NCBI RefSeq assembly: GCF_005871185.1
Contig: NZ_SWKN01000009.1
Coordinates: 1 to 64,000, forward strand
Length of the DNA: 64,000 bases
Source: Limnobacter alexandrii
Lineage (GTDB): Bacteria > Pseudomonadota > Gammaproteobacteria > Burkholderiales > Burkholderiaceae_B
Reading direction: 5' to 3'
The notes beneath the pieces are model-generated. The model was not told the DNA's origin. It did no database searches and was given only the letters and a program-made list of their open reading frames with translations. The position numbers and the translations under genes are program-made. Shown here piece after piece: positions 1 to 64,000 of this stretch (its first letter is position 1; every line of letters begins with the position of its first letter).

Positions 1-189
1 TCGAAATTTCTGCTAACCTTGCCGCTCTTCACTACTGTCTCGTTACCACCTGAGACCCTGAAGAACCGCTTGTTTGCTTCGTTTCGTGCTGCTTGTCGTG
101 CAGCAGAGAAACGAGATTATGCACATCCTTTCAAAACCTGTCAAACACTTTTGGCAAATAAATTCAAAGAATCTTTACATGAAAGTTAG
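1..189 (+). CDS. possible C-terminal fragment of an upstream gene
   Basis: Frame 1 is open from the first base to a TAG at 187-189, so it could be the last 62 codons of a gene starting outside the window. The translated end is basic and rich in Ala, Arg and Lys, and I do not recognise a family. It overlaps the proposed rsuA start by 11 bp, as translationally coupled genes often do. A run of open codons this short can occur by chance, so the call is weak. An inverted repeat at 80-113 lies inside it. Confidence 0.35.
   Translation, partial: SKFLLTLPLFTTVSLPPETLKNRLFASFRAACRAAEKRDYAHPFKTCQTLLANKFKESLHES
80..113 (+). repeat. inverted repeat / hairpin
   Basis: CGTTTC (80-85) pairs with GAAACG (108-113) and TGCTGC (87-92) with GCAGCA (100-105), separated by a small internal bulge and a 7-base loop. 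No T-tract follows, so it is not a standard terminator. It lies inside the open frame at the window edge and upstream of rsuA. Its role is unknown. Confidence 0.5.
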
Positions 190-910
190 ACCCAGCGTAA
201 AAATACTGCAATCACAAGGACTTGGAAGTCGGCGCGAATGCGAAAATATTTTCTGGAATTCCGAGATTTTTCGCAACGGAATTCAAATCAACCCGGAAGT
301 TGATGAAATTTCATTGGGAGACACCCTGCTAATTGACGGAAATAGCTTCGAAATTACCAAATACAAATATGTGTTGATGCACAAGCCGGCTGGCTATGAG
401 ACTTCTCACCTGCCCAGCCACAACCCGTCGGTATTTGATTTACTGCCCAAACACTATATTAAGCGCGGCTTGCAAGCCGCTGGGCGACTAGACGTGGACA
501 CGACAGGACTGCTGCTGTTCTCGGATGACGGCCAGTTTATCCACCGATTAATTAGTGGGAAGGTTGGCACCAAGCAGGAAATAGAAAAGATATATGAGGT
601 GACCGGAGCGCGACCATTTACGGACTTGCAATTGCAGCGATTGCTAGAAGGGGTTGACCTGGATGATGAACCCGAGATTATTTACGCCAGTAAAGCCAAT
701 TTGATGGCTGACGGAAAGCTGGAGCTGGGCATCACCACCGGCAAATATCACCAGGTTAAAAGAATGGTGGCCGCCGTGGGTAACCATGTTGAGAGGCTAC
801 ACCGCAGGGTGGTGGGACCCTATGAATTGCCAACCGACTTGGCTGCTGGTTCCTATATAGAGGTAGACCCGAGCCCGGTGCTAAATAGAGGTGCCAGCAA
901 AGCCCCCTGA
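179..910 (+). CDS. rsuA: 16S rRNA pseudouridine synthase RsuA
   Basis: Converts a uridine of 16S rRNA (U516 in E. coli) to pseudouridine. The 243-residue product is close to the usual RsuA length. An S4-type RNA-binding region fills about the first 60 residues (ILQSQGLGSRRECE), followed by the synthase domain with motif GRLDVDTTGLLL; Asp105 in GRLD is the expected catalytic residue. The frame stays open upstream to 74, but starting at the ATG at 179 places the S4 domain at the N terminus as in the family; an ATG at 119 is an alternative. RluB, RluE and RluF are related, so the exact uridine is inferred from length and best motif fit. Confidence 0.82.
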   Translation: MKVRPSVKILQSQGLGSRRECENIFWNSEIFRNGIQINPEVDEISLGDTLLIDGNSFEITKYKYVLMHKPAGYETSHLPSHNPSVFDLLPKHYIKRGLQAAGRLDVDTTGLLLFSDDGQFIHRLISGKVGTKQEIEKIYEVTGARPFTDLQLQRLLEGVDLDDEPEIIYASKANLMADGKLELGITTGKYHQVKRMVAAVGNHVERLHRRVVGPYELPTDLAAGSYIEVDPSPVLNRGASKAP

Positions 911-960
911 ATTAAAAGGCTTTATCTGCTTTGAAGCCATTAAAAATGCCCTGAATTCGC

Positions 961-996
961 ACTCGAAAGTGTGTTGTGTCATCAAACACTTCGAGT
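961..996. promoter_or_regulatory. inverted repeat over the efp promoter
   Basis: ACTCGAAAGTGT (961-972) and ACACTTCGAGT (986-996) are inverted copies differing by one inserted A. The right arm runs into the first base of the predicted -10 box and the -35 box lies in the spacer. This could be an operator, or a stem at the transcript start; no regulator is identified. Confidence 0.4.
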
Positions 997-1001
997 ACAA
1001 T
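974..1001 (+). promoter_or_regulatory. predicted sigma-70 promoter of efp
   Basis: TTGTGT (974-979) and TACAAT (996-1001) are separated by 16 bp and lie 33 bp upstream of the efp start. The -10 match is strong and the -35 fair. Confidence 0.55.
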
Positions 1002-1034
1002 ACGGGGCTTAAATTTTAAATCCTCATCAAACTC

Positions 1035-1595
1035 ATGAAAACAGCACAAGAAGTTCGCTTAGGCAACGTGGTTATGGTTGGTAAAGACCCCATGGTGGTT
1101 TTGAAGACTGAATACAACAAATCAGGCCGCAACGCCGCCGTTGTAAAAATGAAAATGAAAAACCTGCTGACTGGCGCAGGTATGGAAAGCGTTTACAAAG
1201 CGGACGAGAAGTTCGAGCTGTTGGTGCTGGAACGCAAGGAAGTCACCTATTCTTACTTTGCAGACCCGATGTACGTTTTCATGGACGCGGATTACAACCA
1301 GTACGAAGTGGAAGCCGAGAACATGGGTGACGCTTTGAACTATCTGGATGACGGCATGGAATGTGAAGTGGTGTTCTATGACGGCAAAGCGTTGTCTGTG
1401 GAATTACCCACCAGCCTTGTTCGTGAAGTTGAATACACAGAGCCAGCCGTACGAGGCGACACTTCCGGCAAGATTATGAAAGCAGCACGCATCAAGCCCA
1501 CCAGCTTTGAAATTCAGGTGCCCGCATTTGTTGAAATTGGCGACAAAATTGAAATTGACACACGCACAGCCGAATACCGCAACCGTGTGAAGTAA
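1035..1595 (+). CDS. efp: elongation factor P (Arg32 type)
   Basis: EF-P binds the ribosome between P and E sites and relieves stalling at polyproline stretches. The 186-residue protein has the usual three-domain length. The domain I loop tip reads NKSGRNAA, which places arginine at residue 32. That is the residue rhamnosylated by EarP, whereas EpmA-type EF-Ps carry lysine. The modifying enzyme EarP is encoded next door, so modification type and genome context agree. A predicted promoter and dyad precede the gene, and an intrinsic terminator follows, suggesting that efp can be transcribed on its own. Confidence 0.97.
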
Positions 1596-1621
1596 ATTAT
1601 TCACAACAGTGTGGATTTGCT

Positions 1622-1650
1622 GGGGCCCCATTGGGGCCCTTTGTATTTTC
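1622..1650 (+). terminator. intrinsic terminator between efp and earP
   Basis: GGGCCCC (1623-1629) and GGGGCCC (1633-1639) form a 7-bp GC stem with an ATT loop, followed by the T-rich TTTGTATTTT. It lies 15 bp before earP, so it may attenuate rather than fully stop read-through. Confidence 0.65.
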
Positions 1651-1664
1651 TGGCATGAGGCGCT

Positions 1665-2735
1665 ATGAACATCGGTATCGTTTGCAAGGTAATCGATAAT
1701 TTCGGCGATGCCGGCTTTTCCCTTCGCTTGGCCAAAGCCTTGGCTACCTCGGGCCACAGCGTCTATTTGTTTCACGACGAGCCAGTTACCTTTGAGGCGC
1801 TGTACCCTTGCCCGGATGATGACAAGCTAACACTCATCGATGCGACGAAAACCGACTTTGAAACTGGGTGGCAGCAAACTCTGGACCTGATTCTGGAGCC
1901 GTTTGGAACATCAAGTGAACAAACCAAATTCCGCTTCGATCTAGCACTGAAAAGCCAGTTTCCCCACACCCCCTGGCTGCTGATTGACTACCTTTCGTCC
2001 GAAAAATGGGTTGAAGACTTTCACTTGAGTACCTCAGTGGACCCTAGTAGCGGGCATGTGACCACTTTTTTCTATCCTGGCTTTACCAACAAAACAGGTG
2101 GGCTGATTCATTGCGACTATCCAACCCACCTGATCGGGAAACAGCCACCCGTAAACAGCACAAGCCTGAACATCTTCGTTTTCGCCTATTCGAATGCGCC
2201 CACAAGAAAGCTAATAGACACTTGCAATGCAATAAGCACCCCGAAACACACTGTGAAAATTGGACTTGCAGGCAATGCAGTCCTGCCCGAACCAGATGAT
2301 TGTGCCGTTGCGGTTCCCTTCGTCGCACAAAGTGAATTTGATGAACTTCTGGCGCAATACGACGTGCTGTTTGTAAGAGGGGAAGACTCGTTTGTTCGAG
2401 CTCAACTGGCGGGCAAACCGTTTATTTGGCAAATTTACCCCACTCAAGACCAGGCACATGCCGAGAAACTTGCCTGCTTTTACGAGTTGTACGCCAAAGA
2501 CCTTGGCGAGGACTGCAAGCAGGCACTTTGGAATTGCTGGATGGCCTGGAACGGTATTGCGGCACCGGAAGATTTTGGCAAGACCTGGATTGCGCTTTTG
2601 CCCTACTTGCCTGAACTACGCACCCATGCGGTGAAATGGCAAGCGCAGCTTTTAGAGGGTCGGGAGCTCGTAAAGGAAGTTCTTACATGGCACGGTTTGC
2701 AGACTCCTACTTTGAACGAAAAGCCTGATTTATAA
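1665..2735 (+). CDS. earP: EF-P arginine rhamnosyltransferase EarP
   Basis: Transfers rhamnose from dTDP-rhamnose to Arg32 of EF-P in the cytoplasm. The 356-residue product starts with the family signature DNFGDAG; Asp11 and Asp15 correspond to the essential aspartates near the N terminus. The C-terminal half carries RGEDSFVRAQ (238-247) followed by AGKPFIWQIYP, the nucleotide-sugar binding segment. It follows efp after a 69-bp gap with a terminator-like hairpin. Here efp comes first and earP second. A hairpin over the stop codon acts as terminator. Confidence 0.95.
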   Translation: MNIGIVCKVIDNFGDAGFSLRLAKALATSGHSVYLFHDEPVTFEALYPCPDDDKLTLIDATKTDFETGWQQTLDLILEPFGTSSEQTKFRFDLALKSQFPHTPWLLIDYLSSEKWVEDFHLSTSVDPSSGHVTTFFYPGFTNKTGGLIHCDYPTHLIGKQPPVNSTSLNIFVFAYSNAPTRKLIDTCNAISTPKHTVKIGLAGNAVLPEPDDCAVAVPFVAQSEFDELLAQYDVLFVRGEDSFVRAQLAGKPFIWQIYPTQDQAHAEKLACFYELYAKDLGEDCKQALWNCWMAWNGIAAPEDFGKTWIALLPYLPELRTHAVKWQAQLLEGRELVKEVLTWHGLQTPTLNEKPDL

Positions 2736-2744
2736 GGCTTTTTT
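2719..2744 (+). terminator. terminator overlapping the earP stop codon
   Basis: AAAAGCCT (2719-2726) pairs with AGGCTTTT (2735-2742) across an 8-base loop and continues into a short T-tract. The earP stop TAA (2733-2735) sits at the loop-stem border. Confidence 0.6.
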
Positions 2745-2807
2745 CACCAAAAGGAAACTCAGGGGAAAGGCAGAAACTGAATTCAAGTTCAACGCTTGGA
2801 TTACGCA

Positions 2808-3467
2808 ATGCTGTCATTTCTTCTCTCTCTGGGTTTGGGTTTTGGCTCAATCAACCTGACACAGCTGCCCGCCAAGCAAGTTGAACAAATCGCCACGGAA
2901 GTCATGGCCGAGCTGGCTGCAGAAATGAAAACCAAGCCCTCTCTGATCGTGACAGCACGCCCTGAACCTACGCCTTTAGGCGCCTTGGCCTATGCCAATG
3001 GCAAGTGCGTGGTGATTGTGAACACGAATGAAACAGCCTGGGCACAGTGGGGCCGGTTTTTGAACGAAAACAATCGCGCACATTGGACACAAATTATTGC
3101 TGCATCTGTGGCGCATGAGATGGGGCACTGTTTTCGGGAAAGTCGTTCTTTCGTGGCCAACTACGAGGTGGATGCAGACGAGTTTCGAGGTATTCAGAAC
3201 ACCGGAAGCTTTGGCCCAAAACCAGAAATGGTTTACAAACAGGAGTTATTCGCCGATACCGTGGCCATTCTTTATGCAAAAGAGAATGCGGGAAGCGAAG
3301 CTGATTACGTGATTGAATCCATGATTCAGGCACGGGAGCGATTCAGCGCCAATGACCCCACCCACAACACAGCCAAGATGCTAAACCGGCTGATTGCCAG
3401 CGACACCACGCGACAGGGCAATGAAACGTTGGGTTTGGCTGCGACACGCTTGCTTTCAGCGCTGTAA
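2808..3467 (+). CDS. putative zinc metallopeptidase (HExxH)
   Basis: I do not recognise the family by name. With the ATG at 2808 the product is 219 residues and starts with a short hydrophobic stretch that could be a weak signal or membrane anchor; a TTG at 2796 in the same frame is an alternative. HEMGH at 103-107 is a gluzincin-type zinc motif, and QELFAD about 40 residues later offers the third ligand Glu. The remainder is a mostly soluble single domain. It is a lone gene between earP (same strand, terminator in between) and xerC (convergent), so context gives no substrate. Peptidase activity is inferred from the motif only. Confidence 0.6.
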   Translation: MLSFLLSLGLGFGSINLTQLPAKQVEQIATEVMAELAAEMKTKPSLIVTARPEPTPLGALAYANGKCVVIVNTNETAWAQWGRFLNENNRAHWTQIIAASVAHEMGHCFRESRSFVANYEVDADEFRGIQNTGSFGPKPEMVYKQELFADTVAILYAKENAGSEADYVIESMIQARERFSANDPTHNTAKMLNRLIASDTTRQGNETLGLAATRLLSAL

Positions 3468-3481
3468 TCAGGGAACAAGCT

Positions 3482-4378
3482 TTATTTGGCGCGGGGAAAA
3501 GCCTTGTCATAAACGCTGGAAAGGTGATCAAAATCAAGCGCCGTGTATACCTGCGTTGAAGCAATAGACGCGTGCCCCAACAATTCCTGAACTGCTCGCA
3601 GGTTTTGTGTCCCCTGCAGCAAATGACTTCCAAACGAGTGACGCAACATGTGAGGGTGTAAGTGTTGCCCCAAGCCGCAATTTGCAGCATGGTCGGCGAC
3701 ATCTCGCTGTGCCTGCCTGACAGTTAACGGCTTTCCCTTGGCCGATACAAAAAGGGCCGTTTCTTGCCCCCTCCCCTGCTCGACCAAATGGCACTGTCGT
3801 GGCTCGGTGAATTCTTTGAAACGGATTTGCAGGGTGTCAACCACTGGCACAATGCGGGCCTTGTTTCCTTTTCCGATTACCCGCAATTCTGTTGATCCTC
3901 TCAAGGCGTCGACCTGAAGTGTCAATGCCTCGCTGATCCGCAATCCAGTGCAGTACAGCAGTTCGATCAAGACGTGCGCCTGAGCAAAACGAAACTCTTG
4001 CGGAAGTGGTCTGGCGAGCAAGGCGGCCAAGGGATCGACCCCCACGGCTTTGGGAAGGGATTTTGGTAGCTTGGGGGTTTTGAGCCCCAAAGTGGGATCA
4101 AGACTGATCAGGCCGTTGCTCAGCAAATACTTGAAAAACCCGCGCCAGCTTGAAGCCACCCGCGCCAAACTGGCAGGTGCCGCACCTTTGGCATGGCGCC
4201 GGGCAAGGATTGATTTGAGCGCGGTGGCCGTGACCTGCGCTGGCGGCATGTCGATGAGCAACAGATCACCGTGCGCCGCCTTCACAGAGTTCTCGCTGTA
4301 ACGCCGCTCGAGGCGCAAAAAGTCCAGATATCGCTGAATCAGGATTGCGTGTTCTGGAGTCTGCTCAGCGCTGCGCAT
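3482..4378 (-). CDS. xerC: tyrosine recombinase XerC
   Basis: Site-specific recombinase that works with XerD at dif to resolve chromosome dimers. With the ATG at 4378 it has 298 residues, the normal length; the frame is open to 4462 but that extension is not family-like. An N-terminal SAM-like DNA-binding domain (YLDFLRLERRYSENSV) precedes the catalytic domain. The active-site set is present: Arg147 in TGLRISEA, Lys in GKGNKAR, His243 and Arg246 in HMLRHSFG, His269 in LLGHAS, and Tyr278 as nucleophile in STQVYTALD. It is last in dapF-DUF484-xerC and its start overlaps the preceding gene by 40 bp. That operon identifies it as XerC rather than XerD. Confidence 0.95.
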   Translation of the reverse strand: MRSAEQTPEHAILIQRYLDFLRLERRYSENSVKAAHGDLLLIDMPPAQVTATALKSILARRHAKGAAPASLARVASSWRGFFKYLLSNGLISLDPTLGLKTPKLPKSLPKAVGVDPLAALLARPLPQEFRFAQAHVLIELLYCTGLRISEALTLQVDALRGSTELRVIGKGNKARIVPVVDTLQIRFKEFTEPRQCHLVEQGRGQETALFVSAKGKPLTVRQAQRDVADHAANCGLGQHLHPHMLRHSFGSHLLQGTQNLRAVQELLGHASIASTQVYTALDFDHLSSVYDKAFPRAK

Positions 4379-4989
4379 GCGGTTTCGGCCAGAGTATTCA
4401 GGAAATCGGTTTCCAAGGTTGGCGAAAACCGGTCTTTGTCGGGAGAGCCGAAGCCCAGACAACCGAAGGTCTCTGGACTCGCACCAACACGCAAAGGGAT
4501 CAACACCACCGAGCGGGGCACTACCTCTTCGCCATCGAATACCGACAATGTGGGCGCATTTTCAGCAAACCCGCAGTAGAGGCTTTTCATGCCATCGATG
4601 AGTTCCTTGTCGGAAGCACTGACTGTGGAACTGTCGTTCTCCCACAATTGCAAACGAACGATTGGCACCACAAATTTCTTTTTGATTGCCTCGACCAACA
4701 CAGTGGGCAAATCAGTGGCACTTTTGACTGTCAGCAAGGTGCGGGTAATCGACTGAAGATTGTCGATAATTGCTTGGTTTTCAACCGCCGCGTGGGTCAT
4801 TTCGACCACCCTGTGCTCGAGGGACTTCACCTTTTCACGCATGGTTTGAACCTGACGCTCGTGCAACGATGCCACGTTCCCGGTGCTTTGCTCGGGCAGT
4901 TTGATAAAAGCAAGAATACCCGGATTCCTGATCAAAAAATCGGGGTGTGCTTTCAGAAAATCGGCAACCTGAACGGCCTCGTCAGTCAT
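4339..4989 (-). CDS. DUF484 family protein
   Basis: A 216-residue protein of the DUF484 family, which is characteristically encoded between dapF and xerC. The N-terminal segment (VADFLKAHPDFLIRNP) is typical. A helical, probably coiled-coil stretch around residues 45-80 follows, then a GAF-like C-terminal domain. The biochemical role is not established; GAF similarity suggests ligand sensing but no ligand can be named. Its start overlaps the dapF stop and its end overlaps the xerC start, so the three genes are probably co-translated. Confidence 0.85.
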   Translation of the reverse strand: MTDEAVQVADFLKAHPDFLIRNPGILAFIKLPEQSTGNVASLHERQVQTMREKVKSLEHRVVEMTHAAVENQAIIDNLQSITRTLLTVKSATDLPTVLVEAIKKKFVVPIVRLQLWENDSSTVSASDKELIDGMKSLYCGFAENAPTLSVFDGEEVVPRSVVLIPLRVGASPETFGCLGFGSPDKDRFSPTLETDFLNTLAETACAALSRLQNTQS

Positions 4990-5861
4990 AAGTAAAACTC
5001 TCCTTCGAAAACTGTTTGCGCTGGGCCAGTCATCAGGACATCACTGTCTTGCTGGCCACTCCATTCAATGGTGAGCGTTCCACCGGCTTTGACCACATCC
5101 ACACGCTCGGCGATCAGCCCCATTTTCATGCCAACAACGGCAGCTGCGCATGCACCTGTTCCGCAAGCCAGGGTTTCACCCACCCCGCGCTCATAGACGC
5201 GGAGATGAACCCGACTGCGATCAACAATGTGAAGAAACCCCACGTTAACCCTTTCAGGAAAACGGGGATGCGACTCAAGTATTGCTCCCAAACGCTGAAC
5301 CAGCGCGTCGGAGGCGGGTTGATCCAACAAGATCACGACATGGGGATTGCCCATGGATGCGACACCGACCCACAGTTCTTCCAGGCCGGGACCTGAATCA
5401 ACCGGTAGTTTGTACTGTGTCAGACTGCCCGCCTTGCGACTGGCCAAGCCTTCTGCGATGAACGGTACTTTGTCAGCATTAAACTGCGCCGGCCCCATAT
5501 TCACCTTGACCCAATTGTGCTTGATCAATTCAGGTTGAATAATGCCCGCGAGCGTTTCAACGGTGATTTGATTTTTTTGAGTGAGCCCTTTGTCAAACAC
5601 ATACTGCGCGAAACAACGAGCGCCGTTGCCACACTGTTGCACCTCTTGCCCGTCCGCATTGAAAATTCGGTATTTGAAATCAGCAAGGCTTGAAGATTCG
5701 ACAATGAGAATCTGGTCAGCACCAACACCAAAATGACGATCCGCAAGCCGCTTGATCAACCCGGGATTGAGGTCAATTTGACCCCCGAAGTTGTCCAGCA
5801 CAACGAAATCGTTGCCTGCACCGTGCATTTTGGTGAACTTGAGTTTGTTCGAAGTTGCCAT
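4986..5861 (-). CDS. dapF: diaminopimelate epimerase
   Basis: Interconverts LL- and meso-diaminopimelate, the last shared step before lysine and the peptidoglycan cross-linking residue. The 291-residue protein has both active-site cysteines in their signatures, Cys77 in QCGNGARC and Cys233 in ACGTGACAA, plus the N-terminal KMHGAGNDFVVLD. It leads the dapF-DUF484-xerC operon; the stop TGA overlaps the next ATG. The start keeps a short natural leader before the KMHGAG motif. Confidence 0.96.
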   Translation of the reverse strand: MATSNKLKFTKMHGAGNDFVVLDNFGGQIDLNPGLIKRLADRHFGVGADQILIVESSSLADFKYRIFNADGQEVQQCGNGARCFAQYVFDKGLTQKNQITVETLAGIIQPELIKHNWVKVNMGPAQFNADKVPFIAEGLASRKAGSLTQYKLPVDSGPGLEELWVGVASMGNPHVVILLDQPASDALVQRLGAILESHPRFPERVNVGFLHIVDRSRVHLRVYERGVGETLACGTGACAAAVVGMKMGLIAERVDVVKAGGTLTIEWSGQQDSDVLMTGPAQTVFEGEFYL

Positions 5862-5901
5862 CGTCTCTTGGTCAAAGAACCTAGTGTGTATGTTTCAAGT
5901 G

Positions 5902-6777
5902 TCAGTATATTCTGGACTCGCCAGCCGGGCGGGTTTTGAACCGCTTGTGCAACCACAAGTATTGCGCAATGTTGTCTTTCACCCAAGACTCAATGTGATG
6001 ATTCATGACTTGAGTGGAATCGGTGTCGTCGTCCAGCGGAAAATTGGGCAGTGGCTCGTGAATATGGATGCTGTAACGGCCGTTGCTGTATTTGGTAGTC
6101 ACCGGTACAACTTGCGCCTGAAGCAGCTTCGACAACCTGGCCACCGCTGTCACGGTGGCTGCCTTAACGCCAAAAAAGTTGACAAAGACAGAGTCGCGCT
6201 CGCCAAAGTCCATGTCAGGCAAATAATACAGCGGCCGGCCTTTTTTCATCGCAGCCAGCAATGGACGCACGCCCTGCTGGCGGGACAAAAGCAGTTGGTC
6301 TCCAAACTTGGAGCGACCCTGCAATATCAGCGAATTCAATACCGGATTTTTCTGGTTTGAGTACATGGTGACCATGTCAATTTCGAGACACAGGCGGCTC
6401 CAGGCCGCATCAAGACCTAGAAAATGGGGCGCCAGAAAAATAGTCGGACGACCACCATCAAGATTGACCAACGCCTCAGGGTTCTCAATTCGAACCCGAT
6501 CACGGACTACCTTTTCATCGCCTGACCACAACCAGGCCCTGTCCAGAAAAGTACGCAAGTAAAAGTAAATGTGGGCCAAAGCCCAACGAATGCGCTGGAC
6601 CATGGATGAATCAGGAAAACACAGGGAGAGGTTGGTGAGCGCGACCATGCGGCGCTCGCGGGCCAAGGCAAACAACAGGACGGCCAACAACATCGAGATG
6701 GATGTAGAAACAAGCCGATAAGCAAAAAACGGAAGCCGCGCCAGCGCGAACCAGATTGAGATCAGGAATTCAGTCAC
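5902..6777 (-). CDS. lipid A biosynthesis acyltransferase (HX4D type)
   Basis: Inner-membrane LpxL/LpxM-family enzyme that adds a secondary acyl chain to lipid A. The 291-residue protein has a hydrophobic N-terminal anchor, then APHFLGLDAAW with the catalytic dyad His118 and Asp123. It starts with GTG inside the stop of the preceding acyltransferase (GTGA), so the two are translationally coupled. Two tandem paralogues suggest one adds the first and the other the second late acyl chain, but acyl length and position cannot be read from the sequence. Confidence 0.85.
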   Translation of the reverse strand: MTEFLISIWFALARLPFFAYRLVSTSISMLLAVLLFALARERRMVALTNLSLCFPDSSMVQRIRWALAHIYFYLRTFLDRAWLWSGDEKVVRDRVRIENPEALVNLDGGRPTIFLAPHFLGLDAAWSRLCLEIDMVTMYSNQKNPVLNSLILQGRSKFGDQLLLSRQQGVRPLLAAMKKGRPLYYLPDMDFGERDSVFVNFFGVKAATVTAVARLSKLLQAQVVPVTTKYSNGRYSIHIHEPLPNFPLDDDTDSTQVMNHHIESWVKDNIAQYLWLHKRFKTRPAGESRIY

Positions 6778-7721
6778 GATTGCCCTTGTTGAGCCTGCTG
6801 GCCTTTGGGAGATTTATAACGCTCGTAGCCCCAATAGTATTGCTCTGGATGCATCAGAATCAGTTTTTCCATTTCTGCATTCACTTGAGTGGCCGCCTCG
6901 ACGGGATCAGCACTCAATGACTCCGGGCCTTGGTACAACTCCAGGCGAAAGCCCTCACCACCCCGTTTTCTGTAGCCGATTGCCAAAACAATGGCTGCAC
7001 CAGTGGCCTGATGCAATCGACCTGGCAAGGTCATGGTGTAAGCGGGCTGACCAAACATGGGTGCCCACACGCCTTCACCGTGGGCCGGGACCTGGTCGGG
7101 CAACATGCCAACCGCTTCGCCCCGCTTTAACGCCTTAAGCAGGATTTTCACGCCGCCAAGTGTGGTGGGGGCCAAAGCGACGTTGTCACGGGCCCGGCTG
7201 TCTTCAATAATATCTTGAAGCTCTGCCTTGCGATTGGGTCGATACAACACAGTAATGGGCGCGCGGGTGGAAAAAACCTGGGCTGTTGATTCAAAACTCC
7301 CCATATGTGGTGTTAAAAAGATGATGCCTCTTCCCTTGTCTTGGGCACGTTGAACAACGTCCCAGCCGGTAATGTCGGTGCACCGCGCTGCTCCCTGTTG
7401 CGTGGACATGCCCCAGAGAAAGGGGAGCTCCAGAAGCGCCATCCCGGCATGCTTGACCGAGCCCTTTACAACACCAAGACGAATTGCTTCATTGTGGGGA
7501 AAAGCGATTTTGGAATGCGTGTCGATTTTGCGACGGTAACTGGCCGACAAACCATACACAGCCCACCCCAGCCACGCACCAAGTGCATGCAGGACCGGCA
7601 AGGGAAATGCCGACAAAGCTTTGAACAAATATTTCACCATGGGCCAGATTGTAACCAGTACGCGCTTTGCCTTCGCCCTCAAATGTTGTATATTTCCCAA
7701 GTTCGCTGAGTTAAATGACAA
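6774..7721 (-). CDS. lipid A biosynthesis acyltransferase (HX4E type)
   Basis: Second LpxL/HtrB-like acyltransferase, 315 residues with this start. The catalytic motif is TPHMGSFES with His139 and Glu144, so the acidic residue is Glu where the downstream paralogue has Asp. LPDQVPAHGEGVWAPMFG is the typical substrate-pocket stretch. The first 27 residues are unusual for the family and a start at ATG 7640 (MVKYLFKALSAF) is possible; neither has a clear ribosome-binding site. Divergent from metK across a short gap that must hold both promoters. Confidence 0.85.
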   Translation of the reverse strand: MSFNSANLGNIQHLRAKAKRVLVTIWPMVKYLFKALSAFPLPVLHALGAWLGWAVYGLSASYRRKIDTHSKIAFPHNEAIRLGVVKGSVKHAGMALLELPFLWGMSTQQGAARCTDITGWDVVQRAQDKGRGIIFLTPHMGSFESTAQVFSTRAPITVLYRPNRKAELQDIIEDSRARDNVALAPTTLGGVKILLKALKRGEAVGMLPDQVPAHGEGVWAPMFGQPAYTMTLPGRLHQATGAAIVLAIGYRKRGGEGFRLELYQGPESLSADPVEAATQVNAEMEKLILMHPEQYYWGYERYKSPKGQQAQQGQS

Positions 7722-7818
7722 CTTGCGGGGCGAACTAAAACAAATCTGCTAAAGCGTCGCCGGGCTTCAAACGAACATGGCGGCTGTAATAACCCCCTGT
7801 TTATTTGGAGCTTTTTTA

Positions 7819-8985
7819 ATGTCTAACGAATTTTTCTTTACATCGGAATCAGTGTCGGAAGGCCACCCGGACAAGGTTGCAGACCAGATTTCCGACGCAG
7901 TTTTAGATGCAATTCTCGAACAAGACCCCACGGCTCGCGTGGCCGCAGAAACGCTGACCAACACCGGTTTGGTGGTCATGGCTGGCGAAATCACGACCAC
8001 CGCGCAGGTGAACTATATTGACGTTGCGCGTGAAACCCTGAAGAAAATCGGCTATGACAATGGTGATTTCGGTATTGATCACAAAAGCTGCGCTGTCATG
8101 GTGTGCTACGACCGTCAAAGCCCGGACATTGCCCAAGGCGTGGACAAAGCCCATGACAATGACCTGGACCAAGGCGCCGGAGACCAAGGTCTGATGTTTG
8201 GTTATGCGGTGAACGAAACCCGCGAATTGATGCCGCTGGCCATCAGCCTGTCGCACCAGTTGGTTCAACGCCAAAGCCTGCTTCGCAAAGACGGCCGCCT
8301 GCCTTGGCTGCGCCCGGATGCAAAATCGCAGGTCACCATCAAATATGTGGATGGAAAGCCTTTCTGCATCGACACGGTGGTGCTTTCAACCCAACACTCG
8401 CCAGACATCGAATTGGCCACCCTGCGCGAGGCTGTGATTGAAGAGGTTATCAAACCCGTGTTGCCCAAAGAACTGGTGAAAGGGAACATCAACTTTCTGG
8501 TCAACCCCACCGGACGCTTTGTGATTGGCGGCCCACAAGGCGATTGTGGCTTGACTGGTCGCAAAATTATTGTGGACACCTATGGCGGTGCAGCTCCACA
8601 CGGTGGCGGCGCATTCTCGGGCAAAGATCCATCCAAAGTGGATCGCTCGGCCGCTTATGCTGGCCGCTACGTGGCGAAAAACATTGTGGCAGCGGGCTTG
8701 GCTGAGAAATGCCTGGTGCAGGTGAGCTACGCGATTGGTGTAGCACGCCCAACTTCGATCATGGTGAACACTTTTGGCACCGGGAAAATTGAAGACAGCG
8801 CGATTACCGAATTGGTGAGCGCTCATTTTGACCTGCGTCCGAAAGGCATTGTGCAGATGCTGGACCTGTTGCGCCCCATTTATGCGAAAACAGCAGCATA
8901 TGGTCACTTTGGCCGTGAAGAACCAGAATTCAGCTGGGAGCGCACTGACAAGGCAGAAGCCTTAAAAGCAGCAGCAGGTATTTGA
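7819..8985 (+). CDS. metK: S-adenosylmethionine synthetase
   Basis: Makes S-adenosylmethionine from methionine and ATP in the cytoplasm. The product is 388 residues from the ATG at 7819, which has a GGAG 8 bp upstream; the frame is open to 7777 but the extension is not conserved. Signatures include [14 protein letters not shown] at the N terminus, [12 protein letters not shown], and the P-loop-like [15 protein letters not shown]. It begins the methyl-cycle cluster metK-ahcY-tlyA-metF. I see no recognisable SAM riboswitch in its short leader. Confidence 0.97.
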
Positions 8986-9001
8986 TTCAAGGGATGTTTT
9001 G

Positions 9002-9037
9002 CAGGAAGGATGGGCAGAATACCGCTTGGCCTTCCTG
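9002..9037. repeat. inverted repeat at the ahcY promoter
   Basis: CAGGAAGG (9002-9009) and CCTTCCTG (9030-9037) form an exact 8-bp inverted repeat with a 20-bp spacer. No T-tract follows, so it is a poor terminator for metK. The right arm overlaps the end of the proposed -35 box, which fits an operator equally well. Confidence 0.4.
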
Positions 9038-9055
9038 ACCCTACCCTGTTATAAT
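9026..9055 (+). promoter_or_regulatory. predicted promoter of ahcY
   Basis: A consensus TATAAT lies at 9050-9055 with a partial -35 TTGGCC at 9026-9031, spacing 18. Transcription would begin just before the SAH riboswitch aptamer. Confidence 0.6.
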
Positions 9056-9062
9056 TTACATC

Positions 9063-9137
9063 GTTCGAGGAGCGTTGCGACACACCCATGCTTTTTGGGG
9101 TGCTAGGCTCGAACAAGAAATAAACAACGGCGCTCAC
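9063..9137 (+). promoter_or_regulatory. S-adenosylhomocysteine riboswitch
   Basis: The sequence matches the SAH riboswitch family known upstream of ahcY in beta- and gammaproteobacteria. P1 is GTTCGAG (9063-9069) with CTCGAAC (9108-9114). P2 is CACCC (9083-9087) with GGGTG (9098-9102). The conserved core GAGGAGCGTTGC follows P1. The pseudoknot pairs GAGCG (9070-9074) with CGCTC (9131-9135). SAH binding normally turns on ahcY, which removes SAH. The Shine-Dalgarno AAAGGAGG (9161-9168) lies shortly downstream, so control at translation initiation is plausible. Confidence 0.93.
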
Positions 9138-9173
9138 GCTTCTTTCTTTATGAACTTTAAAAAGGAGGGCGTG

Positions 9174-10601
9174 ATGAACGCCATTGCAAAACCAATCACC
9201 GCTACCGGCGAAAACGATTTTTTCGTAGCCGACATCAATCAGGCCGATTTTGGCCGCAAAGAAATCGCAATTGCAGAAACCGAGATGCCTGGCTTGATGG
9301 CCATGCGCAAGGAATTTGCTGCATCCCAGCCTTTGAAAGGCGCTCGCATCACCGGCTCACTGCACATGACCATTCAAACAGCGGTGCTGATTGAAACACT
9401 GGCAGCATTGGGTGCTGAAGTGCGTTGGGCCTCTTGCAATATCTATTCAACTCAAGACCATGCCGCTGCTGCGATTGCTGCTGCCGGCATTCCCGTGTTC
9501 GCCTTTAAAGGGGAGTCGCTGACCGATTACTGGAATTTCACCCACCGCATTTTTGAATGGGCTGATGGTGGTTATTCCAACATGATTTTGGACGATGGCG
9601 GTGACGCCACCATGTTGCTGCATCTGGGCACCAAAGCTGAAAAAGACATCAGCGTCTTGAACAACCCCGGCAGCGAAGAAGAAGTGTGCCTGTTTGAATC
9701 GATCAAGAAAACGCTGAAAACAGACCCCACCTGGTATTCAAAGCGCCTGAAAGAAATCAAGGGCGTGACGGAAGAAACCACGACTGGTGTGCACCGCTTG
9801 TATGAAATGCACAAGAAGGGCGAACTGGCCTTCCCTGCAATCAACGTGAACGACTCGGTGACCAAGTCGAAATTTGACAACCTGTATGGTTGCCGTGAAT
9901 CACTGGTGGATGGCATCAAGCGCGCCACCGATGTGATGATCGCAGGCAAAGTGGCTGTTGTTGCGGGTTACGGCGATGTGGGCAAGGGCTCGGCTCAGGC
10001 ACTCCGTGCATTGTCTGCTCAAGTTTGGGTTACAGAAATCGACCCGATTTGCGCACTGCAGGCTGCAATGGAAGGTTACCGTGTTGTAACCATGGATTAC
10101 GCAGCGGACAAAGCTGACATTTTCGTGACTGCCACGGGCAACAAGGACATTATCACCCACGATCACATGGTGAAGATGAAGGACCAGGCGATTGTTTGTA
10201 ACATCGGCCACTTCGACAATGAAATCGACATTGCCAGCGTGAAAAAGTACCAGTGGGAAAACATCAAGCCACAGGTTGATCACATTATTTTCCCGGACGG
10301 CAAGCGCATCATCATGTTGGCTGAAGGCCGCTTGGTCAACCTTGGTTGCGGCACAGGTCATCCCTCTTTCGTCATGTCTTCAAGCTTTGCCAACCAAACG
10401 ATTGCACAAATCGAACTGTGGACGCAAAACGAGAAGTACCCAGTGGGTGTGTATGTATTGCCCAAGCACTTGGACGAAAAAGTGGCCCGCCTGCACTTGA
10501 TGAAAATTGGTGCCCAGTTGACCGAACTGAGCCCAGCACAAGCAAGTTACATTGGCGTGAAGCAAGACGGCCCTTACAAGCCAGACCACTACCGCTATTA
10601 A
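9174..10601 (+). CDS. ahcY: adenosylhomocysteinase
   Basis: NAD-dependent enzyme that splits S-adenosylhomocysteine into homocysteine and adenosine, relieving product inhibition of methyltransferases. The protein is 475 residues from the ATG at 9174, which has the strong site AAAGGAGG at 9161-9168; the frame is open further upstream through the riboswitch but that part is not coding. [11 protein letters not shown] near residue 265 is the NAD-binding motif and the C terminus KPDHYRY is the family's conserved tail. Directly regulated by the SAH riboswitch. tlyA and metF follow on the same strand. Confidence 0.97.
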
Positions 10602-10619
10602 TCAGGGAAAGAACCACCT

Positions 10620-11420
10620 TTGCGCGCTGACCTCGCCTTGGTTGAAAAAGGCCTGTGCCCCTCTCGGGCACAGGCACAAGTCTTGATTGAACAAGGAAAG
10701 GTGTTGGTGCGCGGCGGTGTAATTCAGGCACCTGTTGTTGTAAAAAAAGCATCGCAGCAAATTGAACCATTCATGACACTGGAACTGGTTCACTGTGATG
10801 CGCCGAATTTTGTTTCGCGTGGAGGCTTGAAATTGCACCACGCGCTTGAACATACCCTGATTGAAGCCAAGGGCAAACGTTGTATTGACCTGGGACAATC
10901 CACGGGTGGGTTCACTGACTGCCTTCTTCAAAAGGGTGCATTGAGTGTTGTCGGTATTGATGTTGGGCGAGATCAGTTACACCCGCGTTTGAGAGAACAC
11001 CATGCTGTGATGGCCATGGAAGGCATCAACTTGTACAAAGCAAGCGCCAGCGAACTTGAGCATGACATTGCGGCATTGAAACCTGACTTCATGCCGTTTG
11101 AACTGGCAGTTGCGGATTTAAGTTTTATTTCCTTGCGCAAAGTGTTGCCTAATATATCGCGGCTTATGCCTGCGGGTTGTGTGGGTCTGTTTTTGGTCAA
11201 ACCACAATTTGAAGTTGGACCGGAACACCTTGGAAAGAATGGTTTGGTGAAAAATCTTAAAGACCTAATCACACAACTGGAAAACGATGTAAAAACTTGC
11301 TGTACCCAGCTCGAATTGACAGTGAAAGATTTCTTTCAGTGCGAATTAAAGGGCGGCGATGGCAACCAGGAATATTTTGTGCACGCAGTAAAAAGTACCG
11401 GTGCTGCAACAAACCAATAA
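10620..11420 (+). CDS. tlyA: TlyA-family rRNA 2'-O-methyltransferase
   Basis: A 266-residue protein with an N-terminal S4 RNA-binding domain (DLALVEKGLCPSRAQAQVLI) and an FtsJ/RrmJ-like SAM methyltransferase domain (CIDLGQSTGGFTDCLL). Family members methylate ribose 2'-O positions of 16S and/or 23S rRNA; some homologues were first described as hemolysins. The start is TTG at 10620, 8 bp after AGGGAAAG, and the protein then begins exactly like the family. The usual GAS/GTGG form of the SAM loop reads GQSTGG here. Position after ahcY makes sense for a SAM-using enzyme in a methyl-cycle cluster. Confidence 0.88.
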   Translation: MRADLALVEKGLCPSRAQAQVLIEQGKVLVRGGVIQAPVVVKKASQQIEPFMTLELVHCDAPNFVSRGGLKLHHALEHTLIEAKGKRCIDLGQSTGGFTDCLLQKGALSVVGIDVGRDQLHPRLREHHAVMAMEGINLYKASASELEHDIAALKPDFMPFELAVADLSFISLRKVLPNISRLMPAGCVGLFLVKPQFEVGPEHLGKNGLVKNLKDLITQLENDVKTCCTQLELTVKDFFQCELKGGDGNQEYFVHAVKSTGAATNQ

Positions 11421-11439
11421 CACTGTGAACGAACAAACC

Positions 11440-12261
11440 ATGATGAACATCAGCTTTGAGTTTTTCCCCGCAAAAACGGCCGAAGGTGCAGAAAAACTGC
11501 GAGCCACGCGCGAAAAACTCTCTGAAAGAAAACCAGAATTTTTTTCGGTGACCTTCGGTGCAGGAGGCACGACCCAGGATGGAACTCTCTCCACTGTGCT
11601 TGAAATCAAGGCAGCAGGTGAAGAGGCTGCACCGCATTTGTCGTGCGTGGGCTCCTCCAAAGAAAAAGTCGCCGCACTGTTAAAACAATACAAAGAACAC
11701 GGAATCAAGCGAATCGTGGCGCTTCGCGGTGACTTGCCCTCTGGCATGTTGGAGACAGGCTCATTTCGCTATGCCAGCGAGTTGGTCGAGTTTATTCGAC
11801 AGGAAACAGGTGATCACTTTTTCATTGAAGTGGCTGCTTACCCTGAAACTCACCCCCAGGCGAAAAGCCCGGCAGCCGATGTGGACGCTTTCGTGCACAA
11901 AGTTAATTGCGGCGCGAACTCTGCAATTACCCAGTACTTTTTCAATCTGGATGCATTTTTGTACTTCCGGGATCAAGTACAGCACCGCATCTCAATTCCT
12001 TTGATTCCGGGCATCATGCCTGTGACCAATTTCAGTCAGCTTGCCCGTTTTTCTGATGCCTGTGGTGCCGAAATTCCGCGCTGGATGCGCAACCGGCTAC
12101 AGCACTTCGGTGATGATCGCGAGTCGATTCGTGCATTCGGACTAGAGGTTGTATCGAACCTTTGCGAACAGCTGATTAGGGAAGGCGCACCAGGGCTGCA
12201 TTTTTACACCATGAACAATGCACAGCCAACCTTGGCCATTCTGGATCGGATCGGTTATTGA
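11440..12261 (+). CDS. metF: 5,10-methylenetetrahydrofolate reductase
   Basis: Flavoenzyme that reduces methylene-THF to methyl-THF, the methyl donor for methionine synthesis. The 273-residue barrel protein starts NISFEFFPAKT, with the catalytic Glu in FEFFP, then TFGAGGTTQDGT and RIVALRGD. There are adjacent ATGs at 11440 and 11443 with no strong ribosome-binding site; a GTG start at 11401 would overlap tlyA and adds a non-conserved leader. With metK and ahcY it closes the methionine-SAM-homocysteine loop. Its end overlaps the convergent cyclo-ligase gene by 7 bp. Confidence 0.95.
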   Translation: MMNISFEFFPAKTAEGAEKLRATREKLSERKPEFFSVTFGAGGTTQDGTLSTVLEIKAAGEEAAPHLSCVGSSKEKVAALLKQYKEHGIKRIVALRGDLPSGMLETGSFRYASELVEFIRQETGDHFFIEVAAYPETHPQAKSPAADVDAFVHKVNCGANSAITQYFFNLDAFLYFRDQVQHRISIPLIPGIMPVTNFSQLARFSDACGAEIPRWMRNRLQHFGDDRESIRAFGLEVVSNLCEQLIREGAPGLHFYTMNNAQPTLAILDRIGY

Positions 12262-12827
12262 GAATTGCCAGGGCGGGTAACAATAAGCTCTCGCTCGGTC
12301 ACCAAATAGTCAAGCAACTCATCGTGTTGTTCAACGAAGTTCTCTTTGGACTCGGTGAAGGAATACGCCACGCCAACGGTGAGTGGCTTGATCGACATTT
12401 GACTCAAAGTGCGATCGTACCAACCAGCACCGTATCCCAGCCTGGCACCCGCTCTGTGAAATGCAAGACAAGGAACAAGCAACAAATCGGGCTGAACCCA
12501 GGATTTAAGCTTCGGAACCGGAATGTCGTATTGACCAAGCTCAATTTCCACATCGGGCGCAAACTTGGCAAACTTCAACAATGGACCTGTTGGCGACTCA
12601 CAACAGACGGGCAAGGCCCACTGAAAGCCATTCAGCATCAAATTATTCATGATGTCCAGTACATTCGGTTCACCACGCGTGGGATAGAACAGACCCACAG
12701 TGCAAGGCTGGAATGTTTGGAGTAGAGTTACCAAAGATGCCGAAATTTCTTGGCTGAGCACGATTATTTCTTCGGGCTGCAACTGATTTCGATAAGCCAA
12801 CGCACTTTGCCGCAATGATTTTTTCAT
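12255..12827 (-). CDS. ygfA: 5-formyltetrahydrofolate cyclo-ligase
   Basis: Uses ATP to turn 5-formyl-THF into 5,10-methenyl-THF, returning it to the one-carbon pool. The 190-residue protein has the N-terminal basic patch (LRQSALAYRNQL) and the nucleotide-binding signature ARLGYGAGWYDRTL. Convergent with metF, which shares the folate pathway. Its start codon overlaps the start of the lytic transglycosylase gene on the other strand (CATG at 12825-12828), so the two promoters must each lie inside the other gene. Confidence 0.9.
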   Translation of the reverse strand: MKKSLRQSALAYRNQLQPEEIIVLSQEISASLVTLLQTFQPCTVGLFYPTRGEPNVLDIMNNLMLNGFQWALPVCCESPTGPLLKFAKFAPDVEIELGQYDIPVPKLKSWVQPDLLLVPCLAFHRAGARLGYGAGWYDRTLSQMSIKPLTVGVAYSFTESKENFVEQHDELLDYLVTERELIVTRPGNSQ

Positions 12828-14817
12828 GACAGGAACAATGACAATTTCTCACCACATTTCACGTTGGATTTCGCTACCTTTGTTGGCGCTGGGCGCCATG
12901 GCATTTCAACCCGCCATGGCCAACAAAGAGACCGAGGCAGAATTGATCAAACAGATCAAATCTGCCTATGCAGACGGCGCTTACGACAAGTTTAACCGCT
13001 TGACCGCTGAGTTGCCGCAAAAAAGCATATTCAGGCCCTACGTGGAGATCTGGCAGTTCCGCTTTTTTCAAAAAGGGGTGGAGAAACAGTTTCCCGATCG
13101 GGAAGTGGTATGGAGCAAAGCGGATATATTGCCGTTGCTGAACAAGCACGACAACAGCTGGCCCGCTGAAACATTAAGACGTGACTGGTTAGAGCAACTG
13201 GCACGGACAGCGCAGTGGGCTGATTTTGCGGAACAGAGACAACTCTTGCGTTACCGCCCTGACCAGGGTGTGGAGTGTGCTGACTTGATGTATGCCGCGG
13301 AACAAGGACAGTTGGTTAGATACAAACTGGATGCTGTTCTGAGTTTTGACAAACGCCTGCCCAAAACATGCAGAGTACTTCTGAAAAATCTGTACAAACT
13401 TGGCGGAGTCAGCGCGCAAGACCTGGATCGCCATGTGCTGCAAATGGTTGCGGTCAACCAACTCACCAACGCGATCAAATTTGTTGATGAATTTGCTGAT
13501 ACAGCCTGGGGAAAAGCAATTGACAGTAAAACTTTGCGGGAGGCAATTTTCAATCCCGACAGGTTCCTGAAATCGCCAAACCGAGCCTCCGAAACCGACC
13601 TTTATTTGACTGGCGCATTGGCCAGAAAGGCGGTTGAGGACCATGAACGGGTGGCGCGGCAGATTACCGCGGACGACCCGGGCAAACTTTCAGCAAGCTC
13701 TGAGCAATGGTTGTGGGCCCATATTGGATATCGCGCTGGCTTGGTGTGGGACAGAAACGCGCTGACCTACTTCAAGCGCAGCAAACCAGAGGTGATGAGT
13801 CAGGAGCAGCAAGAGTGGAAAGTTCGCTCGGCACTGCTTTTGGAAGACTGGAATGCAGTGCTTCAGACCACCAATGAGATGAGCCCGAATGTGAAAGAGG
13901 ACAGGGCCTGGACCTATTGGCGCGGACGTGCACTGGCTCAGTCAGGCAAGGTGGTTGAAGCCCGGCAAGAATGGATCAAGGCCAGCAGCCCCTTTTCCTT
14001 TTACGGAAAACTGGCGCACGAGGAACTTGGGGACACAGTGACAGCACCCAAGCGACCCGAATTGTTGAGTGCTGCTGAGTTGGACTGGGCGAAAAAACAC
14101 CCAGGATTGTTACGCGCGCTGGCGCTTTATGATGCAGGCCTGCGCACGGAAGGTTTCTGGGAGTTCAATCTGCAAGTGGCGCAGATGAACGACCGGCAGT
14201 TGCTTGCGGCCGCAACCTGGGCTGAGCGAAATCAGCTTTATGATCGAGCCATTGCAGCCGCAGACCGAACCGAGGTTGAACATGATCTTGGATTGCGGTA
14301 CCTCACGCCTTTCCGCGACAATATGCGAGCAAAAACCCGGGAAATTGGTGTGGATGAGTCTTGGGTTTATGGCTTGATTCGCCAGGAATCCCGCTTTGTG
14401 ACCATTGCACGCTCGGGCGTGGGCGCCAGCGGCTTGATGCAAGTAATGCCTGCCACCGCCAAGTATGTCGCAAAGAAAATTGGCATGTCGGATTTCAAAC
14501 CCGCCGACATTACCGAAATAGAAACCAACCTGACATTGGGCACCAGCTATCTGAAAATGGTGTTTGAGCAGCATGATCAATCACCTGTGCTTGCCTCTGC
14601 AGGCTACAACGCTGGGCCAAGCCGCCCTGCCCTGTGGAAACGCCGCCTTGGCGACCGGAAAATTGAAGGCGCTATTTTTGCAGAATTGATTCCGTTTGAT
14701 GAAACTCGAGGTTACGTGAAGAACGTCATGTCCAATACAGTGGCTTATTCACTGTTGTTGAACAATGCCTCGACCCCTTTGAAACAAAGACTGGGTATCA
14801 TCTACGGATCCAAATAA
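12826..14817 (+). CDS. slt: soluble lytic murein transglycosylase
   Basis: Periplasmic enzyme that cleaves peptidoglycan glycan strands with formation of 1,6-anhydro-MurNAc. The 663-residue protein has an N-terminal signal peptide (cleavage likely after QPAMA), a long helical superhelix region, and a C-terminal SLT catalytic domain: QESRF, with the catalytic Glu, then GASGLMQVMPATAKYVA and SAGYNAGPSR. The length fits Slt70. An in-frame ATG at 12838 is an alternative start that keeps the whole signal peptide; neither has well-spaced Shine-Dalgarno support. Head-to-head overlap with the cyclo-ligase gene. Confidence 0.93.
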   Translation: MTGTMTISHHISRWISLPLLALGAMAFQPAMANKETEAELIKQIKSAYADGAYDKFNRLTAELPQKSIFRPYVEIWQFRFFQKGVEKQFPDREVVWSKADILPLLNKHDNSWPAETLRRDWLEQLARTAQWADFAEQRQLLRYRPDQGVECADLMYAAEQGQLVRYKLDAVLSFDKRLPKTCRVLLKNLYKLGGVSAQDLDRHVLQMVAVNQLTNAIKFVDEFADTAWGKAIDSKTLREAIFNPDRFLKSPNRASETDLYLTGALARKAVEDHERVARQITADDPGKLSASSEQWLWAHIGYRAGLVWDRNALTYFKRSKPEVMSQEQQEWKVRSALLLEDWNAVLQTTNEMSPNVKEDRAWTYWRGRALAQSGKVVEARQEWIKASSPFSFYGKLAHEELGDTVTAPKRPELLSAAELDWAKKHPGLLRALALYDAGLRTEGFWEFNLQVAQMNDRQLLAAATWAERNQLYDRAIAAADRTEVEHDLGLRYLTPFRDNMRAKTREIGVDESWVYGLIRQESRFVTIARSGVGASGLMQVMPATAKYVAKKIGMSDFKPADITEIETNLTLGTSYLKMVFEQHDQSPVLASAGYNAGPSRPALWKRRLGDRKIEGAIFAELIPFDETRGYVKNVMSNTVAYSLLLNNASTPLKQRLGIIYGSK

Positions 14818-14836
14818 TCAGGTGAATGCTGTTCCT

Positions 14837-15811
14837 ATGAGTAAGACAAAAAATGTATTGGTGATCGGTGGCTCGGGCTTTTTGGGCCAGGCTGTCTGCA
14901 ACCAACTGGCCAAAGCAGGCTACCGAATTACAGTGCCAACCCGCCGTTACGACAAGGCCAAGCATTTGCTAACCCTGCCAACCTGCCAAATTGTTGAAGC
15001 AAACATTCATGACCGTGCCACACTGGGTCGCCTGGTGTCGGGACAAGACATTGTCGTGAATTTGCTGGGTGTTCTGCACAGCAAACCAGGCAAGCCTTAC
15101 GGACAGAACTTTCGGGTCAACCATGTTGAATTTCCGAAAGCCCTGTGCACTGCGATGTCCAAGCACGGGGCCAAACGCATTGTTCACATTAGTGCGCTGG
15201 GTGTCGGTGTGCAAAACCCGGCGCCATCCATGTACCTTCGGTCCAAAACCGATGGCGAAGCCGTGGTCAAAGACAGCGGCTTGGCGTGGACAATTCTTCG
15301 CCCATCTGTGGTGTTCGGTCGTGAAGACAAGTTCCTGAACACCTTTGCCTCGCTCTCAAAGATTGCTCCTTTCATCCCGCTGGCAGGCGCTGACGCGCGC
15401 TTTCAGCCGGTTTCAGTCAGCGATGTGGCCAAGGCAGTGTTTGCCTGTGTGGAAGACCAAGGCAAAGACACGCTGCACAACACCTATGATCTCGTAGGTA
15501 CCGAAATTTTCACCCTGAAAGAATTGGTCAAGCTGTCAGCCCAGGCGGTGGGTAAAAACCCGCTTGTATTTGGCATTCCCGACTTCGCCGCCAAGGCGCA
15601 AGCATTTCTGATGGAACTTGCACCAGGCGAACCGCTCATGAGTCGGGACAATGTCGACTCCATGAAAATCGACAATATTCGAACCTCGGGCAGAACTTTC
15701 CCCCTCCCAAGCTACGAATGCCTGTCCGTGGTTGCACATGAATACCTGAGAGCCAAGCATTTACCCTCTGATCTTGATGAATTTAGGACCCGGGCACACC
15801 GGCAAGACTAG
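14837..15811 (+). CDS. NAD(P)-binding epimerase/NDUFA9-like protein
   Basis: A 324-residue atypical short-chain dehydrogenase of the NAD-dependent epimerase / complex I NDUFA9 type. The Rossmann motif VIGGSGFLGQAV is at the N terminus, and a degenerate catalytic region (SALGV... YLRSKTDGE) lies near residues 125-145. Similar proteins in bacteria are annotated as NAD-dependent epimerase/dehydratase or complex I subunit-like; the substrate is unknown. A GTG start at 14822 is possible; the ATG at 14837 puts the Rossmann strand at the usual distance. It lies just downstream of slt and may share its transcript. Confidence 0.8.
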   Translation: MSKTKNVLVIGGSGFLGQAVCNQLAKAGYRITVPTRRYDKAKHLLTLPTCQIVEANIHDRATLGRLVSGQDIVVNLLGVLHSKPGKPYGQNFRVNHVEFPKALCTAMSKHGAKRIVHISALGVGVQNPAPSMYLRSKTDGEAVVKDSGLAWTILRPSVVFGREDKFLNTFASLSKIAPFIPLAGADARFQPVSVSDVAKAVFACVEDQGKDTLHNTYDLVGTEIFTLKELVKLSAQAVGKNPLVFGIPDFAAKAQAFLMELAPGEPLMSRDNVDSMKIDNIRTSGRTFPLPSYECLSVVAHEYLRAKHLPSDLDEFRTRAHRQD

Positions 15812-15850
15812 CCCTTAAGCCTTGATTCGTCGTACAATTTCGCTTTGCAC

Positions 15851-15890
15851 AACGCAGCCGCACGTCGACCGATTGGCTGCGTTTGTTTTT
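15851..15890 (+). terminator. hairpin with T-tract upstream of argD
   Basis: AACGCAGCC (15851-15859) pairs exactly with GGCTGCGTT (15875-15883) across a 15-base loop, followed by a T-rich tract to 15890. It can terminate transcripts from slt and the epimerase gene. A TACAAT at 15833-15838 just upstream leaves open a leader/attenuator for argD. Confidence 0.7.
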
Positions 15891-15934
15891 AGAGCCCACG
15901 TTTTACCTGAACACTGCTGATAGAGAGTTTTACC

Positions 15935-17116
15935 GTGACAGACCACTTGATGAAAACCTATGCCCGCCAGCCCATTGCATTCACCCACGGTGACGGCGCC
16001 TGGATGTGGTCCACCGATGGTAAAAAGTATCTGGATGGCCTGTCCGGTATTGCGGTCAATGGTTTGGGACACAACCACCCCAAGCTGGTGAAAGCAATTG
16101 CCGAGCAAGCTGGCAAATTGATCCACACCTCGAATTTGTACGGTGTTGTTGAGCAAGGGCAGTTGGCCGACCGCCTGTGTGAAATTTCCGGAATGGATGA
16201 AGCGTTCTTTTGCAATTCAGGCGCAGAAGCAAACGAAGCAGCCATTAAATTGGCCAAATACTATGGCCACAAAAAAGGCATTGAAAACGCGAAGATTATC
16301 GTGATGGAACGTGCCTGGCACGGGCGCACCCTGGCCACGCTGGCTGCAACCGACAGCCCAAAGGCCAAGGTGGGTTTTGGCGACCTGCCAGGTGGATTCG
16401 TGCGCGTGCCCTATAAAAACTTTGCGGCCATTGAGCAAGCCGCTGACGAACATCCTGAAATTCAGGCTGTGCTGCTGGAGGTTTTGCAAGGCGAAGGCGG
16501 CATTAATGTGGCCGACACAGAATATTTGCAAGCCCTGCGCAAGCTGTGCACTGCCAAAGGCTGGCTGTTGATGATCGACGAAGTGCAAAGCGGGATTGGC
16601 CGTACCGGCAAGTGGTTTGGTTACCAGCATGCTGACATTCAACCTGATGTCATCACTCTGGCCAAAGGCTTGGGCTCTGGTGTTCCCATTGGAGCATGTC
16701 TGGCCTGGGGCCCAGCGGCAGGCGTATTCACACCCGGCACCCATGGCACCACCTTTGGTGGCGGCCCATTGGTTTCAGCTGCTGCCCTGGCCACCATTCA
16801 AATCATGGAAGAAGAAGGACTTCTGGCGCATGCCGAGCAAATGGGGCAACTGATTCGTGCAGTTTTGTCACGTGAACTGGCTGGCATTGCTGGTGTGAAA
16901 GATATTCGCGGCCGTGGCCTGATGGTGGGTATTGAGTTGTGGAAACCTTGTGGAGAACTGGTCGCGATTGCGCGTGAAAACGGTTTGATCATTAACGTAA
17001 CCCGAGACAATGTGGTGCGCCTGTTGCCACCACTGGTGATTAAAAAAGAAGAAGCAGAGACGCTGGCCATGGAATTGGCCCCATTGATTAAAGCGTTTCT
17101 TGAACAATCCGCATAA
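15935..17116 (+). CDS. argD: acetylornithine aminotransferase
   Basis: PLP enzyme that makes N-acetylornithine from the semialdehyde in arginine synthesis; family members often also serve as succinyldiaminopimelate aminotransferase. The 393-residue class III aminotransferase has NSGAEANEAAIKLAKYY (PLP phosphate region), IDEVQSGIGRTG, and Lys244 in TLAKGLGSGVPIGA for the Schiff base. It starts with GTG at 15935, downstream of GAGAG; ATG 15950 is a close alternative. First of argD-argF-argG. Confidence 0.93.
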   Translation: MTDHLMKTYARQPIAFTHGDGAWMWSTDGKKYLDGLSGIAVNGLGHNHPKLVKAIAEQAGKLIHTSNLYGVVEQGQLADRLCEISGMDEAFFCNSGAEANEAAIKLAKYYGHKKGIENAKIIVMERAWHGRTLATLAATDSPKAKVGFGDLPGGFVRVPYKNFAAIEQAADEHPEIQAVLLEVLQGEGGINVADTEYLQALRKLCTAKGWLLMIDEVQSGIGRTGKWFGYQHADIQPDVITLAKGLGSGVPIGACLAWGPAAGVFTPGTHGTTFGGGPLVSAAALATIQIMEEEGLLAHAEQMGQLIRAVLSRELAGIAGVKDIRGRGLMVGIELWKPCGELVAIARENGLIINVTRDNVVRLLPPLVIKKEEAETLAMELAPLIKAFLEQSA

Positions 17117-17153
17117 GGAGGAACCGGCCTGCCAGGCAAGCCGGTCTACAAAA
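17117..17153 (+). promoter_or_regulatory. distant Shine-Dalgarno plus hairpin before argF
   Basis: GGAGG (17117-17121) follows directly after the argD stop but lies 32 nt from the only plausible argF ATG (17154). Between them, ACCGGC (17123-17128) pairs with GCCGGT (17140-17145), and an inner TGC/GCA stem extends it past one mismatch. If folded, the hairpin reduces the effective spacing to about 9 nt, the normal distance. No other ATG, GTG or TTG lies in frame between 17100 and 17154. Confidence 0.55.
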
Positions 17154-18065
17154 ATGCCTATCAAACATTTTTTGCAGTTCAACGACATCAGCAAAGACGA
17201 GTTCGAGTACTTGATGCAATCGTCGCGCGATGTGAAAGCGAGATTCAAGCGCTACGAGCCTTACTACCCGTTGCAAGACCGCACCTTGGTCATGATTTTC
17301 GAAAAGGCATCCACGCGCACGCGCCTGAGCTTTGAAGCGGGCATGCACCAACTGGGCGGTTCAGCCATTTACTTGAACACCAAAGATTCGCAACTGGGTC
17401 GAGGTGAACCAGTAGAAGACGCTGCACAGGTGATTTCACGCATGTGTGACATTGTGATGATCCGCACCTACGAGCAAGAAATTATTGAACGATTTGCCGC
17501 CAACAGCCGCGTGCCGGTGATCAACGGCTTGACCAATGAATACCACCCCTGTCAAATTCTGGCGGATATTTTCACATTCATTGAACACCGTGGCAGCATT
17601 CAGGGCAAAACAGTGGCCTGGGTGGGCGATGGCAACAACATGTGCGCCACCTGGTTGCAAGCCGCAGAGCTGTTGGACTTCAAGGTGAATATTTCAACGC
17701 CCAGCGACTACAACATTGACCCGGCGAAAACCAACATCAAAGGCACCCATCACGAATGGTTTGAGGACCCGATGGACGCCTGCAAAGGCGCTGACTTGGT
17801 AACCACTGACGTGTGGACCAGCATGGGCTTTGAGAATGAGAACAAGGCACGCCGCCGCGCGTTTGCGGACTTTCAGGTGGACACAGAAATGATGGATGTG
17901 GCCAACCCGGAGGCGCTGTTTATGCACTGCCTGCCCGCCCACCGTGGCGAGGAAGTGGCAGCCGAAGTGATTGACGGGCCAAAAAGTGTGGTGTGGGACG
18001 AGGCAGAAAACCGCCTGCACACCCAGAAAGCCCTGATGGAATTCCTTTTGTTGGGCCGCAAGTAA
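17154..18065 (+). CDS. argF: ornithine carbamoyltransferase
   Basis: Makes citrulline from ornithine and carbamoyl phosphate. The 303-residue protein has the carbamoyl-phosphate motif [13 protein letters not shown], then the HPCQILAD motif and [11 protein letters not shown] of the ornithine domain. The start is decided by the family N terminus ([12 protein letters not shown]); the only other start, TTG at 17100, lies inside argD and lacks a ribosome-binding site. The Shine-Dalgarno sequence is separated by a hairpin. argG follows after 35 bp. Confidence 0.96.
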
Positions 18066-18100
18066 GCGGACCTGTAACAACCCTTTTTGAATCGAGAACC

Positions 18101-19330
18101 ATGAGCGACATCAACAAAGTAGTACTGGCCTATTCCGGCGGTTTGGACACCTCAGTCATTCTGAAATGGCTGCAAGACACCTATGGCTGCGAAATCGTGA
18201 CATTCACGGCTGATTTGGGCCAAGGCGAAGAGCTGGAACCTGCGCGCCAGAAAGCATTGAAGTTCGGCATCAAGCCAGAGAACATTTACATCGATGACGT
18301 GCGCGAAGAATTCGTACGCGATTTCGTATTCCCCATGTTCCGTGCCAACACCGTGTACGAAGGAGAATACCTGCTGGGCACCTCGATTGCCCGCCCCTTG
18401 ATCGCCAAACGCTTGATCGACATTGCACGTGAAACTGGTGCGGATGCCATTTCCCACGGTGCCACCGGCAAAGGCAATGACCAGGTTCGTTTCGAACTGG
18501 GCGCCTACGCCCTGATGCCCGGCGTGAAGATCATTGCCCCTTGGCGTGAATGGGATTTGCTAAGCCGCGAAAAACTGCTGAAGTACGCCGAAGACGCTGG
18601 CATTGAAATCGACATGAAGCACAAGAAAGGCGGTGCGCCCTATTCCATGGATGCCAACCTGCTTCACATCAGCTTTGAAGGCCGCCACCTGGAAAACCCG
18701 AGTGCGGAAGCCGAGGAAGCCATGTGGCGCTGGACAGTCAGCCCCGAAGCAGCTCCCGATGAGGCAGAGTACCTGGACATTGAATACGAGAAGGGTGACA
18801 TTGTTGCCCTGAACGGCAAGAAAATGAGCCCAGCCACAGTGCTGACAGAACTAAACCGCTTGGGCGGCAAACACGGTATTGGTCGCCTTGACCTGGTAGA
18901 AAACCGCTATGTGGGCATGAAAAGCCGCGGCTGCTACGAAACCCCGGGCGGTGCCATCATGTTGAAGGCGCACCGCGCCATTGAGTCAATTACTTTGGAC
19001 CGGGAAGTGGCCCACCTCAAAGACGACTTGATGCCCCGCTACGCCAGCATGATTTACAACGGCTACTGGTGGGCGCCCGAACGTGTTGCCCTGCAAACGC
19101 TGATTGACCACACCCAAAGCACCGTGAACGGCTGGGTGCGTGTGAAGCTGTACAAGGGCAACGTGATTGTGGTGGCGCGTGATTCGAAAACAGATTCGCT
19201 GTTCGACCAGAATATTGCGACCTTTGATGAGGATGGTGGTGCATACAATCAAGCCGACGCAGGTGGCTTCATCAAGCTGAACGCATTGCGCATGCGGATT
19301 GCCGCCAACGCAAAATTGAAGCGCGGCTAA
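18101..19330 (+). CDS. argG: argininosuccinate synthase
   Basis: ATP-dependent condensation of citrulline and aspartate in arginine synthesis. The 409-residue protein starts at ATG 18101 with the PP-loop motif [26 protein letters not shown] and the [11 protein letters not shown] region are typical. The open frame extends back to 17993 inside argF, but that part is the argF shadow. Last gene of the arg cluster, ending in a strong intrinsic terminator. No ARG box could be recognised. Confidence 0.97.
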
Positions 19331-19360
19331 CGAATCAATTGCTTGTGAATTCAGTTCAAG

Positions 19361-19387
19361 AACCGCCACTCGATGTGGCGGTTTTTT
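19361..19387 (+). terminator. intrinsic terminator after argG
   Basis: AACCGCCAC (19361-19369) and GTGGCGGTT (19375-19383) form a 9-bp stem with a 5-base loop, followed by TTTT. It ends argD-argF-argG and touches the end of convergent murB. Confidence 0.9.
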
Positions 19388-20411
19388 ATGCTTGAATCAA
19401 ATTGGGTTCGGGTTCGATCAACACCCCAAATTTGCGCTGAACACTGGATTGCACATGCTGAACCAGTTGCAACAAGTCGCCGCCAGTTCCAGAACCCAAA
19501 TTCACCAAAATCAAGGCTTGCTTGCTGTAAACACCCACTCCACCCAACACTTGGCCTTTCAAGCCACATTGCTCAATTAGCCACCCAGCCGCTAGCTTTA
19601 CTTTGCCATGGTCAGCCGGGTAATTAACCAAATTCGGATATTGCTGAATCAGGGCCTGAGCCTTTGCTGTGTCTACAATCGGATTTTTGAAGAAACTTCC
19701 GCTGTTTCCCAATACGGCGGGATCAGGGAGCTTCTCAGTGCGAATGGCACTAATCGCCTTTAATACATTCATGGGACTTAAAATACCCAAATCGGAAACT
19801 CGCCGAGCAACGTCGCCATAGCCTAGTACGGGTTGCCATTGAACTGGCAAAGCAAAATCCACCGCCGTGATGACGTACCGACCTTGCGCAACATGTTTAA
19901 ACACGCTATCGCGGTACGCGAATTCACATTCATCCCGCGAGAAAGTGCGCAGCACCTGAAGGTCCAGATCAAATGCGTGCACCGCTGATATGCGGTCCTT
20001 CAATTCGACCCCATAAGCCCCAATATTTTGAACCGGACTGGCACCAACACAACCAGGAATCAAGGCAAGGTTCTCAAGCCCCCCCCAGCCCATGGCTACA
20101 GTCCACTCTACAGTGTGGTGCCAATTTTCACCTGCTTGCACTCGCAAATGGTGATGAACCCCATCACAACCCAGGTATTGACGCCCCAGCAAGGCCACCT
20201 TCCACACCGTGGCGTCCACTTGTGGGGTGGTAAACACCGTGTTGCTGCCTTCGCCCAACAACAAAAAATCTTTTTGCTCTTGCCTGGCGCGGGCAAAAGC
20301 CAGCAAATCAGCTGTATTGGCCAGCAAACGCAACTCGCGGGCACGGGCTGGCAAACCAAAGGTGTGCAAGGGTTGCAGATCGACGCTGTGGGTGACAGTG
20401 TGGGCTGACAT
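19386..20411 (-). CDS. murB: UDP-N-acetylenolpyruvoylglucosamine reductase
   Basis: FAD enzyme that completes UDP-N-acetylmuramate in peptidoglycan precursor synthesis. The 341-residue protein fits the type I (E. coli-like) MurB. It shows LHTFGLPARA at the N terminus, LLGEGSNTVF in the FAD region, IPGCVGASPVQNIGAYGVE, YRDSVFK, and GNSGSFFKNP with the active-site Ser. Divergent from yajQ and convergent with argG. Confidence 0.95.
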   Translation of the reverse strand: MSAHTVTHSVDLQPLHTFGLPARARELRLLANTADLLAFARARQEQKDFLLLGEGSNTVFTTPQVDATVWKVALLGRQYLGCDGVHHHLRVQAGENWHHTVEWTVAMGWGGLENLALIPGCVGASPVQNIGAYGVELKDRISAVHAFDLDLQVLRTFSRDECEFAYRDSVFKHVAQGRYVITAVDFALPVQWQPVLGYGDVARRVSDLGILSPMNVLKAISAIRTEKLPDPAVLGNSGSFFKNPIVDTAKAQALIQQYPNLVNYPADHGKVKLAAGWLIEQCGLKGQVLGGVGVYSKQALILVNLGSGTGGDLLQLVQHVQSSVQRKFGVLIEPEPNLIQA

Positions 20412-20462
20412 AGGGGATGGTCTAGCGATTACAATGAGGCATTATGCTTGAAGGAATGAACT

Positions 20463-20948
20463 ATGCCGTCTTTTGATGTGGTCTGCAAACCGGACTTGAT
20501 CGAATTGCGCAATGCGGTTGATCAGGTGAACAAGGAAATTGGTACCCGCTTTGATTTCAAGGGGTCGGATTCCAAGGTGGAATTAAACGAAAACACCATC
20601 ATGGTGTACGCCGACGATGACTTCAAACTGGAGCAAGTCGCCGAGATTATTCGCAACAAATGCGCCAAACGAAACGTGGATGTTCGCTTTCTCACTTTCG
20701 ACAAGAAAGAAAAAATGTCGGGTGACAAAATCAAGCAGACCGTGATTGTGAAAAACGGGCTGGACAAAGACTTGGCCAAACAAGTGGTCAAAGAAATCAA
20801 AGACAGCAAAATGAAGGTACAGGCCAGTATTCAAGGCGACACTGTGCGTATTCAGGGTGCCAAGCGCGACGACCTGCAAAGCGCAATTGCCCTGCTAAAA
20901 CAAAAAGTGAATGAGACACCCTTGGGTTTCGAAAACTTCCGCGACTAA
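20463..20948 (+). CDS. yajQ: YajQ family nucleotide-binding protein
   Basis: A 161-residue YajQ/DUF520 protein. Start [20 protein letters not shown] and [14 protein letters not shown] are the family signature; the end [23 protein letters not shown] is the second ferredoxin-like repeat. Members bind nucleotides or nucleic acid, and one Xanthomonas homologue binds cyclic di-GMP. The role here is not known. AAGGAA precedes the ATG. A TACAAT in the murB-yajQ gap may be its -10, but a good -35 is missing. Confidence 0.92.
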
Positions 20949-20968
20949 ACAACCTTGAAGGATACGCA

Positions 20969-21565
20969 ATGAGCGCCGACCATTCACACGACCATCACCA
21001 CGAACACGGGCCTGATTGTGGGCACAACCACGATGTGGTGTACAACAAAGTGGTGAAAGCCAACCACAAAGTGGCTTCCGTGCTGCTTCGCAATGCCAAA
21101 ACGATTGAGCTGACTTTCGATGAACGCCAGGAAGTGCCTCACGATGTGAAAGCAACCGACGGTAGCACCCTGATTTGCCACTTGCACGACACGGTGGAAG
21201 TGGGCGACAAGCTGGTGTCCAACACCAACGAATGGGCAATTGTGGCGGCCGCACAAGAAGAGCTGTTTGAAGTGGCACGAGGCCAGAAAGGTTTCGAAGA
21301 ATTTCTGCATGTGGCGGGCCTCAGCTTTTGGCCAGTGCAGTTAAACGACACCGGTGCACGCGTTGTGGCAAGCCATGAATGCATGCACATGCTGGAGCAT
21401 TTCGAATTGAAGTTCAGCACACTGACTGCGCCCATGCTGGAGATTGTGGTACCTGAATTGAAACACCACGATTGCTGTGACCACGACCATGGACACAGTC
21501 ATGATCATGAACACTCGCACGCCCATGAACACAAACACGGCCCGGATTGCGGCCACGACCATTGA
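20969..21565 (+). CDS. UreE-like histidine-rich metal-binding protein
   Basis: A 198-residue protein whose core resembles urease accessory protein UreE, a nickel carrier. TIELTFDERQEV and the following all-beta stretch match the UreE N-terminal domain, and LSFWPVQLND... SHECMHMLEHF matches the metal-binding domain. Both ends are histidine-rich, and each carries a HGPDCGH motif (near the N terminus and at the very C terminus). The key loop that reads RHVP in classical UreE reads FWPV here, so its conserved His is missing. No urease or hydrogenase gene is in the window. It could be a general Ni/Zn/Cu chaperone or storage protein. Metal binding is very likely; the UreE link is from motif memory and should be tested. 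Confidence 0.6.
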   Translation: MSADHSHDHHHEHGPDCGHNHDVVYNKVVKANHKVASVLLRNAKTIELTFDERQEVPHDVKATDGSTLICHLHDTVEVGDKLVSNTNEWAIVAAAQEELFEVARGQKGFEEFLHVAGLSFWPVQLNDTGARVVASHECMHMLEHFELKFSTLTAPMLEIVVPELKHHDCCDHDHGHSHDHEHSHAHEHKHGPDCGHDH

Positions 21566-21587
21566 GCAGTAACAAGGATTTCCACGT

Positions 21588-24302
21588 ATGAGAGACGCAC
21601 AGGCACCCATCACCTTTTATCGCAAAGACTACACAGCGCCGAACTACAAAATCAGCCGTACTGATTTGACCTTCACGCTGAACCCTTCGCGCACCAAGGT
21701 GGCAAGTCGCTTGCAGTTTCGGGCATGGAGCGTCTCAAACCCTGATCATTTGCCGCTTGAGCTGGACGGAGAGGATCTCGAACTGGAGCAGGTGCTGCTC
21801 AATGGGGAAAAGCTTGATCCCACGCGCTACACCCAAGGCCCAACAGGCTTGACCATTCACAACCCCGGTCGTGAAGGTGTTCTCGAAATTACTGTTTACA
21901 TTCAGCCCGATCAAAACACGCGGCTTGAAGGTTTGTATGTGTCCAACGGTAACTTTTTTACACAATGCGAGGCACAGGGTTTCAGGCGTATTACCTACTT
22001 CCCAGATCGCCCGGATGTTCTCAGCCAGTTCACCGTCACCCTGATTGCCAACGAAGCCACCCACCCGGTCAGTTTGTCCAATGGCAACCTGATTGAAGAA
22101 AAAAAACTGGGCGAAGGTTTGCACATGACCCGCTGGGAAGATCCCTTTCCCAAGCCCGCCTACCTGTTCGCCCTGGTGGCAGGCCGTTTTGTGTGTCAGG
22201 AAGAAACTGTACAGAAGGGCAACGGTAAACCAGCCTTGCTGCAAGTGTGGGTTGAGCCGGGCAATCTGGACAAAACAGACTTTGCCATGCAAAGCCTGAA
22301 GAAATCGATTGACTGGGACCGCACGCGTTTTGGTCTCGATCTTGATTTGGACCGATTCATGATTGTGGCCACCGCCGATTTCAACATGGGCGCGATGGAG
22401 AACAAGGGCCTTAATATTTTCAACACCAAGTTCGTATTTGCCAACCCTGAACTGGCTACCGATGTGGATTTCGAGAACGTGGAAAGTGTCGTGGGTCACG
22501 AGTACTTTCACAACTGGACAGGCAACCGGGTGACATGCCGCGACTGGTTTCAACTCTCCCTAAAAGAGGGTTTGACTGTGTTTCGCGACCAGGAGTTTTC
22601 GGCGGACATGATGGCCGAGGGGCTGGATGAAGCACAGGCCGATTCCGCACGCGCGGTGAAGCGGATTGAAGATGTAAAGGTTCTACGCGCTGCACAGTTT
22701 CCGGAAGATGCCGGCCCCATGGCACACCCCATACGCCCGGACAGCTATCAGGAAATCAACAATTTCTACACGGTCACGGTGTATGAGAAAGGTGCAGAAG
22801 TGATTCGCATGCAGCACACCTTGCTGGGCGAACAACTTTTTCAGCGCGGCATGCAAATTTATTTTGAATGTCACGATGGACAGGCTGTGACTTGCGAGGA
22901 TTTTGTCAGTGCCATGGAAACTGCACTGCGAGAAGCCCACCCTGAACTGGACCTGAAGCAGTTTCGCCATTGGTATTCACAGGCAGGTACACCCGAAGTA
23001 TTGGCAAGCTGGAAACAGGCCAACGGACAACTTGCACTGACTTTGAAACAACACTGCCGCCCCACTCCGGGCCAGAACAGCAAACCAGCCTTTCACATTC
23101 CAGTGAAGCTGGGTTTTGTCGAACAAGCCAGTGGTCGCGACATGCCATTGCAATTGGAAGGCAATCCAGATGCTCTACATGGGGATGTTCTCGACTTCAC
23201 AGAGCCCACGCAGACCTTTGTGTTCACCGGATTGAGCAAACCAGTAGTGCCCTCGCTGCTTCGCGGTTTTTCGGCACCCGTCATTCTACAAACTGCACAC
23301 ACCACGGATGACCTTATCTTTTTGGCTGGTCACGACAATGATCCATTTAATCGCTGGGATGCCTGCCAGAAAGTTTACGGCAAAGCCATACTGGATATTT
23401 ACCTGCAGCGCGGGCAAACCGATGGCGCAAACACTCAGGCTGCAGTGCAAATTGTGGAAAATTTGCTGAAAGACCAACAGCTGTCTGATGGCTTTTTGGC
23501 CTTGGCCTTGCAATTGCCCAGTGAGGGCACGCTGCTTGAAGCCTTCGACGGACTGGTCGACCCCGTGGCCATGCACTTTGCACGCACCACCTTGCGCGAC
23601 CTGTTGGCCTGCACCTTTGGAGGCGACTTCAAGGCAATCTACGAGGCACGCAATATCACAGGACAGCCCTACAGCTACAATGCCGTGGCCGCAAGCCAGC
23701 GTGCATTGAAAAATGTAGCCTTGGCTTACTTGGTGGCTGCTGGTACGGACGAAGACCTGGTAGTGGCAAAGGCACAATACGCGGCGTCGAACAACATGAC
23801 CGACAGAATGGCGGCGCTGAGCAATATTGTGTACAGCGGGCCTGCCAACCCACCAGAACTGGCGGATTTTTTTGAACGCTTCAAAAATGAAGCGCTGGCT
23901 GTGGACAAGTGGTTCATGCTGCAATCCACGGTACCGGCCAGCAATGAGGACGTAAACACCTTGAATACGGTGCGTGAACTGCTGAAGCACCCTTCGTTCA
24001 CCTTGAAGAACCCAAACCGCGCACGTTCCCTGCTGGCTGCGTTTGCCATGCAAAACCCGAGCGTATTCCACAATCATTCCGGTGAAGGTTATGCCTTGTG
24101 GGCCGACCTCGTGATTGAATTAAACACCATCAATCCGCAAGTGGCGGCACGCATGGCGCGCGGGCTGGACCGCTGGACCAAACTGGTACCTGCATTGCAA
24201 GACAAAGCACACCAACAACTTGAACGAATCTTGAGCACTGACAAATTATCGCCTGATGTGCGTGAAGTGATTGGCAAAGCACTGGACGCAGCCACCCATT
24301 AA
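21588..24302 (+). CDS. pepN: aminopeptidase N (M1 family)
   Basis: Broad-specificity zinc aminopeptidase of the cytoplasm. The 904-residue length suits bacterial PepN. The exopeptidase motif GAMEN is at 268-272, and the zinc site HEYFH at 304-308 is followed by KEGLTVFRDQEF, which supplies the third ligand Glu. The C-terminal half is the long helical DUF3458-type region. It follows the UreE-like gene by 22 bp and precedes fbp by 23 bp, so the three probably share a transcript. Confidence 0.96.
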   Translation: MRDAQAPITFYRKDYTAPNYKISRTDLTFTLNPSRTKVASRLQFRAWSVSNPDHLPLELDGEDLELEQVLLNGEKLDPTRYTQGPTGLTIHNPGREGVLEITVYIQPDQNTRLEGLYVSNGNFFTQCEAQGFRRITYFPDRPDVLSQFTVTLIANEATHPVSLSNGNLIEEKKLGEGLHMTRWEDPFPKPAYLFALVAGRFVCQEETVQKGNGKPALLQVWVEPGNLDKTDFAMQSLKKSIDWDRTRFGLDLDLDRFMIVATADFNMGAMENKGLNIFNTKFVFANPELATDVDFENVESVVGHEYFHNWTGNRVTCRDWFQLSLKEGLTVFRDQEFSADMMAEGLDEAQADSARAVKRIEDVKVLRAAQFPEDAGPMAHPIRPDSYQEINNFYTVTVYEKGAEVIRMQHTLLGEQLFQRGMQIYFECHDGQAVTCEDFVSAMETALREAHPELDLKQFRHWYSQAGTPEVLASWKQANGQLALTLKQHCRPTPGQNSKPAFHIPVKLGFVEQASGRDMPLQLEGNPDALHGDVLDFTEPTQTFVFTGLSKPVVPSLLRGFSAPVILQTAHTTDDLIFLAGHDNDPFNRWDACQKVYGKAILDIYLQRGQTDGANTQAAVQIVENLLKDQQLSDGFLALALQLPSEGTLLEAFDGLVDPVAMHFARTTLRDLLACTFGGDFKAIYEARNITGQPYSYNAVAASQRALKNVALAYLVAAGTDEDLVVAKAQYAASNNMTDRMAALSNIVYSGPANPPELADFFERFKNEALAVDKWFMLQSTVPASNEDVNTLNTVRELLKHPSFTLKNPNRARSLLAAFAMQNPSVFHNHSGEGYALWADLVIELNTINPQVAARMARGLDRWTKLVPALQDKAHQQLERILSTDKLSPDVREVIGKALDAATH

Positions 24303-24325
24303 TTTTGAGTTGAATTGAGGACAAA

Positions 24326-25300
24326 ATGAGTATGAATTTGGGGCAATACCTTGAACACCATGCGGATGCGCACATGGGTGTGTTGATCTCGGCTATCGCC
24401 GACGTGTCGCAATCCATTTCCGCAGCAGTTCACAAAGGTGCTTTGGGTGGTGTGTTGGGTAGTGCCGGTTCGGAAAACGTGCAAGGTGAAACCCAGAAGA
24501 AGCTCGACATTATTGCCAATGACATGATTCTGGATGCACTTGCCGCAACCGGCGTGGTTGCAGGCATGGCCTCTGAGGAACTGGACGATTGTTCGCCAGT
24601 GCCCGGGCATTCTGATCGCCCATTTTTGGTACTTTTCGACCCGCTGGATGGCTCCAGCAATATTGACGTGAATGTGTCGATTGGCACCATTTTCTCAGTG
24701 CTGCCCAATCCTGACGTTGGCGAAATTACCAACGACAGTTTTCTTCAGCCCGGCACCGAGCAACTGGCCGCGGGTTACGTGGTGTATGGCCCGCAAACCT
24801 CACTGGTGCTGACATTCGGCAAGGGTGTTGTGGCCTTTACGCTGGATCGCGAGGCAGGCGAGTACATCCAAACCAGTGAGAGCATGGACATTCCTGAAGA
24901 CACCAAGGAATTCGCCATCAATATGTCGAATCAGCGCCACTGGTATGCACCAGTGCAGCGTTACATTGCCGAACTGCTTGAAGGAAAAACTGGCACGCGC
25001 GGCAAAGACTTCAACATGCGCTGGATTGCCTCCATGGTGGCTGATGTGCACCGTGTACTGACCCGGGGCGGCATTTTCATGTACCCCAAAGACCTGCGCG
25101 ACCCCAATAAACCCGGCAAACTGCGCTTGATGTATGAAGCCAACCCAATGAGCTTGCTGGTGGAGCAGGCTGGCGGCAAAAGCTTTGACGCGACCCAACG
25201 TATTCTGGACATACAACCCACTGATTTACACCAACGTTGCGCTGTGATGCTGGGTTCAGCCAATGAAGTGCAGCGGGTTAGTGACTACCACAAAGATTAA
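24326..25300 (+). CDS. fbp: fructose-1,6-bisphosphatase class I
   Basis: Hydrolyses fructose-1,6-bisphosphate to fructose-6-phosphate in gluconeogenesis. The 324-residue protein shows the metal site [20 protein letters not shown] and a C-terminal [16 protein letters not shown] with the substrate-contacting region. Class I is clear from DPLDGSSN. Convergent with the M48 peptidase gene; a 13-bp tandem duplication lies between the two ends. Confidence 0.96.
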
Positions 25301-25331
25301 TTCAGCGTCGTTGACTGGCTAGTTGCCAAAC

Positions 25332-26927
25332 TTAGTTGCCAAACTTGGCGAATTCACGTTCAGCGTCTGCCTTGCGTTTGTATTCGCGTTGTTTGGCATC
25401 AATTTCTGCCAGCAGGTAATAATTGTCTTTTGCATAGCGTTTGGCTATTTCAGCCTGCTCAATTGCAGGTAGATAGGCCTGACGTGCATTGTAAAACTGC
25501 GCCATGGCCATATGATGTTCCGCTGGCTTTCGCAGTGCCAAAGCACTTTGCGCCAGAAGCTCAAAAACCTCGGGTACAGAGCGATAAGCCTGCGAAAGCT
25601 CGTTCAGATAAGCATCAGATTCGGCAAACAAACCCAAACGCTGCAAACCTTCTGCATACAACAGGCGAACCGACATTTCACTCTTGAAGTTGTTGCGCAA
25701 CGATATCAGCTCGCCAAGCATCGCCTTCTCCTGAGTCTTCAAGGCGGAGCGATCCCTGACGGGGCGCTGATCCATCGGTGCCGAGGCCGGCGGCAAGCTG
25801 GTGTCCATGGCCATTCGCATGCGTTGACTTTGAAGCAGCAAAGGCACCTCGGTTTTCTTGACCACCGACTGCCCTGATTTAAACAATTCAATGGCTTTTT
25901 CACTGGCGGCAAGCGCCTCTTGCTTCCTTCCCATGGAATTCAAAACGAGAGAACGGCCGTAAGTTAAAGCCACAGGGTCTTTAATACCCTCTTGCTCATT
26001 GGGTGACTCAAAGGTTCGCAAACGGTCTGCCAACTGCTGGTTGCTTCTTTCAGCAAACACGATCGACTTGACCCTGATCAACTCAAATTCAAGACTGGAT
26101 TGAACCTGACTGCGATTCGAGCCACGCTCCAGTCCAGCTCGGTTGCGTATGTCTGCAATTCGCTCGGTAGTCAGGGGGTGAGTACGCAAGTAGGAAGGTG
26201 CATTGTTTTCATAAAGACGGGAAGCTGTTTGCAAACGCCCGAAAAAATCCACCATACCTTGGGTATCAAAGCCTGCCTGCTGAAGGGTTAAGAAGCCAAC
26301 CCGGTCGGCCTCCCGTTCCGCATCGCGGGAAAAAGACAGTTGTTGATCAATTGAATAGCCAGCGCCGGCAGCCATAAGACCAGAAGCTGCCTGAGGATTG
26401 GAACCAGCCACCAGTAAAGCAGCAATCATGGCCGCAGTGGCCACCAGGCTGGTTTGCTTTTGCTGCCCAAAACGGCGTGCAATGTGGCGTTGAGTAACGT
26501 GTCCAACCTCGTGCGCCAACACAGAAGCCAATTCGGATTCAGTTTGGGAAGCCGCTATCAGACCCGTGTGCACGCCAATATAGCCACCAGGCATGGCAAA
26601 TGCGTTCACCGACTTGTCGGTGACCAGAAAAAACTCGAAATTGGACGGGGATTCTGAGGCAGCCTGGACGATTTTGTTGCCCAAACGGCTAATGTAAGCG
26701 GTAATTTCGAGGTCATTGTTGACCGCGCCGAAAGCCCGATAATCTTTCATGATCAGCGCGCCCAAACGCCGTTCGTCCTGAACGGACAACTCCGCTCCGC
26801 CCGCATCACCCAGACTCGGCAGATTATTCAAGCCATCGGCATGCGCAATCGGCGACAACATCGAGGACAACAGCAGGGTACTGCACAGCGCACTCGCAAC
26901 ACTTTTCCGAAAATCAAGACGCATCAT
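25332..26927 (-). CDS. BepA-like periplasmic M48 metalloprotease with TPR region
   Basis: A 531-residue exported protease/chaperone of the BepA (YfgC) type, a family that helps outer-membrane protein and LPS assembly. Signal peptide ends near SPIAHA. The M48 domain has HEVGH (139-143) and the downstream READRVG zinc-ligand motif, then a helical TPR-like C-terminal half. Adjacent ATGs lie at 26927 and 26924; the frame is open to 26981 but the extension lacks signal-peptide character. Divergent from moaC. Confidence 0.88.
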   Translation of the reverse strand: MMRLDFRKSVASALCSTLLLSSMLSPIAHADGLNNLPSLGDAGGAELSVQDERRLGALIMKDYRAFGAVNNDLEITAYISRLGNKIVQAASESPSNFEFFLVTDKSVNAFAMPGGYIGVHTGLIAASQTESELASVLAHEVGHVTQRHIARRFGQQKQTSLVATAAMIAALLVAGSNPQAASGLMAAGAGYSIDQQLSFSRDAEREADRVGFLTLQQAGFDTQGMVDFFGRLQTASRLYENNAPSYLRTHPLTTERIADIRNRAGLERGSNRSQVQSSLEFELIRVKSIVFAERSNQQLADRLRTFESPNEQEGIKDPVALTYGRSLVLNSMGRKQEALAASEKAIELFKSGQSVVKKTEVPLLLQSQRMRMAMDTSLPPASAPMDQRPVRDRSALKTQEKAMLGELISLRNNFKSEMSVRLLYAEGLQRLGLFAESDAYLNELSQAYRSVPEVFELLAQSALALRKPAEHHMAMAQFYNARQAYLPAIEQAEIAKRYAKDNYYLLAEIDAKQREYKRKADAEREFAKFGN

Positions 26928-27083
26928 GGGCTTTTTACGGTGATAGTCTGGGTATGATAGCGCGATGAAAAACAAGTTCAATCAACTTCGGTCTTGGCGC
27001 GGCGTTTCCTTGGGTAAATTTGAGTAAATACGGTAGCCAACATCATTGAAGTTTGGACAATTCATTCGCAGGGGATAGTAACA

Positions 27084-27554
27084 ATGAACGGACTCACGCA
27101 TTTTGACCAGGAAGGCAATGCACACATGGTCGATGTGGGCGGTAAAAGTGAAACAGAACGCAAAGCGGTGGCCACGGGCACCATACAGCTGGGCCAAGAT
27201 GCCTACGCAGTACTGAAATCGGGTACCGCCAAAAAGGGCGACGTGCTCGGTGTGGCACGTATCGCGGCAATTCAGGGCGCCAAACGCACCTCGGACCTGA
27301 TCCCTTTGTGCCACCCCCTGCCTTTGACCCGCTTGGCAGTGGAGTTTGAACTGAGTGATGAACGATGTGAGGTGCACTGCACCTGCACAGCACAAACTGT
27401 GGGAAAAACAGGGGTGGAAATGGAAGCCCTGACCGGTGTTCAGGTAGGGCTTCTGACCATTTACGACATGCTCAAAGCGATTGACAAAGGCATGGTGATG
27501 ACTCAAACCAAACTTGTTGAAAAACGTGGTGGCAAGAGTGATTTCAGCCGGTAG
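27084..27554 (+). CDS. moaC: cyclic pyranopterin monophosphate synthase
   Basis: Second step of molybdopterin synthesis, after MoaA. The 156-residue protein contains [22 protein letters not shown] and [10 protein letters not shown], all MoaC hallmarks. It has AGGGGAT upstream. No other moa gene is near, so moaA and the rest lie elsewhere. Convergent with the pilin gene, with 3 bp between the stops. Confidence 0.96.
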
Positions 27555-27557
27555 ATA

Positions 27558-28076
27558 CTAGCCAACGTTGTTGTTGCGGCAAGCAGCTGGTAGATAGCGT
27601 CGCAAATCGCCAGGAACATTGGTTACACAACGCCACTCACCAATAGGTTGTAATGGATCAGTGTGGCGTGCGCCACCTGTCCATGGAACCAGGGCAATGA
27701 AATGGCTTGCCATAATACCCGTGGCCACTGCATTGTCTTGAAAATTCACTTGAATTCGTCCGTTACCTGTTACGGTCAACACCTGAGCATACTGGCTTTG
27801 TGCCGCAATATTGTTTTGACAACCTGCCGCTTGGGCTGCCGCAACACCGTTCCCCGGGGGCCATGCATTTGTTGTAGCGGCGTACTCGATAATACCCGCC
27901 TTGCAAGACTGGGCAATATTCATTAACTCAGTAACCTTGGCGCGGTTCAAATAATCCTGAAACGCTGGAATGGCAATTGCTGAAAGCACGCCAATAATTG
28001 CAATGCCAATCATCAGTTCGATCAGGGTGAAGCCCTTCGAAACTGCACCTCGGGTTAAAGTTTTTGGGGTATTCAT
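27558..28076 (-). CDS. type IV pilin (PilA-like)
   Basis: Major or minor type IV pilin exported by the pilus machinery. A short basic leader precedes the prepilin peptidase site KG/FTLIELMIGIAIIGVLSAIA; Phe would be residue 1 and Glu5 of the mature protein is present. The 172-residue size fits a pilin, with Cys residues near the C terminus (EWRCVTN, PAACRNN) that could form the D-loop disulphide. It is a single gene flanked by moaC and sucCD, with no assembly genes nearby. An AGGA-type site precedes the ATG. No sigma-54 promoter, common for pilA, was seen. Confidence 0.85.
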   Translation of the reverse strand: MNTPKTLTRGAVSKGFTLIELMIGIAIIGVLSAIAIPAFQDYLNRAKVTELMNIAQSCKAGIIEYAATTNAWPPGNGVAAAQAAGCQNNIAAQSQYAQVLTVTGNGRIQVNFQDNAVATGIMASHFIALVPWTGGARHTDPLQPIGEWRCVTNVPGDLRRYLPAACRNNNVG

Positions 28077-28160
28077 CGTCGCATTCCTCGCATCGAAAAG
28101 TGGTGTTGAGAAACCATTCTTCGGTGTTCAGCCTGCGTGAAGTACCCCCGCTAGGGTTAA

Positions 28161-28205
28161 AAGAAAAAACCCCACCATTCTGAGTGAAAGGCGGGGTTTT
28201 GTATC
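28161..28205 (-). terminator. intrinsic terminator of sucCD
   Basis: Read on the minus strand, AAAACCCC and GGGGTTTT (plus-strand arms 28166-28173 and 28193-28200) form a stem with a long loop, and a T-rich tract follows. It lies just downstream of sucD. Confidence 0.85.
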
Positions 28206-28235
28206 ATGAGCCCAGAAGGCTGACGTTCACGGCAT

Positions 28236-29123
28236 TTATGCGCCGATTGCCTTTTTCAGCAATTGACCCATGACAGATGGGTCTTTGGTCACGGTAATAC
28301 CGCACTCTTCCATAATGGCCAGTTTTTCCTGAGCAGTGCCCTTGCCACCTGAAATAATGGCGCCAGCGTGGCCCATGCGCTTTCCGGGGGGCGCTGTGAC
28401 ACCAGCGATGAAACCAACTACTGGCTTGGTCATGTTGTCCTTGACCCACAAGGCAGCTTCTTCTTCGTCGCTACCGCCAATTTCACCAATCATGACCACG
28501 GCATCGGTGTCGGGATCGTCGTTGAACATTCGCATCACGTCGATGTGTTTCAATCCGTTCACGGGATCGCCGCCAATACCCACTGCAGTGGACTGGCCCA
28601 AGCCCAGTTCACTCAATTGGCCCACAGCTTCATAAGTCAAAGTGCCCGAACGGGACACCACACCAATGCGACCTTTCTTGTGGATGTGGCCGGGCATGAT
28701 GCCGATCTTGATTTCGTCGGGCGTAATGACGCCTGGGCAGTTTGGACCAACCACAATGGTTTTGCGTCCTTCACGGCGCATGCGGTCACGCACTTCAATC
28801 ATGTCGCGAACAGGAATGCCCTCAGTGATACAGATCACCAAATCCAGATCCGCCTCTACCGCTTCCCAAATGGCCGCAGCCGCAAAGGGTGGCGGCACGT
28901 AAATTACGGATGCATTGGCACCCGTTTGTTTTTTCGCATCGGCCACAGTGCCGTAAATGGGCACGCCTTCAAAATCTTCGCCAGCCTTCTTGGGGTTTAC
29001 ACCCGCAACAAAACAGTTCTTGCCATTGGCGTATTCACGGCACATGCGCGTATGAAACTGGCCAGTTTTACCAGTAATACCTTGGGTAATTACCTTGGTG
29101 TCTTTGTTAATGAGAATAGACAT
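28236..29123 (-). CDS. sucD: succinyl-CoA synthetase alpha subunit
   Basis: Alpha subunit of the TCA enzyme that couples succinyl-CoA cleavage to nucleoside triphosphate formation. The 295-residue protein has an N-terminal CoA-binding Rossmann domain ([16 protein letters not shown]) and [10 protein letters not shown] with His252 as the phosphohistidine. It is encoded 53 bp after sucC on the minus strand and ends at a strong terminator. Confidence 0.97.
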
Positions 29124-29176
29124 TGTGAAAATCCTTTTTCGTGTTGAATGGCTGTCAAATGTGGAGCACCAAGCGC

Positions 29177-30343
29177 TTAGGCGCCTTTGGTCGCAGCCAC
29201 CACTTTTTGCGCAGCCTCACCCATGGTGTTCGCTGCAATGATCGGCAAACCAGATTCAGCCAGAATTTTCTTGCCCAAATCTTCGTTGGTGCCTTTCATG
29301 CGCACAACCAATGGAACCGACAAACCCACGGCTTTCGATGCAGCCACTACGCCATCAGCGATCACATCGCAACGCATGATGCCGCCGAAAATATTCACCA
29401 AAATGGCTTTCAGGTTGGGGTTTTTCAACATGATTTTGAAAGCTTCAGTCACTTTCTCGGTTGTGGCACCACCGCCTACATCCAAGAAGTTTGCAGGTTC
29501 ACCACCGAACAACTTGATGGTGTCCATGGTCGCCATGGCCAGACCAGCGCCGTTGACCAAGCAGCCAATATTGCCGTCAAGGCTGATATAACTGAGATCG
29601 AACTTGCTGGCTTCGATTTCAGCAGGATCTTCTTCAGCCAGATCGCGCAAAGTGACGATCTCGGGATGGCGGTGCAAAGCGTTCGAATCAAAGTTCAGCT
29701 TTGCATCCAAAGCGATAATATCGCCAGAGCCGGTCAAGATAAGCGGGTTGATTTCCGCCAGGCTGGCATCAGTTTCCCAAAACGCCTTGTACAAACCTTG
29801 AAACGCCACACGCGCCTTGGCGACAGAGCCTGCTGGAATGCCAATTTTTACAGCCAAGTCGTCCGCCTCTGCGTCGGTTAAACCAGCAACAGGGTCTACA
29901 TACACTTTGTGAATCAATTCGGGGGTGTGCTCTGCCACTTCTTCAATTTCCATGCCGCCTTCGCTTGACGCCATGACACAAACACGCTGGGTAACACGGT
30001 CAACTACCATACCCACGTAGTATTCCTTTTTGATGTCTGCACCCTCTTCAACCAGCAAACGGCTGACTTTCTGACCCTCTGGGCCAGTTTGGTGAGTGAT
30101 CAACTGCATGCCAAGAATTTGGCTAGCATATGTTTTTACATCGTCCATGCTCTTGGCTACTTTCACGCCACCGCCCTTGCCGCGACCACCTGCGTGAATT
30201 TGCGCCTTTACCACCCAAACCGGGCCGCCCAGTTTCTCCGCGGCCGCAATTGCCTCGTCAATTGAAAAACAGGGATAGCCAGTGGGAACGGCTACACCGT
30301 ACTTCTTCAGAATTTCCTTGCCTTGATACTCGTGAATCTTCAT
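29177..30343 (-). CDS. sucC: succinyl-CoA synthetase beta subunit
   Basis: ATP-grasp beta subunit, 388 residues, pairing with SucD. Start [12 protein letters not shown] and [17 protein letters not shown] (nucleotide site) are typical, as is [15 protein letters not shown] near the C terminus. First gene of sucCD, with a 268-bp upstream region that should carry the promoter; a TACAAT-like -10 is visible there on the minus strand but without a good -35. Confidence 0.97.
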
Positions 30344-30611
30344 TTGAATTCCTTGCTGGGAAAGTTAATGCAAATCGGCTAGACGCAACAAGGCGGCTGA
30401 ACTGACAACATTGTAAAGTGGAGAGTGTTTTTTTCGCGTGACAGCGCAAGCGGGTTCTCGGACGTAAAGCCGAGGCAAGGACGAGGCATGCCAAGCATGC
30501 TATGAAGGTTTTTATCCATCTCTTTCTTTGCTTCTTGTGTCGTTGAATAACGCTTCGTTATTTAACTAGACTATCACTTCTATGGAAACACATAAGCCGG
30601 GTAGAATGATA
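30344..30611. other. intergenic region recX-sucC with hairpin
   Basis: This gap follows recX and precedes sucC on the minus strand. It holds a near-perfect 11-bp hairpin, 30542-30552 with 30556-30566 (GTTGAATAACG / CGTTATTTAAC, one G-T pair), with no T-tract on either strand. A second short repeat, GCATGCcaaGCATGC, lies near 30486-30500. A minus-strand TACAAT may serve sucC. I see no convincing gene. Confidence 0.5.
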
Positions 30612-31172
30612 TCACGCATTGGATTTGAACTCAGCCAGAATGCGCCGCCAGGCGCGTTCAATGTTACCAAATTCAAACCCTCGGGCTGCAAGCCCACGAT
30701 AAACCTTGGACTTCAACACAAGCGCTTGGGCTTGGTCGACACCTGAATCACCATTTAAAACACTTTCAAGACTTGAAAGCTGCCTGCGTTTGATCCAGTC
30801 ATAAGCGCGATCTTCTTCACTACTCAGGCTTTGTGCTTCCAAGTCGTCCTGTTCAATGGACTTGAGGTCTCCCAAACCATGTTGACCCAATTCGGCCGCA
30901 ATGGCACGGTCCCCAAAAGTTGGGGCACGCCTGCGAAACAGGCTCAGCTTAAAACGCTCATCCGATTGAAATTGATGTGAAGTGGCCCATTCAATGGCTT
31001 GTTCCACCTCGGTGGGTTCGTAGCCACGCTGTAGCAACTTGGCTCGAAGCTCTGATTGACTGTGTTCCCTGCGGGCGAGCAAGGCCACAGCTTTTGACTT
31101 GGCGGAGGCCACAGGCTTTCTCGAGCCTGCGGCGCTTCCAGATGAACGCTTATTCGGCGTCTTCGACTTCAT
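30612..31172 (-). CDS. recX: recombination regulator RecX
   Basis: Binds RecA filaments and modulates their activity. With the ATG at 31172 the product is 186 residues: a basic, Ser/Lys-rich N-terminal tail, then three-helix RecX repeats ([50 protein letters not shown]). The frame is open to 31250 inside recA, but the chosen ATG gives a family-like start. It overlaps the recA end by 23 bp, the usual recA-recX arrangement, so it should share LexA control. Confidence 0.92.
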
Positions 31173-32229
31173 TCTTTTTCTTGGGCACAGACGCTGAGGC
31201 GGCTTCCTCAAGCAAACGCACACCCAGCTTTTCACGGATTTTGTTTTCAATCTCGGCAGCCATGACTGGATTGGCTTTCAGAAAATCGCGGGCATTGTCC
31301 TTGCCCTGACCAATTTTTTCGCCGTTGTAAGAATACCAAGCACCAGCTTTGTCGACAAAACCATGCAATACACCCAGATCCACGACCTCGCCTTCTCGGG
31401 ATGTACCCTGACCGTACAAAATATCAAATTCGGCCTGTTTAAAAGGAGGACTAACCTTGTTTTTCACAACCTTGACGCGGGTTTCACTGCCGACAACTTC
31501 CTCGCCTTTCTTGATTGAACCGATTCGGCGAATGTCCAGACGGACTGAGGAATAAAACTTCAGGGCATTACCACCTGTCGTGGTTTCAGGGCTGCCGAAC
31601 ATCACGCCAATTTTCATGCGAATTTGGTTAATGAAAATAACCAGGCAATTGGTGCGTTTGATATTGGCTGTTAACTTGCGCAAGGCCTGGCTCATCAAAC
31701 GGGCCTGAAGACCTGGCAGGGAATCGCCCATATCACCCTCAATTTCGGCTTTGGGGGTAAGCGCGGCCACCGAGTCAATAATGACCAGGTCTACTGATCC
31801 GGACCGCACCAAAGCGTCGACAATTTCCAAGGCCTGCTCACCCGTGTCAGGCTGAGAAATCAACAAATCGGGCAAATTAACGCCCAATTTGGCAGCGTAT
31901 TGGACATCGAGTGCGTGTTCAGCGTCGATGAAAGCACAGGTGCCACCCAGCTTTTGCATTTCAGCAATCACTTGCAGAGTCAAGGTGGTTTTGCCGGAAG
32001 ATTCAGGGCCGTAAATTTCAACAACCCGGCCGCGCGGAAGACCGCCGATGCCCAAAGCAATGTCGAGCCCCAGAGAACCGGTTGAGACGGACTGAATGTC
32101 GTCAATGATCTCGTTTTCACCAAACCGCATGATGCTGCCCTTGCCAAACTGCTTTTCAATTTGACCAAGCGCCGCGGCCAGGGCTTTTACTTTTTCTGAG
32201 GATTGGTTTTTCGTTCTGAGATCTTCCAT
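31150..32229 (-). CDS. recA: recombinase RecA
   Basis: ATP-dependent strand-exchange protein and co-protease for LexA cleavage. The 359-residue protein has Walker [11 protein letters not shown] from residue 74, the [15 protein letters not shown] region and the L2 loop ([16 protein letters not shown]). The C-terminal tail is acidic. A LexA box sits 55 bp upstream of the start codon. recX overlaps its end. Confidence 0.98.
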
Positions 32230-32283
32230 GGTCTGCCTTCAACTGAATTGGGTTGCGATTTCCGAATTATTGCACAGTTTTTA

Positions 32284-32299
32284 CTGTAAATCTATACAG
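32284..32299 (-). promoter_or_regulatory. LexA (SOS) box of recA
   Basis: CTGT-N8-ACAG matches the LexA consensus on either strand; read on the recA strand it is CTGTATAGATTTACAG. It lies about 55 bp upstream of recA and overlaps the last codons of pncC. The match and the position both support SOS control of recA-recX. Confidence 0.85.
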
Positions 32300-32789
32300 C
32301 CTTTTTGAGTGACACTTTTGACAAAATGATTAACCCGGCTTGTACCGCCTGTTGACGAACTGCCTCACGGTCACCCTCAAAAACATGATGGAAGGCCTCG
32401 ATTGACTTGTGTCGTAACGCCAAGCCAAACCACACCGTACCCACAGGCTTGCTGGCTGAACCGCCACCCGGGCCGGCAATGCCTGAGACGGAAAGACAAC
32501 AGTCCACCCCCAGGGCAATCATGCCGCCATTGGCCATTTCCTTGACACATTCCTCACTGACTGCGCCGTGCTGCTCCAAGGTTGACTCGCGCACATACAC
32601 CGACTTCATTTTTACTTTGTTCGAGTAAGTAATCAGCCCACCCTCGAACCAGTCACTTGAACCCGCAATGCTGGTTAGCGCCGCGCCAAGCCCGCCGCCT
32701 GTGCAAGACTCGACCACGCCAAGTTTGCCGGCCGATGCATTGAATAGGTCTGCAATTTGCAGCAAAAGTGCCTGGTCTGGATTGCTCAA
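32292..32789 (-). CDS. pncC: nicotinamide-nucleotide amidohydrolase (CinA C-terminal type)
   Basis: Hydrolyses NMN to nicotinic acid mononucleotide, recycling NAD breakdown products. The 165-residue protein is only the CinA C-terminal domain, as in E. coli PncC. LGVVESCTGGGLGAALTSIAG holds the nucleophile region, and GIAGPGGGSASKPVGTVWFGL is the second signature. It starts with TTG at 32789; no ATG or GTG lies in frame upstream. Its end overlaps the LexA box of recA. Confidence 0.93.
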   Translation of the reverse strand: MSNPDQALLLQIADLFNASAGKLGVVESCTGGGLGAALTSIAGSSDWFEGGLITYSNKVKMKSVYVRESTLEQHGAVSEECVKEMANGGMIALGVDCCLSVSGIAGPGGGSASKPVGTVWFGLALRHKSIEAFHHVFEGDREAVRQQAVQAGLIILSKVSLKKAV

Positions 32790-32820
32790 AATGCGCCCCG
32801 CAGAGTGATTAACATAGGAT

Positions 32821-33327
32821 TCACTTCAAAAAATACAAATAAACAGCCAGCGCCAACAAGGTGATGAAAGCCGCGACGATGTCATCGAACATTACACCAA
32901 AACCATTTTTCCAGTGTTGATCGAACCAGCGAATGGGTGGAGGTTTGACCATGTCAAAAAACCGGAACAGAACAACACAGCCCAGTTGGGCCATTGGGCT
33001 GGAAAATTGACTGGAGGCCACAAACAGCACCAGCCAAATCGCAACAATTTCGTCCCACACAATGCCACCGTGATCAATCACCCCCAGTGCTTTACCCGTA
33101 ATTTGACAAGCCCAGGCACCGATGACAAACGCACCCCCGATCACCCAAACCCACTGGTTGGCAGCCAGGTAAGGATCGAGCCAAACATACAACAACCAAC
33201 CCATCAAAGTTCCGAAGGTACCTGGCATAAACCACGCCAATCCGCTGCCAAACCCCAAGGCCAGCAAGTGCGCGGGATGGGCCAGCATGAAACGCCAGGT
33301 GGGTTTACGGCTTGAAATTGAGGTCAA
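32821..33327 (-). CDS. pgpA: phosphatidylglycerophosphatase A
   Basis: Inner-membrane phosphatase making phosphatidylglycerol. The 168-residue protein has several membrane segments and the PgpA motifs LALGFGSGLAWFMPGTFGT, VIDHGGIVWDEI and FDMVKPPPIRWFD. TTG at 33327 overlaps the thiL stop (TTGA) and gives the usual N-terminal length; ATG 33288 would cut into the conserved start. Confidence 0.93.
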   Translation of the reverse strand: MTSISSRKPTWRFMLAHPAHLLALGFGSGLAWFMPGTFGTLMGWLLYVWLDPYLAANQWVWVIGGAFVIGAWACQITGKALGVIDHGGIVWDEIVAIWLVLFVASSQFSSPMAQLGCVVLFRFFDMVKPPPIRWFDQHWKNGFGVMFDDIVAAFITLLALAVYLYFLK

Positions 33328-34400
33328 TTCTTGCCCTCGGCAAAATGATTGTAGGAAAGGCTGGATATGCGCGTGCGTTCTTTACCCGGAGCCTGAAGCC
33401 AGACACCACTGCCGGGCTCGACAGTGCCCACACAATACAGGCTTGAGTTCAAGGATTGTATTGCATCGCGATGTTTCGGGTGGGCTGTCCAGCACAATTC
33501 AAAATCATCACCACCCTGCAAGGTTTCAGCAAGCAGGGTTTTCAACAGCATTACTGGGTCGGAATGTTGATCAATTTCAGGCCAGCGGTTTCGCCACATG
33601 GACTCAAGACCCGTTTGAACGAGCACAACAGCCGCTTTGCTTGCATTGGCGATGTGAGCCAAATCGCCACTCAGGCCATCTGACAAATCAAGACAGGCAC
33701 TGGCAAACCCATGAAGTTGCAATCCGAGTTCAGTTCGAGGCACTGGCATTTCAAGTCGCTCAACGGCCTGCCTGGCAAGATTTTCGGGCAACACGGCCAG
33801 CAAGGCTTGAACCTGTTGTAATTCATTGCCCCGGCAACATTGACCCAAGCGACCACGCTTTTGGAATTCAAGCAAAAGCCCCAGACGAGCAAGCCCGGGA
33901 GTGCCACTCACCCAGACGTCATCACCAGGCTTTGCATGCGCCCGATTGAATCCTCGGTGCGCAGCGGGGGCTTGACCAAATACAGTGATTGACAAGGTTT
34001 TCGATGGATTGGAGCCAGCAGACGTGGTGTCTCCCCCCACCAAAGGACAGTTAAAACGGGTCGCCACCTCGAGCAAACCAGCCGAGAAGTCGGCAAGCCA
34101 ACTCTCGTTGATTTCGGGCAGGCTCAAGTTCAGGGTAAATCCGATAGGGCTTGCACCACAGGCTGCCAAATCTGACAGATTGCAGGCCAAGGCCTTCCAG
34201 CCTACGTGACGTGCCGAACTGTCGGAAAAAAAATGAACGCCTTCCACCAGGGTATCCGTGGAGGTGAACAAATGATGACCGGGGGAAATTGCAAGCGAGG
34301 CGCAGTCGTCGCCAATACCGAACAACACTGTACCTGCATTGGCTTGCGCGAGCCTGCCAAAAGGAGTTTTGAAATAGCGATGAATAAGGTCGAATTCCAA
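33324..34400 (-). CDS. thiL: thiamine-monophosphate kinase
   Basis: Phosphorylates thiamine monophosphate to the pyrophosphate cofactor. The 358-residue PurM-like protein contains GIGDDCASL, TDTLVEGVHF, LSDLAACGASP and LDLSDGLSGDL. It starts with TTG at 34400, about 6 bp after AGAGGCG. The order nusB-thiL-pgpA is widely conserved. Confidence 0.94.
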   Translation of the reverse strand: MEFDLIHRYFKTPFGRLAQANAGTVLFGIGDDCASLAISPGHHLFTSTDTLVEGVHFFSDSSARHVGWKALACNLSDLAACGASPIGFTLNLSLPEINESWLADFSAGLLEVATRFNCPLVGGDTTSAGSNPSKTLSITVFGQAPAAHRGFNRAHAKPGDDVWVSGTPGLARLGLLLEFQKRGRLGQCCRGNELQQVQALLAVLPENLARQAVERLEMPVPRTELGLQLHGFASACLDLSDGLSGDLAHIANASKAAVVLVQTGLESMWRNRWPEIDQHSDPVMLLKTLLAETLQGGDDFELCWTAHPKHRDAIQSLNSSLYCVGTVEPGSGVWLQAPGKERTRISSLSYNHFAEGKN

Positions 34401-34415
34401 AACGCCTCTTGAGAG

Positions 34416-34904
34416 TTAGCTGGACTGACTGTTCGCCTGTGCCTTGATTTCGGAATCACGTGCCTGTGCAGCCACCTTGTCAAGCACGCCATTGACGAAC
34501 TTGAAGGCATCGGTGCCACCGAATGTTTTGGTCAACTCAACGGCCTCGTTGATGACTACACGGTACGGAATTTCAGCGTGTGTATTCATTTCATGACTGG
34601 CCAGCACCAGCACCGCTTTTTCAACCGGGCTGAGTTCGCCCCAAGGGCGATCAATGAATGGCTGAATTTGATGCATCAAGTCTTCCAGGTGATGCACCGA
34701 ACCATGCAATAGCGACTCGTAATGCGCACGATCGGCCTTGTCAAACCCGGGGGCATCTCGGATATGTGCATCCACTTCACCAACCTCGGTGGGATTCAAA
34801 AACCACTGGTACAAGCCCTGCAAGGCCAATTCACGAGATCGACGGCGAGCGTTGCGAGTATGGCCTTGCCTCTTGCCTGAATCAGGCTTGCTGGCTTCAC
34901 TCAT
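34416..34904 (-). CDS. nusB: transcription antitermination factor NusB
   Basis: Binds boxA RNA with NusE to form the rRNA antitermination complex. With ATG 34904 the protein has 162 residues: a basic N-terminal arm (RQGHTRNARRRSRELALQGLYQW) and EIPYRVVINEAVELTKTFGGTDAFKFVNGVLDKV, the NusB signature. The start overlaps the ribH end by 8 bp; the frame is open to 34943 inside ribH but that is not family-like. Confidence 0.95.
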   Translation of the reverse strand: MSEASKPDSGKRQGHTRNARRRSRELALQGLYQWFLNPTEVGEVDAHIRDAPGFDKADRAHYESLLHGSVHHLEDLMHQIQPFIDRPWGELSPVEKAVLVLASHEMNTHAEIPYRVVINEAVELTKTFGGTDAFKFVNGVLDKVAAQARDSEIKAQANSQSS

Positions 34905-35403
34905 CGTCTTCTTCCTCGTCATCTGCGCCGGGCAGGTTGTCATCCAGCGTCATCATCAAGTTGCCCATTTCCACGGCACAGCGAGCTGCATCAACACCTT
35001 TGTCTTCAATGCGTTCGATGGCCTGGTCTTCGGTGTAGGTGGTCAGCACCATATTGACCACGGGCACGTCGTGGGCCAAAGCCACGCTTGAAATGCCACG
35101 GGCGCTTTCGCCACACACAATTTCAAAATGATAGGTATCACCCTTGATCACTGCACCCAGAGCAATGAGTGCATCAAACTCCCCAGAGAACGCCAAGCGC
35201 TGCAACGCGATTGGAATTTCCATGGCACCGGGCACGGTAATGTGAAGAATGTCCTCATTTAGCACGCCCAAACGCAGCAATTCACTGCAACAGGCGGCCC
35301 ACAGGCCATTGGTAATTTCTTCGTTGAAGCGGGCCTGAACCACACCCACACGAATGCCATCGCCGTTCAAATTAGCAGGCACACTTCCTGGACTGTTGCT
35401 CAT
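34897..35403 (-). CDS. ribH: 6,7-dimethyl-8-ribityllumazine synthase
   Basis: Condenses the RibA-branch pyrimidine with dihydroxybutanone phosphate to lumazine. The 168-residue protein has VVQARFNEEITNGL, ITVPGAMEIPIALQ, GAVIKGDTYHFE (active-site His) and an acidic C-terminal tail (DDEEEDDE). ATG overlaps the ribBA stop. Confidence 0.95.
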   Translation of the reverse strand: MSNSPGSVPANLNGDGIRVGVVQARFNEEITNGLWAACCSELLRLGVLNEDILHITVPGAMEIPIALQRLAFSGEFDALIALGAVIKGDTYHFEIVCGESARGISSVALAHDVPVVNMVLTTYTEDQAIERIEDKGVDAARCAVEMGNLMMTLDDNLPGADDEEEDDE

Positions 35404-36524
35404 TTCGTTTCTCCGTTGACATAACCTGACACTTCCAAATCAAACCCGGTCATGCTTGGCATTTTCCGTGGTCGGGACAGCAATTTCATTTTGTTGACAC
35501 CCAGGTCGCGCAGAATTTGCGCGCCAATACCGTAGGTTCGCAAGTCTGGGTTTGATCCAGCACCTTTGCGTGCGGTAGTGCCACGCTGTTCAATGTCGTC
35601 GAGCGAGGCAAACTGCCCCAGCAAGCGGTCCGAGGACACATCACAGTTCAGCAGCACAATAACGCCTGCGCCTTCTTCCACCACTTTCTTCATGGCGGCG
35701 GGAATGGAGAAGGAGTGCTCGGACAAATTCACTTCAAGAAAATCGATTAGTGAGGTGGGCTCGTGCACGCGCACCAAGGCCTCGGTATCGGGGTTTAACT
35801 GGCCATATACCAAAGCAAAGTGCGCGCTGCCAGTGGGCTTGTCGCGGAAAGAAATGCAATTGAACTGGCCCTGCACGGTGTCGATGACGCGCTCATGCAT
35901 GCGCTCGATGAGTGATTCTTTGGTGCTACGGTACTGAATGAGATCGGCGATGGTACCGATTTTCAGATTGTGTTCTTTGGCAAATTCCACCAGATCGGGC
36001 AAACGCGCCATGGTGCCATCGTCTTTCATGATTTCGCAAATGACCGAGGCTGGGCTGAGGCCCGCCATGGCCGCCAGGTCGCAACCCGCTTCGGTGTGAC
36101 CGGCCCGCATGAGCACGCCGCCATTCACGGCAGTCAAAGGAAAAATATGACCGGGCTGTACCAGATCTTCGGGCTTGGAATTTTTGTTCACTGCCACACG
36201 AATGGTGTGGGAGCGATCCGCAGCAGAAATGCCGGTAGACACGCCTTCAGCAGCTTCAATGGAGACGGTGAAATTGGTGCCATGAGAGGAGCCGTTGGCA
36301 GCCACCATGGGGCGCAAACCCAACTCACGGCAACGGGCCTCGGTCAATGTCAGGCAGATCAGGCCCCGGCCATATTTGGCCATGAAATTAATGGCTTCCG
36401 GCGTAACAAAATCGGCGGCCAACACAAGGTCGCCCTCGTTTTCACGGTCTTCCTCGTCAACGAGAATGACCATGCGGCCCGCACGCATTTCTTCAACGAT
36501 TTCGTTGACTGGACTAATTGACAT
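35400..36524 (-). CDS. ribB: 3,4-dihydroxy-2-butanone-4-phosphate synthase with degenerate GTP cyclohydrolase II domain
   Basis: The first half is an intact Rib[11 protein letters not shown] (23-32) and [13 protein letters not shown] bind metal and ribulose-5-phosphate. The second half has the RibA fold ([34 protein letters not shown]) but lacks the Cys cluster that binds zinc in GTP cyclohydrolase II. It is therefore probably the RibBX type with only RibB activity, and a true ribA should be elsewhere. 374 residues. No FMN riboswitch fits upstream in the 25 bp to lnt. Operon: ribBA-ribH-nusB-thiL-pgpA. Confidence 0.92.
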
Positions 36525-36549
36525 GGCTGTATAAGTTCTTGAGATTGAT

Positions 36550-38088
36550 TTAATGGGCTCTATTGTAAGCCTTCAAGCGCCATTCACGCACGCACAGCAG
36601 TAGAAGGACGACTCCCCAAATCGAAAACCACAGACGATCGCCCCACTTTGCGAAGAAGGTTTGCCCCAATCTGCCCTCGATTTGCCCCGACCACACCAAG
36701 GCCTGCCCGGGCTCAACACGCTGGGTCCACTGACCGCGTTCGTTGACAATGCCGGAAACACCAGTGTTGGTGACGCGCAAGCCAGGCTTGCGATGCTCGG
36801 CTGACCGAGTGCGGCCCATTTGCGCATGCTGGTCTAGCGCCCAGGACTGACCAAACCAAGCCAGATTGCTCAAATTCACAAATACCGTGGGCTCTTGGGT
36901 GGAATTGGCGACCAAGCCTGCAAACTCTCCGCTGAATATGTCTTCATAACAAACTGTAGAGGCCAAGGCATTGCCATTGAGCAAAAATGGCTTTAACGGA
37001 CCAGAGCCAGAGGTGAATTCGCCCATGGGCATATTCAACATGGCGACAAACCACTTGAAACCCAGTGGAATAAACTCACCAAACGGCACGAGATGCCGTT
37101 TGTCATGCCGTGTTTTGGGCACCTCAAGATCTTCCAGCGCTTCATCACCTTGAAACATGACAATTGAATTGAAGTACCTTGAACCCTCTTGAATCGCAGA
37201 CCCCATGATTACAGCTGTTTCACCGGGAGTGGCAAAATCACGAAACGTCGTTCGCCATTCCTCGGGAGTATCAGTCCAAACCAAAGGGTTCACTGTTTCG
37301 GGAAAAACAAGCAAACCACCCCCCTGCTGTGCCAACTGTTGTTTGGCGGTATCGCCCAATGCAAAAGCTTTCTGCATGTTCGACACAATCAGGTCGGGAT
37401 CAAACTTGATGCTTTGATCCACATTGGTTTGCACACCCACCACAGTTAAGGGGCCCGCGCTTTGCGTTTTCACCGGAAGCTGCACCAACACCGCGACGCA
37501 CACCAGCACTGAAGACACAAGCAACACCACCCCACTTCGGCGAGCAAGCACCCACGACACAAGCAAATGCCCAATCAGCATGAGAACAAACAAGCTGCCA
37601 TAGCTACCCAGCCAGGGCAGCAAATTGGCAAATGGGGAGTCGACCAAGGCATCACCCAATCCAAGCCACGCAAAACCGGTCATGAATGTGCCGCGAGCCC
37701 ACTCGAAAAATGTCCACAAAGAGGCCCACAACACGGCATTGAACACTGTATCCGTTGTGGATTCAGCGCGCACAACCGCAAAGCGATTGTAGAACCACAA
37801 GGCCAGAGCGGGGAAAATTGCCAAATACAAAGTAAAGGCAGCAACGGCCGCCCAGGCCAACATGGAAGGCAAACCGCCGTAGGTGTGCAGGCTGATGTGC
37901 AACCAGGAAACACCCAAGCCATACGCTGACCACCCAAACGCCAAACCGGTTAACCAGGGTCGGCTGGTTTTCTGCGCAACAAAGGGCAACACGGCAAGCA
38001 GCAGCAAGCCAAGCCACCAAAGGGAAAGCGGAGCAAACGACAAGACCCAAGGCGCCCCCAAGAGCGCGCCTGCGAATAAGGAGTACAT
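36550..38088 (-). CDS. lnt: apolipoprotein N-acyltransferase
   Basis: Inner-membrane enzyme that adds the third acyl chain to lipoproteins. The 512-residue protein has about eight hydrophobic segments and a periplasmic nitrilase-like domain with Glu264 (FPETVNP), Lys330 (HDKRHLVPFGEF) and Cys380 (STVCYEDIF) as the catalytic triad. ATG 38088 overlaps the corC stop (TGATG); a TTG one codon upstream is less likely. Next to corC, the usual partner. Confidence 0.95.
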   Translation of the reverse strand: MYSLFAGALLGAPWVLSFAPLSLWWLGLLLLAVLPFVAQKTSRPWLTGLAFGWSAYGLGVSWLHISLHTYGGLPSMLAWAAVAAFTLYLAIFPALALWFYNRFAVVRAESTTDTVFNAVLWASLWTFFEWARGTFMTGFAWLGLGDALVDSPFANLLPWLGSYGSLFVLMLIGHLLVSWVLARRSGVVLLVSSVLVCVAVLVQLPVKTQSAGPLTVVGVQTNVDQSIKFDPDLIVSNMQKAFALGDTAKQQLAQQGGGLLVFPETVNPLVWTDTPEEWRTTFRDFATPGETAVIMGSAIQEGSRYFNSIVMFQGDEALEDLEVPKTRHDKRHLVPFGEFIPLGFKWFVAMLNMPMGEFTSGSGPLKPFLLNGNALASTVCYEDIFSGEFAGLVANSTQEPTVFVNLSNLAWFGQSWALDQHAQMGRTRSAEHRKPGLRVTNTGVSGIVNERGQWTQRVEPGQALVWSGQIEGRLGQTFFAKWGDRLWFSIWGVVLLLLCVREWRLKAYNRAH

Positions 38089-38996
38089 CAAGTGGGCCTG
38101 TCGGAGTTCTCGGTGGATGAATCGGTGTCAATGTTTTCTGGCGCAGGTTCAATTTTCTGAACCCGAAGCAGGTGCACCTGCCGGGCATCTGCGCGCAGCA
38201 CTTCAAAACGGAAAGGTGGCAATTCAACGACATCGCCACGCACTGGCAAGCGCGCCAACTGGTCAGTCAACAAGCCGCCCAGCGTATCTGCATGCTCGCT
38301 TGAGAAGCTGGTTCCGAAGGTTTCATTGAACTGTTCAATCGTGGTCAAGGCTTTGACGCGATACAAACCCAGCTGATCGCCACCCAGACTCACGATATTG
38401 TCTGCTTCTTCATCAAAGTCATATTCGTCTTCAATGTCGCCCACAATTTGCTCGAGCACATCTTCAATGGTCAGCAAGCCAGCCACACCGCCGTATTCAT
38501 CGACCACCAATGCAATGTGATTGCGGTTCAGGCGAAAATCATGAAGCAGTACATTCAATCGCTTACTTTCGGGAATGAACACCGCTGGGCGCAGCATGTC
38601 GCGCAAATTGACTTGCGCATCGGCATGTATGCGCAGAAGATCTTTGGCCAGCAAAACACCGATTACATTGTCACGCTCACCCTCATACACAGGGAAGCGC
38701 GAGTGTGCCTTTTCAACTGCGAAGGCGACTATTTGATCGATGGAATCTTCGGCGTTGATCGCATCCATCTGGGCACGGGGCACCATGATGTCGCCAGCGG
38801 ACAGGTCGCTTACCTGCATGACACCTTCAATCATTGAAAGCGCATCAGCATCCAGCAAATTTCTTTCATGGGCCTGTTGCAGCACTTCCAACAGTTGCTC
38901 TCTGTCCTCAGGCTCACGAAGAAGCAAGGAGGACAGGCGTTCTAACAGGCCCCGTTCTTTTTTACTGGGGACCTGCGACGGACTCGGTTCTGACAT
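38088..38996 (-). CDS. corC: CorC/HlyC transporter-associated CBS protein
   Basis: A 302-residue cytosolic protein with two CBS domains (GDIMVPRAQMDAI onward to about residue 190) and a C-terminal CorC_HlyC domain. It lacks a membrane domain, as in E. coli CorC, which is linked to magnesium/cobalt efflux and to outer-membrane integrity through its coupling with lnt. The usual phoH and ybeY genes between miaB and corC are missing here; the corC-miaB gap is only 62 bp. Confidence 0.9.
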   Translation of the reverse strand: MSEPSPSQVPSKKERGLLERLSSLLLREPEDREQLLEVLQQAHERNLLDADALSMIEGVMQVSDLSAGDIMVPRAQMDAINAEDSIDQIVAFAVEKAHSRFPVYEGERDNVIGVLLAKDLLRIHADAQVNLRDMLRPAVFIPESKRLNVLLHDFRLNRNHIALVVDEYGGVAGLLTIEDVLEQIVGDIEDEYDFDEEADNIVSLGGDQLGLYRVKALTTIEQFNETFGTSFSSEHADTLGGLLTDQLARLPVRGDVVELPPFRFEVLRADARQVHLLRVQKIEPAPENIDTDSSTENSDRPT

Positions 38997-39058
38997 ACGG
39001 GAGGATAAACCTCTACTGACGATAACGGCTCAAGGATAACCGAAAAAAATGACGGATA

Positions 39059-40402
39059 TCAGGCAGCAGTGATCGGCACTTCTCCACGCAGGGAGTTGGG
39101 ATAGGCCTCAACAATGTCCAACTCAACGATTTGCCCCACCATGCGGGCATTTCCGGCAAAGTTGACCACTCTGTTGTTCTCGGTTCTACCCGCCAGCTCT
39201 GTGGGGTCTTTTCGAGATGGTCCTTCTACCAACACCTTTTGGCGCGTACCCACCATGGACTTGCTGATACTGGTGGCATGGTCTTGAATTGTTTTTTGAA
39301 GACGAGCCAAACGTTTGAGCTTGGTGACTTGGTCAACACCATCTTCCAGATCGGCTGCGGGTGTACCCGGACGGGGGCTGTACACAAAAGAAAACGAGGT
39401 GTCGAAGCCAACGGCATTGATCAAATCCATGGTTTTTTCAAAATCTGCCTCGGTTTCACCGGGAAAACCCACGATGAAATCGGACGACATGGAAATATTG
39501 GGGCGAATTTCACGCAGTTTGCGAATGATCGACCTGTACTCAAGCGCCGTGTAGCCCCGCTTCATGGCGGCGAGAATGCGGTCTGAACCCGCCTGAACCG
39601 GCAAGTGCAAGTGATCGACCAACTTGGGCAGCTTGGCGTATGCCTCGATCAGGCGTGGGCCAAATTCTTTGGGATGCGAGGTGGTGAAACGGATCCGCTC
39701 GATGCCCGGCACTTCAGACACATATTCCAACAGCAGCGCAAAATCCGCAATTTCGCTGGTATCGCCCATTTTCCCGCGATAGGCATTCACGTTCTGCCCC
39801 AGCAAATTGATTTCCCGCACCCCTTGGTCTGCAAGGTCAGCAATTTCCATCAATACATCGTCGAAGGGACGTGAAATTTCCTCACCGCGTGTGTAAGGCA
39901 CCACGCAGAAACTGCAGTACTTGCTGCAGCCTTCCATGATGGACACAAAGGCTGTGGCACCGGTATTTTTAGCCAGCGGCAAATTGTCGAATTTCTCGAT
40001 TTCCGGAAAAGAAATGTCCACCTGTGGCCGGTGCGTATCACGGCGCTGCTTGATCAGCTGCGGCAAGCGATGCAGGGTTTGCGGACCAAACACCACATCC
40101 ACATAGGGCGCACGCTCCACAATCGCCTTGCCCTCCTGACTGGCCACACAGCCACCCACACCAATAATGAGGTTGGGATTGGACTTTTTCAGGTGTTTGA
40201 CACGCCCCAGATCGCTGAATACCTTTTCCTGCGCCTTTTCACGCACTGAACAGGTGTTGAACAGGATGATGTCGGCATCGTCCGGGGTATTCGTCCGCTC
40301 CAGTCCGTCCGAGCTACCCAGTACGTCAGCCATTTTGTCGGAGTCGTACTCGTTCATCTGGCAGCCAAAGGTTTTGATGAAGAGCTTTTTCTTGGAAGTC
40401 AT
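39059..40402 (-). CDS. miaB: tRNA-2-methylthio-N6-dimethylallyladenosine synthase
   Basis: Radical SAM methylthiotransferase acting on i6A37 of tRNAs. The 447-residue protein has the MTTase N-terminal domain ([14 protein letters not shown]), the radical SAM cluster motif GCSKYCSFC near residues 158-166, and a C-terminal TRAM domain. ATG 40402 gives the family start; the frame runs to 40465 without homology. MiaA, which makes its substrate, is encoded at 47.3-48.3 kb. Divergent from coq7. Confidence 0.96.
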
Positions 40403-40563
40403 GGTTTGCCTAAAATGTGCCACCATGAAGCAGACCTGCTTCAGAACTGAAACAGGAGCCAACACGGGGACGTTGTAAATCGTTGCGCGTTGACGCGGAT
40501 TTTACTTGCATCCCTTGCTAAAATGAAGACTTCGTTGAAAAAACACAGGATTGGTGCGTAGTA

Positions 40564-41250
40564 ATGCCAAATCAACCCCCACGCTTTCCCGGCTTTCCGG
40601 GTTTGCCTGCCCTGCCGAAATTGCCTTCTGTGGATGCCATCATTAGTGAGGTGGACAAGGCCCTGAAAACACTCGCAGCCACACCGGTGGCTCAGCGAGC
40701 CAACCCGGCGGGGCAAAATTTGCCTGCCGGGCAGTTAAGCGACGCCGAAAAAGAACAGGTGATTGGCCTGATGCGCGTGAACCACGTGGGCGAAATTTGC
40801 GCGCAGGCGCTTTATCAAGCCCAAGCCTTGGCCAGCAAAGATCCCGAAAAGAAAGCACTGTTTGATCACGCCGCCAAGGAAGAAGCTGACCACCTTGCAT
40901 GGACTCAGGAACGACTGGATCAATTGGGTGCTCGCCCCAGCCTTTTGAACCCGTTCTGGTACGGCGGTGCTTTCGCTCTGGGTTTCGTCGCGGGCACCTT
41001 GGGTGACAAGGTAAGCCTGGGTTTTATGGCAGAAACCGAGCGGCAAGTTGAAAAACATCTGAATGACCACTTGGGCAGGTTGCCCGCAGGTGACCAGCAG
41101 TCCAGGGCGATTCTCGAACAAATGCGCCAAGATGAAATTGAGCACGGGCAAACAGCAATCGAACAAGGTGCCAACAATTTGCCCATGCCTGTGAAACTGG
41201 CCATGACCGCCATGTCGAAGGTCATGACCACTCTGGCGCAGAAGATTTAG
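40564..41250 (+). CDS. coq7: Coq7-type demethoxyubiquinone hydroxylase
   Basis: Di-iron hydroxylase in ubiquinone synthesis, used by many betaproteobacteria in place of UbiF. The 228-residue protein has a proline-rich N-terminal extension (about 45 residues), then two ExxH motifs, EEADH and DEIEH, with flanking Glu residues (NHVGEICAQALY and AETERQVEKHL) for the iron pair. Divergent from miaB; its stop overlaps the convergent OsmC gene by 4 bp. Confidence 0.93.
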   Translation: MPNQPPRFPGFPGLPALPKLPSVDAIISEVDKALKTLAATPVAQRANPAGQNLPAGQLSDAEKEQVIGLMRVNHVGEICAQALYQAQALASKDPEKKALFDHAAKEEADHLAWTQERLDQLGARPSLLNPFWYGGAFALGFVAGTLGDKVSLGFMAETERQVEKHLNDHLGRLPAGDQQSRAILEQMRQDEIEHGQTAIEQGANNLPMPVKLAMTAMSKVMTTLAQKI

Positions 41251-41669
41251 TCTTCAATAATTTCGTGTGTGAACACCAGTTCAGCAGTTTTGCCCAACAT
41301 GGCCGACGCTGAACAATACTTCTCGTGCGACAACTTGATGGCCCGATCCACCAAATTGGGTTTCAGCCCCCGACCGATCACCTGAAAGTGAAAGTTGATT
41401 TTGGTGAACACCTTTGGGGCCTCCTCGGCTCGCTCCGCACTCATTTTCACCTTGCAGTCGCGAACGTCCTGCCCGCTTTTACGCAGAATCAACACCACAT
41501 CGTAGGCCGTGCAGGCACCTGTGCCCGCCAACACCACTTCCATGGGACGTGGAGCCAAGTTATTGCCACCGCCATCCGGGGCACCATCCATACACAACAT
41601 ATGCCCACTGCCTGTGGTGGCCACAAACGACATGCCGGGCAATCCGGACCAGCTAACTTCGGCTTCCAT
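41247..41669 (-). CDS. OsmC/YhfA family protein
   Basis: A 140-residue OsmC-fold protein. Members are thiol-dependent peroxidases or of unknown role. Two Cys positions are visible, ACTAYDVVLILRKSG and KYCSASAML, matching the two redox cysteines of the family. The YhfA subgroup, with one compact domain, fits best. AAGGAG precedes the ATG, and a sigma-70-like promoter lies at 41698-41726. Confidence 0.85.
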   Translation of the reverse strand: MEAEVSWSGLPGMSFVATTGSGHMLCMDGAPDGGGNNLAPRPMEVVLAGTGACTAYDVVLILRKSGQDVRDCKVKMSAERAEEAPKVFTKINFHFQVIGRGLKPNLVDRAIKLSHEKYCSASAMLGKTAELVFTHEIIED

Positions 41670-41697
41670 AAAGCTCCTTATTTATGATTAATTGCTC

Positions 41698-41726
41698 ATT
41701 ATGCATCGCACAATAATTACAGTGAA
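41698..41726 (-). promoter_or_regulatory. predicted promoter of the OsmC gene
   Basis: On the minus strand TTCACT (plus 41721-41726) and CATAAT (plus 41698-41703) are separated by exactly 17 bp, 29 bp upstream of the ATG. The surrounding 200 bp (41680-41880) is markedly AT-rich, with no ORF that I can support. Confidence 0.5.
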
Positions 41727-41880
41727 AAAGTTGAAAAACTGCTCTATTTTATCAAATTGAGCTAACAAATAACCGATCAGTCACTAGTATTATTTTTAAG
41801 TTGTTGTTTTTATTGGTTTTTTATAAACCACTTTGAAAACATGGAATAAGTTGCTTTTTTCGGACAACAAAAACAGACTC

Positions 41881-41909
41881 TTGCGCCGCAACAGAAATAT
41901 CTCTAGAAT
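41881..41909 (+). promoter_or_regulatory. predicted promoter of an orphan small transcript
   Basis: TTGCGC (41881-41886) and TAGAAT (41904-41909) are separated by 17 bp. A start near 41916 would give a transcript of about 125 nt ending at the terminator at 42008-42041. No protein gene follows before that terminator. Confidence 0.6.
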
Positions 41910-41915
41910 TCAAAT

Positions 41916-42041
41916 TGTAGTCACTTGAATGAACCACGAATCTCTATTCGCAGAGTTTCTTTCACAGTGCAAAGTTGTCTCCTCCACCCTCCTCCTTTGG
42001 TGGATTAAACCCAAGCACCTCACAGTGCTTGGGTTTTTTTT
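41916..42041 (+). ncRNA. candidate small RNA with anti-Shine-Dalgarno loop
   Basis: A promoter-like pair lies just upstream and a perfect terminator at its end. TCCACC (41983-41988) and GGTGGA (41999-42004) form a stem exposing CTCCTCCTTT, which is complementary to Shine-Dalgarno sequences. TCACAGTGC occurs twice (41962-41970 and 42020-42028), so the first copy might compete with the terminator stem. The nearest plus-strand gene upstream ends 630 bp away and has the minus-strand OsmC gene in between, so the terminator has no other obvious customer. A 52-codon ORF (41929-42087) crosses the terminator and looks accidental. I do not recognise a known sRNA family. Confidence 0.55.
42008..42041 (+). 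terminator. strong intrinsic terminator of the small transcript
   Basis: AACCCAAGCAC (42008-42018) and GTGCTTGGGTT (42025-42035) form an 11-bp perfect stem with a 6-base loop and an 8-T tract (42034-42041). Confidence 0.93.
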
Positions 42042-42060
42042 GTCCGGCACTCAAAAAAGT

Positions 42061-42090
42061 TTAACCGAAAGCAAAAAACTTTGCTAAAAT
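42061..42090 (+). promoter_or_regulatory. predicted promoter of rplM-rpsI
   Basis: TTAACC (42061-42066) and TAAAAT (42085-42090) with 18 bp between. It follows directly after the small-RNA terminator and precedes the structured leader, so rplM would have a leader of roughly 105 nt. Confidence 0.5.
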
Positions 42091-42096
42091 CGCGGG

Positions 42097-42174
42097 TTAC
42101 CTGTTGGGAGAGCCCTTCGGCTGCCGACCTGAATATTAATTGCGGGCTGCATGTACAAGTAGGGAGACAGGTAA
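42097..42174 (+). promoter_or_regulatory. structured mRNA leader of rplM (candidate L13 autoregulatory element)
   Basis: TTACCTGT (42097-42104) pairs exactly with ACAGGTAA (42167-42174), closing a leader domain of about 78 nt. Inside, AGCC (42111-42114) and GGCT (42119-42122) form a small hairpin with a CTTC loop. Ribosomal protein operons are often controlled by binding of their own product to such leaders, so L13 is the natural candidate regulator. I cannot match it to a named family. Confidence 0.45.
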
Positions 42175-42204
42175 AAAGCACTTTTTTATCTTTAAGGAAA
42201 AATC

Positions 42205-42633
42205 ATGAAAACCTACTCAGCGAAACCCGGTGAGGTTAAACAAGAGTGGTTTGTGATCGACGGCACCGACAAGGTGTTGGGACGTGTAGCCAGTGAAGTT
42301 GCACGCCGCCTCCGTGGTAAACACAAACCTGAATTCACACCGCACATCGACACAGGCGACTTCATTGTTGTTGTAAATGCCGGTAAATTGCGCGTTACAG
42401 GCACGAAAGGCCTGAACAAGAAGTATTTCCGCCACTCTGGTTACCCAGGCGGTATTTACGAAACGAACTTTGACAAGATGCAGGAACGCTTCCCTGGCCG
42501 CGCGCTGGAGAAAGCTGTGAAAGGCATGTTGCCAAAAGGTCCTCTGGGCTACGCAATGATCAAGAAATTGAAGATCTACGCTGAAGCAGAGCACCCGCAT
42601 TCCGCACAACAACCCAAGCCACTTGAAATCTGA
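42205..42633 (+). CDS. rplM: 50S ribosomal protein L13
   Basis: Large-subunit protein L13, 142 residues, with [19 protein letters not shown] and the conserved HSGYPGG region followed by [32 protein letters not shown] precedes the ATG. First gene of the rplM-rpsI operon, preceded by a structured leader; only 8 bp separate it from rpsI. Confidence 0.98.
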
Positions 42634-42641
42634 GGTGAACC

Positions 42642-43034
42642 ATGATTGGTGAATACAATTACGGAACCGGTCGCCGCAAAAGCTCAGTGGCCCGTGTTTT
42701 TATCAAGAAAGGTACTGGCCAGTTCATCGTGAACGGCAAGCCTTTGACTGAATACTTCGCTCGCGAAACAGGCCAGATGGTTGCTCGTCAACCCTTGGTA
42801 CTGACCGAGAACGTTGAAACTTTTGACATCAAGGTAAACGTGCGCGGCGGCGGCGAAACTGGCCAGGCTGGCGCGGTTCGTCACGGTTTGACACGTGCCC
42901 TGATCGACTTCGACGCAGAACTGAAGCCAACCCTGTCCAAAGCAGGTCTGGTCACTCGCGATGCACGTGAAGTTGAACGTAAAAAAGTGGGTCTGCGTGG
43001 CGCGCGTCGTCGCAAGCAGTTCTCCAAGCGATAA
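42642..43034 (+). CDS. rpsI: 30S ribosomal protein S9
   Basis: Small-subunit protein S9, 130 residues, with [16 protein letters not shown] at the start and the basic tail [14 protein letters not shown] whose last residues reach the P-site tRNA. GAGGTGAACC precedes the ATG. It is followed by two hairpins (43063-43086 and the terminator at 43095-43123). Confidence 0.98.
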
Positions 43035-43094
43035 ACCAGCGCCAAGCTGTCATATCGTTTACACCCAGCAGCCCTCCCAGCTGGGTTACAATCG

Positions 43095-43123
43095 AAAGCC
43101 GCACAAATGTGCGGCTTTTTTTC
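43095..43123 (+). terminator. intrinsic terminator after rpsI
   Basis: AAAGCCGCAC and GTGCGGCTTT form a 10-bp stem with an AAAT loop, followed by a T-tract. A second hairpin just upstream, ACCCAGC (43063-43069) with GCTGGGT (43080-43086), may add to termination. TACAAT at 43087-43092 sits between the two. Confidence 0.92.
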
Positions 43124-43144
43124 TTTTCAGCACAAGGATTAGTC

Positions 43145-44188
43145 ATGATCAAGGTAGGCATCGTCGGCGGAACCGGTTATACAGGGTCTGAGCTTCTTCG
43201 CCTGTTGGCCCTGCACCCGCAGGTCGAACTGAAAGCAATTACCTCTCGCGGTGAAGTGGGCCAGCCGGTGGCAGACATGTTCCCGGCACTGCGCAAACGC
43301 GTGAATATTGCTTTCACGGAACCTACTTTTGAATCACTGAAAAATTGTGACGTGGTGTTTTTCGCAACACCCCATGGCGTGGCCATGGCCCAGTCGGCTG
43401 AATTGGTGAATGCAGGTATCCGGGTGATCGATTTGGGTGCTGACTTTCGGCTGAAAAACACCACGGAATTCGAAAAATGGTACGGCATGCCACATTCAGA
43501 GCCAGAACTACTGAGCAAGGCTTGCTATGGCCTGGTTGAATCCGCACGACCTGAGCTGAAAAAAGCAAAACTGGTGGGCTTGGCGGGCTGCTACCCCACA
43601 GCAGTTCAACTGGCGCTTAAACCCTTGATCAGTGGCGCGACTCCTCTGATTGACGAAAGCAATATTGTTGCAGACTGCAAATCGGGCGTTTCCGGCGCGG
43701 GGCGTAAGGCCACTGTGGGTTCTCTGTTTTCGGAAGCGGCTGAAAGCTTCAAAGCCTACGGTGTCAGTGGCCACCGCCACTTACCAGAAATTGAACAAGG
43801 CCTTGAATTGATTTCAGGGCGCAAAACCCAAATTACCTTCACGCCGCACTTGGTGCCCATGGTGCGAGGCATTTTGGCGACCACCTATGTGAAACTGAAT
43901 GACCTGGGCAAAAGCACTGACATTCAGGCACTGTACGAGCAACACTATGCCAACGAGTATTTTGTGGATGTGATGCCCAAGGGCTCGCTGCCCGAGACCA
44001 AGTCAGTCCGGGGTTCCAACTTTGTGCGCATTGCACTGCATCGCCCGCAAGGTCGAGACACGCTGGTGATTGTGTCAGTAATCGACAATCTGGTGAAAGG
44101 TGCGGCCGGCCAAGCTGTTCAGGCCATGAACTGCATGTTTGATTTGCCCGAACACATGGGGCTGGAACAATTGCCGCTGTCGCCCTAA
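43145..44188 (+). CDS. argC: N-acetyl-gamma-glutamyl-phosphate reductase
   Basis: NADPH-dependent third step of arginine synthesis, upstream of ArgD. The 347-residue protein starts at ATG 43145 with the Rossmann motif [16 protein letters not shown]; Cys149 in GLAGCYPTA is the active-site nucleophile. The frame is open to 43109 through the terminator, which is not coding. The gene lies far from argD-argF-argG. The TTG start of the following gene lies 19 bp after its stop. Confidence 0.96.
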
Positions 44189-44206
44189 TTACCAGGATTT
44201 TGTAGT

Positions 44207-44923
44207 TTGAACCCAAAAAAAACACACCATTCACGCCGAACGCTGCTACCTGGGGTACAGCGTTCTTCCCGATTTGCATTTGCCTATGGCCTGTTGCTTG
44301 GACTGTCCATTCTCGGTGGATGCGCCGCCTTTGCACTGTGGGGCCCAGAAGACAACGCCATACAAAAATTGTTTTCGACCCAGGAAATTGAGGTTCTGAA
44401 CGACCAATTGGCCGAACTTCAAGCCAAAACAAGTGACCTTCAAGAGGAAATTTCCCGTACCAACGAATTGGTAAAGCTCGACAAAGAGGCGCGAAGCAAA
44501 CTGAACCTGCTGATTACAAACCTAGAATCAGAGAATGCAAAACTCAAAGAAGATTTGGCATTTTTCGAGGGATTCATCCCCGGCAGCCTTCAAGGTGCAA
44601 TTTCACTCAAGCGACTCCAAGTGAACAAAGACACCGTTCCAGACCAATACCGCTACAAAGCACTCGTTATTCAAGGTAGCCAACGCCCCGAAGTCACTTT
44701 GAACGTGCAGGTGTTGATTAAAGTGTTGAACAAAGGGGAATCCAGTGTCATAGTTTTACCAAACGCTGAATCGTCGGAAGACCCCCAGTTCAAAATCAAA
44801 CTGACCCGTTTTTCAAGGGTGTCGGGCGTATTTTCCCTTCCAGAAGGCGGCAGGTTGCAAAGCGTCGAAATGAGAATTCTGGAAGCTGGCGCCATTCGCG
44901 CACAGTCCACCATCAAACTTTGA
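44207..44923 (+). CDS. DUF6776-like membrane-anchored coiled-coil protein
   Basis: I recognise this only tentatively, as the DUF6776 type seen beside bactofilin genes. The 238-residue protein has a basic N terminus, one hydrophobic segment (about 24-46) containing LGGCAAFAL, a coiled coil from about 55 to 120, and a C-terminal beta-rich domain. LGGC around Cys39 could also be a lipobox, which would make it a lipoprotein. The start is TTG at 44207 with AGGA upstream; no ATG lies in frame before the domain. Neighbour bactofilin suggests a role at the cell envelope or in its scaffold. Function unknown. Confidence 0.6.
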   Translation: MNPKKTHHSRRTLLPGVQRSSRFAFAYGLLLGLSILGGCAAFALWGPEDNAIQKLFSTQEIEVLNDQLAELQAKTSDLQEEISRTNELVKLDKEARSKLNLLITNLESENAKLKEDLAFFEGFIPGSLQGAISLKRLQVNKDTVPDQYRYKALVIQGSQRPEVTLNVQVLIKVLNKGESSVIVLPNAESSEDPQFKIKLTRFSRVSGVFSLPEGGRLQSVEMRILEAGAIRAQSTIKL

Positions 44924-44938
44924 AGGGGTTTTACAAGC

Positions 44939-45340
44939 ATGTTCTCGAAAAAGAATACAAAGCGGCTGTTACCAATCCAAAGCCTGGTGGGCGCTGATAT
45001 GGTGCTGAGAGGTGATTTGCGTTTCAAAGGTGGCCTGCGCATTGATGGCGAGGTAGACGGCAATGTGATCGCAGATGAAAGTGCGCAATCACTGCTCGTT
45101 ATTTCAGAAACCGGCAAAGTGCGCGGTAGCGTGCGCGTTGGGCACGTTGTGGTTAGTGGCTTGATTGAGGGCCCGATTGAAGCGAACCAGCTTCTGGAAC
45201 TACACCCTTCCGCAAATGTCTCAGGTGACGTAAGATATAGGGCATTGGAGATGCATCCAGGTGCAGTCGTAGACGGTACCTTGCACCATGAGAGCGAAGA
45301 AGTCGTACCGGGTAAACTGGCCCTGGCTTCCAGCAAGTAA
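44939..45340 (+). CDS. bactofilin (polymer-forming cytoskeletal protein)
   Basis: A 133-residue bactofilin. The core is the short repeated beta-helix pattern typical of the family ([68 protein letters not shown]), flanked by short flexible tails. Bactofilins polymerise without nucleotide and position wall or envelope enzymes. It is 15 bp after the DUF6776-like gene, suggesting the two act together. Confidence 0.9.
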
Positions 45341-45363
45341 TTCCAGCAACAAGGCAGGACAAG

Positions 45364-45714
45364 ATGGACGTAACTACAGAACAACCCAGCGTATTGGTTT
45401 TCACTGACTCAGCCGCAGCCAAGGTGCGCGACTTGATCAATGAGGAAGGCAACCCCAACCTGAAATTGCGCGTTTTCGTGCAAGGTGGTGGCTGCTCCGG
45501 TTTCCAGTACGGTTTCACTTTCGACGAAGACGTGAATGAAGACGACACGGCGCTTGACAAGGGTGGTGTAACCCTTCTGATCGATTCCATGAGTTACCAG
45601 TATTTGACTGGCGCTGAAATTGATTACAAAGAGGACATCAACGGAGCGCAGTTTGTGATCAAGAATCCAAACGCTACAACCACTTGCGGTTGTGGATCGT
45701 CTTTCTCGGTCTAA
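45364..45714 (+). CDS. erpA: iron-sulfur cluster insertion protein ErpA
   Basis: A-type carrier that delivers Fe-S clusters to target enzymes. The 116-residue protein keeps the three ligands Cys44 (GGGCSGFQY), Cys108 and Cys110 (CGCGSSFSV). The wider family includes IscA; ErpA is preferred from the N-terminal extension and the lack of isc genes nearby. Followed by a strong terminator. Confidence 0.92.
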
Positions 45715-45733
45715 ATCAAGCCTAGCTTGAACG

Positions 45734-45757
45734 AAACCCACCTTCGGGTGGGTTTTT
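45734..45757 (+). terminator. intrinsic terminator after erpA
   Basis: AAACCCACC (45734-45742) and GGTGGGTTT (45747-45755) form a 9-bp stem on a TTCG tetraloop, followed by Ts. Confidence 0.95.
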
Positions 45758-45796
45758 TATTGGCTTAATGCCCAAACACCAAACCCACACAAGCAA

Positions 45797-46696
45797 TTGT
45801 CCCCTCTTCTTCTTTTCCCCGATTTTGCAATTATCGCGCTGGGTTATCTGCTGCGCCGCTTCTGGATGGCCCCTGCAGCCTGGGTGACCATAGAGAAGCT
45901 GGTTTATTTTGTGCTGTTTCCATGTCTGCTTTTTTTCTCGGTGGTCTCAAGCAATTTTGACGTGAACACGGTTGGAGCATTCGCCTTGGGTGGTCCCGCC
46001 GTTATATTTTCAGCTTTTGTGTTGGGCTGGTTGGGCTTGCTGTTCAGCAAGATGGGACGGGTGGACTTTGCCTCGGGCCTGCAAACCGCCTACCGCTTCA
46101 ATTCCTACATCGGCCTGGCTTTGGCCAGCCGCCTGGGTGGGCAATCGGCCGTGGCAAACATAGCAATTTTGCTGGCGTTGGGAGTGCCACTGTGCAATGT
46201 GTTGGCTGTAGGTACCATGAGCAAGGGCGGTCGTTTGGGTGCATTTGTCGACATTCTGAAAAATCCACTGATTATTGGAACCTGCCTGGGCATTGCCGCC
46301 AAGTTGATGGGGGTTCAGGTGCCTGAACCCGTCATGCTCACGCTGGAACGTCTGGCGCAAGCCGCGGTGTCGCTAGGTTTGCTTGCGGTGGGGGCTGGCT
46401 TGGTATTCTCGGGCCTGAAAGGCAACTGGCCAGTGTCGGTTTGGTGGTTGTTTGTGAAACTGCTGGTGTCACCTTTGGTGGCAGTTCTTTACTCGCATTT
46501 CACCGGGCTTTCGCAAGAACAGACCACGGTACTACTCGTATTCTCTGCAATTCCGTCTGCATCAAGTGCCTATATTCTGGCGGCACGCATGGGTGGAAAT
46601 GCACCCCTTGTGGCCTGCCTTATTTCCATGTCTACCGTGGGGGCGGCAATTACCCTGCCATTGGTGTTTGCGCTGGCGCAGCGTTTCCCCTTGTAA
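45797..46696 (+). CDS. AEC family transporter
   Basis: A 299-residue inner-membrane protein of the auxin efflux carrier family, with about nine hydrophobic segments and the two-half arrangement of the family (FPDFAIIALGYLLRRF at the start, IPSASSAYILAARMGGNAPLVA near the end). Substrates of bacterial members include malate and other dicarboxylates; none can be assigned here. TTG at 45797 is the only start that gives the full first helix. Downstream lies the palindromic repeat region. Confidence 0.85.
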   Translation: MSPLLLFPDFAIIALGYLLRRFWMAPAAWVTIEKLVYFVLFPCLLFFSVVSSNFDVNTVGAFALGGPAVIFSAFVLGWLGLLFSKMGRVDFASGLQTAYRFNSYIGLALASRLGGQSAVANIAILLALGVPLCNVLAVGTMSKGGRLGAFVDILKNPLIIGTCLGIAAKLMGVQVPEPVMLTLERLAQAAVSLGLLAVGAGLVFSGLKGNWPVSVWWLFVKLLVSPLVAVLYSHFTGLSQEQTTVLLVFSAIPSASSAYILAARMGGNAPLVACLISMSTVGAAITLPLVFALAQRFPL

Positions 46697-46742
46697 TCAA
46701 GCTGGTTTGTGTAGCCCGATCGGCTTGGGTTCCGCTTTCTCG

Positions 46743-47213
46743 ACTGCACGTTAACTGCCCACTCGGCGCGAGTTTCAATCTCTCGCCTGAAAACCTGGTT
46801 TTCCCTTCTTGAGATTCACCCTGACTCACCTCGCTCGGCAAAAGGGCGGGCCGAGTCTCGGTGCCGGCCCATGGCCGACCGTGGCGGGTGAATTCAAACG
46901 GGCAGGTTTTCTTGAAGGCGAGGCGATCGAAACACCGCCGCCGATTGGGCGTTGAACACTGCGGTGAGGCGGAGCTGAACTTGCAAGTGGCAGCGCACGG
47001 GAGGTTTTAAGCCAACTCGGCAGTGGGATTGCTTGAGACGCACTTCAAGAAAACCGCCCCGTTTGAGTTTATTCGCTGCGTTCGGCGCCAAGCCGACACC
47101 AAGACTCGGCCATGTTTTTTGCCGAGCGAGGTGAGCAAGAATAAAGTCAAAAAGGGATCAAGCGGTTTTCTGTGCGACACGAGCAACCCACGCCGAGTTG
47201 ACAGAAACTGCAG
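46743..47213. repeat. large imperfect palindrome built of degenerate repeats
   Basis: Two arms of over 200 bp each are inverted copies about a centre at 46980. Matching blocks, all symmetric to within 2 bp: ACTCGGCG 46761-46768 with CGCCGAGT 47191-47198; GAAAACC 46789-46795 with GGTTTTC 47164-47170; a 19-bp perfect block 46825-46843 with 47117-47135; GGCCGAGTCT 46849-46858 with AGACTCGGCC 47102-47111; TCAAACGGG 46894-46902 with CCCGTTTGA 47058-47066; and a 13-bp block 46905-46917 with 47043-47055. The inner 46918-47042 is weaker but still similar. No supported ORF. It fills the gap between convergent AEC and miaA genes. Confidence 0.8.
46789..46803. repeat. perfect local palindrome inside the large repeat
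   Basis: GAAAACC-T-GGTTTTC reads the same on both strands except for its central base. It lies in the left arm of the large palindrome; the right arm counterpart keeps only one half (GGTTTTC). Confidence 0.8.
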
Positions 47214-47301
47214 CGATGACCCATCAAGTTCAGATCAAAAGTCACCAGTGACAGGCGGCACAAGTAACCCATGCCGAGGTGGCAAGAAACCGCCGCAGTG
47301 A
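47176..47301. repeat. direct repeat pair, about 45 bp, period about 81 bp
   Basis: The segments 47176-47220 and 47257-47301 are diverged direct copies with the shared frame AACCCA(C/T)GCCGAG(T/G)TG(A/G)CA-GAAAC(T/C)GC. The first overlaps the right end of the large palindrome and the second reaches miaA. The same GAAACCGCC/GGCGGTTTC-like element recurs inside the palindrome, so both belong to one repeat family. Confidence 0.7.
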
Positions 47302-47305
47302 GCAG

Positions 47306-48262
47306 TCAGGGCAGCAATTCCTCGATCTGCTTTTGTATCCAAGGCCTCACTGAGTCAAGCCAATTGCTCTGCAAGGGATCAACCACCTCTTTGTTGGCAG
47401 TCGAACGCAGCCAGGTAATTTGCCGCTTGGCCAATTGGCGGGTGGCGGCAATGCCACGGTCTATCATTTCCTGCCGCGTGCAGTGGCCGTGCAAATGTTC
47501 CCACACTTGCCGATAGCCCACACACCGCATGGAGGGCATTGTGTCGTCCAACACGTAATTGTGACGAAGCTCAACAAGCTCTTCCACAAGGCCTTGCGCC
47601 AGCATGTCCAGAAAACGCGATTCAATGCGCTTGTGCAACACGGCCCGGTCAGAGGGTTCAATGGCCAGGGTGGGAATGCGCAAATCCTCAAGCTGGTCTC
47701 GCTGGTGAAAACCCGACAGCGGCTGGCCTGTAATTTGAAAAACCTCAAGGGCGCGCTGCAATCGCTGGGAGTCATTGGGTTTCAAGCGCTGGGCGGTAAT
47801 TGGATCAACCTGGGCAAGCCGGGCGTGAATGGCGGGCCAACCATGTTCCATGGCCTGTTGTTCAATGGCTTGGCGAATTTCTGCATTGGCGGCGGGAAGG
47901 TTGTCAAGGCCACTGACCAGCGTTTTGTAATACATCATGGTGCCCCCCAGGATAACTGGCACCTTGCCCCTCGCCCGGATATCTGCAATTAGCGCATGGC
48001 ATTGAACAACAAACTCAGCGGCGCTGAATGTGTCGCTTGGCGTGATGATATCGATAAGGTGATGGGGCACCAAGGCCAGTTCTTGAGGGGTGGGTTTGGC
48101 AGTGCCGATGTTCATGTCACGAAACACCAACGCAGAATCAAGACTGACAATTTCTATCGGAAAGCCTTGATCAGCCATCCACAGGCCCAAGGCGGACTTG
48201 CCTGAGGCTGTAGGCCCAAGCACCGCCAAGGCAGGAATGAAACCGGAACTGGAGCTGCCCAC
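47306..48262 (-). CDS. miaA: tRNA dimethylallyltransferase
   Basis: Transfers dimethylallyl to A37 of tRNAs reading U-starting codons; MiaB then methylthiolates it. The 318-residue protein has the P-loop GPTASGKSALG, the DSALVFRDMNIGTAKP motif and GGTMMYYKTLVSGL. It starts with GTG at 48262 behind a G-rich stretch. Last gene of tsaE-amiC-mutL-miaA. In E. coli hfq would follow, but here the palindromic repeat region does. Confidence 0.95.
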   Translation of the reverse strand: MGSSSSGFIPALAVLGPTASGKSALGLWMADQGFPIEIVSLDSALVFRDMNIGTAKPTPQELALVPHHLIDIITPSDTFSAAEFVVQCHALIADIRARGKVPVILGGTMMYYKTLVSGLDNLPAANAEIRQAIEQQAMEHGWPAIHARLAQVDPITAQRLKPNDSQRLQRALEVFQITGQPLSGFHQRDQLEDLRIPTLAIEPSDRAVLHKRIESRFLDMLAQGLVEELVELRHNYVLDDTMPSMRCVGYRQVWEHLHGHCTRQEMIDRGIAATRQLAKRQITWLRSTANKEVVDPLQSNWLDSVRPWIQKQIEELLP

Positions 48263-48271
48263 ACTACCCCC

Positions 48272-50122
48272 TTACTGACCGCGCAAGAACCATTTGTCCA
48301 TTTCAGACAAGCTGAAATGGCGCCAGGTGGGCCTGCCATGGTTGCACTGATCAGACCGTTCAGTTCGTTCCATGGAACGCAACAGCGCATTCATTTCAGG
48401 CACGGTAAGCTTTCTGTTTGCACGCACTGCCGTGTGGCAGGCCAAGCCCGCCAGCCATTCATTGCGCTGGCGTTCAAGCACATGGGCCACGCCGTACTGG
48501 TGCAAGTCCTCCAGCCACTGCTGAAGCAAAGCCGACAGGTCTTGTCCTGCCAACATGGTGGGCACAGCACGCACTGCGATTTCTTGGGTTGAAATCAGGC
48601 TAAGCCGAAAGCCAAGCTTTTCCCAGAGATGCTGACCATTGTCGACTTCACTGGCTAGGCGTGGATCAATTTGTACCAACAGGGGCACCAGCAATTCTTG
48701 AGAGGAAATGGTCTGCTGATTGTCCAGCGCATTCTTGAACTGCTCATACAGCACCCGTTCATGAGCAGCGTGCATGTCGACCACTACCATGCCGTCCGGA
48801 CGCAAAGCCAAAATGTAAATGCCGTGCACTTGTGCGATGGCCTGTCCTAAATATTCCGAATGTTCTGCATTCTCGACAGCGTGGTTTGGCTGCGTGTCTT
48901 GCACCAATGGCCGGGGTGTAATGGCAGTGGGTCGCGGCGCTGATTCAATGGGGCGGTACGCTTGAATGTAATCGGCGAGTTCTTCGCGCAGAAAAGGAAG
49001 TGCTGCACTTTTCGCTTGCACCTGAACAGCGGGCATTGGTGTGGACGATGAGCGCCACACAGTGCCACCGCTGGGCGCGGCAACTGCAGGGCCGTCAACA
49101 CCCAAAGACGGTTCGCTCAGGGAAACAACTGCCCTGGAGGGCGCCAGACAGGCCTGAATGGATTGGCGCACCCATTGGTGCACTGCCCGTGCATTCCTGA
49201 AACGAACCTCGGTTTTTGCGGGGTGCACATTCACGTCCACCTCATTGGCAGGCAAATTCAGAAACAACACAAACGCCGGAAATTTGTCGCCGTGAAGCAC
49301 ATCTTCATAGGCTGACCGCACGGCATGCCCAATCAGTTTGTCTTTCACGAAGCGGCCATTGACGTAAAAAAACTGCATGTCACCCTTGCCGCGGGCTGCG
49401 TCAGGCAGGCCAACCGCACCATGCAATTGCATGTCGGCAGTTTGCACATCAATTGGTTTTGAGGCGCCATTGGCCATGGTTTCCAGAATACTGAACACCC
49501 GGGCACTCCAGCTACTTTCCTGAAAGCGGCTTTGCAATTTGCCATCGCGGTACACCAGCCAAGTGACCGAGGGATTGGCCAAGGCCATGCGCTTGACCAC
49601 ATCGAGGCACTGAAAAAACTCGGTTTGCTCGGTTTTCAGAAATTTGCGGCGCGCCGGGGTGCTGAAATACAGCGATTGCACATCCACTGTGGTGCCGGGG
49701 CTGGCCGGTGAGGGCTCAACAAGCCACCGGCCGCTTTGGTTGCTGATGCTGTAGGCACATTCCTGGCCTTTGGGATAACTGCTCAGGGTGAATTGACTCA
49801 CCGAGGCAATCGAGGCCAAAGCCTCGCCACGAAAACCAAGGCTCATGACACTTTCAAGTTCGTTAAGCGATTGAATTTTTGAAGTGGCATGGCGTGTAAC
49901 CGCCAACTCGAGTTCGTCTTTGGGTATGCCCTTGCCGTTGTCTTGAATGCAAATTCGTTGAATGCCACCGCCATCGATGCGCACAGTAATTTCAGTGGCC
50001 CCTGCATCCAGCGCGTTTTCAAGAAGTTCTTTGACGACCGATGCTGGGCGATCAACCACCTCGCCTGCGGCAATTTGGCTGATCAAGACATCGGGCAACA
50101 GGGATATTGGGCGGTTGTTCAT
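48272..50122 (-). CDS. mutL: DNA mismatch repair protein MutL
   Basis: GHKL ATPase linking MutS mismatch recognition to repair. The 616-residue protein has LLENALDAGAT with Asn36, DNGKGI and GFRGEALASI in the ATPase domain. The C-terminal domain carries DMHAAHERVLYE (449-460), close to the endonuclease consensus DQHAxxExxxxE with Gln replaced by Met. ACHTAVRANRKL and a terminal CNHGRP follow. These suggest a nicking-type MutL, unlike E. coli. The gap to amiC is only 30 bp. Confidence 0.95.
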   Translation of the reverse strand: MNNRPISLLPDVLISQIAAGEVVDRPASVVKELLENALDAGATEITVRIDGGGIQRICIQDNGKGIPKDELELAVTRHATSKIQSLNELESVMSLGFRGEALASIASVSQFTLSSYPKGQECAYSISNQSGRWLVEPSPASPGTTVDVQSLYFSTPARRKFLKTEQTEFFQCLDVVKRMALANPSVTWLVYRDGKLQSRFQESSWSARVFSILETMANGASKPIDVQTADMQLHGAVGLPDAARGKGDMQFFYVNGRFVKDKLIGHAVRSAYEDVLHGDKFPAFVLFLNLPANEVDVNVHPAKTEVRFRNARAVHQWVRQSIQACLAPSRAVVSLSEPSLGVDGPAVAAPSGGTVWRSSSTPMPAVQVQAKSAALPFLREELADYIQAYRPIESAPRPTAITPRPLVQDTQPNHAVENAEHSEYLGQAIAQVHGIYILALRPDGMVVVDMHAAHERVLYEQFKNALDNQQTISSQELLVPLLVQIDPRLASEVDNGQHLWEKLGFRLSLISTQEIAVRAVPTMLAGQDLSALLQQWLEDLHQYGVAHVLERQRNEWLAGLACHTAVRANRKLTVPEMNALLRSMERTERSDQCNHGRPTWRHFSLSEMDKWFLRGQ

Positions 50123-50152
50123 CTGCCCATTATAAGTGCCAGCAAGCAGGGT

Positions 50153-51499
50153 TTAAGTGAGTGGAGTGCGGGCTACTGGAGGGTTCTTGGCGAAGTAATT
50201 GGCAATGCCCTTGGCAATGGCTTCGGCCAGCTCTTGCTGATGCGCCGGGTTGGCCAGTTTTTTCTCTTCAGCCGGGTTGCTGATAAACGCTGTTTCAATG
50301 AGGATAGATGGAATATCAGGCGCTTTCAGCACCGCGAAACCCGCCTGCTCTACCCGTGGTTTGTGCAGGCGATTCACCTTGCCAAGGTTACCAAGTACAG
50401 CATCGCCCAGTTTCAAGCTGTCGTTGATTTGTGCGGTTGTGGACAAGTCGAGCAACACGCGAGCCAATTGGGAATCGGTGCCTTTGATATTCACACCACC
50501 AATCAAATCAGATGCATTTTCTTTGTTGGCAATCCATTTTGCAGCGGTGCTTGATGCGCCACGCTCGGACAACACATACACCGACGATCCGCCTGCGGTG
50601 GGACGAATGAAGGCATCGGCATGCACGGACACAAACAGGTCTGCATTCACACTACGGGCCTTCTGCACCCGTGTATTCAAGGGCACGAAAAAGTCGCCAT
50701 TGCGAGTCAACATCGCACGCATGCCTGGCATTTTGTCAATTTCCGCTTTCAGCTTTTTACTGATCGCCAGCACCACATTCTTTTCATAGGTACCGCCCTT
50801 GCCCACGGCACCGGGATCCTCACCACCATGGCCAGGGTCGATCGCAACAGTGATCATGCGCCGCAGTTCCGGTGCAGGCTTTTTCTCGACCGGTGCATTC
50901 GGTTGAGCTTTGGCTGTCTCGGTTTTGCTGCTGCCTTTGTCTGGCGCTGCACCGTCCAGTTTCAGCGTACCGTTCGTTTCAGACTCGGCCAAACGCAGGG
51001 CGCGAGAAATCTCGTCTTCACGCATGGCCGGGTCTTCCGACTTTTGCAGCAAAGCCAGCAACGGATCAGCCGGATTCTTCGGGTAAAAATCAACCACGAA
51101 ACGATTTTTATACTCGGCAATCGGATCAATGGTGAAAATTTCGGGCTTGACCTCGGCTTTCAGGTCGAACACCAGACGAACAGTGTTCGCATCATATTGC
51201 CCGACGCGAATTTGCTGAACATAGGGATCATCGGGATGCAGGCGGCTTGTAAGGTCTTTCAGAGTGTTGTCGAGGCGCATGTCGAGCAAATCGATCACCA
51301 TGCGCCACGGGTTTTCAATCAGAAAGTGCTTGTACTTGATGGCGCCGGCATGCTCCAGCGTTACGCGAGTGTACTCATCAGCGGGCCACAGCCGCACATC
51401 AACAAACTTCACCTGGTCGGCAGCCAAGGCGCCCACAGGAATCAGTTTCAGGAGCATTCCTGCTCCAACGGTTTTCAACAAGTCGCGACGCGAATTCAT
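50153..51499 (-). CDS. amiC: N-acetylmuramoyl-L-alanine amidase AmiC-like
   Basis: Periplasmic septal amidase that separates daughter cells. The 448-residue protein begins with a twin-arginine signal (NSRRDLLKTVGAGML), then an AMIN domain of about 110 residues that targets septal wall, a Pro/Lys linker, and a zinc amidase domain (TVAIDPGHGGEDPGA, SVHADA, IPSILIETAFISN). Tat export and AMIN domain match AmiC/AmiA of E. coli. It starts 3 bp after the tsaE stop. Confidence 0.94.
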   Translation of the reverse strand: MNSRRDLLKTVGAGMLLKLIPVGALAADQVKFVDVRLWPADEYTRVTLEHAGAIKYKHFLIENPWRMVIDLLDMRLDNTLKDLTSRLHPDDPYVQQIRVGQYDANTVRLVFDLKAEVKPEIFTIDPIAEYKNRFVVDFYPKNPADPLLALLQKSEDPAMREDEISRALRLAESETNGTLKLDGAAPDKGSSKTETAKAQPNAPVEKKPAPELRRMITVAIDPGHGGEDPGAVGKGGTYEKNVVLAISKKLKAEIDKMPGMRAMLTRNGDFFVPLNTRVQKARSVNADLFVSVHADAFIRPTAGGSSVYVLSERGASSTAAKWIANKENASDLIGGVNIKGTDSQLARVLLDLSTTAQINDSLKLGDAVLGNLGKVNRLHKPRVEQAGFAVLKAPDIPSILIETAFISNPAEEKKLANPAHQQELAEAIAKGIANYFAKNPPVARTPLT

Positions 51500-51502
51500 A
51501 GG

Positions 51503-51988
51503 CTATTGTTGTTCGTTCAGTTTTTCTACCAAATGCTGCCCAGTAATCGACAGGGCCTTCACCTCGATGCGCCGCCCTGTTGTTTCCAGGCTCGCTTGCT
51601 GGTGATAACTCAATTGAATTTCCAGATCGGCTTGGGGAAGTAGACCACCTGCTTTCTCTGGCCATTCGACCAAACAAACGGCATTTTCCTCAAAGTAATC
51701 ACGAAATCCGGATTCTTGCCACTCATTCTGATCGAAGAATCGATAAAAATCAAAGTGATACACAGAATAATTCGAGAAATTGTAAGGTTCTACCAACGCA
51801 TAGCTTGGACTTTTTACCGCACCCTGAACACCCAAAGCCCGCAGAAAGGCACGCACCAAGGCTGTTTTTCCAGCCCCCAATGGGCCGGAAAGGTAGATGC
51901 GAAGCGGTGCTTGCACGAGTTTAGCCAGCTTTTCCCCTACACTGTGGGTTGCGGCATCGTCGGGTAAATAGCGGGTATAAGTTTTCAT
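51503..51988 (-). CDS. tsaE: tRNA t6A synthesis ATPase TsaE
   Basis: P-loop ATPase of the TsaBDE complex that makes t6A37 with TsaC. The 161-residue protein has Walker A GPLGAGKTAL (35-44), SPSYALVEPY and the EWPEKAG motif. It heads tsaE-amiC-mutL-miaA. Its ATG overlaps the queG ATG on the other strand (CATG at 51986-51989). A Sua5-type TsaC lies at 60.4-61.4 kb. Confidence 0.93.
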   Translation of the reverse strand: MKTYTRYLPDDAATHSVGEKLAKLVQAPLRIYLSGPLGAGKTALVRAFLRALGVQGAVKSPSYALVEPYNFSNYSVYHFDFYRFFDQNEWQESGFRDYFEENAVCLVEWPEKAGGLLPQADLEIQLSYHQQASLETTGRRIEVKALSITGQHLVEKLNEQQ

Positions 51989-53072
51989 GCAGGCTCATCA
52001 AGAACAAGAGAACTGGGCATTGTTGCAACGTGTGGCCAACGCACAGGGTTTGGGCTGCATGGGGGTCAGCGACACCCATTTGCAGGCCTGTGAACCCCAT
52101 TTGCAAGCCTGGCTTGATCAGGGCATGCATGGCGAAATGGCCTACATGGAACGCCACGGACTGAATCGCCTGAATGCAGACACCCTGTTTCCCGGTGCGA
52201 TTCGAATCGTATCACTGCGCGTGCCCTATGTACCTGAAACAACGCTGAACCAGCCCGATGCGGCGACATTCACAGAGAAAACCCTGAGTGAGATTGAGGC
52301 GAGGGAACAACCCTATGTCAGCTTGTATGCGCGAGGTCGCGACTACCACAAGGTAATACGCCAGCGCCTGAAACGATTTGCCGACGCTGTGAATGCCGAA
52401 GTGCACGGCTTCGGATTTCGCGTGGCCGTAGACAGCGCCCCCACCGCCGAAGTAGAAATAGCGCGCAAGGCGGGTTTGGGCTGGCGAGGCAAGCACACTT
52501 TGCTGATTCACCCCGATGAAGGTTCGCTGTTTTTTCTGGGTGAAGTGTTCACGAATATGCCCCTGCCCTTGAGCGGCGAATTTGGAAAAAACCACTGCGG
52601 CACCTGCAACAGCTGCATGACAGCTTGCCCCACCAATGCGATCGTGAAACCCTATCAAGTGGATGCCCGGCTGTGCATTTCTTACCTGACCATTGAACAC
52701 GACAGCGAAATACCTGTTGAATTGCGACCGCTTGTCGGCACCCGAATTTACGGCTGCGACGACTGCCAACTCGCCTGCCCGTGGAACAAATTCGCCAAGC
52801 CAGCAGAATACGCCGACTTCAATCCTCGAGACGAATTTGAAAAACCGGACTGGTTGGAAATGATGCGGTGGAGTGAAACCGAGTTTTTGAAGCGAACAGA
52901 GGGCAGCGCCATTCGGCGAATCGGCTACAAACGGTTTAGAAGAAATTTGGCCGTGGCCGCGGGCAACAGCGTTGGCGTGGTCGGCATGCGTGAATCGCTG
53001 CTTGAAATGCGTTCAAGCGCCGATGCATTCCTGAAGGAACACATCGACTGGGCTTTGTCCCGTCTGGCTTAG
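51987..53072 (+). CDS. queG: epoxyqueuosine reductase
   Basis: Cobalamin and Fe-S dependent last step of queuosine synthesis in tRNA. The 361-residue protein has [22 protein letters not shown] in the cobalamin-binding part and two 4Fe-4S motifs, [12 protein letters not shown] and, later, [14 protein letters not shown] at 51987 is shared head-to-head with tsaE, as the two genes neighbour each other in many proteobacteria. The end overlaps convergent purM by 4 bp. Confidence 0.95.
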
Positions 53073-54103
53073 CGTCGAACGATGGTGTGTGCTTCACCTT
53101 CCACACGCGGGCGTACCACACCCACCTGATACACCTTTTCGCCCGCTGCGCTCAACAAATCCATTGCAGCCTGGGCCTGCTCAGCTGGCAATACCACAAC
53201 CATACCGATGCCGCAGTTGAACACGCGATTCATTTCATCAAACGGCACCTGACCATTTTCCTGCAGCCACTTGAACAATTCAGTTTCTGGCCAGGTACCG
53301 CGATCCAGTTCAGCCACCAGGTTGTCGGGCAATACGCGGGGAATGTTTTCAACCAGCCCACCACCCGTGATGTGCGCCAGCGCGTGAACTGGCACCTTCT
53401 TGATCAACTCAAGCACCGGCTTTACGTACATGCGTGTGGGGGCCATGATGGCCTCGCGCAAGGGCATGCCGTCGCACATCTGGTTCAAATCGGGCTGTGC
53501 ACGTTCCAGGATTTTGCGCACCAAAGAAAAACCGTTGGAGTGAATACCATTGGAGGCCAAACCCAAAATAACATCGCCTGCTTTTACTTTGCTGGCATCG
53601 AGAATTTCAGACTTTTCAACAATACCCACCGCAAAACCGGCAAGATCGTATTCGCCATCGGGATACATGCCGGGCATTTCAGCGGTTTCACCGCCGATTA
53701 GTGCACAACCGGCCTGTTCGCAACCGTAGGCGATACCGCCCACCACGCTGGCTGCGGTTTTCACGTCCAGCTTGCCGCAGGCAAAGTAATCCAGAAAATA
53801 AAGGGGCTCTGCGCCTTGCACCAAAATGTCGTTGGCACTCATGGCGACCAGGTCAATGCCCACGGTGTTGTGAATATTCCATTCAAAAGCCAGTCGCAAT
53901 TTGGTGCCCACACCATCGGTGCCGGAGACCAGCACAGGCTCCCTGTAACCTTTGGGCACTTCAAACATGGCACCGAAGCCGCCGATACCAGCCAATACGC
54001 CGGGGCGCATGGTGCGTTTGGCCAAGGGTTTGATTGCATCAACCAGGTCATCACCAGCTTGCATGTCGACGCCGGCGTCTTTGTAGGTCAAGGGAGAATT
54101 CAT
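53069..54103 (-). CDS. purM: phosphoribosylformylglycinamidine cyclo-ligase
   Basis: AIR synthetase, fifth step of purine synthesis. With ATG 54103 it has 344 residues starting [20 protein letters not shown]; the frame extends to 54160 without homology. [34 protein letters not shown] and [13 protein letters not shown] are PurM signatures. Divergent from hda. Confidence 0.96.
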
Positions 54104-54253
54104 TGAAATTCGGTCCGAAAAATTGTGGAGCTGGGTTGCTTGCTGCAGGTTTGTGGCCACAAGCGCGAGTGGGTGTATTTTAACCGAGACGAGGCGGAAA
54201 AAGTGTCATTCAAGGGTATTATTGGGGGCTGCTCGATTCCCCCCGCTTTGGCA

Positions 54254-54955
54254 ATGCCCATGCAACAGTTGCTTCTCGATGTGTTCACGCCCCCAAGGCC
54301 AACACTGTCCAACTTTCTGGTCGGACAGAACGGGCAACTTGTACATGAGCTGCGAGAACTGATCAACATGAAGGGAACCAGTCCGTTTGTGTACATCTAC
54401 GGGCCACCGGGCTGCGGCAAAAGTCATTTGCTGCGTGGCGTGGCCAGCCAATTGGGCGTCAGTGTACTGGCGGGCGGCAATCGCTTTGTATTCAAGCCCG
54501 GCGAACAGGTTTTGATTATTGACAACATTGAGCGTCTGACACCGTATTCGCAGGTGCAGTTGTTCAATGCATTCAATTCAAGCATGGCCGAGCGCAAACC
54601 CGGTAAAATTGTGTTGGCGGGTGAATGCCCTGCCACGGAACTGAAGCTGCGAGACGATTTGCGCACACGCATTGAGGCAGGCTTGTGCCTGCGAGTGCAG
54701 CCATTGAGCGACCAGGAAAAACACGAAGCACTGCAAGCCATGGCGAAATCGAGAGGCCTGCAGTTAAGCGAGGAAGTCATCGAGTACGCACTTCGCTATT
54801 TTCAGCGCGACATGGGTTCGCTCATGGCAGTGATGGACGGGCTGGACCGCTTTTCCCTTGAACAACAAAAACCAGTGAGCGTAACTTTGCTGCGACACTG
54901 GATGAAACGACGAGAAAGTCTGGTAATTCGAGAATATGAAACTCGCACTGTTTGA
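54254..54955 (+). CDS. hda: DnaA regulatory inactivator Hda
   Basis: AAA+ protein that, with the DNA clamp, stimulates ATP hydrolysis by DnaA and stops re-initiation. From ATG 54254 the product is 233 residues: a clamp-binding motif QLLLDV at the N terminus, Walker A GPPGCGKSHLL (50-60), IIDNIERL as Walker B, and a DnaA domain III-like C terminus. ATG 54260 is equally possible; the frame opens at 54125, but the extra 43 residues are not family-like. Its end overlaps the HAD gene by 20 bp. Confidence 0.92.
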   Translation: MPMQQLLLDVFTPPRPTLSNFLVGQNGQLVHELRELINMKGTSPFVYIYGPPGCGKSHLLRGVASQLGVSVLAGGNRFVFKPGEQVLIIDNIERLTPYSQVQLFNAFNSSMAERKPGKIVLAGECPATELKLRDDLRTRIEAGLCLRVQPLSDQEKHEALQAMAKSRGLQLSEEVIEYALRYFQRDMGSLMAVMDGLDRFSLEQQKPVSVTLLRHWMKRRESLVIREYETRTV

Positions 54956-55601
54956 CCTTGACAACACCCTGTTGCCAATTGACTCCGACCATGGATGGTC
55001 GCAATTCCTGATTAACAAAGGCGTGCTGGACCGAGCCGAGTTTGAAGCACGCAATGATCAGTTTTTTGCGGATTACAAGGCTGGTACGCTGAACATTGAT
55101 GAATTTTTAAACTTTCAATTGCGCCCGCTGCGCGACAACAAACGTGCTCAACTGGCGGTTTGGCACCATGAATTCATGGCCGAGGTAATTCGACCCAATA
55201 TGAAACCAAGCGCCATGGAGCTGGTGAAACTACACCAGGCCGAAAACGCCGTGTGCGTCATTATTACGGCGACCAACAGTTTTATTACCCAACCCATTGC
55301 GCAGGCATTCGGCATTGAAGCCCTGATTGCAACTGAGCCAGAAGTTCTCGATGGTGAATACACAGGGAAAGTGACTGGCGTACCCAGCTTCAGGGAGGGC
55401 AAGGTTACGCGGCTTAAGGACTGGCTGGCTGAAAAAAACTGGACGCTGGACAGTTTCGAGAGCAGTCACTTTTACAGTGACTCCATCAACGACCTGCCCC
55501 TTCTGGAATGCGTAAGCCACCCGGTGGCCGCGAATCCCGACAACAAACTGGCTGAAATTGCACAAACACGCGGCTGGCCTGTACTTGAGTTGTTCAAATG
55601 A
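54936..55601 (+). CDS. HAD-IB family phosphatase (SerB-like)
   Basis: A 221-residue haloacid dehalogenase of the phosphoserine phosphatase type. Motif I is FDLDNTLL with the two aspartates, motif II ITATNSF, and motif III YSDSINDLPLLE with a preceding Lys (REGKVTRL). An alpha-helical cap lies between motifs I and II. The fixed position between hda and pcnB is common in betaproteobacteria. Substrate unknown; phosphoserine, histidinol phosphate and others are possible for this subclass. Confidence 0.85.
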   Translation: MKLALFDLDNTLLPIDSDHGWSQFLINKGVLDRAEFEARNDQFFADYKAGTLNIDEFLNFQLRPLRDNKRAQLAVWHHEFMAEVIRPNMKPSAMELVKLHQAENAVCVIITATNSFITQPIAQAFGIEALIATEPEVLDGEYTGKVTGVPSFREGKVTRLKDWLAEKNWTLDSFESSHFYSDSINDLPLLECVSHPVAANPDNKLAEIAQTRGWPVLELFK

Positions 55602-57055
55602 TCAAGAAACTATTCAAACGGATGTTTTCCAAGCCGGCGACCCTGGGCCGGGAGGCTCCAAAACCTGCGGCACACCTGAACATGGGTGAGTCCAAAAAAG
55701 TCAAAGCCAGCTACGGTGTGCACAAGCCCAAAGTGTGGGGTGTGGCCGATCACAAAATTGATCGCCGCTTGGTGAGCCACAATGCGATTCGCGTGTGCGA
55801 AACACTGCAAAGCAAAGGCTACAAAGCATTTGTTGTGGGTGGTGCCGTTCGTGACTTGCTACTGGGCATGCGCCCCAAAGACTTCGACGTGGCCACAGAT
55901 GCAAGCCCTGAACAAACCCAGCGACTATTTCGCCGTGCCCGGGTAATTGGGCGCAGGTTTCAAATTGTGCATGTGATGTTCGGCCCGGAAACCATTGAAA
56001 CGTCGACTTTCCGGGCTTTGGCCAGCGCCAGCAACGAGAAGGACGAACATGGCCGGGTGCTGCGCGACAATGAGTTCGGGCGACAAGACGAAGATGCATC
56101 AAGGCGAGACTTCACAGTGAACGCCATGTATTACGACCCCAGCACGGAAACCGTGTGGGACTACCACCACGGCATGGAAGACCTGCGCGCCCGGGTGTTG
56201 CGCATGATCGGCGAGCCCAGCCTGCGCTATCGCGAAGACCCGGTGCGCATGCTCCGGGTGGTTCGTTTCGCGGCCAAGCTGAACTTTGACATTGAACCGG
56301 CCACCTATGCGCCCATTGCGGAGTTGTCGGACTTGCTGCGCAATGTGCCCGCCTCTCGCCTGTTTGATGAAATGCTGAAACTGCTGATGAGCGGTTCAGC
56401 CATGGCGTGCCTGAAAGGTTTGCGCGAAGCTGGTTTGCACCACGGCGTATTCCCGCTGCTCGACGCCATTCTGGAACATGAACGGGGCGAACCTTTCCTG
56501 ACCGAAGCACTTGCACGCACCGACAAACGCGTGAAGGAAGGCAAGCCACTCAGCCCTGGTTTCCTGTTTGCCTGCCTGTTGTGGCATTTGGTGCTGGAAA
56601 ACTGGGAAAAGAAACTTGAACAGGGCGAATTGAAGTTCCCTGCCCTGTTTGCCGCGATGGACGACGTGCTGGCTGAACAGGCGGAGCGCACGGCCATTCC
56701 ACGTCGCCTGACTGGCGACATGCGTGAAATTTGGGCATTTCAGCCGCGTTTCGAAAAACGTGCTGGCAAGGCGCCCTTCCGCATGCTGGAGCAACAAAAA
56801 TTCCGGGCATCGCTGGATTTCTATGAATTGCGCGCCATGGTTGGTGATATCGATGCCGACACTGAACTTGCGCAGTGGTGGCGGGAGTTCAGTGACGGTG
56901 ACGTCAACAACCGCCAGAACATGCTGGACGCACTGCGCGGAACACCGGCAGGCACTGATGGGGCGGCCAAGAAAAAACGGCGGCGCCGAAAACCCAAACC
57001 CAGTGCAAATGCGCCCGGTGACAGCCATACCGGACAAGGGCAGCAAGGCGAGTGA
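55598..57055 (+). CDS. pcnB: poly(A) polymerase PcnB
   Basis: Adds 3' poly(A) tails to RNA and marks it for decay. The 485-residue protein has GGAVRDLLLG (81-90) and catalytic Asp95 and Asp97 in KDFDVATDA. The stretch REDPVRMLRVVRFAAKLNFDIE supports poly(A) polymerase rather than CCA-adding enzyme, as do the Lys-rich N-terminal extension and a strongly basic C-terminal tail (KKKRRRRKPKP). It overlaps the HAD gene by 4 bp and folK by 4 bp. Confidence 0.93.
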   Translation: MIKKLFKRMFSKPATLGREAPKPAAHLNMGESKKVKASYGVHKPKVWGVADHKIDRRLVSHNAIRVCETLQSKGYKAFVVGGAVRDLLLGMRPKDFDVATDASPEQTQRLFRRARVIGRRFQIVHVMFGPETIETSTFRALASASNEKDEHGRVLRDNEFGRQDEDASRRDFTVNAMYYDPSTETVWDYHHGMEDLRARVLRMIGEPSLRYREDPVRMLRVVRFAAKLNFDIEPATYAPIAELSDLLRNVPASRLFDEMLKLLMSGSAMACLKGLREAGLHHGVFPLLDAILEHERGEPFLTEALARTDKRVKEGKPLSPGFLFACLLWHLVLENWEKKLEQGELKFPALFAAMDDVLAEQAERTAIPRRLTGDMREIWAFQPRFEKRAGKAPFRMLEQQKFRASLDFYELRAMVGDIDADTELAQWWREFSDGDVNNRQNMLDALRGTPAGTDGAAKKKRRRRKPKPSANAPGDSHTGQGQQGE

Positions 57056-57555
57056 ACGCCGCGGTGAATCATAATTTGGGAGACACACCGTGTTACCTCG
57101 GCTTGGGTGGCAACCTGGGCCACCCCATGGCCCTGTTCGATGAAGTGATTGAGCATTTCCGCGCCCATCCTTTGGCCAAAGCAGTGAAAGAATCACCACG
57201 ATTTGAAAGTGCGCCGGTAGACGCCACTGGACCCAACTATGTGAATTCTGTGCTGGAGTTGACGTGGCTGGGCAGCGCAGAGCAACTATTACATGCCTGT
57301 ATGGCGATTGAGTCACAATTGGGCCGGATTCGCACCACGCGCAACGCCCCCCGCCCCATCGATGTGGATGTGCTCCTGTTCGGCCAGCAAACCGTTAACA
57401 CTTCAAAGCTTACAGTGCCCCACCCCCGCATGCACTTGCGGCGCTTTGTGCTGGAACCGTTGTTGCAGTTAAACCCGACTATTCTTATCCCCGGCCTGGG
57501 TCCAGCCAAACATTATTTGCCTGGCACGCTGGATCAGATCGTCAAAGCAATTTGA
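57052..57555 (+). CDS. folK: 2-amino-4-hydroxy-6-hydroxymethyldihydropteridine pyrophosphokinase
   Basis: Activates the pterin for folate synthesis using ATP. The 167-residue protein has YLGLGGNLG, ESPRFES, GPNYVNSVLEL and the signature RTTRNAPRPIDVDVLLFG followed by VPHPRMHLRRFVLEPL. GTG start overlaps the pcnB stop (GTGA). A 75-bp gap leads to the deoxynucleoside kinase. Confidence 0.95.
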   Translation: MNAAVNHNLGDTPCYLGLGGNLGHPMALFDEVIEHFRAHPLAKAVKESPRFESAPVDATGPNYVNSVLELTWLGSAEQLLHACMAIESQLGRIRTTRNAPRPIDVDVLLFGQQTVNTSKLTVPHPRMHLRRFVLEPLLQLNPTILIPGLGPAKHYLPGTLDQIVKAI

Positions 57556-57630
57556 ACTTTTTTTCCAATACCAGCTTCACCCCTGCGCTACACTGAGGCC
57601 GCACGCAAGCCCACCACCGGAGAATAAAAC

Positions 57631-58272
57631 TTGTTGTCAGAAAAGTATCGCCATATCGTGATCGAAGGCCCCATTGGCGTGGGAAAAACCTCGCTGGCCC
57701 GACTGATCGCCCAGCGATTCCAGGCCGAGTTGTTGCTTGAAAAACCCGAGGACAATCCGTTTCTCGAGAAGTTTTATCAGGAACCCGCGCGCTATGCCCT
57801 GCCCACACAATTGTTTTTCCTGTTTCAGCGCATCGGACAGCTGCGCGATTTAACCCAGCGCGACTTTTTTGAAAACATGGTGGTCAGCGATTTTTTACTC
57901 GAAAAAGACCGCATGTTTGCCAGCCTGACGCTGGACGAAGAAGAACTGAAGCTGTACCAGCAAATTTACCAGCACCAAAGCCCGCAAACCAGCGTGCCTG
58001 ATTTGGTGATTTACCTGCAAGCCTCGCCGCAGGCGCTGATTGAGCGTGTGCAGAAACGTGCAACCCCTTACGAAGCCAACATCACCGAAGCTTATTTGTC
58101 GCAGTTAAGTGATGCATACAGCCGGTTTTTTTATCACTACGACGACGCACCCTTGTTGATTGTGAACACCGAGCATTTGAACCCGGTTGACCATTCCGAA
58201 GATTTTGAGTTGCTGTTAAACCAGATCGAGGGAATGAAAGGTCGACGCGAGTTTTTCAACTGGTCTGAGTAA
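57631..58272 (+). CDS. deoxynucleoside kinase family protein
   Basis: A 213-residue dNK/thymidine kinase 2-type protein that phosphorylates deoxynucleosides for salvage. P-loop [12 protein letters not shown] (13-24), [14 protein letters not shown] (DRS-like motif, here DRM), and the lid [10 protein letters not shown] are visible. TTG start at 57631 with GGAG 8 bp upstream; a second TTG follows directly. Located between folK and panB, as in many Burkholderiales. Substrate specificity (deoxyadenosine/deoxyguanosine or other) cannot be read. Confidence 0.85.
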
Positions 58273-58300
58273 CACACAACATCCAACACGAGAGCACAAC

Positions 58301-59989
<1,689 letters not shown>

Positions 59990-59990
<1 letters not shown>

Positions 59991-60370
59991 TGCACCGTGA
60001 AATGTTGCTCGGTAAAATTCACCGCGCGAAAGTAACCCACTGCGAACTTCACTATGAAGGCTCGTGCGCGATCGACGAAAATCTTCTGGACGCCTCTGGA
60101 ATTATCGAATTTCAGCGCATCGACATCTATGTGATCGACAATGGCGAGCGCTTTTCAACTTATGCCATCAAGGGCGAGCGCGGCAGCGGCATGATTTCCT
60201 TGAATGGTGCGGCTGCACGCCGTGCTCAAAAGGGTGACTTGGTGATTATTGCGGCCTACGGCACGCTGGATGACCAGGAATGCAAAACATTCCAGCCCAA
60301 GCTGGTCTTTGTTGATGACAACAATGTGATCGCCGAACAACGCGGCCACATTCCAACCCAGCAAATGTAA
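59990..60370 (+). CDS. panD: aspartate 1-decarboxylase
   Basis: Makes beta-alanine for PanC. The 126-residue proenzyme has YEGSC with Gly24-Ser25, the exact self-cleavage site that makes the pyruvoyl cofactor, plus [19 protein letters not shown] shares bases with the panC stop (TAATG). With panB and panC it completes a pantothenate operon. A PanM/PanZ maturation factor, where used, is not seen here. Confidence 0.97.
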
Positions 60371-60392
60371 TTAAGCCGAATAGGCTGACAAC

Positions 60393-61424
60393 TTAAGCGG
60401 AAGCGCGTTTCAATCGGTCGTTGACCGCTTCCCAATCCGGGGTTTGCCCTGGCTTTTCAAACAACACTTGTTTGCAAGCCAATTCATCGGCCTGTCGCAA
60501 GGTGGCGTATAGCGCCTTGGCTACCTCGGTGGGTTTGTCACTCAAGGTTTCAACCAGCACTTCACCACACTTTTCGCGCAAAGCGTCAGCCTGCGCCAGG
60601 AATTCATCGGTCCAACCCACACAGAGGGTTTTGTGTTGAACCACCAACGAGCCGAGTTCACCGGCATTCAACACCCACACCTTGGCATCTGGGCTGTAAT
60701 GCTTTTCGAGTGCTCCGGAAACCCGGGGATTGGCGTTGGGGGTTTTCGATACCTCCCCATGACTTTTCACGGGCACACCCAGCACGGCCTCTATTTGCTC
60801 GGCCGTAATGGCACCTGGCCTCAACACTGCGGGCTGCTCGTTCAACAGGGAAACAATCGTGGATTCAATTCCAATCTCGGGTACATCACCATCAAGAATG
60901 AACGGAATTCGATCCCCGAGCTCGGCGAGTACGTGCGTGGCCCTTGTGGGGCTGACTTTGCCGAATCGATTGGCTGAAGGTGCTGCAACCGGCACACCAG
61001 TGGCTTTTAACAATTCAATGGCGACCGGGTGTGAAGGACAGCGAATACCCACAGAATTCTGCCCGCCTGTCACTTCAAATGGCATGCGCTCACCCTTGGG
61101 CACCACCAAGGTAAGCGGGCCTGGCCAGAATGCGCTGATCAACTTTTTCATGGTGGGTGTGACTTCAGCCACCCAGCCAGTTAGTTCGGCGCCTGGCGCA
61201 ACATGGGCGATAAGTGGGTGCTCCGAAGGTCGCCCCTTCGCTTTGAAAATGCCTTCGATGGCTGCCAATTGGGTAACCGCTGCACCCAGGCCAAACACGG
61301 TTTCAGTGGGGAAAGCCACCAATTGGCCTTTCTGAAGCGCTTGGGAACAACGCCGAATATTGGCCTCGCTGGCGTTCAGTAATTCAGCATGCAGGTGGGG
61401 CATGCCGGAATCAGTCGTCGTCAT
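60393..61424 (-). CDS. threonylcarbamoyl-AMP synthase (Sua5 type)
   Basis: Makes threonylcarbamoyl-AMP for t6A37 in tRNA, the step before TsaBDE. With ATG 61424 the protein has 343 residues: a YrdC domain (KGQLVAFPTETVFGLGAA, KAKGRPSEHPL, VPVAAPSANRFGKVSPT) followed by a C-terminal Sua5 domain after a linker. The long two-domain form differs from the short TsaC of E. coli. ATG 61403 is an alternative start. The chosen start overlaps purK by 14 bp. Confidence 0.92.
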   Translation of the reverse strand: MTTTDSGMPHLHAELLNASEANIRRCSQALQKGQLVAFPTETVFGLGAAVTQLAAIEGIFKAKGRPSEHPLIAHVAPGAELTGWVAEVTPTMKKLISAFWPGPLTLVVPKGERMPFEVTGGQNSVGIRCPSHPVAIELLKATGVPVAAPSANRFGKVSPTRATHVLAELGDRIPFILDGDVPEIGIESTIVSLLNEQPAVLRPGAITAEQIEAVLGVPVKSHGEVSKTPNANPRVSGALEKHYSPDAKVWVLNAGELGSLVVQHKTLCVGWTDEFLAQADALREKCGEVLVETLSDKPTEVAKALYATLRQADELACKQVLFEKPGQTPDWEAVNDRLKRASA

Positions 61425-62586
61425 CACCAATGCCCAGAATATCCCGAACTTCTTGGGCAACCGCCAGGGCACGGTCAAGGGTTTCCGCAATCACGGTGAT
61501 GTGGCCCATCTTGCGCCCTACCCGGGCTTGTTCCTTGCCATAGAGGTGAAGCTTCACCTCCGGAATGGCCAATACTTTGTCCCAAGCTGGTTCGCGCTCG
61601 CTGCCATCTTCGCCGTACCAAAGATCGCCCAGCAAGTTCACCATGACAGCAGGGCTGTGCTGGCGCGTGTCGCCCAAAGGCAAGCCGGCAAGTATGCGGG
61701 CCTGTTGTTCGAATTGACAGGTTACGCAAGCGTCGATCGAGTAATGCCCGCTGTTGTGGGGGCGTGGCGCAATTTCATTGACCACAAGGCCCAAATCATC
61801 GACCACAAAAAATTCAACGCAGAGTACGCCCACATAATCGAGCGCGCCGGCAATTGAAATCGCGTTGGCGCGGGCTTGGGCAGCCATGGCGTCATCAATG
61901 CGGGCTGGCACGATGGTGGTGGCCAAAATGCCCTTGCGGTGGTGGTTTTCAGCCACAGGAAACGTGGCACATTCACCTTTGTGGTCGCGCGCGACGATCA
62001 CAGACATTTCCTTTTGCAAGGTGAGGCGCTTTTCAAGCACGCATTCCACTTCATTGAGATCAGCAAAGGCTGCACGCACTTCGTCCAGCGTTTTCACGCG
62101 GACTTGCCCCTTGCCGTCGTAGCCCAGGCGGGCTGTTTTCACAATGCCGGGCAGCAAATTCTCGAGATCGTCGGTGATGTCGGTCATGTTGCGAATGGCA
62201 GCATGGGGGGCCACTGGCACGCCGCAACCCGTGATGTAGGCTTTTTCTTCAATGCGGTTTTGCGCCACACCCACCGAGAAAGCCGATGGGCTGACTGGAA
62301 TGCTTTTGGAGAGCGTGTCCAAGGCCAGTGCCGGTACGTTTTCAAATTCAGTGGTGACACCCACGCAACGCTGTGCCAGTTTGGCCAAACCCTGGTCGTC
62401 CATGTAATCGGCCAATACTTGATCATCCGCCACTGATCCCGCAGGGCCGTTGGCCACGGGGTCGAGCACCAGCACGCGATACCCCATGCTTTGCGCTGCC
62501 ATGCAGAACATGCGGCCCAACTGGCCTCCACCCAACAGGCCCAGCCACTGGCCGGGTTTGGCTGTTTTGAATTCGATCTTGCTCAT
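61411..62586 (-). CDS. purK: N5-carboxyaminoimidazole ribonucleotide synthase
   Basis: ATP-grasp enzyme that carboxylates AIR at N5 using bicarbonate. The 391-residue protein has LLGGGQLGRMFCMAAQSMG, VTTEFENVP, KTARLGYDGKGQ and EIAPRPHNSGHYS. It ends with an acidic tail (GIGDDDD). Encoded after purE with a 17-bp gap, and followed by the Sua5 gene. Confidence 0.96.
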   Translation of the reverse strand: MSKIEFKTAKPGQWLGLLGGGQLGRMFCMAAQSMGYRVLVLDPVANGPAGSVADDQVLADYMDDQGLAKLAQRCVGVTTEFENVPALALDTLSKSIPVSPSAFSVGVAQNRIEEKAYITGCGVPVAPHAAIRNMTDITDDLENLLPGIVKTARLGYDGKGQVRVKTLDEVRAAFADLNEVECVLEKRLTLQKEMSVIVARDHKGECATFPVAENHHRKGILATTIVPARIDDAMAAQARANAISIAGALDYVGVLCVEFFVVDDLGLVVNEIAPRPHNSGHYSIDACVTCQFEQQARILAGLPLGDTRQHSPAVMVNLLGDLWYGEDGSEREPAWDKVLAIPEVKLHLYGKEQARVGRKMGHITVIAETLDRALAVAQEVRDILGIGDDDD

Positions 62587-62603
62587 GTATCTGGTTTAAA
62601 AAA

Positions 62604-63125
62604 TCAACGCAAAGGGGGCAGTTCCATTTCACGGGCCACGTTGGACTGGCTCACGCGAAAATCCTGCAATTTCAAGTTCAGGGCTGTGTCGGTCAAGGCC
62701 AAAATTGCCACCGCCCCCAAAGCCGCATTGGCCGCACCGGCTTCGCCAATGGCAAAGGTGTGCACCGGAATGCCCTTGGGCATTTGCACAATCGACAACA
62801 GGGAGTCTTCTCCACGCAAGTACTTGGACGGCACAGGCACACCCATAACAGGAACAATGGTTTTGGCGGCCAACATACCCGGCAAGTGCGCAGCACCACC
62901 AGCACCAGCAATAATCACTTGTATGCCGCGGGTGGCCGCTGTTTCGGCGTAAGCAAACATTTCATCGGGCATGCGGTGGGCTGACACCACACGGGCCTCG
63001 TAGTCCACGCCAAAGTCGCGCAACACTTGCACGGCGTTTTTCATGACTTCCCAATCGGAAGACGAACCCATGACCACACCCACTTTGGGATGGTCGGAGG
63101 TGTGCAGGTGTGTGGCTTCTATCAT
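62604..63125 (-). CDS. purE: N5-carboxyaminoimidazole ribonucleotide mutase
   Basis: Moves the carboxyl group made by PurK to give CAIR. The 173-residue class I PurE has GSSSDWEVM (from residue 20), SAHRMP (48-53), [15 protein letters not shown] and [19 protein letters not shown] 63125 has GGATAAG upstream; TTG 63137, which would overlap purC, is an alternative. Confidence 0.95.
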
Positions 63126-63129
63126 GTTC

Positions 63130-64000
63130 TTATCCAATCCAAAGGCGACCAGTCAAAATTTCATAGGCTTGACGGTATTTGGCCGCTGTTTTGTCGATGA
63201 TGTCTTGTGGCAGTGTAGGCGCTGGTGCCTTTTTGTTCCAGCCCGGCACACTTTCCAGGTAATCGCGAACAAACTGTTTGTCGTAAGAAGGTGGAGAAAT
63301 GCCCACCTGGTATTGATCGGCTGGCCAAAAACGTGATGAATCGGCAGTCAGTACCTCATCCATCAAGGTCAGGGTGCCGTTTTCATCCAGCCCGAATTCA
63401 AACTTGGTGTCGGCAATAATGATGCCCTGTCGCGCCGCGTAGTCGCTGGCTTTTGTGTACAAGGCAATCGAGACCTCTCGAATTTGCTTGGCCAGGTCGC
63501 GGCCCACCACATCGCTCATGGTGTCGAAATCAATGTTCTCGTCGTGCTCGCCCATGGCGGCCTTGGTGGCTGGCGTGAAAATAGGCTCGTCCAGCTTGGC
63601 TGCCATTTGCATGCCTGATGGCAATTTAATGCCGCACACCGCACCTGTGGACTGGTAGTCTTTCCAGCCAGAACCGATCAGGTAACCGCGCACCACAGCC
63701 TCAATGGGCAGGGCCTTCAGCTTCTTGACCACCATGGAGCGACCCTTGATTTGAGGTGCCTCTTCAGCTGACACCACTGTTTCGGGGGCAATGCCGGTGA
63801 GGTGATTGGGCACCACGTCGGCCAGAATGTCGAACCAGAACTGGGCCATCTGGGTAAGCACCATGCCTTTTTCAGGAATGGGCTGATCCAGAATGACATC
63901 GAATGCAGACAGGCGGTCGCTGGCCACAATCAACATTTTGTCGTCGCCAACGGAAAAATTTTCCCGAACCTTGCCACGGTGCAGCAATGGCAAGGAAGTC
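63130..64000 (-). CDS. purC: phosphoribosylaminoimidazole-succinocarboxamide synthase, 5' end cut by window
   Basis: SAICAR synthetase, following CAIR formation by PurE/PurK. The visible part begins inside the N terminus: the codons before TTG 63993 read Thr-Ser in frame, matching the family [14 protein letters not shown] stretch, so the gene continues past 64000. [29 protein letters not shown] and [13 protein letters not shown] are signatures. It heads purC-purE-purK. Confidence 0.95.

What the first reader, a model, noticed from the sequence alone, without database searches (positions are those of the whole stretch)
46743..47213. Large imperfect palindrome of degenerate repeats between AEC transporter and miaA
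At least six blocks, including a perfect 19-bp and a perfect 13-bp block, are inverted copies symmetric about one centre near 46980, giving a palindrome of about 470 bp. Motifs such as ACTCGG/CCGAGT and GAAAACC/GGTTTTC recur in both orientations. The DNA or its RNA could fold into one long hairpin. It lies between convergent genes, where hfq sits in E. coli. It could be a non-autonomous mobile element, a BIME-like array, or a bidirectional terminator.
Basis: seen in the sequence. Interest (0 to 1): 0.72.

Follow-up and report, generated by a model that had tools for sequence, protein, structure and literature searches.

The report
Limnobacter's paired folding repeats between genes
The gap holds one copy of a large folding DNA repeat that sits at dozens of largely shared places at gene ends in most Limnobacter genomes examined; it resembles known bacterial palindromic repeats but is far larger, and no enzyme that spreads it was found.

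Summary
The palindrome is real: perfect 19-bp and 13-bp inverted blocks share centre 46980 and the region folds far better than shuffles (z -11.6). But one 470-bp hairpin is not the conserved thing. The AEC-miaA gap (46701-47301) is one copy of a dispersed Limnobacter repeat: two head-to-head units (A 46789-46915 +, B 47045-47170 -), each a branched three-way-junction hairpin on a lower stem. The unit fold covaries strongly (32 of 45 pairs changed on both sides). The model gives 59 hits in the own genome; among 151 family and 300 order genomes sampled, only this genus matched. Addresses are largely shared: 74 of 78 sites in other loci have flanks found in an own element locus, while contents turn over. 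None of 37 own gaps is divergent. The own genome has no Y1 transposase. GU pairs show no excess, which suggests a DNA-level fold. Best reading: a giant REPIN/BIME-like element, inherited in place and homogenised by recombination. It fails REP membership on tag, size and transposase, so it is a new variant.

The parts
46701..47301 (.). whole repeat element, filling nearly all of the AEC-miaA gap
   Evidence: positions of the gap matched by at least three other own gaps run from 46701 to 47301
46789..46915 (+). unit A: 127-nt branched hairpin, base stem GAAAACCTG/CAGGTTTTC, 3' foot TTGA
   Evidence: covariance-model hit; structure and covariation
47045..47170 (-). unit B: 126-nt branched hairpin, base stem GAAAACCGC/GCGGTTTTC, 3' foot TTGA
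   Evidence: covariance-model hit
46757..46788 (+). 5' arm of the lower stem of unit A
   Evidence: pairs with 46916-46950 in the left-half fold; limits by eye
46916..46950 (+). 3' arm of the lower stem of unit A
   Evidence: limits by eye
47003..47044 (-). lower-stem arm of unit B next to the centre
   Evidence: pairs with 47171-47211 in the right-half fold; limits by eye
47171..47211 (-). outer lower-stem arm of unit B
   Evidence: limits by eye
46701..46756 (+). left outer module, related in sequence to the lower-stem arms
   Evidence: repeat matches; limits by eye
47212..47301 (+). right outer module
   Evidence: query 47170-47305 gives 22 matches in the own genome
45797..46696 (+). AEC-type transporter gene (convergent neighbour)
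   Evidence: Pfam Mem_trans, E 1.3e-10
47306..48262 (-). miaA (convergent neighbour)
   Evidence: Pfam IPPT, E 6e-85

Best explanation
One copy of a Limnobacter-specific family of giant, REPIN/BIME-like DNA elements. Shown: a full element is a pair of branched hairpin units (124-143 nt) placed head-to-head, each with a TTGA or similar foot and a lower stem. Shown: the family sits at dozens of intergenic places, in the own genome none of them between divergent genes, and most addresses seen in other species are shared while unit subtypes change. Inferred: what is maintained is a fold of single-stranded or extruded DNA. Inferred: the elements were spread long ago by an unidentified enzyme that recognised the folded strand at its foot, as proposed for RAYTs on REPINs, and are now inherited in place and homogenised between addresses by recombination or gene conversion, with occasional gain and loss. 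They survive at gene 3' ends because there they break neither promoters nor reading frames; an effect on transcript ends would be secondary.
For: Dispersed in the own genome (79 matches; 59 model hits, G008 43, G010 90). Same-genus only: 6 of 151 family genomes and 2 of 300 order genomes match, all this genus. Covariation of the unit fold: 279 two-sided changed cells against 94.4 shuffled, 0 of 500 shuffles, lost on sliding. Addresses: 74 of 78. Turnover: subtype changes at shared sites; orthologue mean identity 0.863 against median paralogue 0.907 and best paralogue 0.968. 3' ends: own gaps 22 convergent, 15 co-directional, 0 divergent; other loci 35/22/0 against 45/225/53 without the motif (Fisher 2.5e-13 and 1.2e-4). 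Wobble: GU 22 against AC 47 after two positions are set aside; tRNA control 6 against 0. Filled and short sites.
Against: No spreading enzyme found. The wobble count including the two set-aside positions is GU 68 against AC 49, and read on the reverse strand 47 against 22 leans to RNA. Helix 4 pairs in only 79.8% of cells and one of its positions in 16 of 56. Against the median paralogue only 25 of 40 units are closer to paralogues; the 38 of 40 figure compares one orthologue with the best of many paralogues, which is biased. Shared addresses could also mean a function at those sites rather than passive inheritance.
Confidence: 0.5

Rival explanations
1. The elements work as RNA at transcript ends, as bidirectional terminators or 3' stabilisers. 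Each strand of a pair offers one forward unit, and the base GAAAACC...GGTTTTC resembles an A-tract/T-tract terminator stem.
For: Gene 3'-end location; conserved base stem; reverse-strand wobble lean of 47 to 22.
Against: No GU excess on the forward strand; the consensus scan found no terminator inside the element, though it cannot see large loops; the convergent pair does without an element in G012 and three species with near-zero gaps; no Rfam match at gathering score in 8 loci.
Confidence: 0.2
2. The covariation is made by mutation, not selection: strand switching in hairpins copies one arm onto the other, so imperfect palindromes keep being corrected.
For: Changes are almost always Watson-Crick to Watson-Crick with rare mismatched intermediates of either kind; chimeric and remnant elements exist in G001 and G006.
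Against: Unpaired bases are also conserved across diverged units (AAAA loop, TGA foot), and fixed bulges are kept; arm correction alone does not explain that.
Confidence: 0.12
3. An ordinary, currently active miniature transposon (MITE) moved in trans.
For: High identity among own copies (A units median 0.937); filled and short sites between species.
Against: Addresses largely shared (74 of 78); no common sharp outer end or target duplication evident by eye in 37 gaps; no match in plasmid records, no core motif in viral contigs.
Confidence: 0.08

Closest known systems
REPINs / REP doublets with RAYT transposases (passages of PMC3116915 and PMC3733652 seen)
   Same: Extragenic, dispersed, inverted doublets of hairpin units, conserved short tag at one foot, mostly between convergent or unidirectional genes.
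   Different: Units about 127 nt and branched rather than 20-40 bp (size from the abstract in the listing); foot TTGA instead of GTAG or CGTC; no Y1 transposase in the own genome and in 15 of 16 genus genomes; addresses largely shared between species.
BIMEs of enterobacteria (PMC2817692 abstract start in the listing; otherwise recalled)
   Same: Mosaic intergenic elements of alternating hairpin units at gene 3' ends.
   Different: BIMEs are built from REPs and associated with RAYTs; these units are unrelated in sequence and several times larger.
ERIC sequences (recalled, no call)
   Same: Imperfect palindromes of about 127 bp in intergenic DNA.
   Different: ERICs are single elements; a head-to-head pair of three-way-junction units is not recalled for them. 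No sequence comparison was made.
Integron attC sites (recalled, no call)
   Same: Folded single-strand DNA with conserved extrahelical bases and variable stems.
   Different: No cassettes with genes and no integrase tested here; an analogy of working only.

Membership tests
REP / REPIN | GTAG or CGTC tag at one end | tested here: not met
   Foot is TTGA, sometimes CTGA; the last three bases are invariant in 56 of 56 aligned units
REP / REPIN | Short unit, 20-40 bp | tested here: not met
   165 unit hits of 124-143 nt
REP / REPIN | RAYT (Y1_Tnp) in the genome | tested here: not met
   0 in the own genome, 1 of 16 genus genomes (G009, 6% contamination); control rings in 5 of 14 genomes
REP / REPIN | Inverted doublets | tested here: met
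   22 of 22 own two-unit sites; 43 of 43 doublets
REP / REPIN | Extragenic and dispersed, avoiding divergent gaps | tested here: met
   gene calls from my own codon-usage caller
MITE | Terminal inverted repeats with target-site duplication | tested here: inconclusive
   Inverted organisation present; no duplication seen by eye at outer ends of 37 gaps or two compared addresses
Intrinsic terminator | Compact GC stem with T-run that ends transcripts | tested here: inconclusive
   Consensus scan negative inside the element but limited to loops of 3-8; no transcript data
Known structured RNA (Rfam) | Match at a family's gathering score | tested here: not met
   Window stretch: only MIR1858 at 45.8 bits against 137; 8 further loci: none
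ERIC | Sequence similarity to the ERIC consensus | not tested
   recalled resemblance only

The most novel reading that the evidence does not exclude
A cassette system of folded DNA: a few dozen largely fixed addresses at gene ends each hold one or a head-to-head pair of structured units, and an unknown Limnobacter machinery acting on folded single strands swaps unit types between addresses, somewhat as integron attC sites are handled, while selection keeps the addresses, perhaps for chromosome organisation or for insulating gene ends.
Probability: 0.2. Interest if true: 0.8.

Novelty: new variant of a known kind. Interest (0 to 1): 0.6.

Why it matters
Dispersed bacterial palindromes described so far are mostly small, and REPINs are tied to a RAYT transposase. 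Here is a genus-restricted family of very large ones with a complex covarying fold, strict head-to-head pairing, largely shared addresses and no Y1 transposase in the own genome. It lets three questions be taken apart: how such repeats spread, how copies are homogenised between addresses, and whether a DNA fold as such is under selection. In drafts the elements probably also break assemblies, since several hits in G013 lie near contig ends.

Tried and rejected
Rejected: (1) One 470-bp hairpin as the conserved structure: in 18 of 22 own two-unit sites the whole fold is less than 15 kcal/mol better than two local folds, and covariation lies within units. (2) A RAYT-driven REPIN in the strict sense. 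(3) A coding element: the two small ORFs inside have no Pfam match. (4) Spread outside the genus: four hits (Terriglobia, Desulfobacca, Nitrospiria, Clostridia) show the motif without a recognisable unit (by eye); G054 is one marginal match (E 7e-4). (5) The sub-threshold Rfam match. (6) Uneven spread: 60 sites in the single-contig genome G010, from listed rows only, do not depart from uniform (KS p 0.51). (7) An autonomous element between the two C-type units of L208: three gene calls lie between them; none was searched against families, so this is open rather than excluded. Literature: searches pairing Limnobacter with repeat, palindrom and noncoding RNA listed nothing on this by title or abstract start; a general search gave one listing. 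Listings only, except passages of PMC12306157, PMC3733652 and PMC3116915.

Limits: gene calls come from my own codon-usage caller; large gaps (L051, L069, L209, L210) may hide genes. Units were collected by a regular expression; the covariance model was built from 56 of 151 distinct units, so its hits on the same loci are partly by construction. The structure was drawn by hand on the sequence alignment. G002, G011 and G015 have no match by BLAST and pattern; I saw no model result for them. One search counts a flank match anywhere in an own 4-10-kb element locus (about 5% of the genome in all). The gap counts include orthologous gaps, which are not independent. One search left out units over 131 nt. 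In one search four of ten loci, the own one among them, were not printed; the own gap there comes. My note says 12 of 15 same-genus genomes matched; the rows show 11 of 15. One search printed no usable tRNA structures and parsed none; searches did.

Full report
In 46743-47213 perfect inverted blocks of 19, 13, 10 and 9 bp lie on one centre, 46980; the longest block in 200 shuffles was 14. A 93-nt arm pair is 77% complementary, and the region folds at z -11.55.

The sequence is not unique. Against the own genome it gives 79 matches at E 0.001 or better, its 137-nt left unit 40 and its right end 22. All-against-all comparison of 37 own gaps shows that here the repeat fills the gap from 4 nt after the AEC stop to 4 nt before miaA. 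Pfam names the neighbours: an AEC-type transporter, miaA, and mutL beyond it.

The palindrome is made of two related units facing each other; some copies have one unit only. I collected 165 unit hits, 151 distinct, by the frame GAAAACC ... GGTTTTC TTGA, lengths 124-143. A further subtype with base GAAAACTTG ... CAAGTTTTC TGA appears 22 times, 12 of them own. A C subtype with a different interior sits at four own places and in L080.

The unit fold is a nine-pair base stem, a five-base bulge of mostly variable sequence, a CCC/GGG step, an inner stem, and a three-way junction with two hairpins, one carrying a conserved AAAA loop. On 56 units 90.5% of cells pair against 80.1% in shuffles; 32 of 45 pairs have a two-sided change; 279 cells are changed on both sides against 94.4 shuffled; sliding the partner destroys this. 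The weakest helix (helix 4) pairs in 79.8% of cells.

Two results bear on the level of the fold. GU pairs are not commoner than AC pairs: 22 against 47 after setting aside one conserved GU position and one mostly unpaired position, 68 against 49 with them; six tRNAs from the fetched loci have 6 GU and 0 AC in 125 pairs. And a single long hairpin is strongly favoured only in some A-B copies: of 22 other own two-unit sites, three by 39-49 kcal/mol, one by 21, 18 by less than 15; for the window's element -294.7 against -274.4 for two halves. I read this as maintenance of each unit's own fold, at DNA rather than RNA level. Read on the reverse strand the wobble count leans 47 to 22 towards GU, so an RNA from that strand is not excluded.

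Distribution. BLAST over 60 genomes: own genome, 11 of 15 same-genus, 0 of 20 others of the family, 1 of 24 of the order at E 7e-4. The covariance model gives 59 hits in the own genome, 43 in G008, 90 in G010. Of 151 family genomes 6 match, all same genus (1 of 43 genera); the same-genus genome G014 does not. Of 300 order genomes 2 match, both same genus (1 of 134 genera). The core motif occurs 35 times in the own genome and in 11 of 16 genus genomes, its reversed control never. It is absent from viral contigs; the element has no match in plasmid records. Record titles identify the genus as Limnobacter.

Location. Of 37 own gaps 22 are convergent, 15 co-directional, none divergent. In other loci, gaps with the motif are 35/22/0 (convergent/co-directional/divergent) against 45/225/53 without (Fisher p 2.5e-13 for convergent, 1.2e-4 for divergent). 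Known REPs also lie mostly in unidirectional and convergent gaps (passage of PMC3733652).

Stability and turnover. Of 78 sites in 76 loci of other genomes 74 have flanks found in one of the own element loci. At matched gaps the unit types change and sometimes the order is inverted. Units are on average closer to own paralogues than to the orthologous unit: orthologue mean 0.863, median paralogue 0.907, best paralogue 0.968; lower than the median paralogue in 25 of 40, than the best in 38 of 40, the latter being a biased comparison. At the AEC-miaA address the distance between alignment ends is 615 nt here, 660, 681, 554, 251, 725 and 665 in G008, G005, G007, G001, G010 and G009, 112 with only arm-like remnants in G006, 29 in G012, and 14, 1 and 4 in G014, G004 and G015; other genomes were cut by contig ends or incomplete. 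A second address is filled in G007, G010 and G009, holds what looks like a chimeric unit in G001, is short in G012 and G013 (77 and 79 nt), and has about 13 nt between matched flanks in the own genome.

Polarity. All 22 own two-unit sites are forward-then-reverse, as are the 43 doublets among the model hits listed for G010 (25), G008 (6) and the own genome (12); the remaining sites appear as single hits, some because the partner subtype is weakly or not listed.

Mechanism. Strict inverted pairing, a conserved foot and 3'-end location resemble REPINs, whose doublets are inverted and are predicted to be moved by a RAYT (passages of PMC3116915). But tag, size and transposase fail, so I do not file it there. 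I take it to work, or to have worked, in a similar way: recognition of a folded single strand for spreading, then inheritance in place with recombination between copies. Not shown: the spreading enzyme; homogenisation, which is inferred from identities; and the DNA level, which is inferred from the wobble count.

Noticed in passing
window 45735-45758: A canonical intrinsic terminator (hairpin AACCCACC-TTCG-GGTGGGTT followed by a T-run) follows the iron-sulphur gene, so compact terminators are used in this genome; seen by eye.
   Followed up: no
L190 and L226: In G001 both compared addresses hold what looks like a chimeric unit, 5' half of A-type fused to 3' half of B-type, as after a deletion between paired units.
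   Followed up: no
L208 1485-1610 and 5808-5933: Two nearly identical C-subtype units about 4.2 kb apart in opposite orientation, with three gene calls between them.
   Followed up: partly
G013 contig ends: Several hits lie within about 100 nt of contig starts, so the repeat probably breaks short-read assemblies.
   Followed up: no
L234, L235: G009 alone in the genus has two Y1_Tnp genes; relation to the elements not examined, and this assembly has 6% contamination.
   Followed up: no
L183, L186, L191, L192: Outer arms carry tandem degenerate copies of a short piece (by eye), so the lower stem varies in length between species.
   Followed up: no
L217, L219, L220: G010 holds far-diverged units in which even the base stem has changed on both sides, for example GGAAATTTG with CAAATTTCC.
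   Followed up: no
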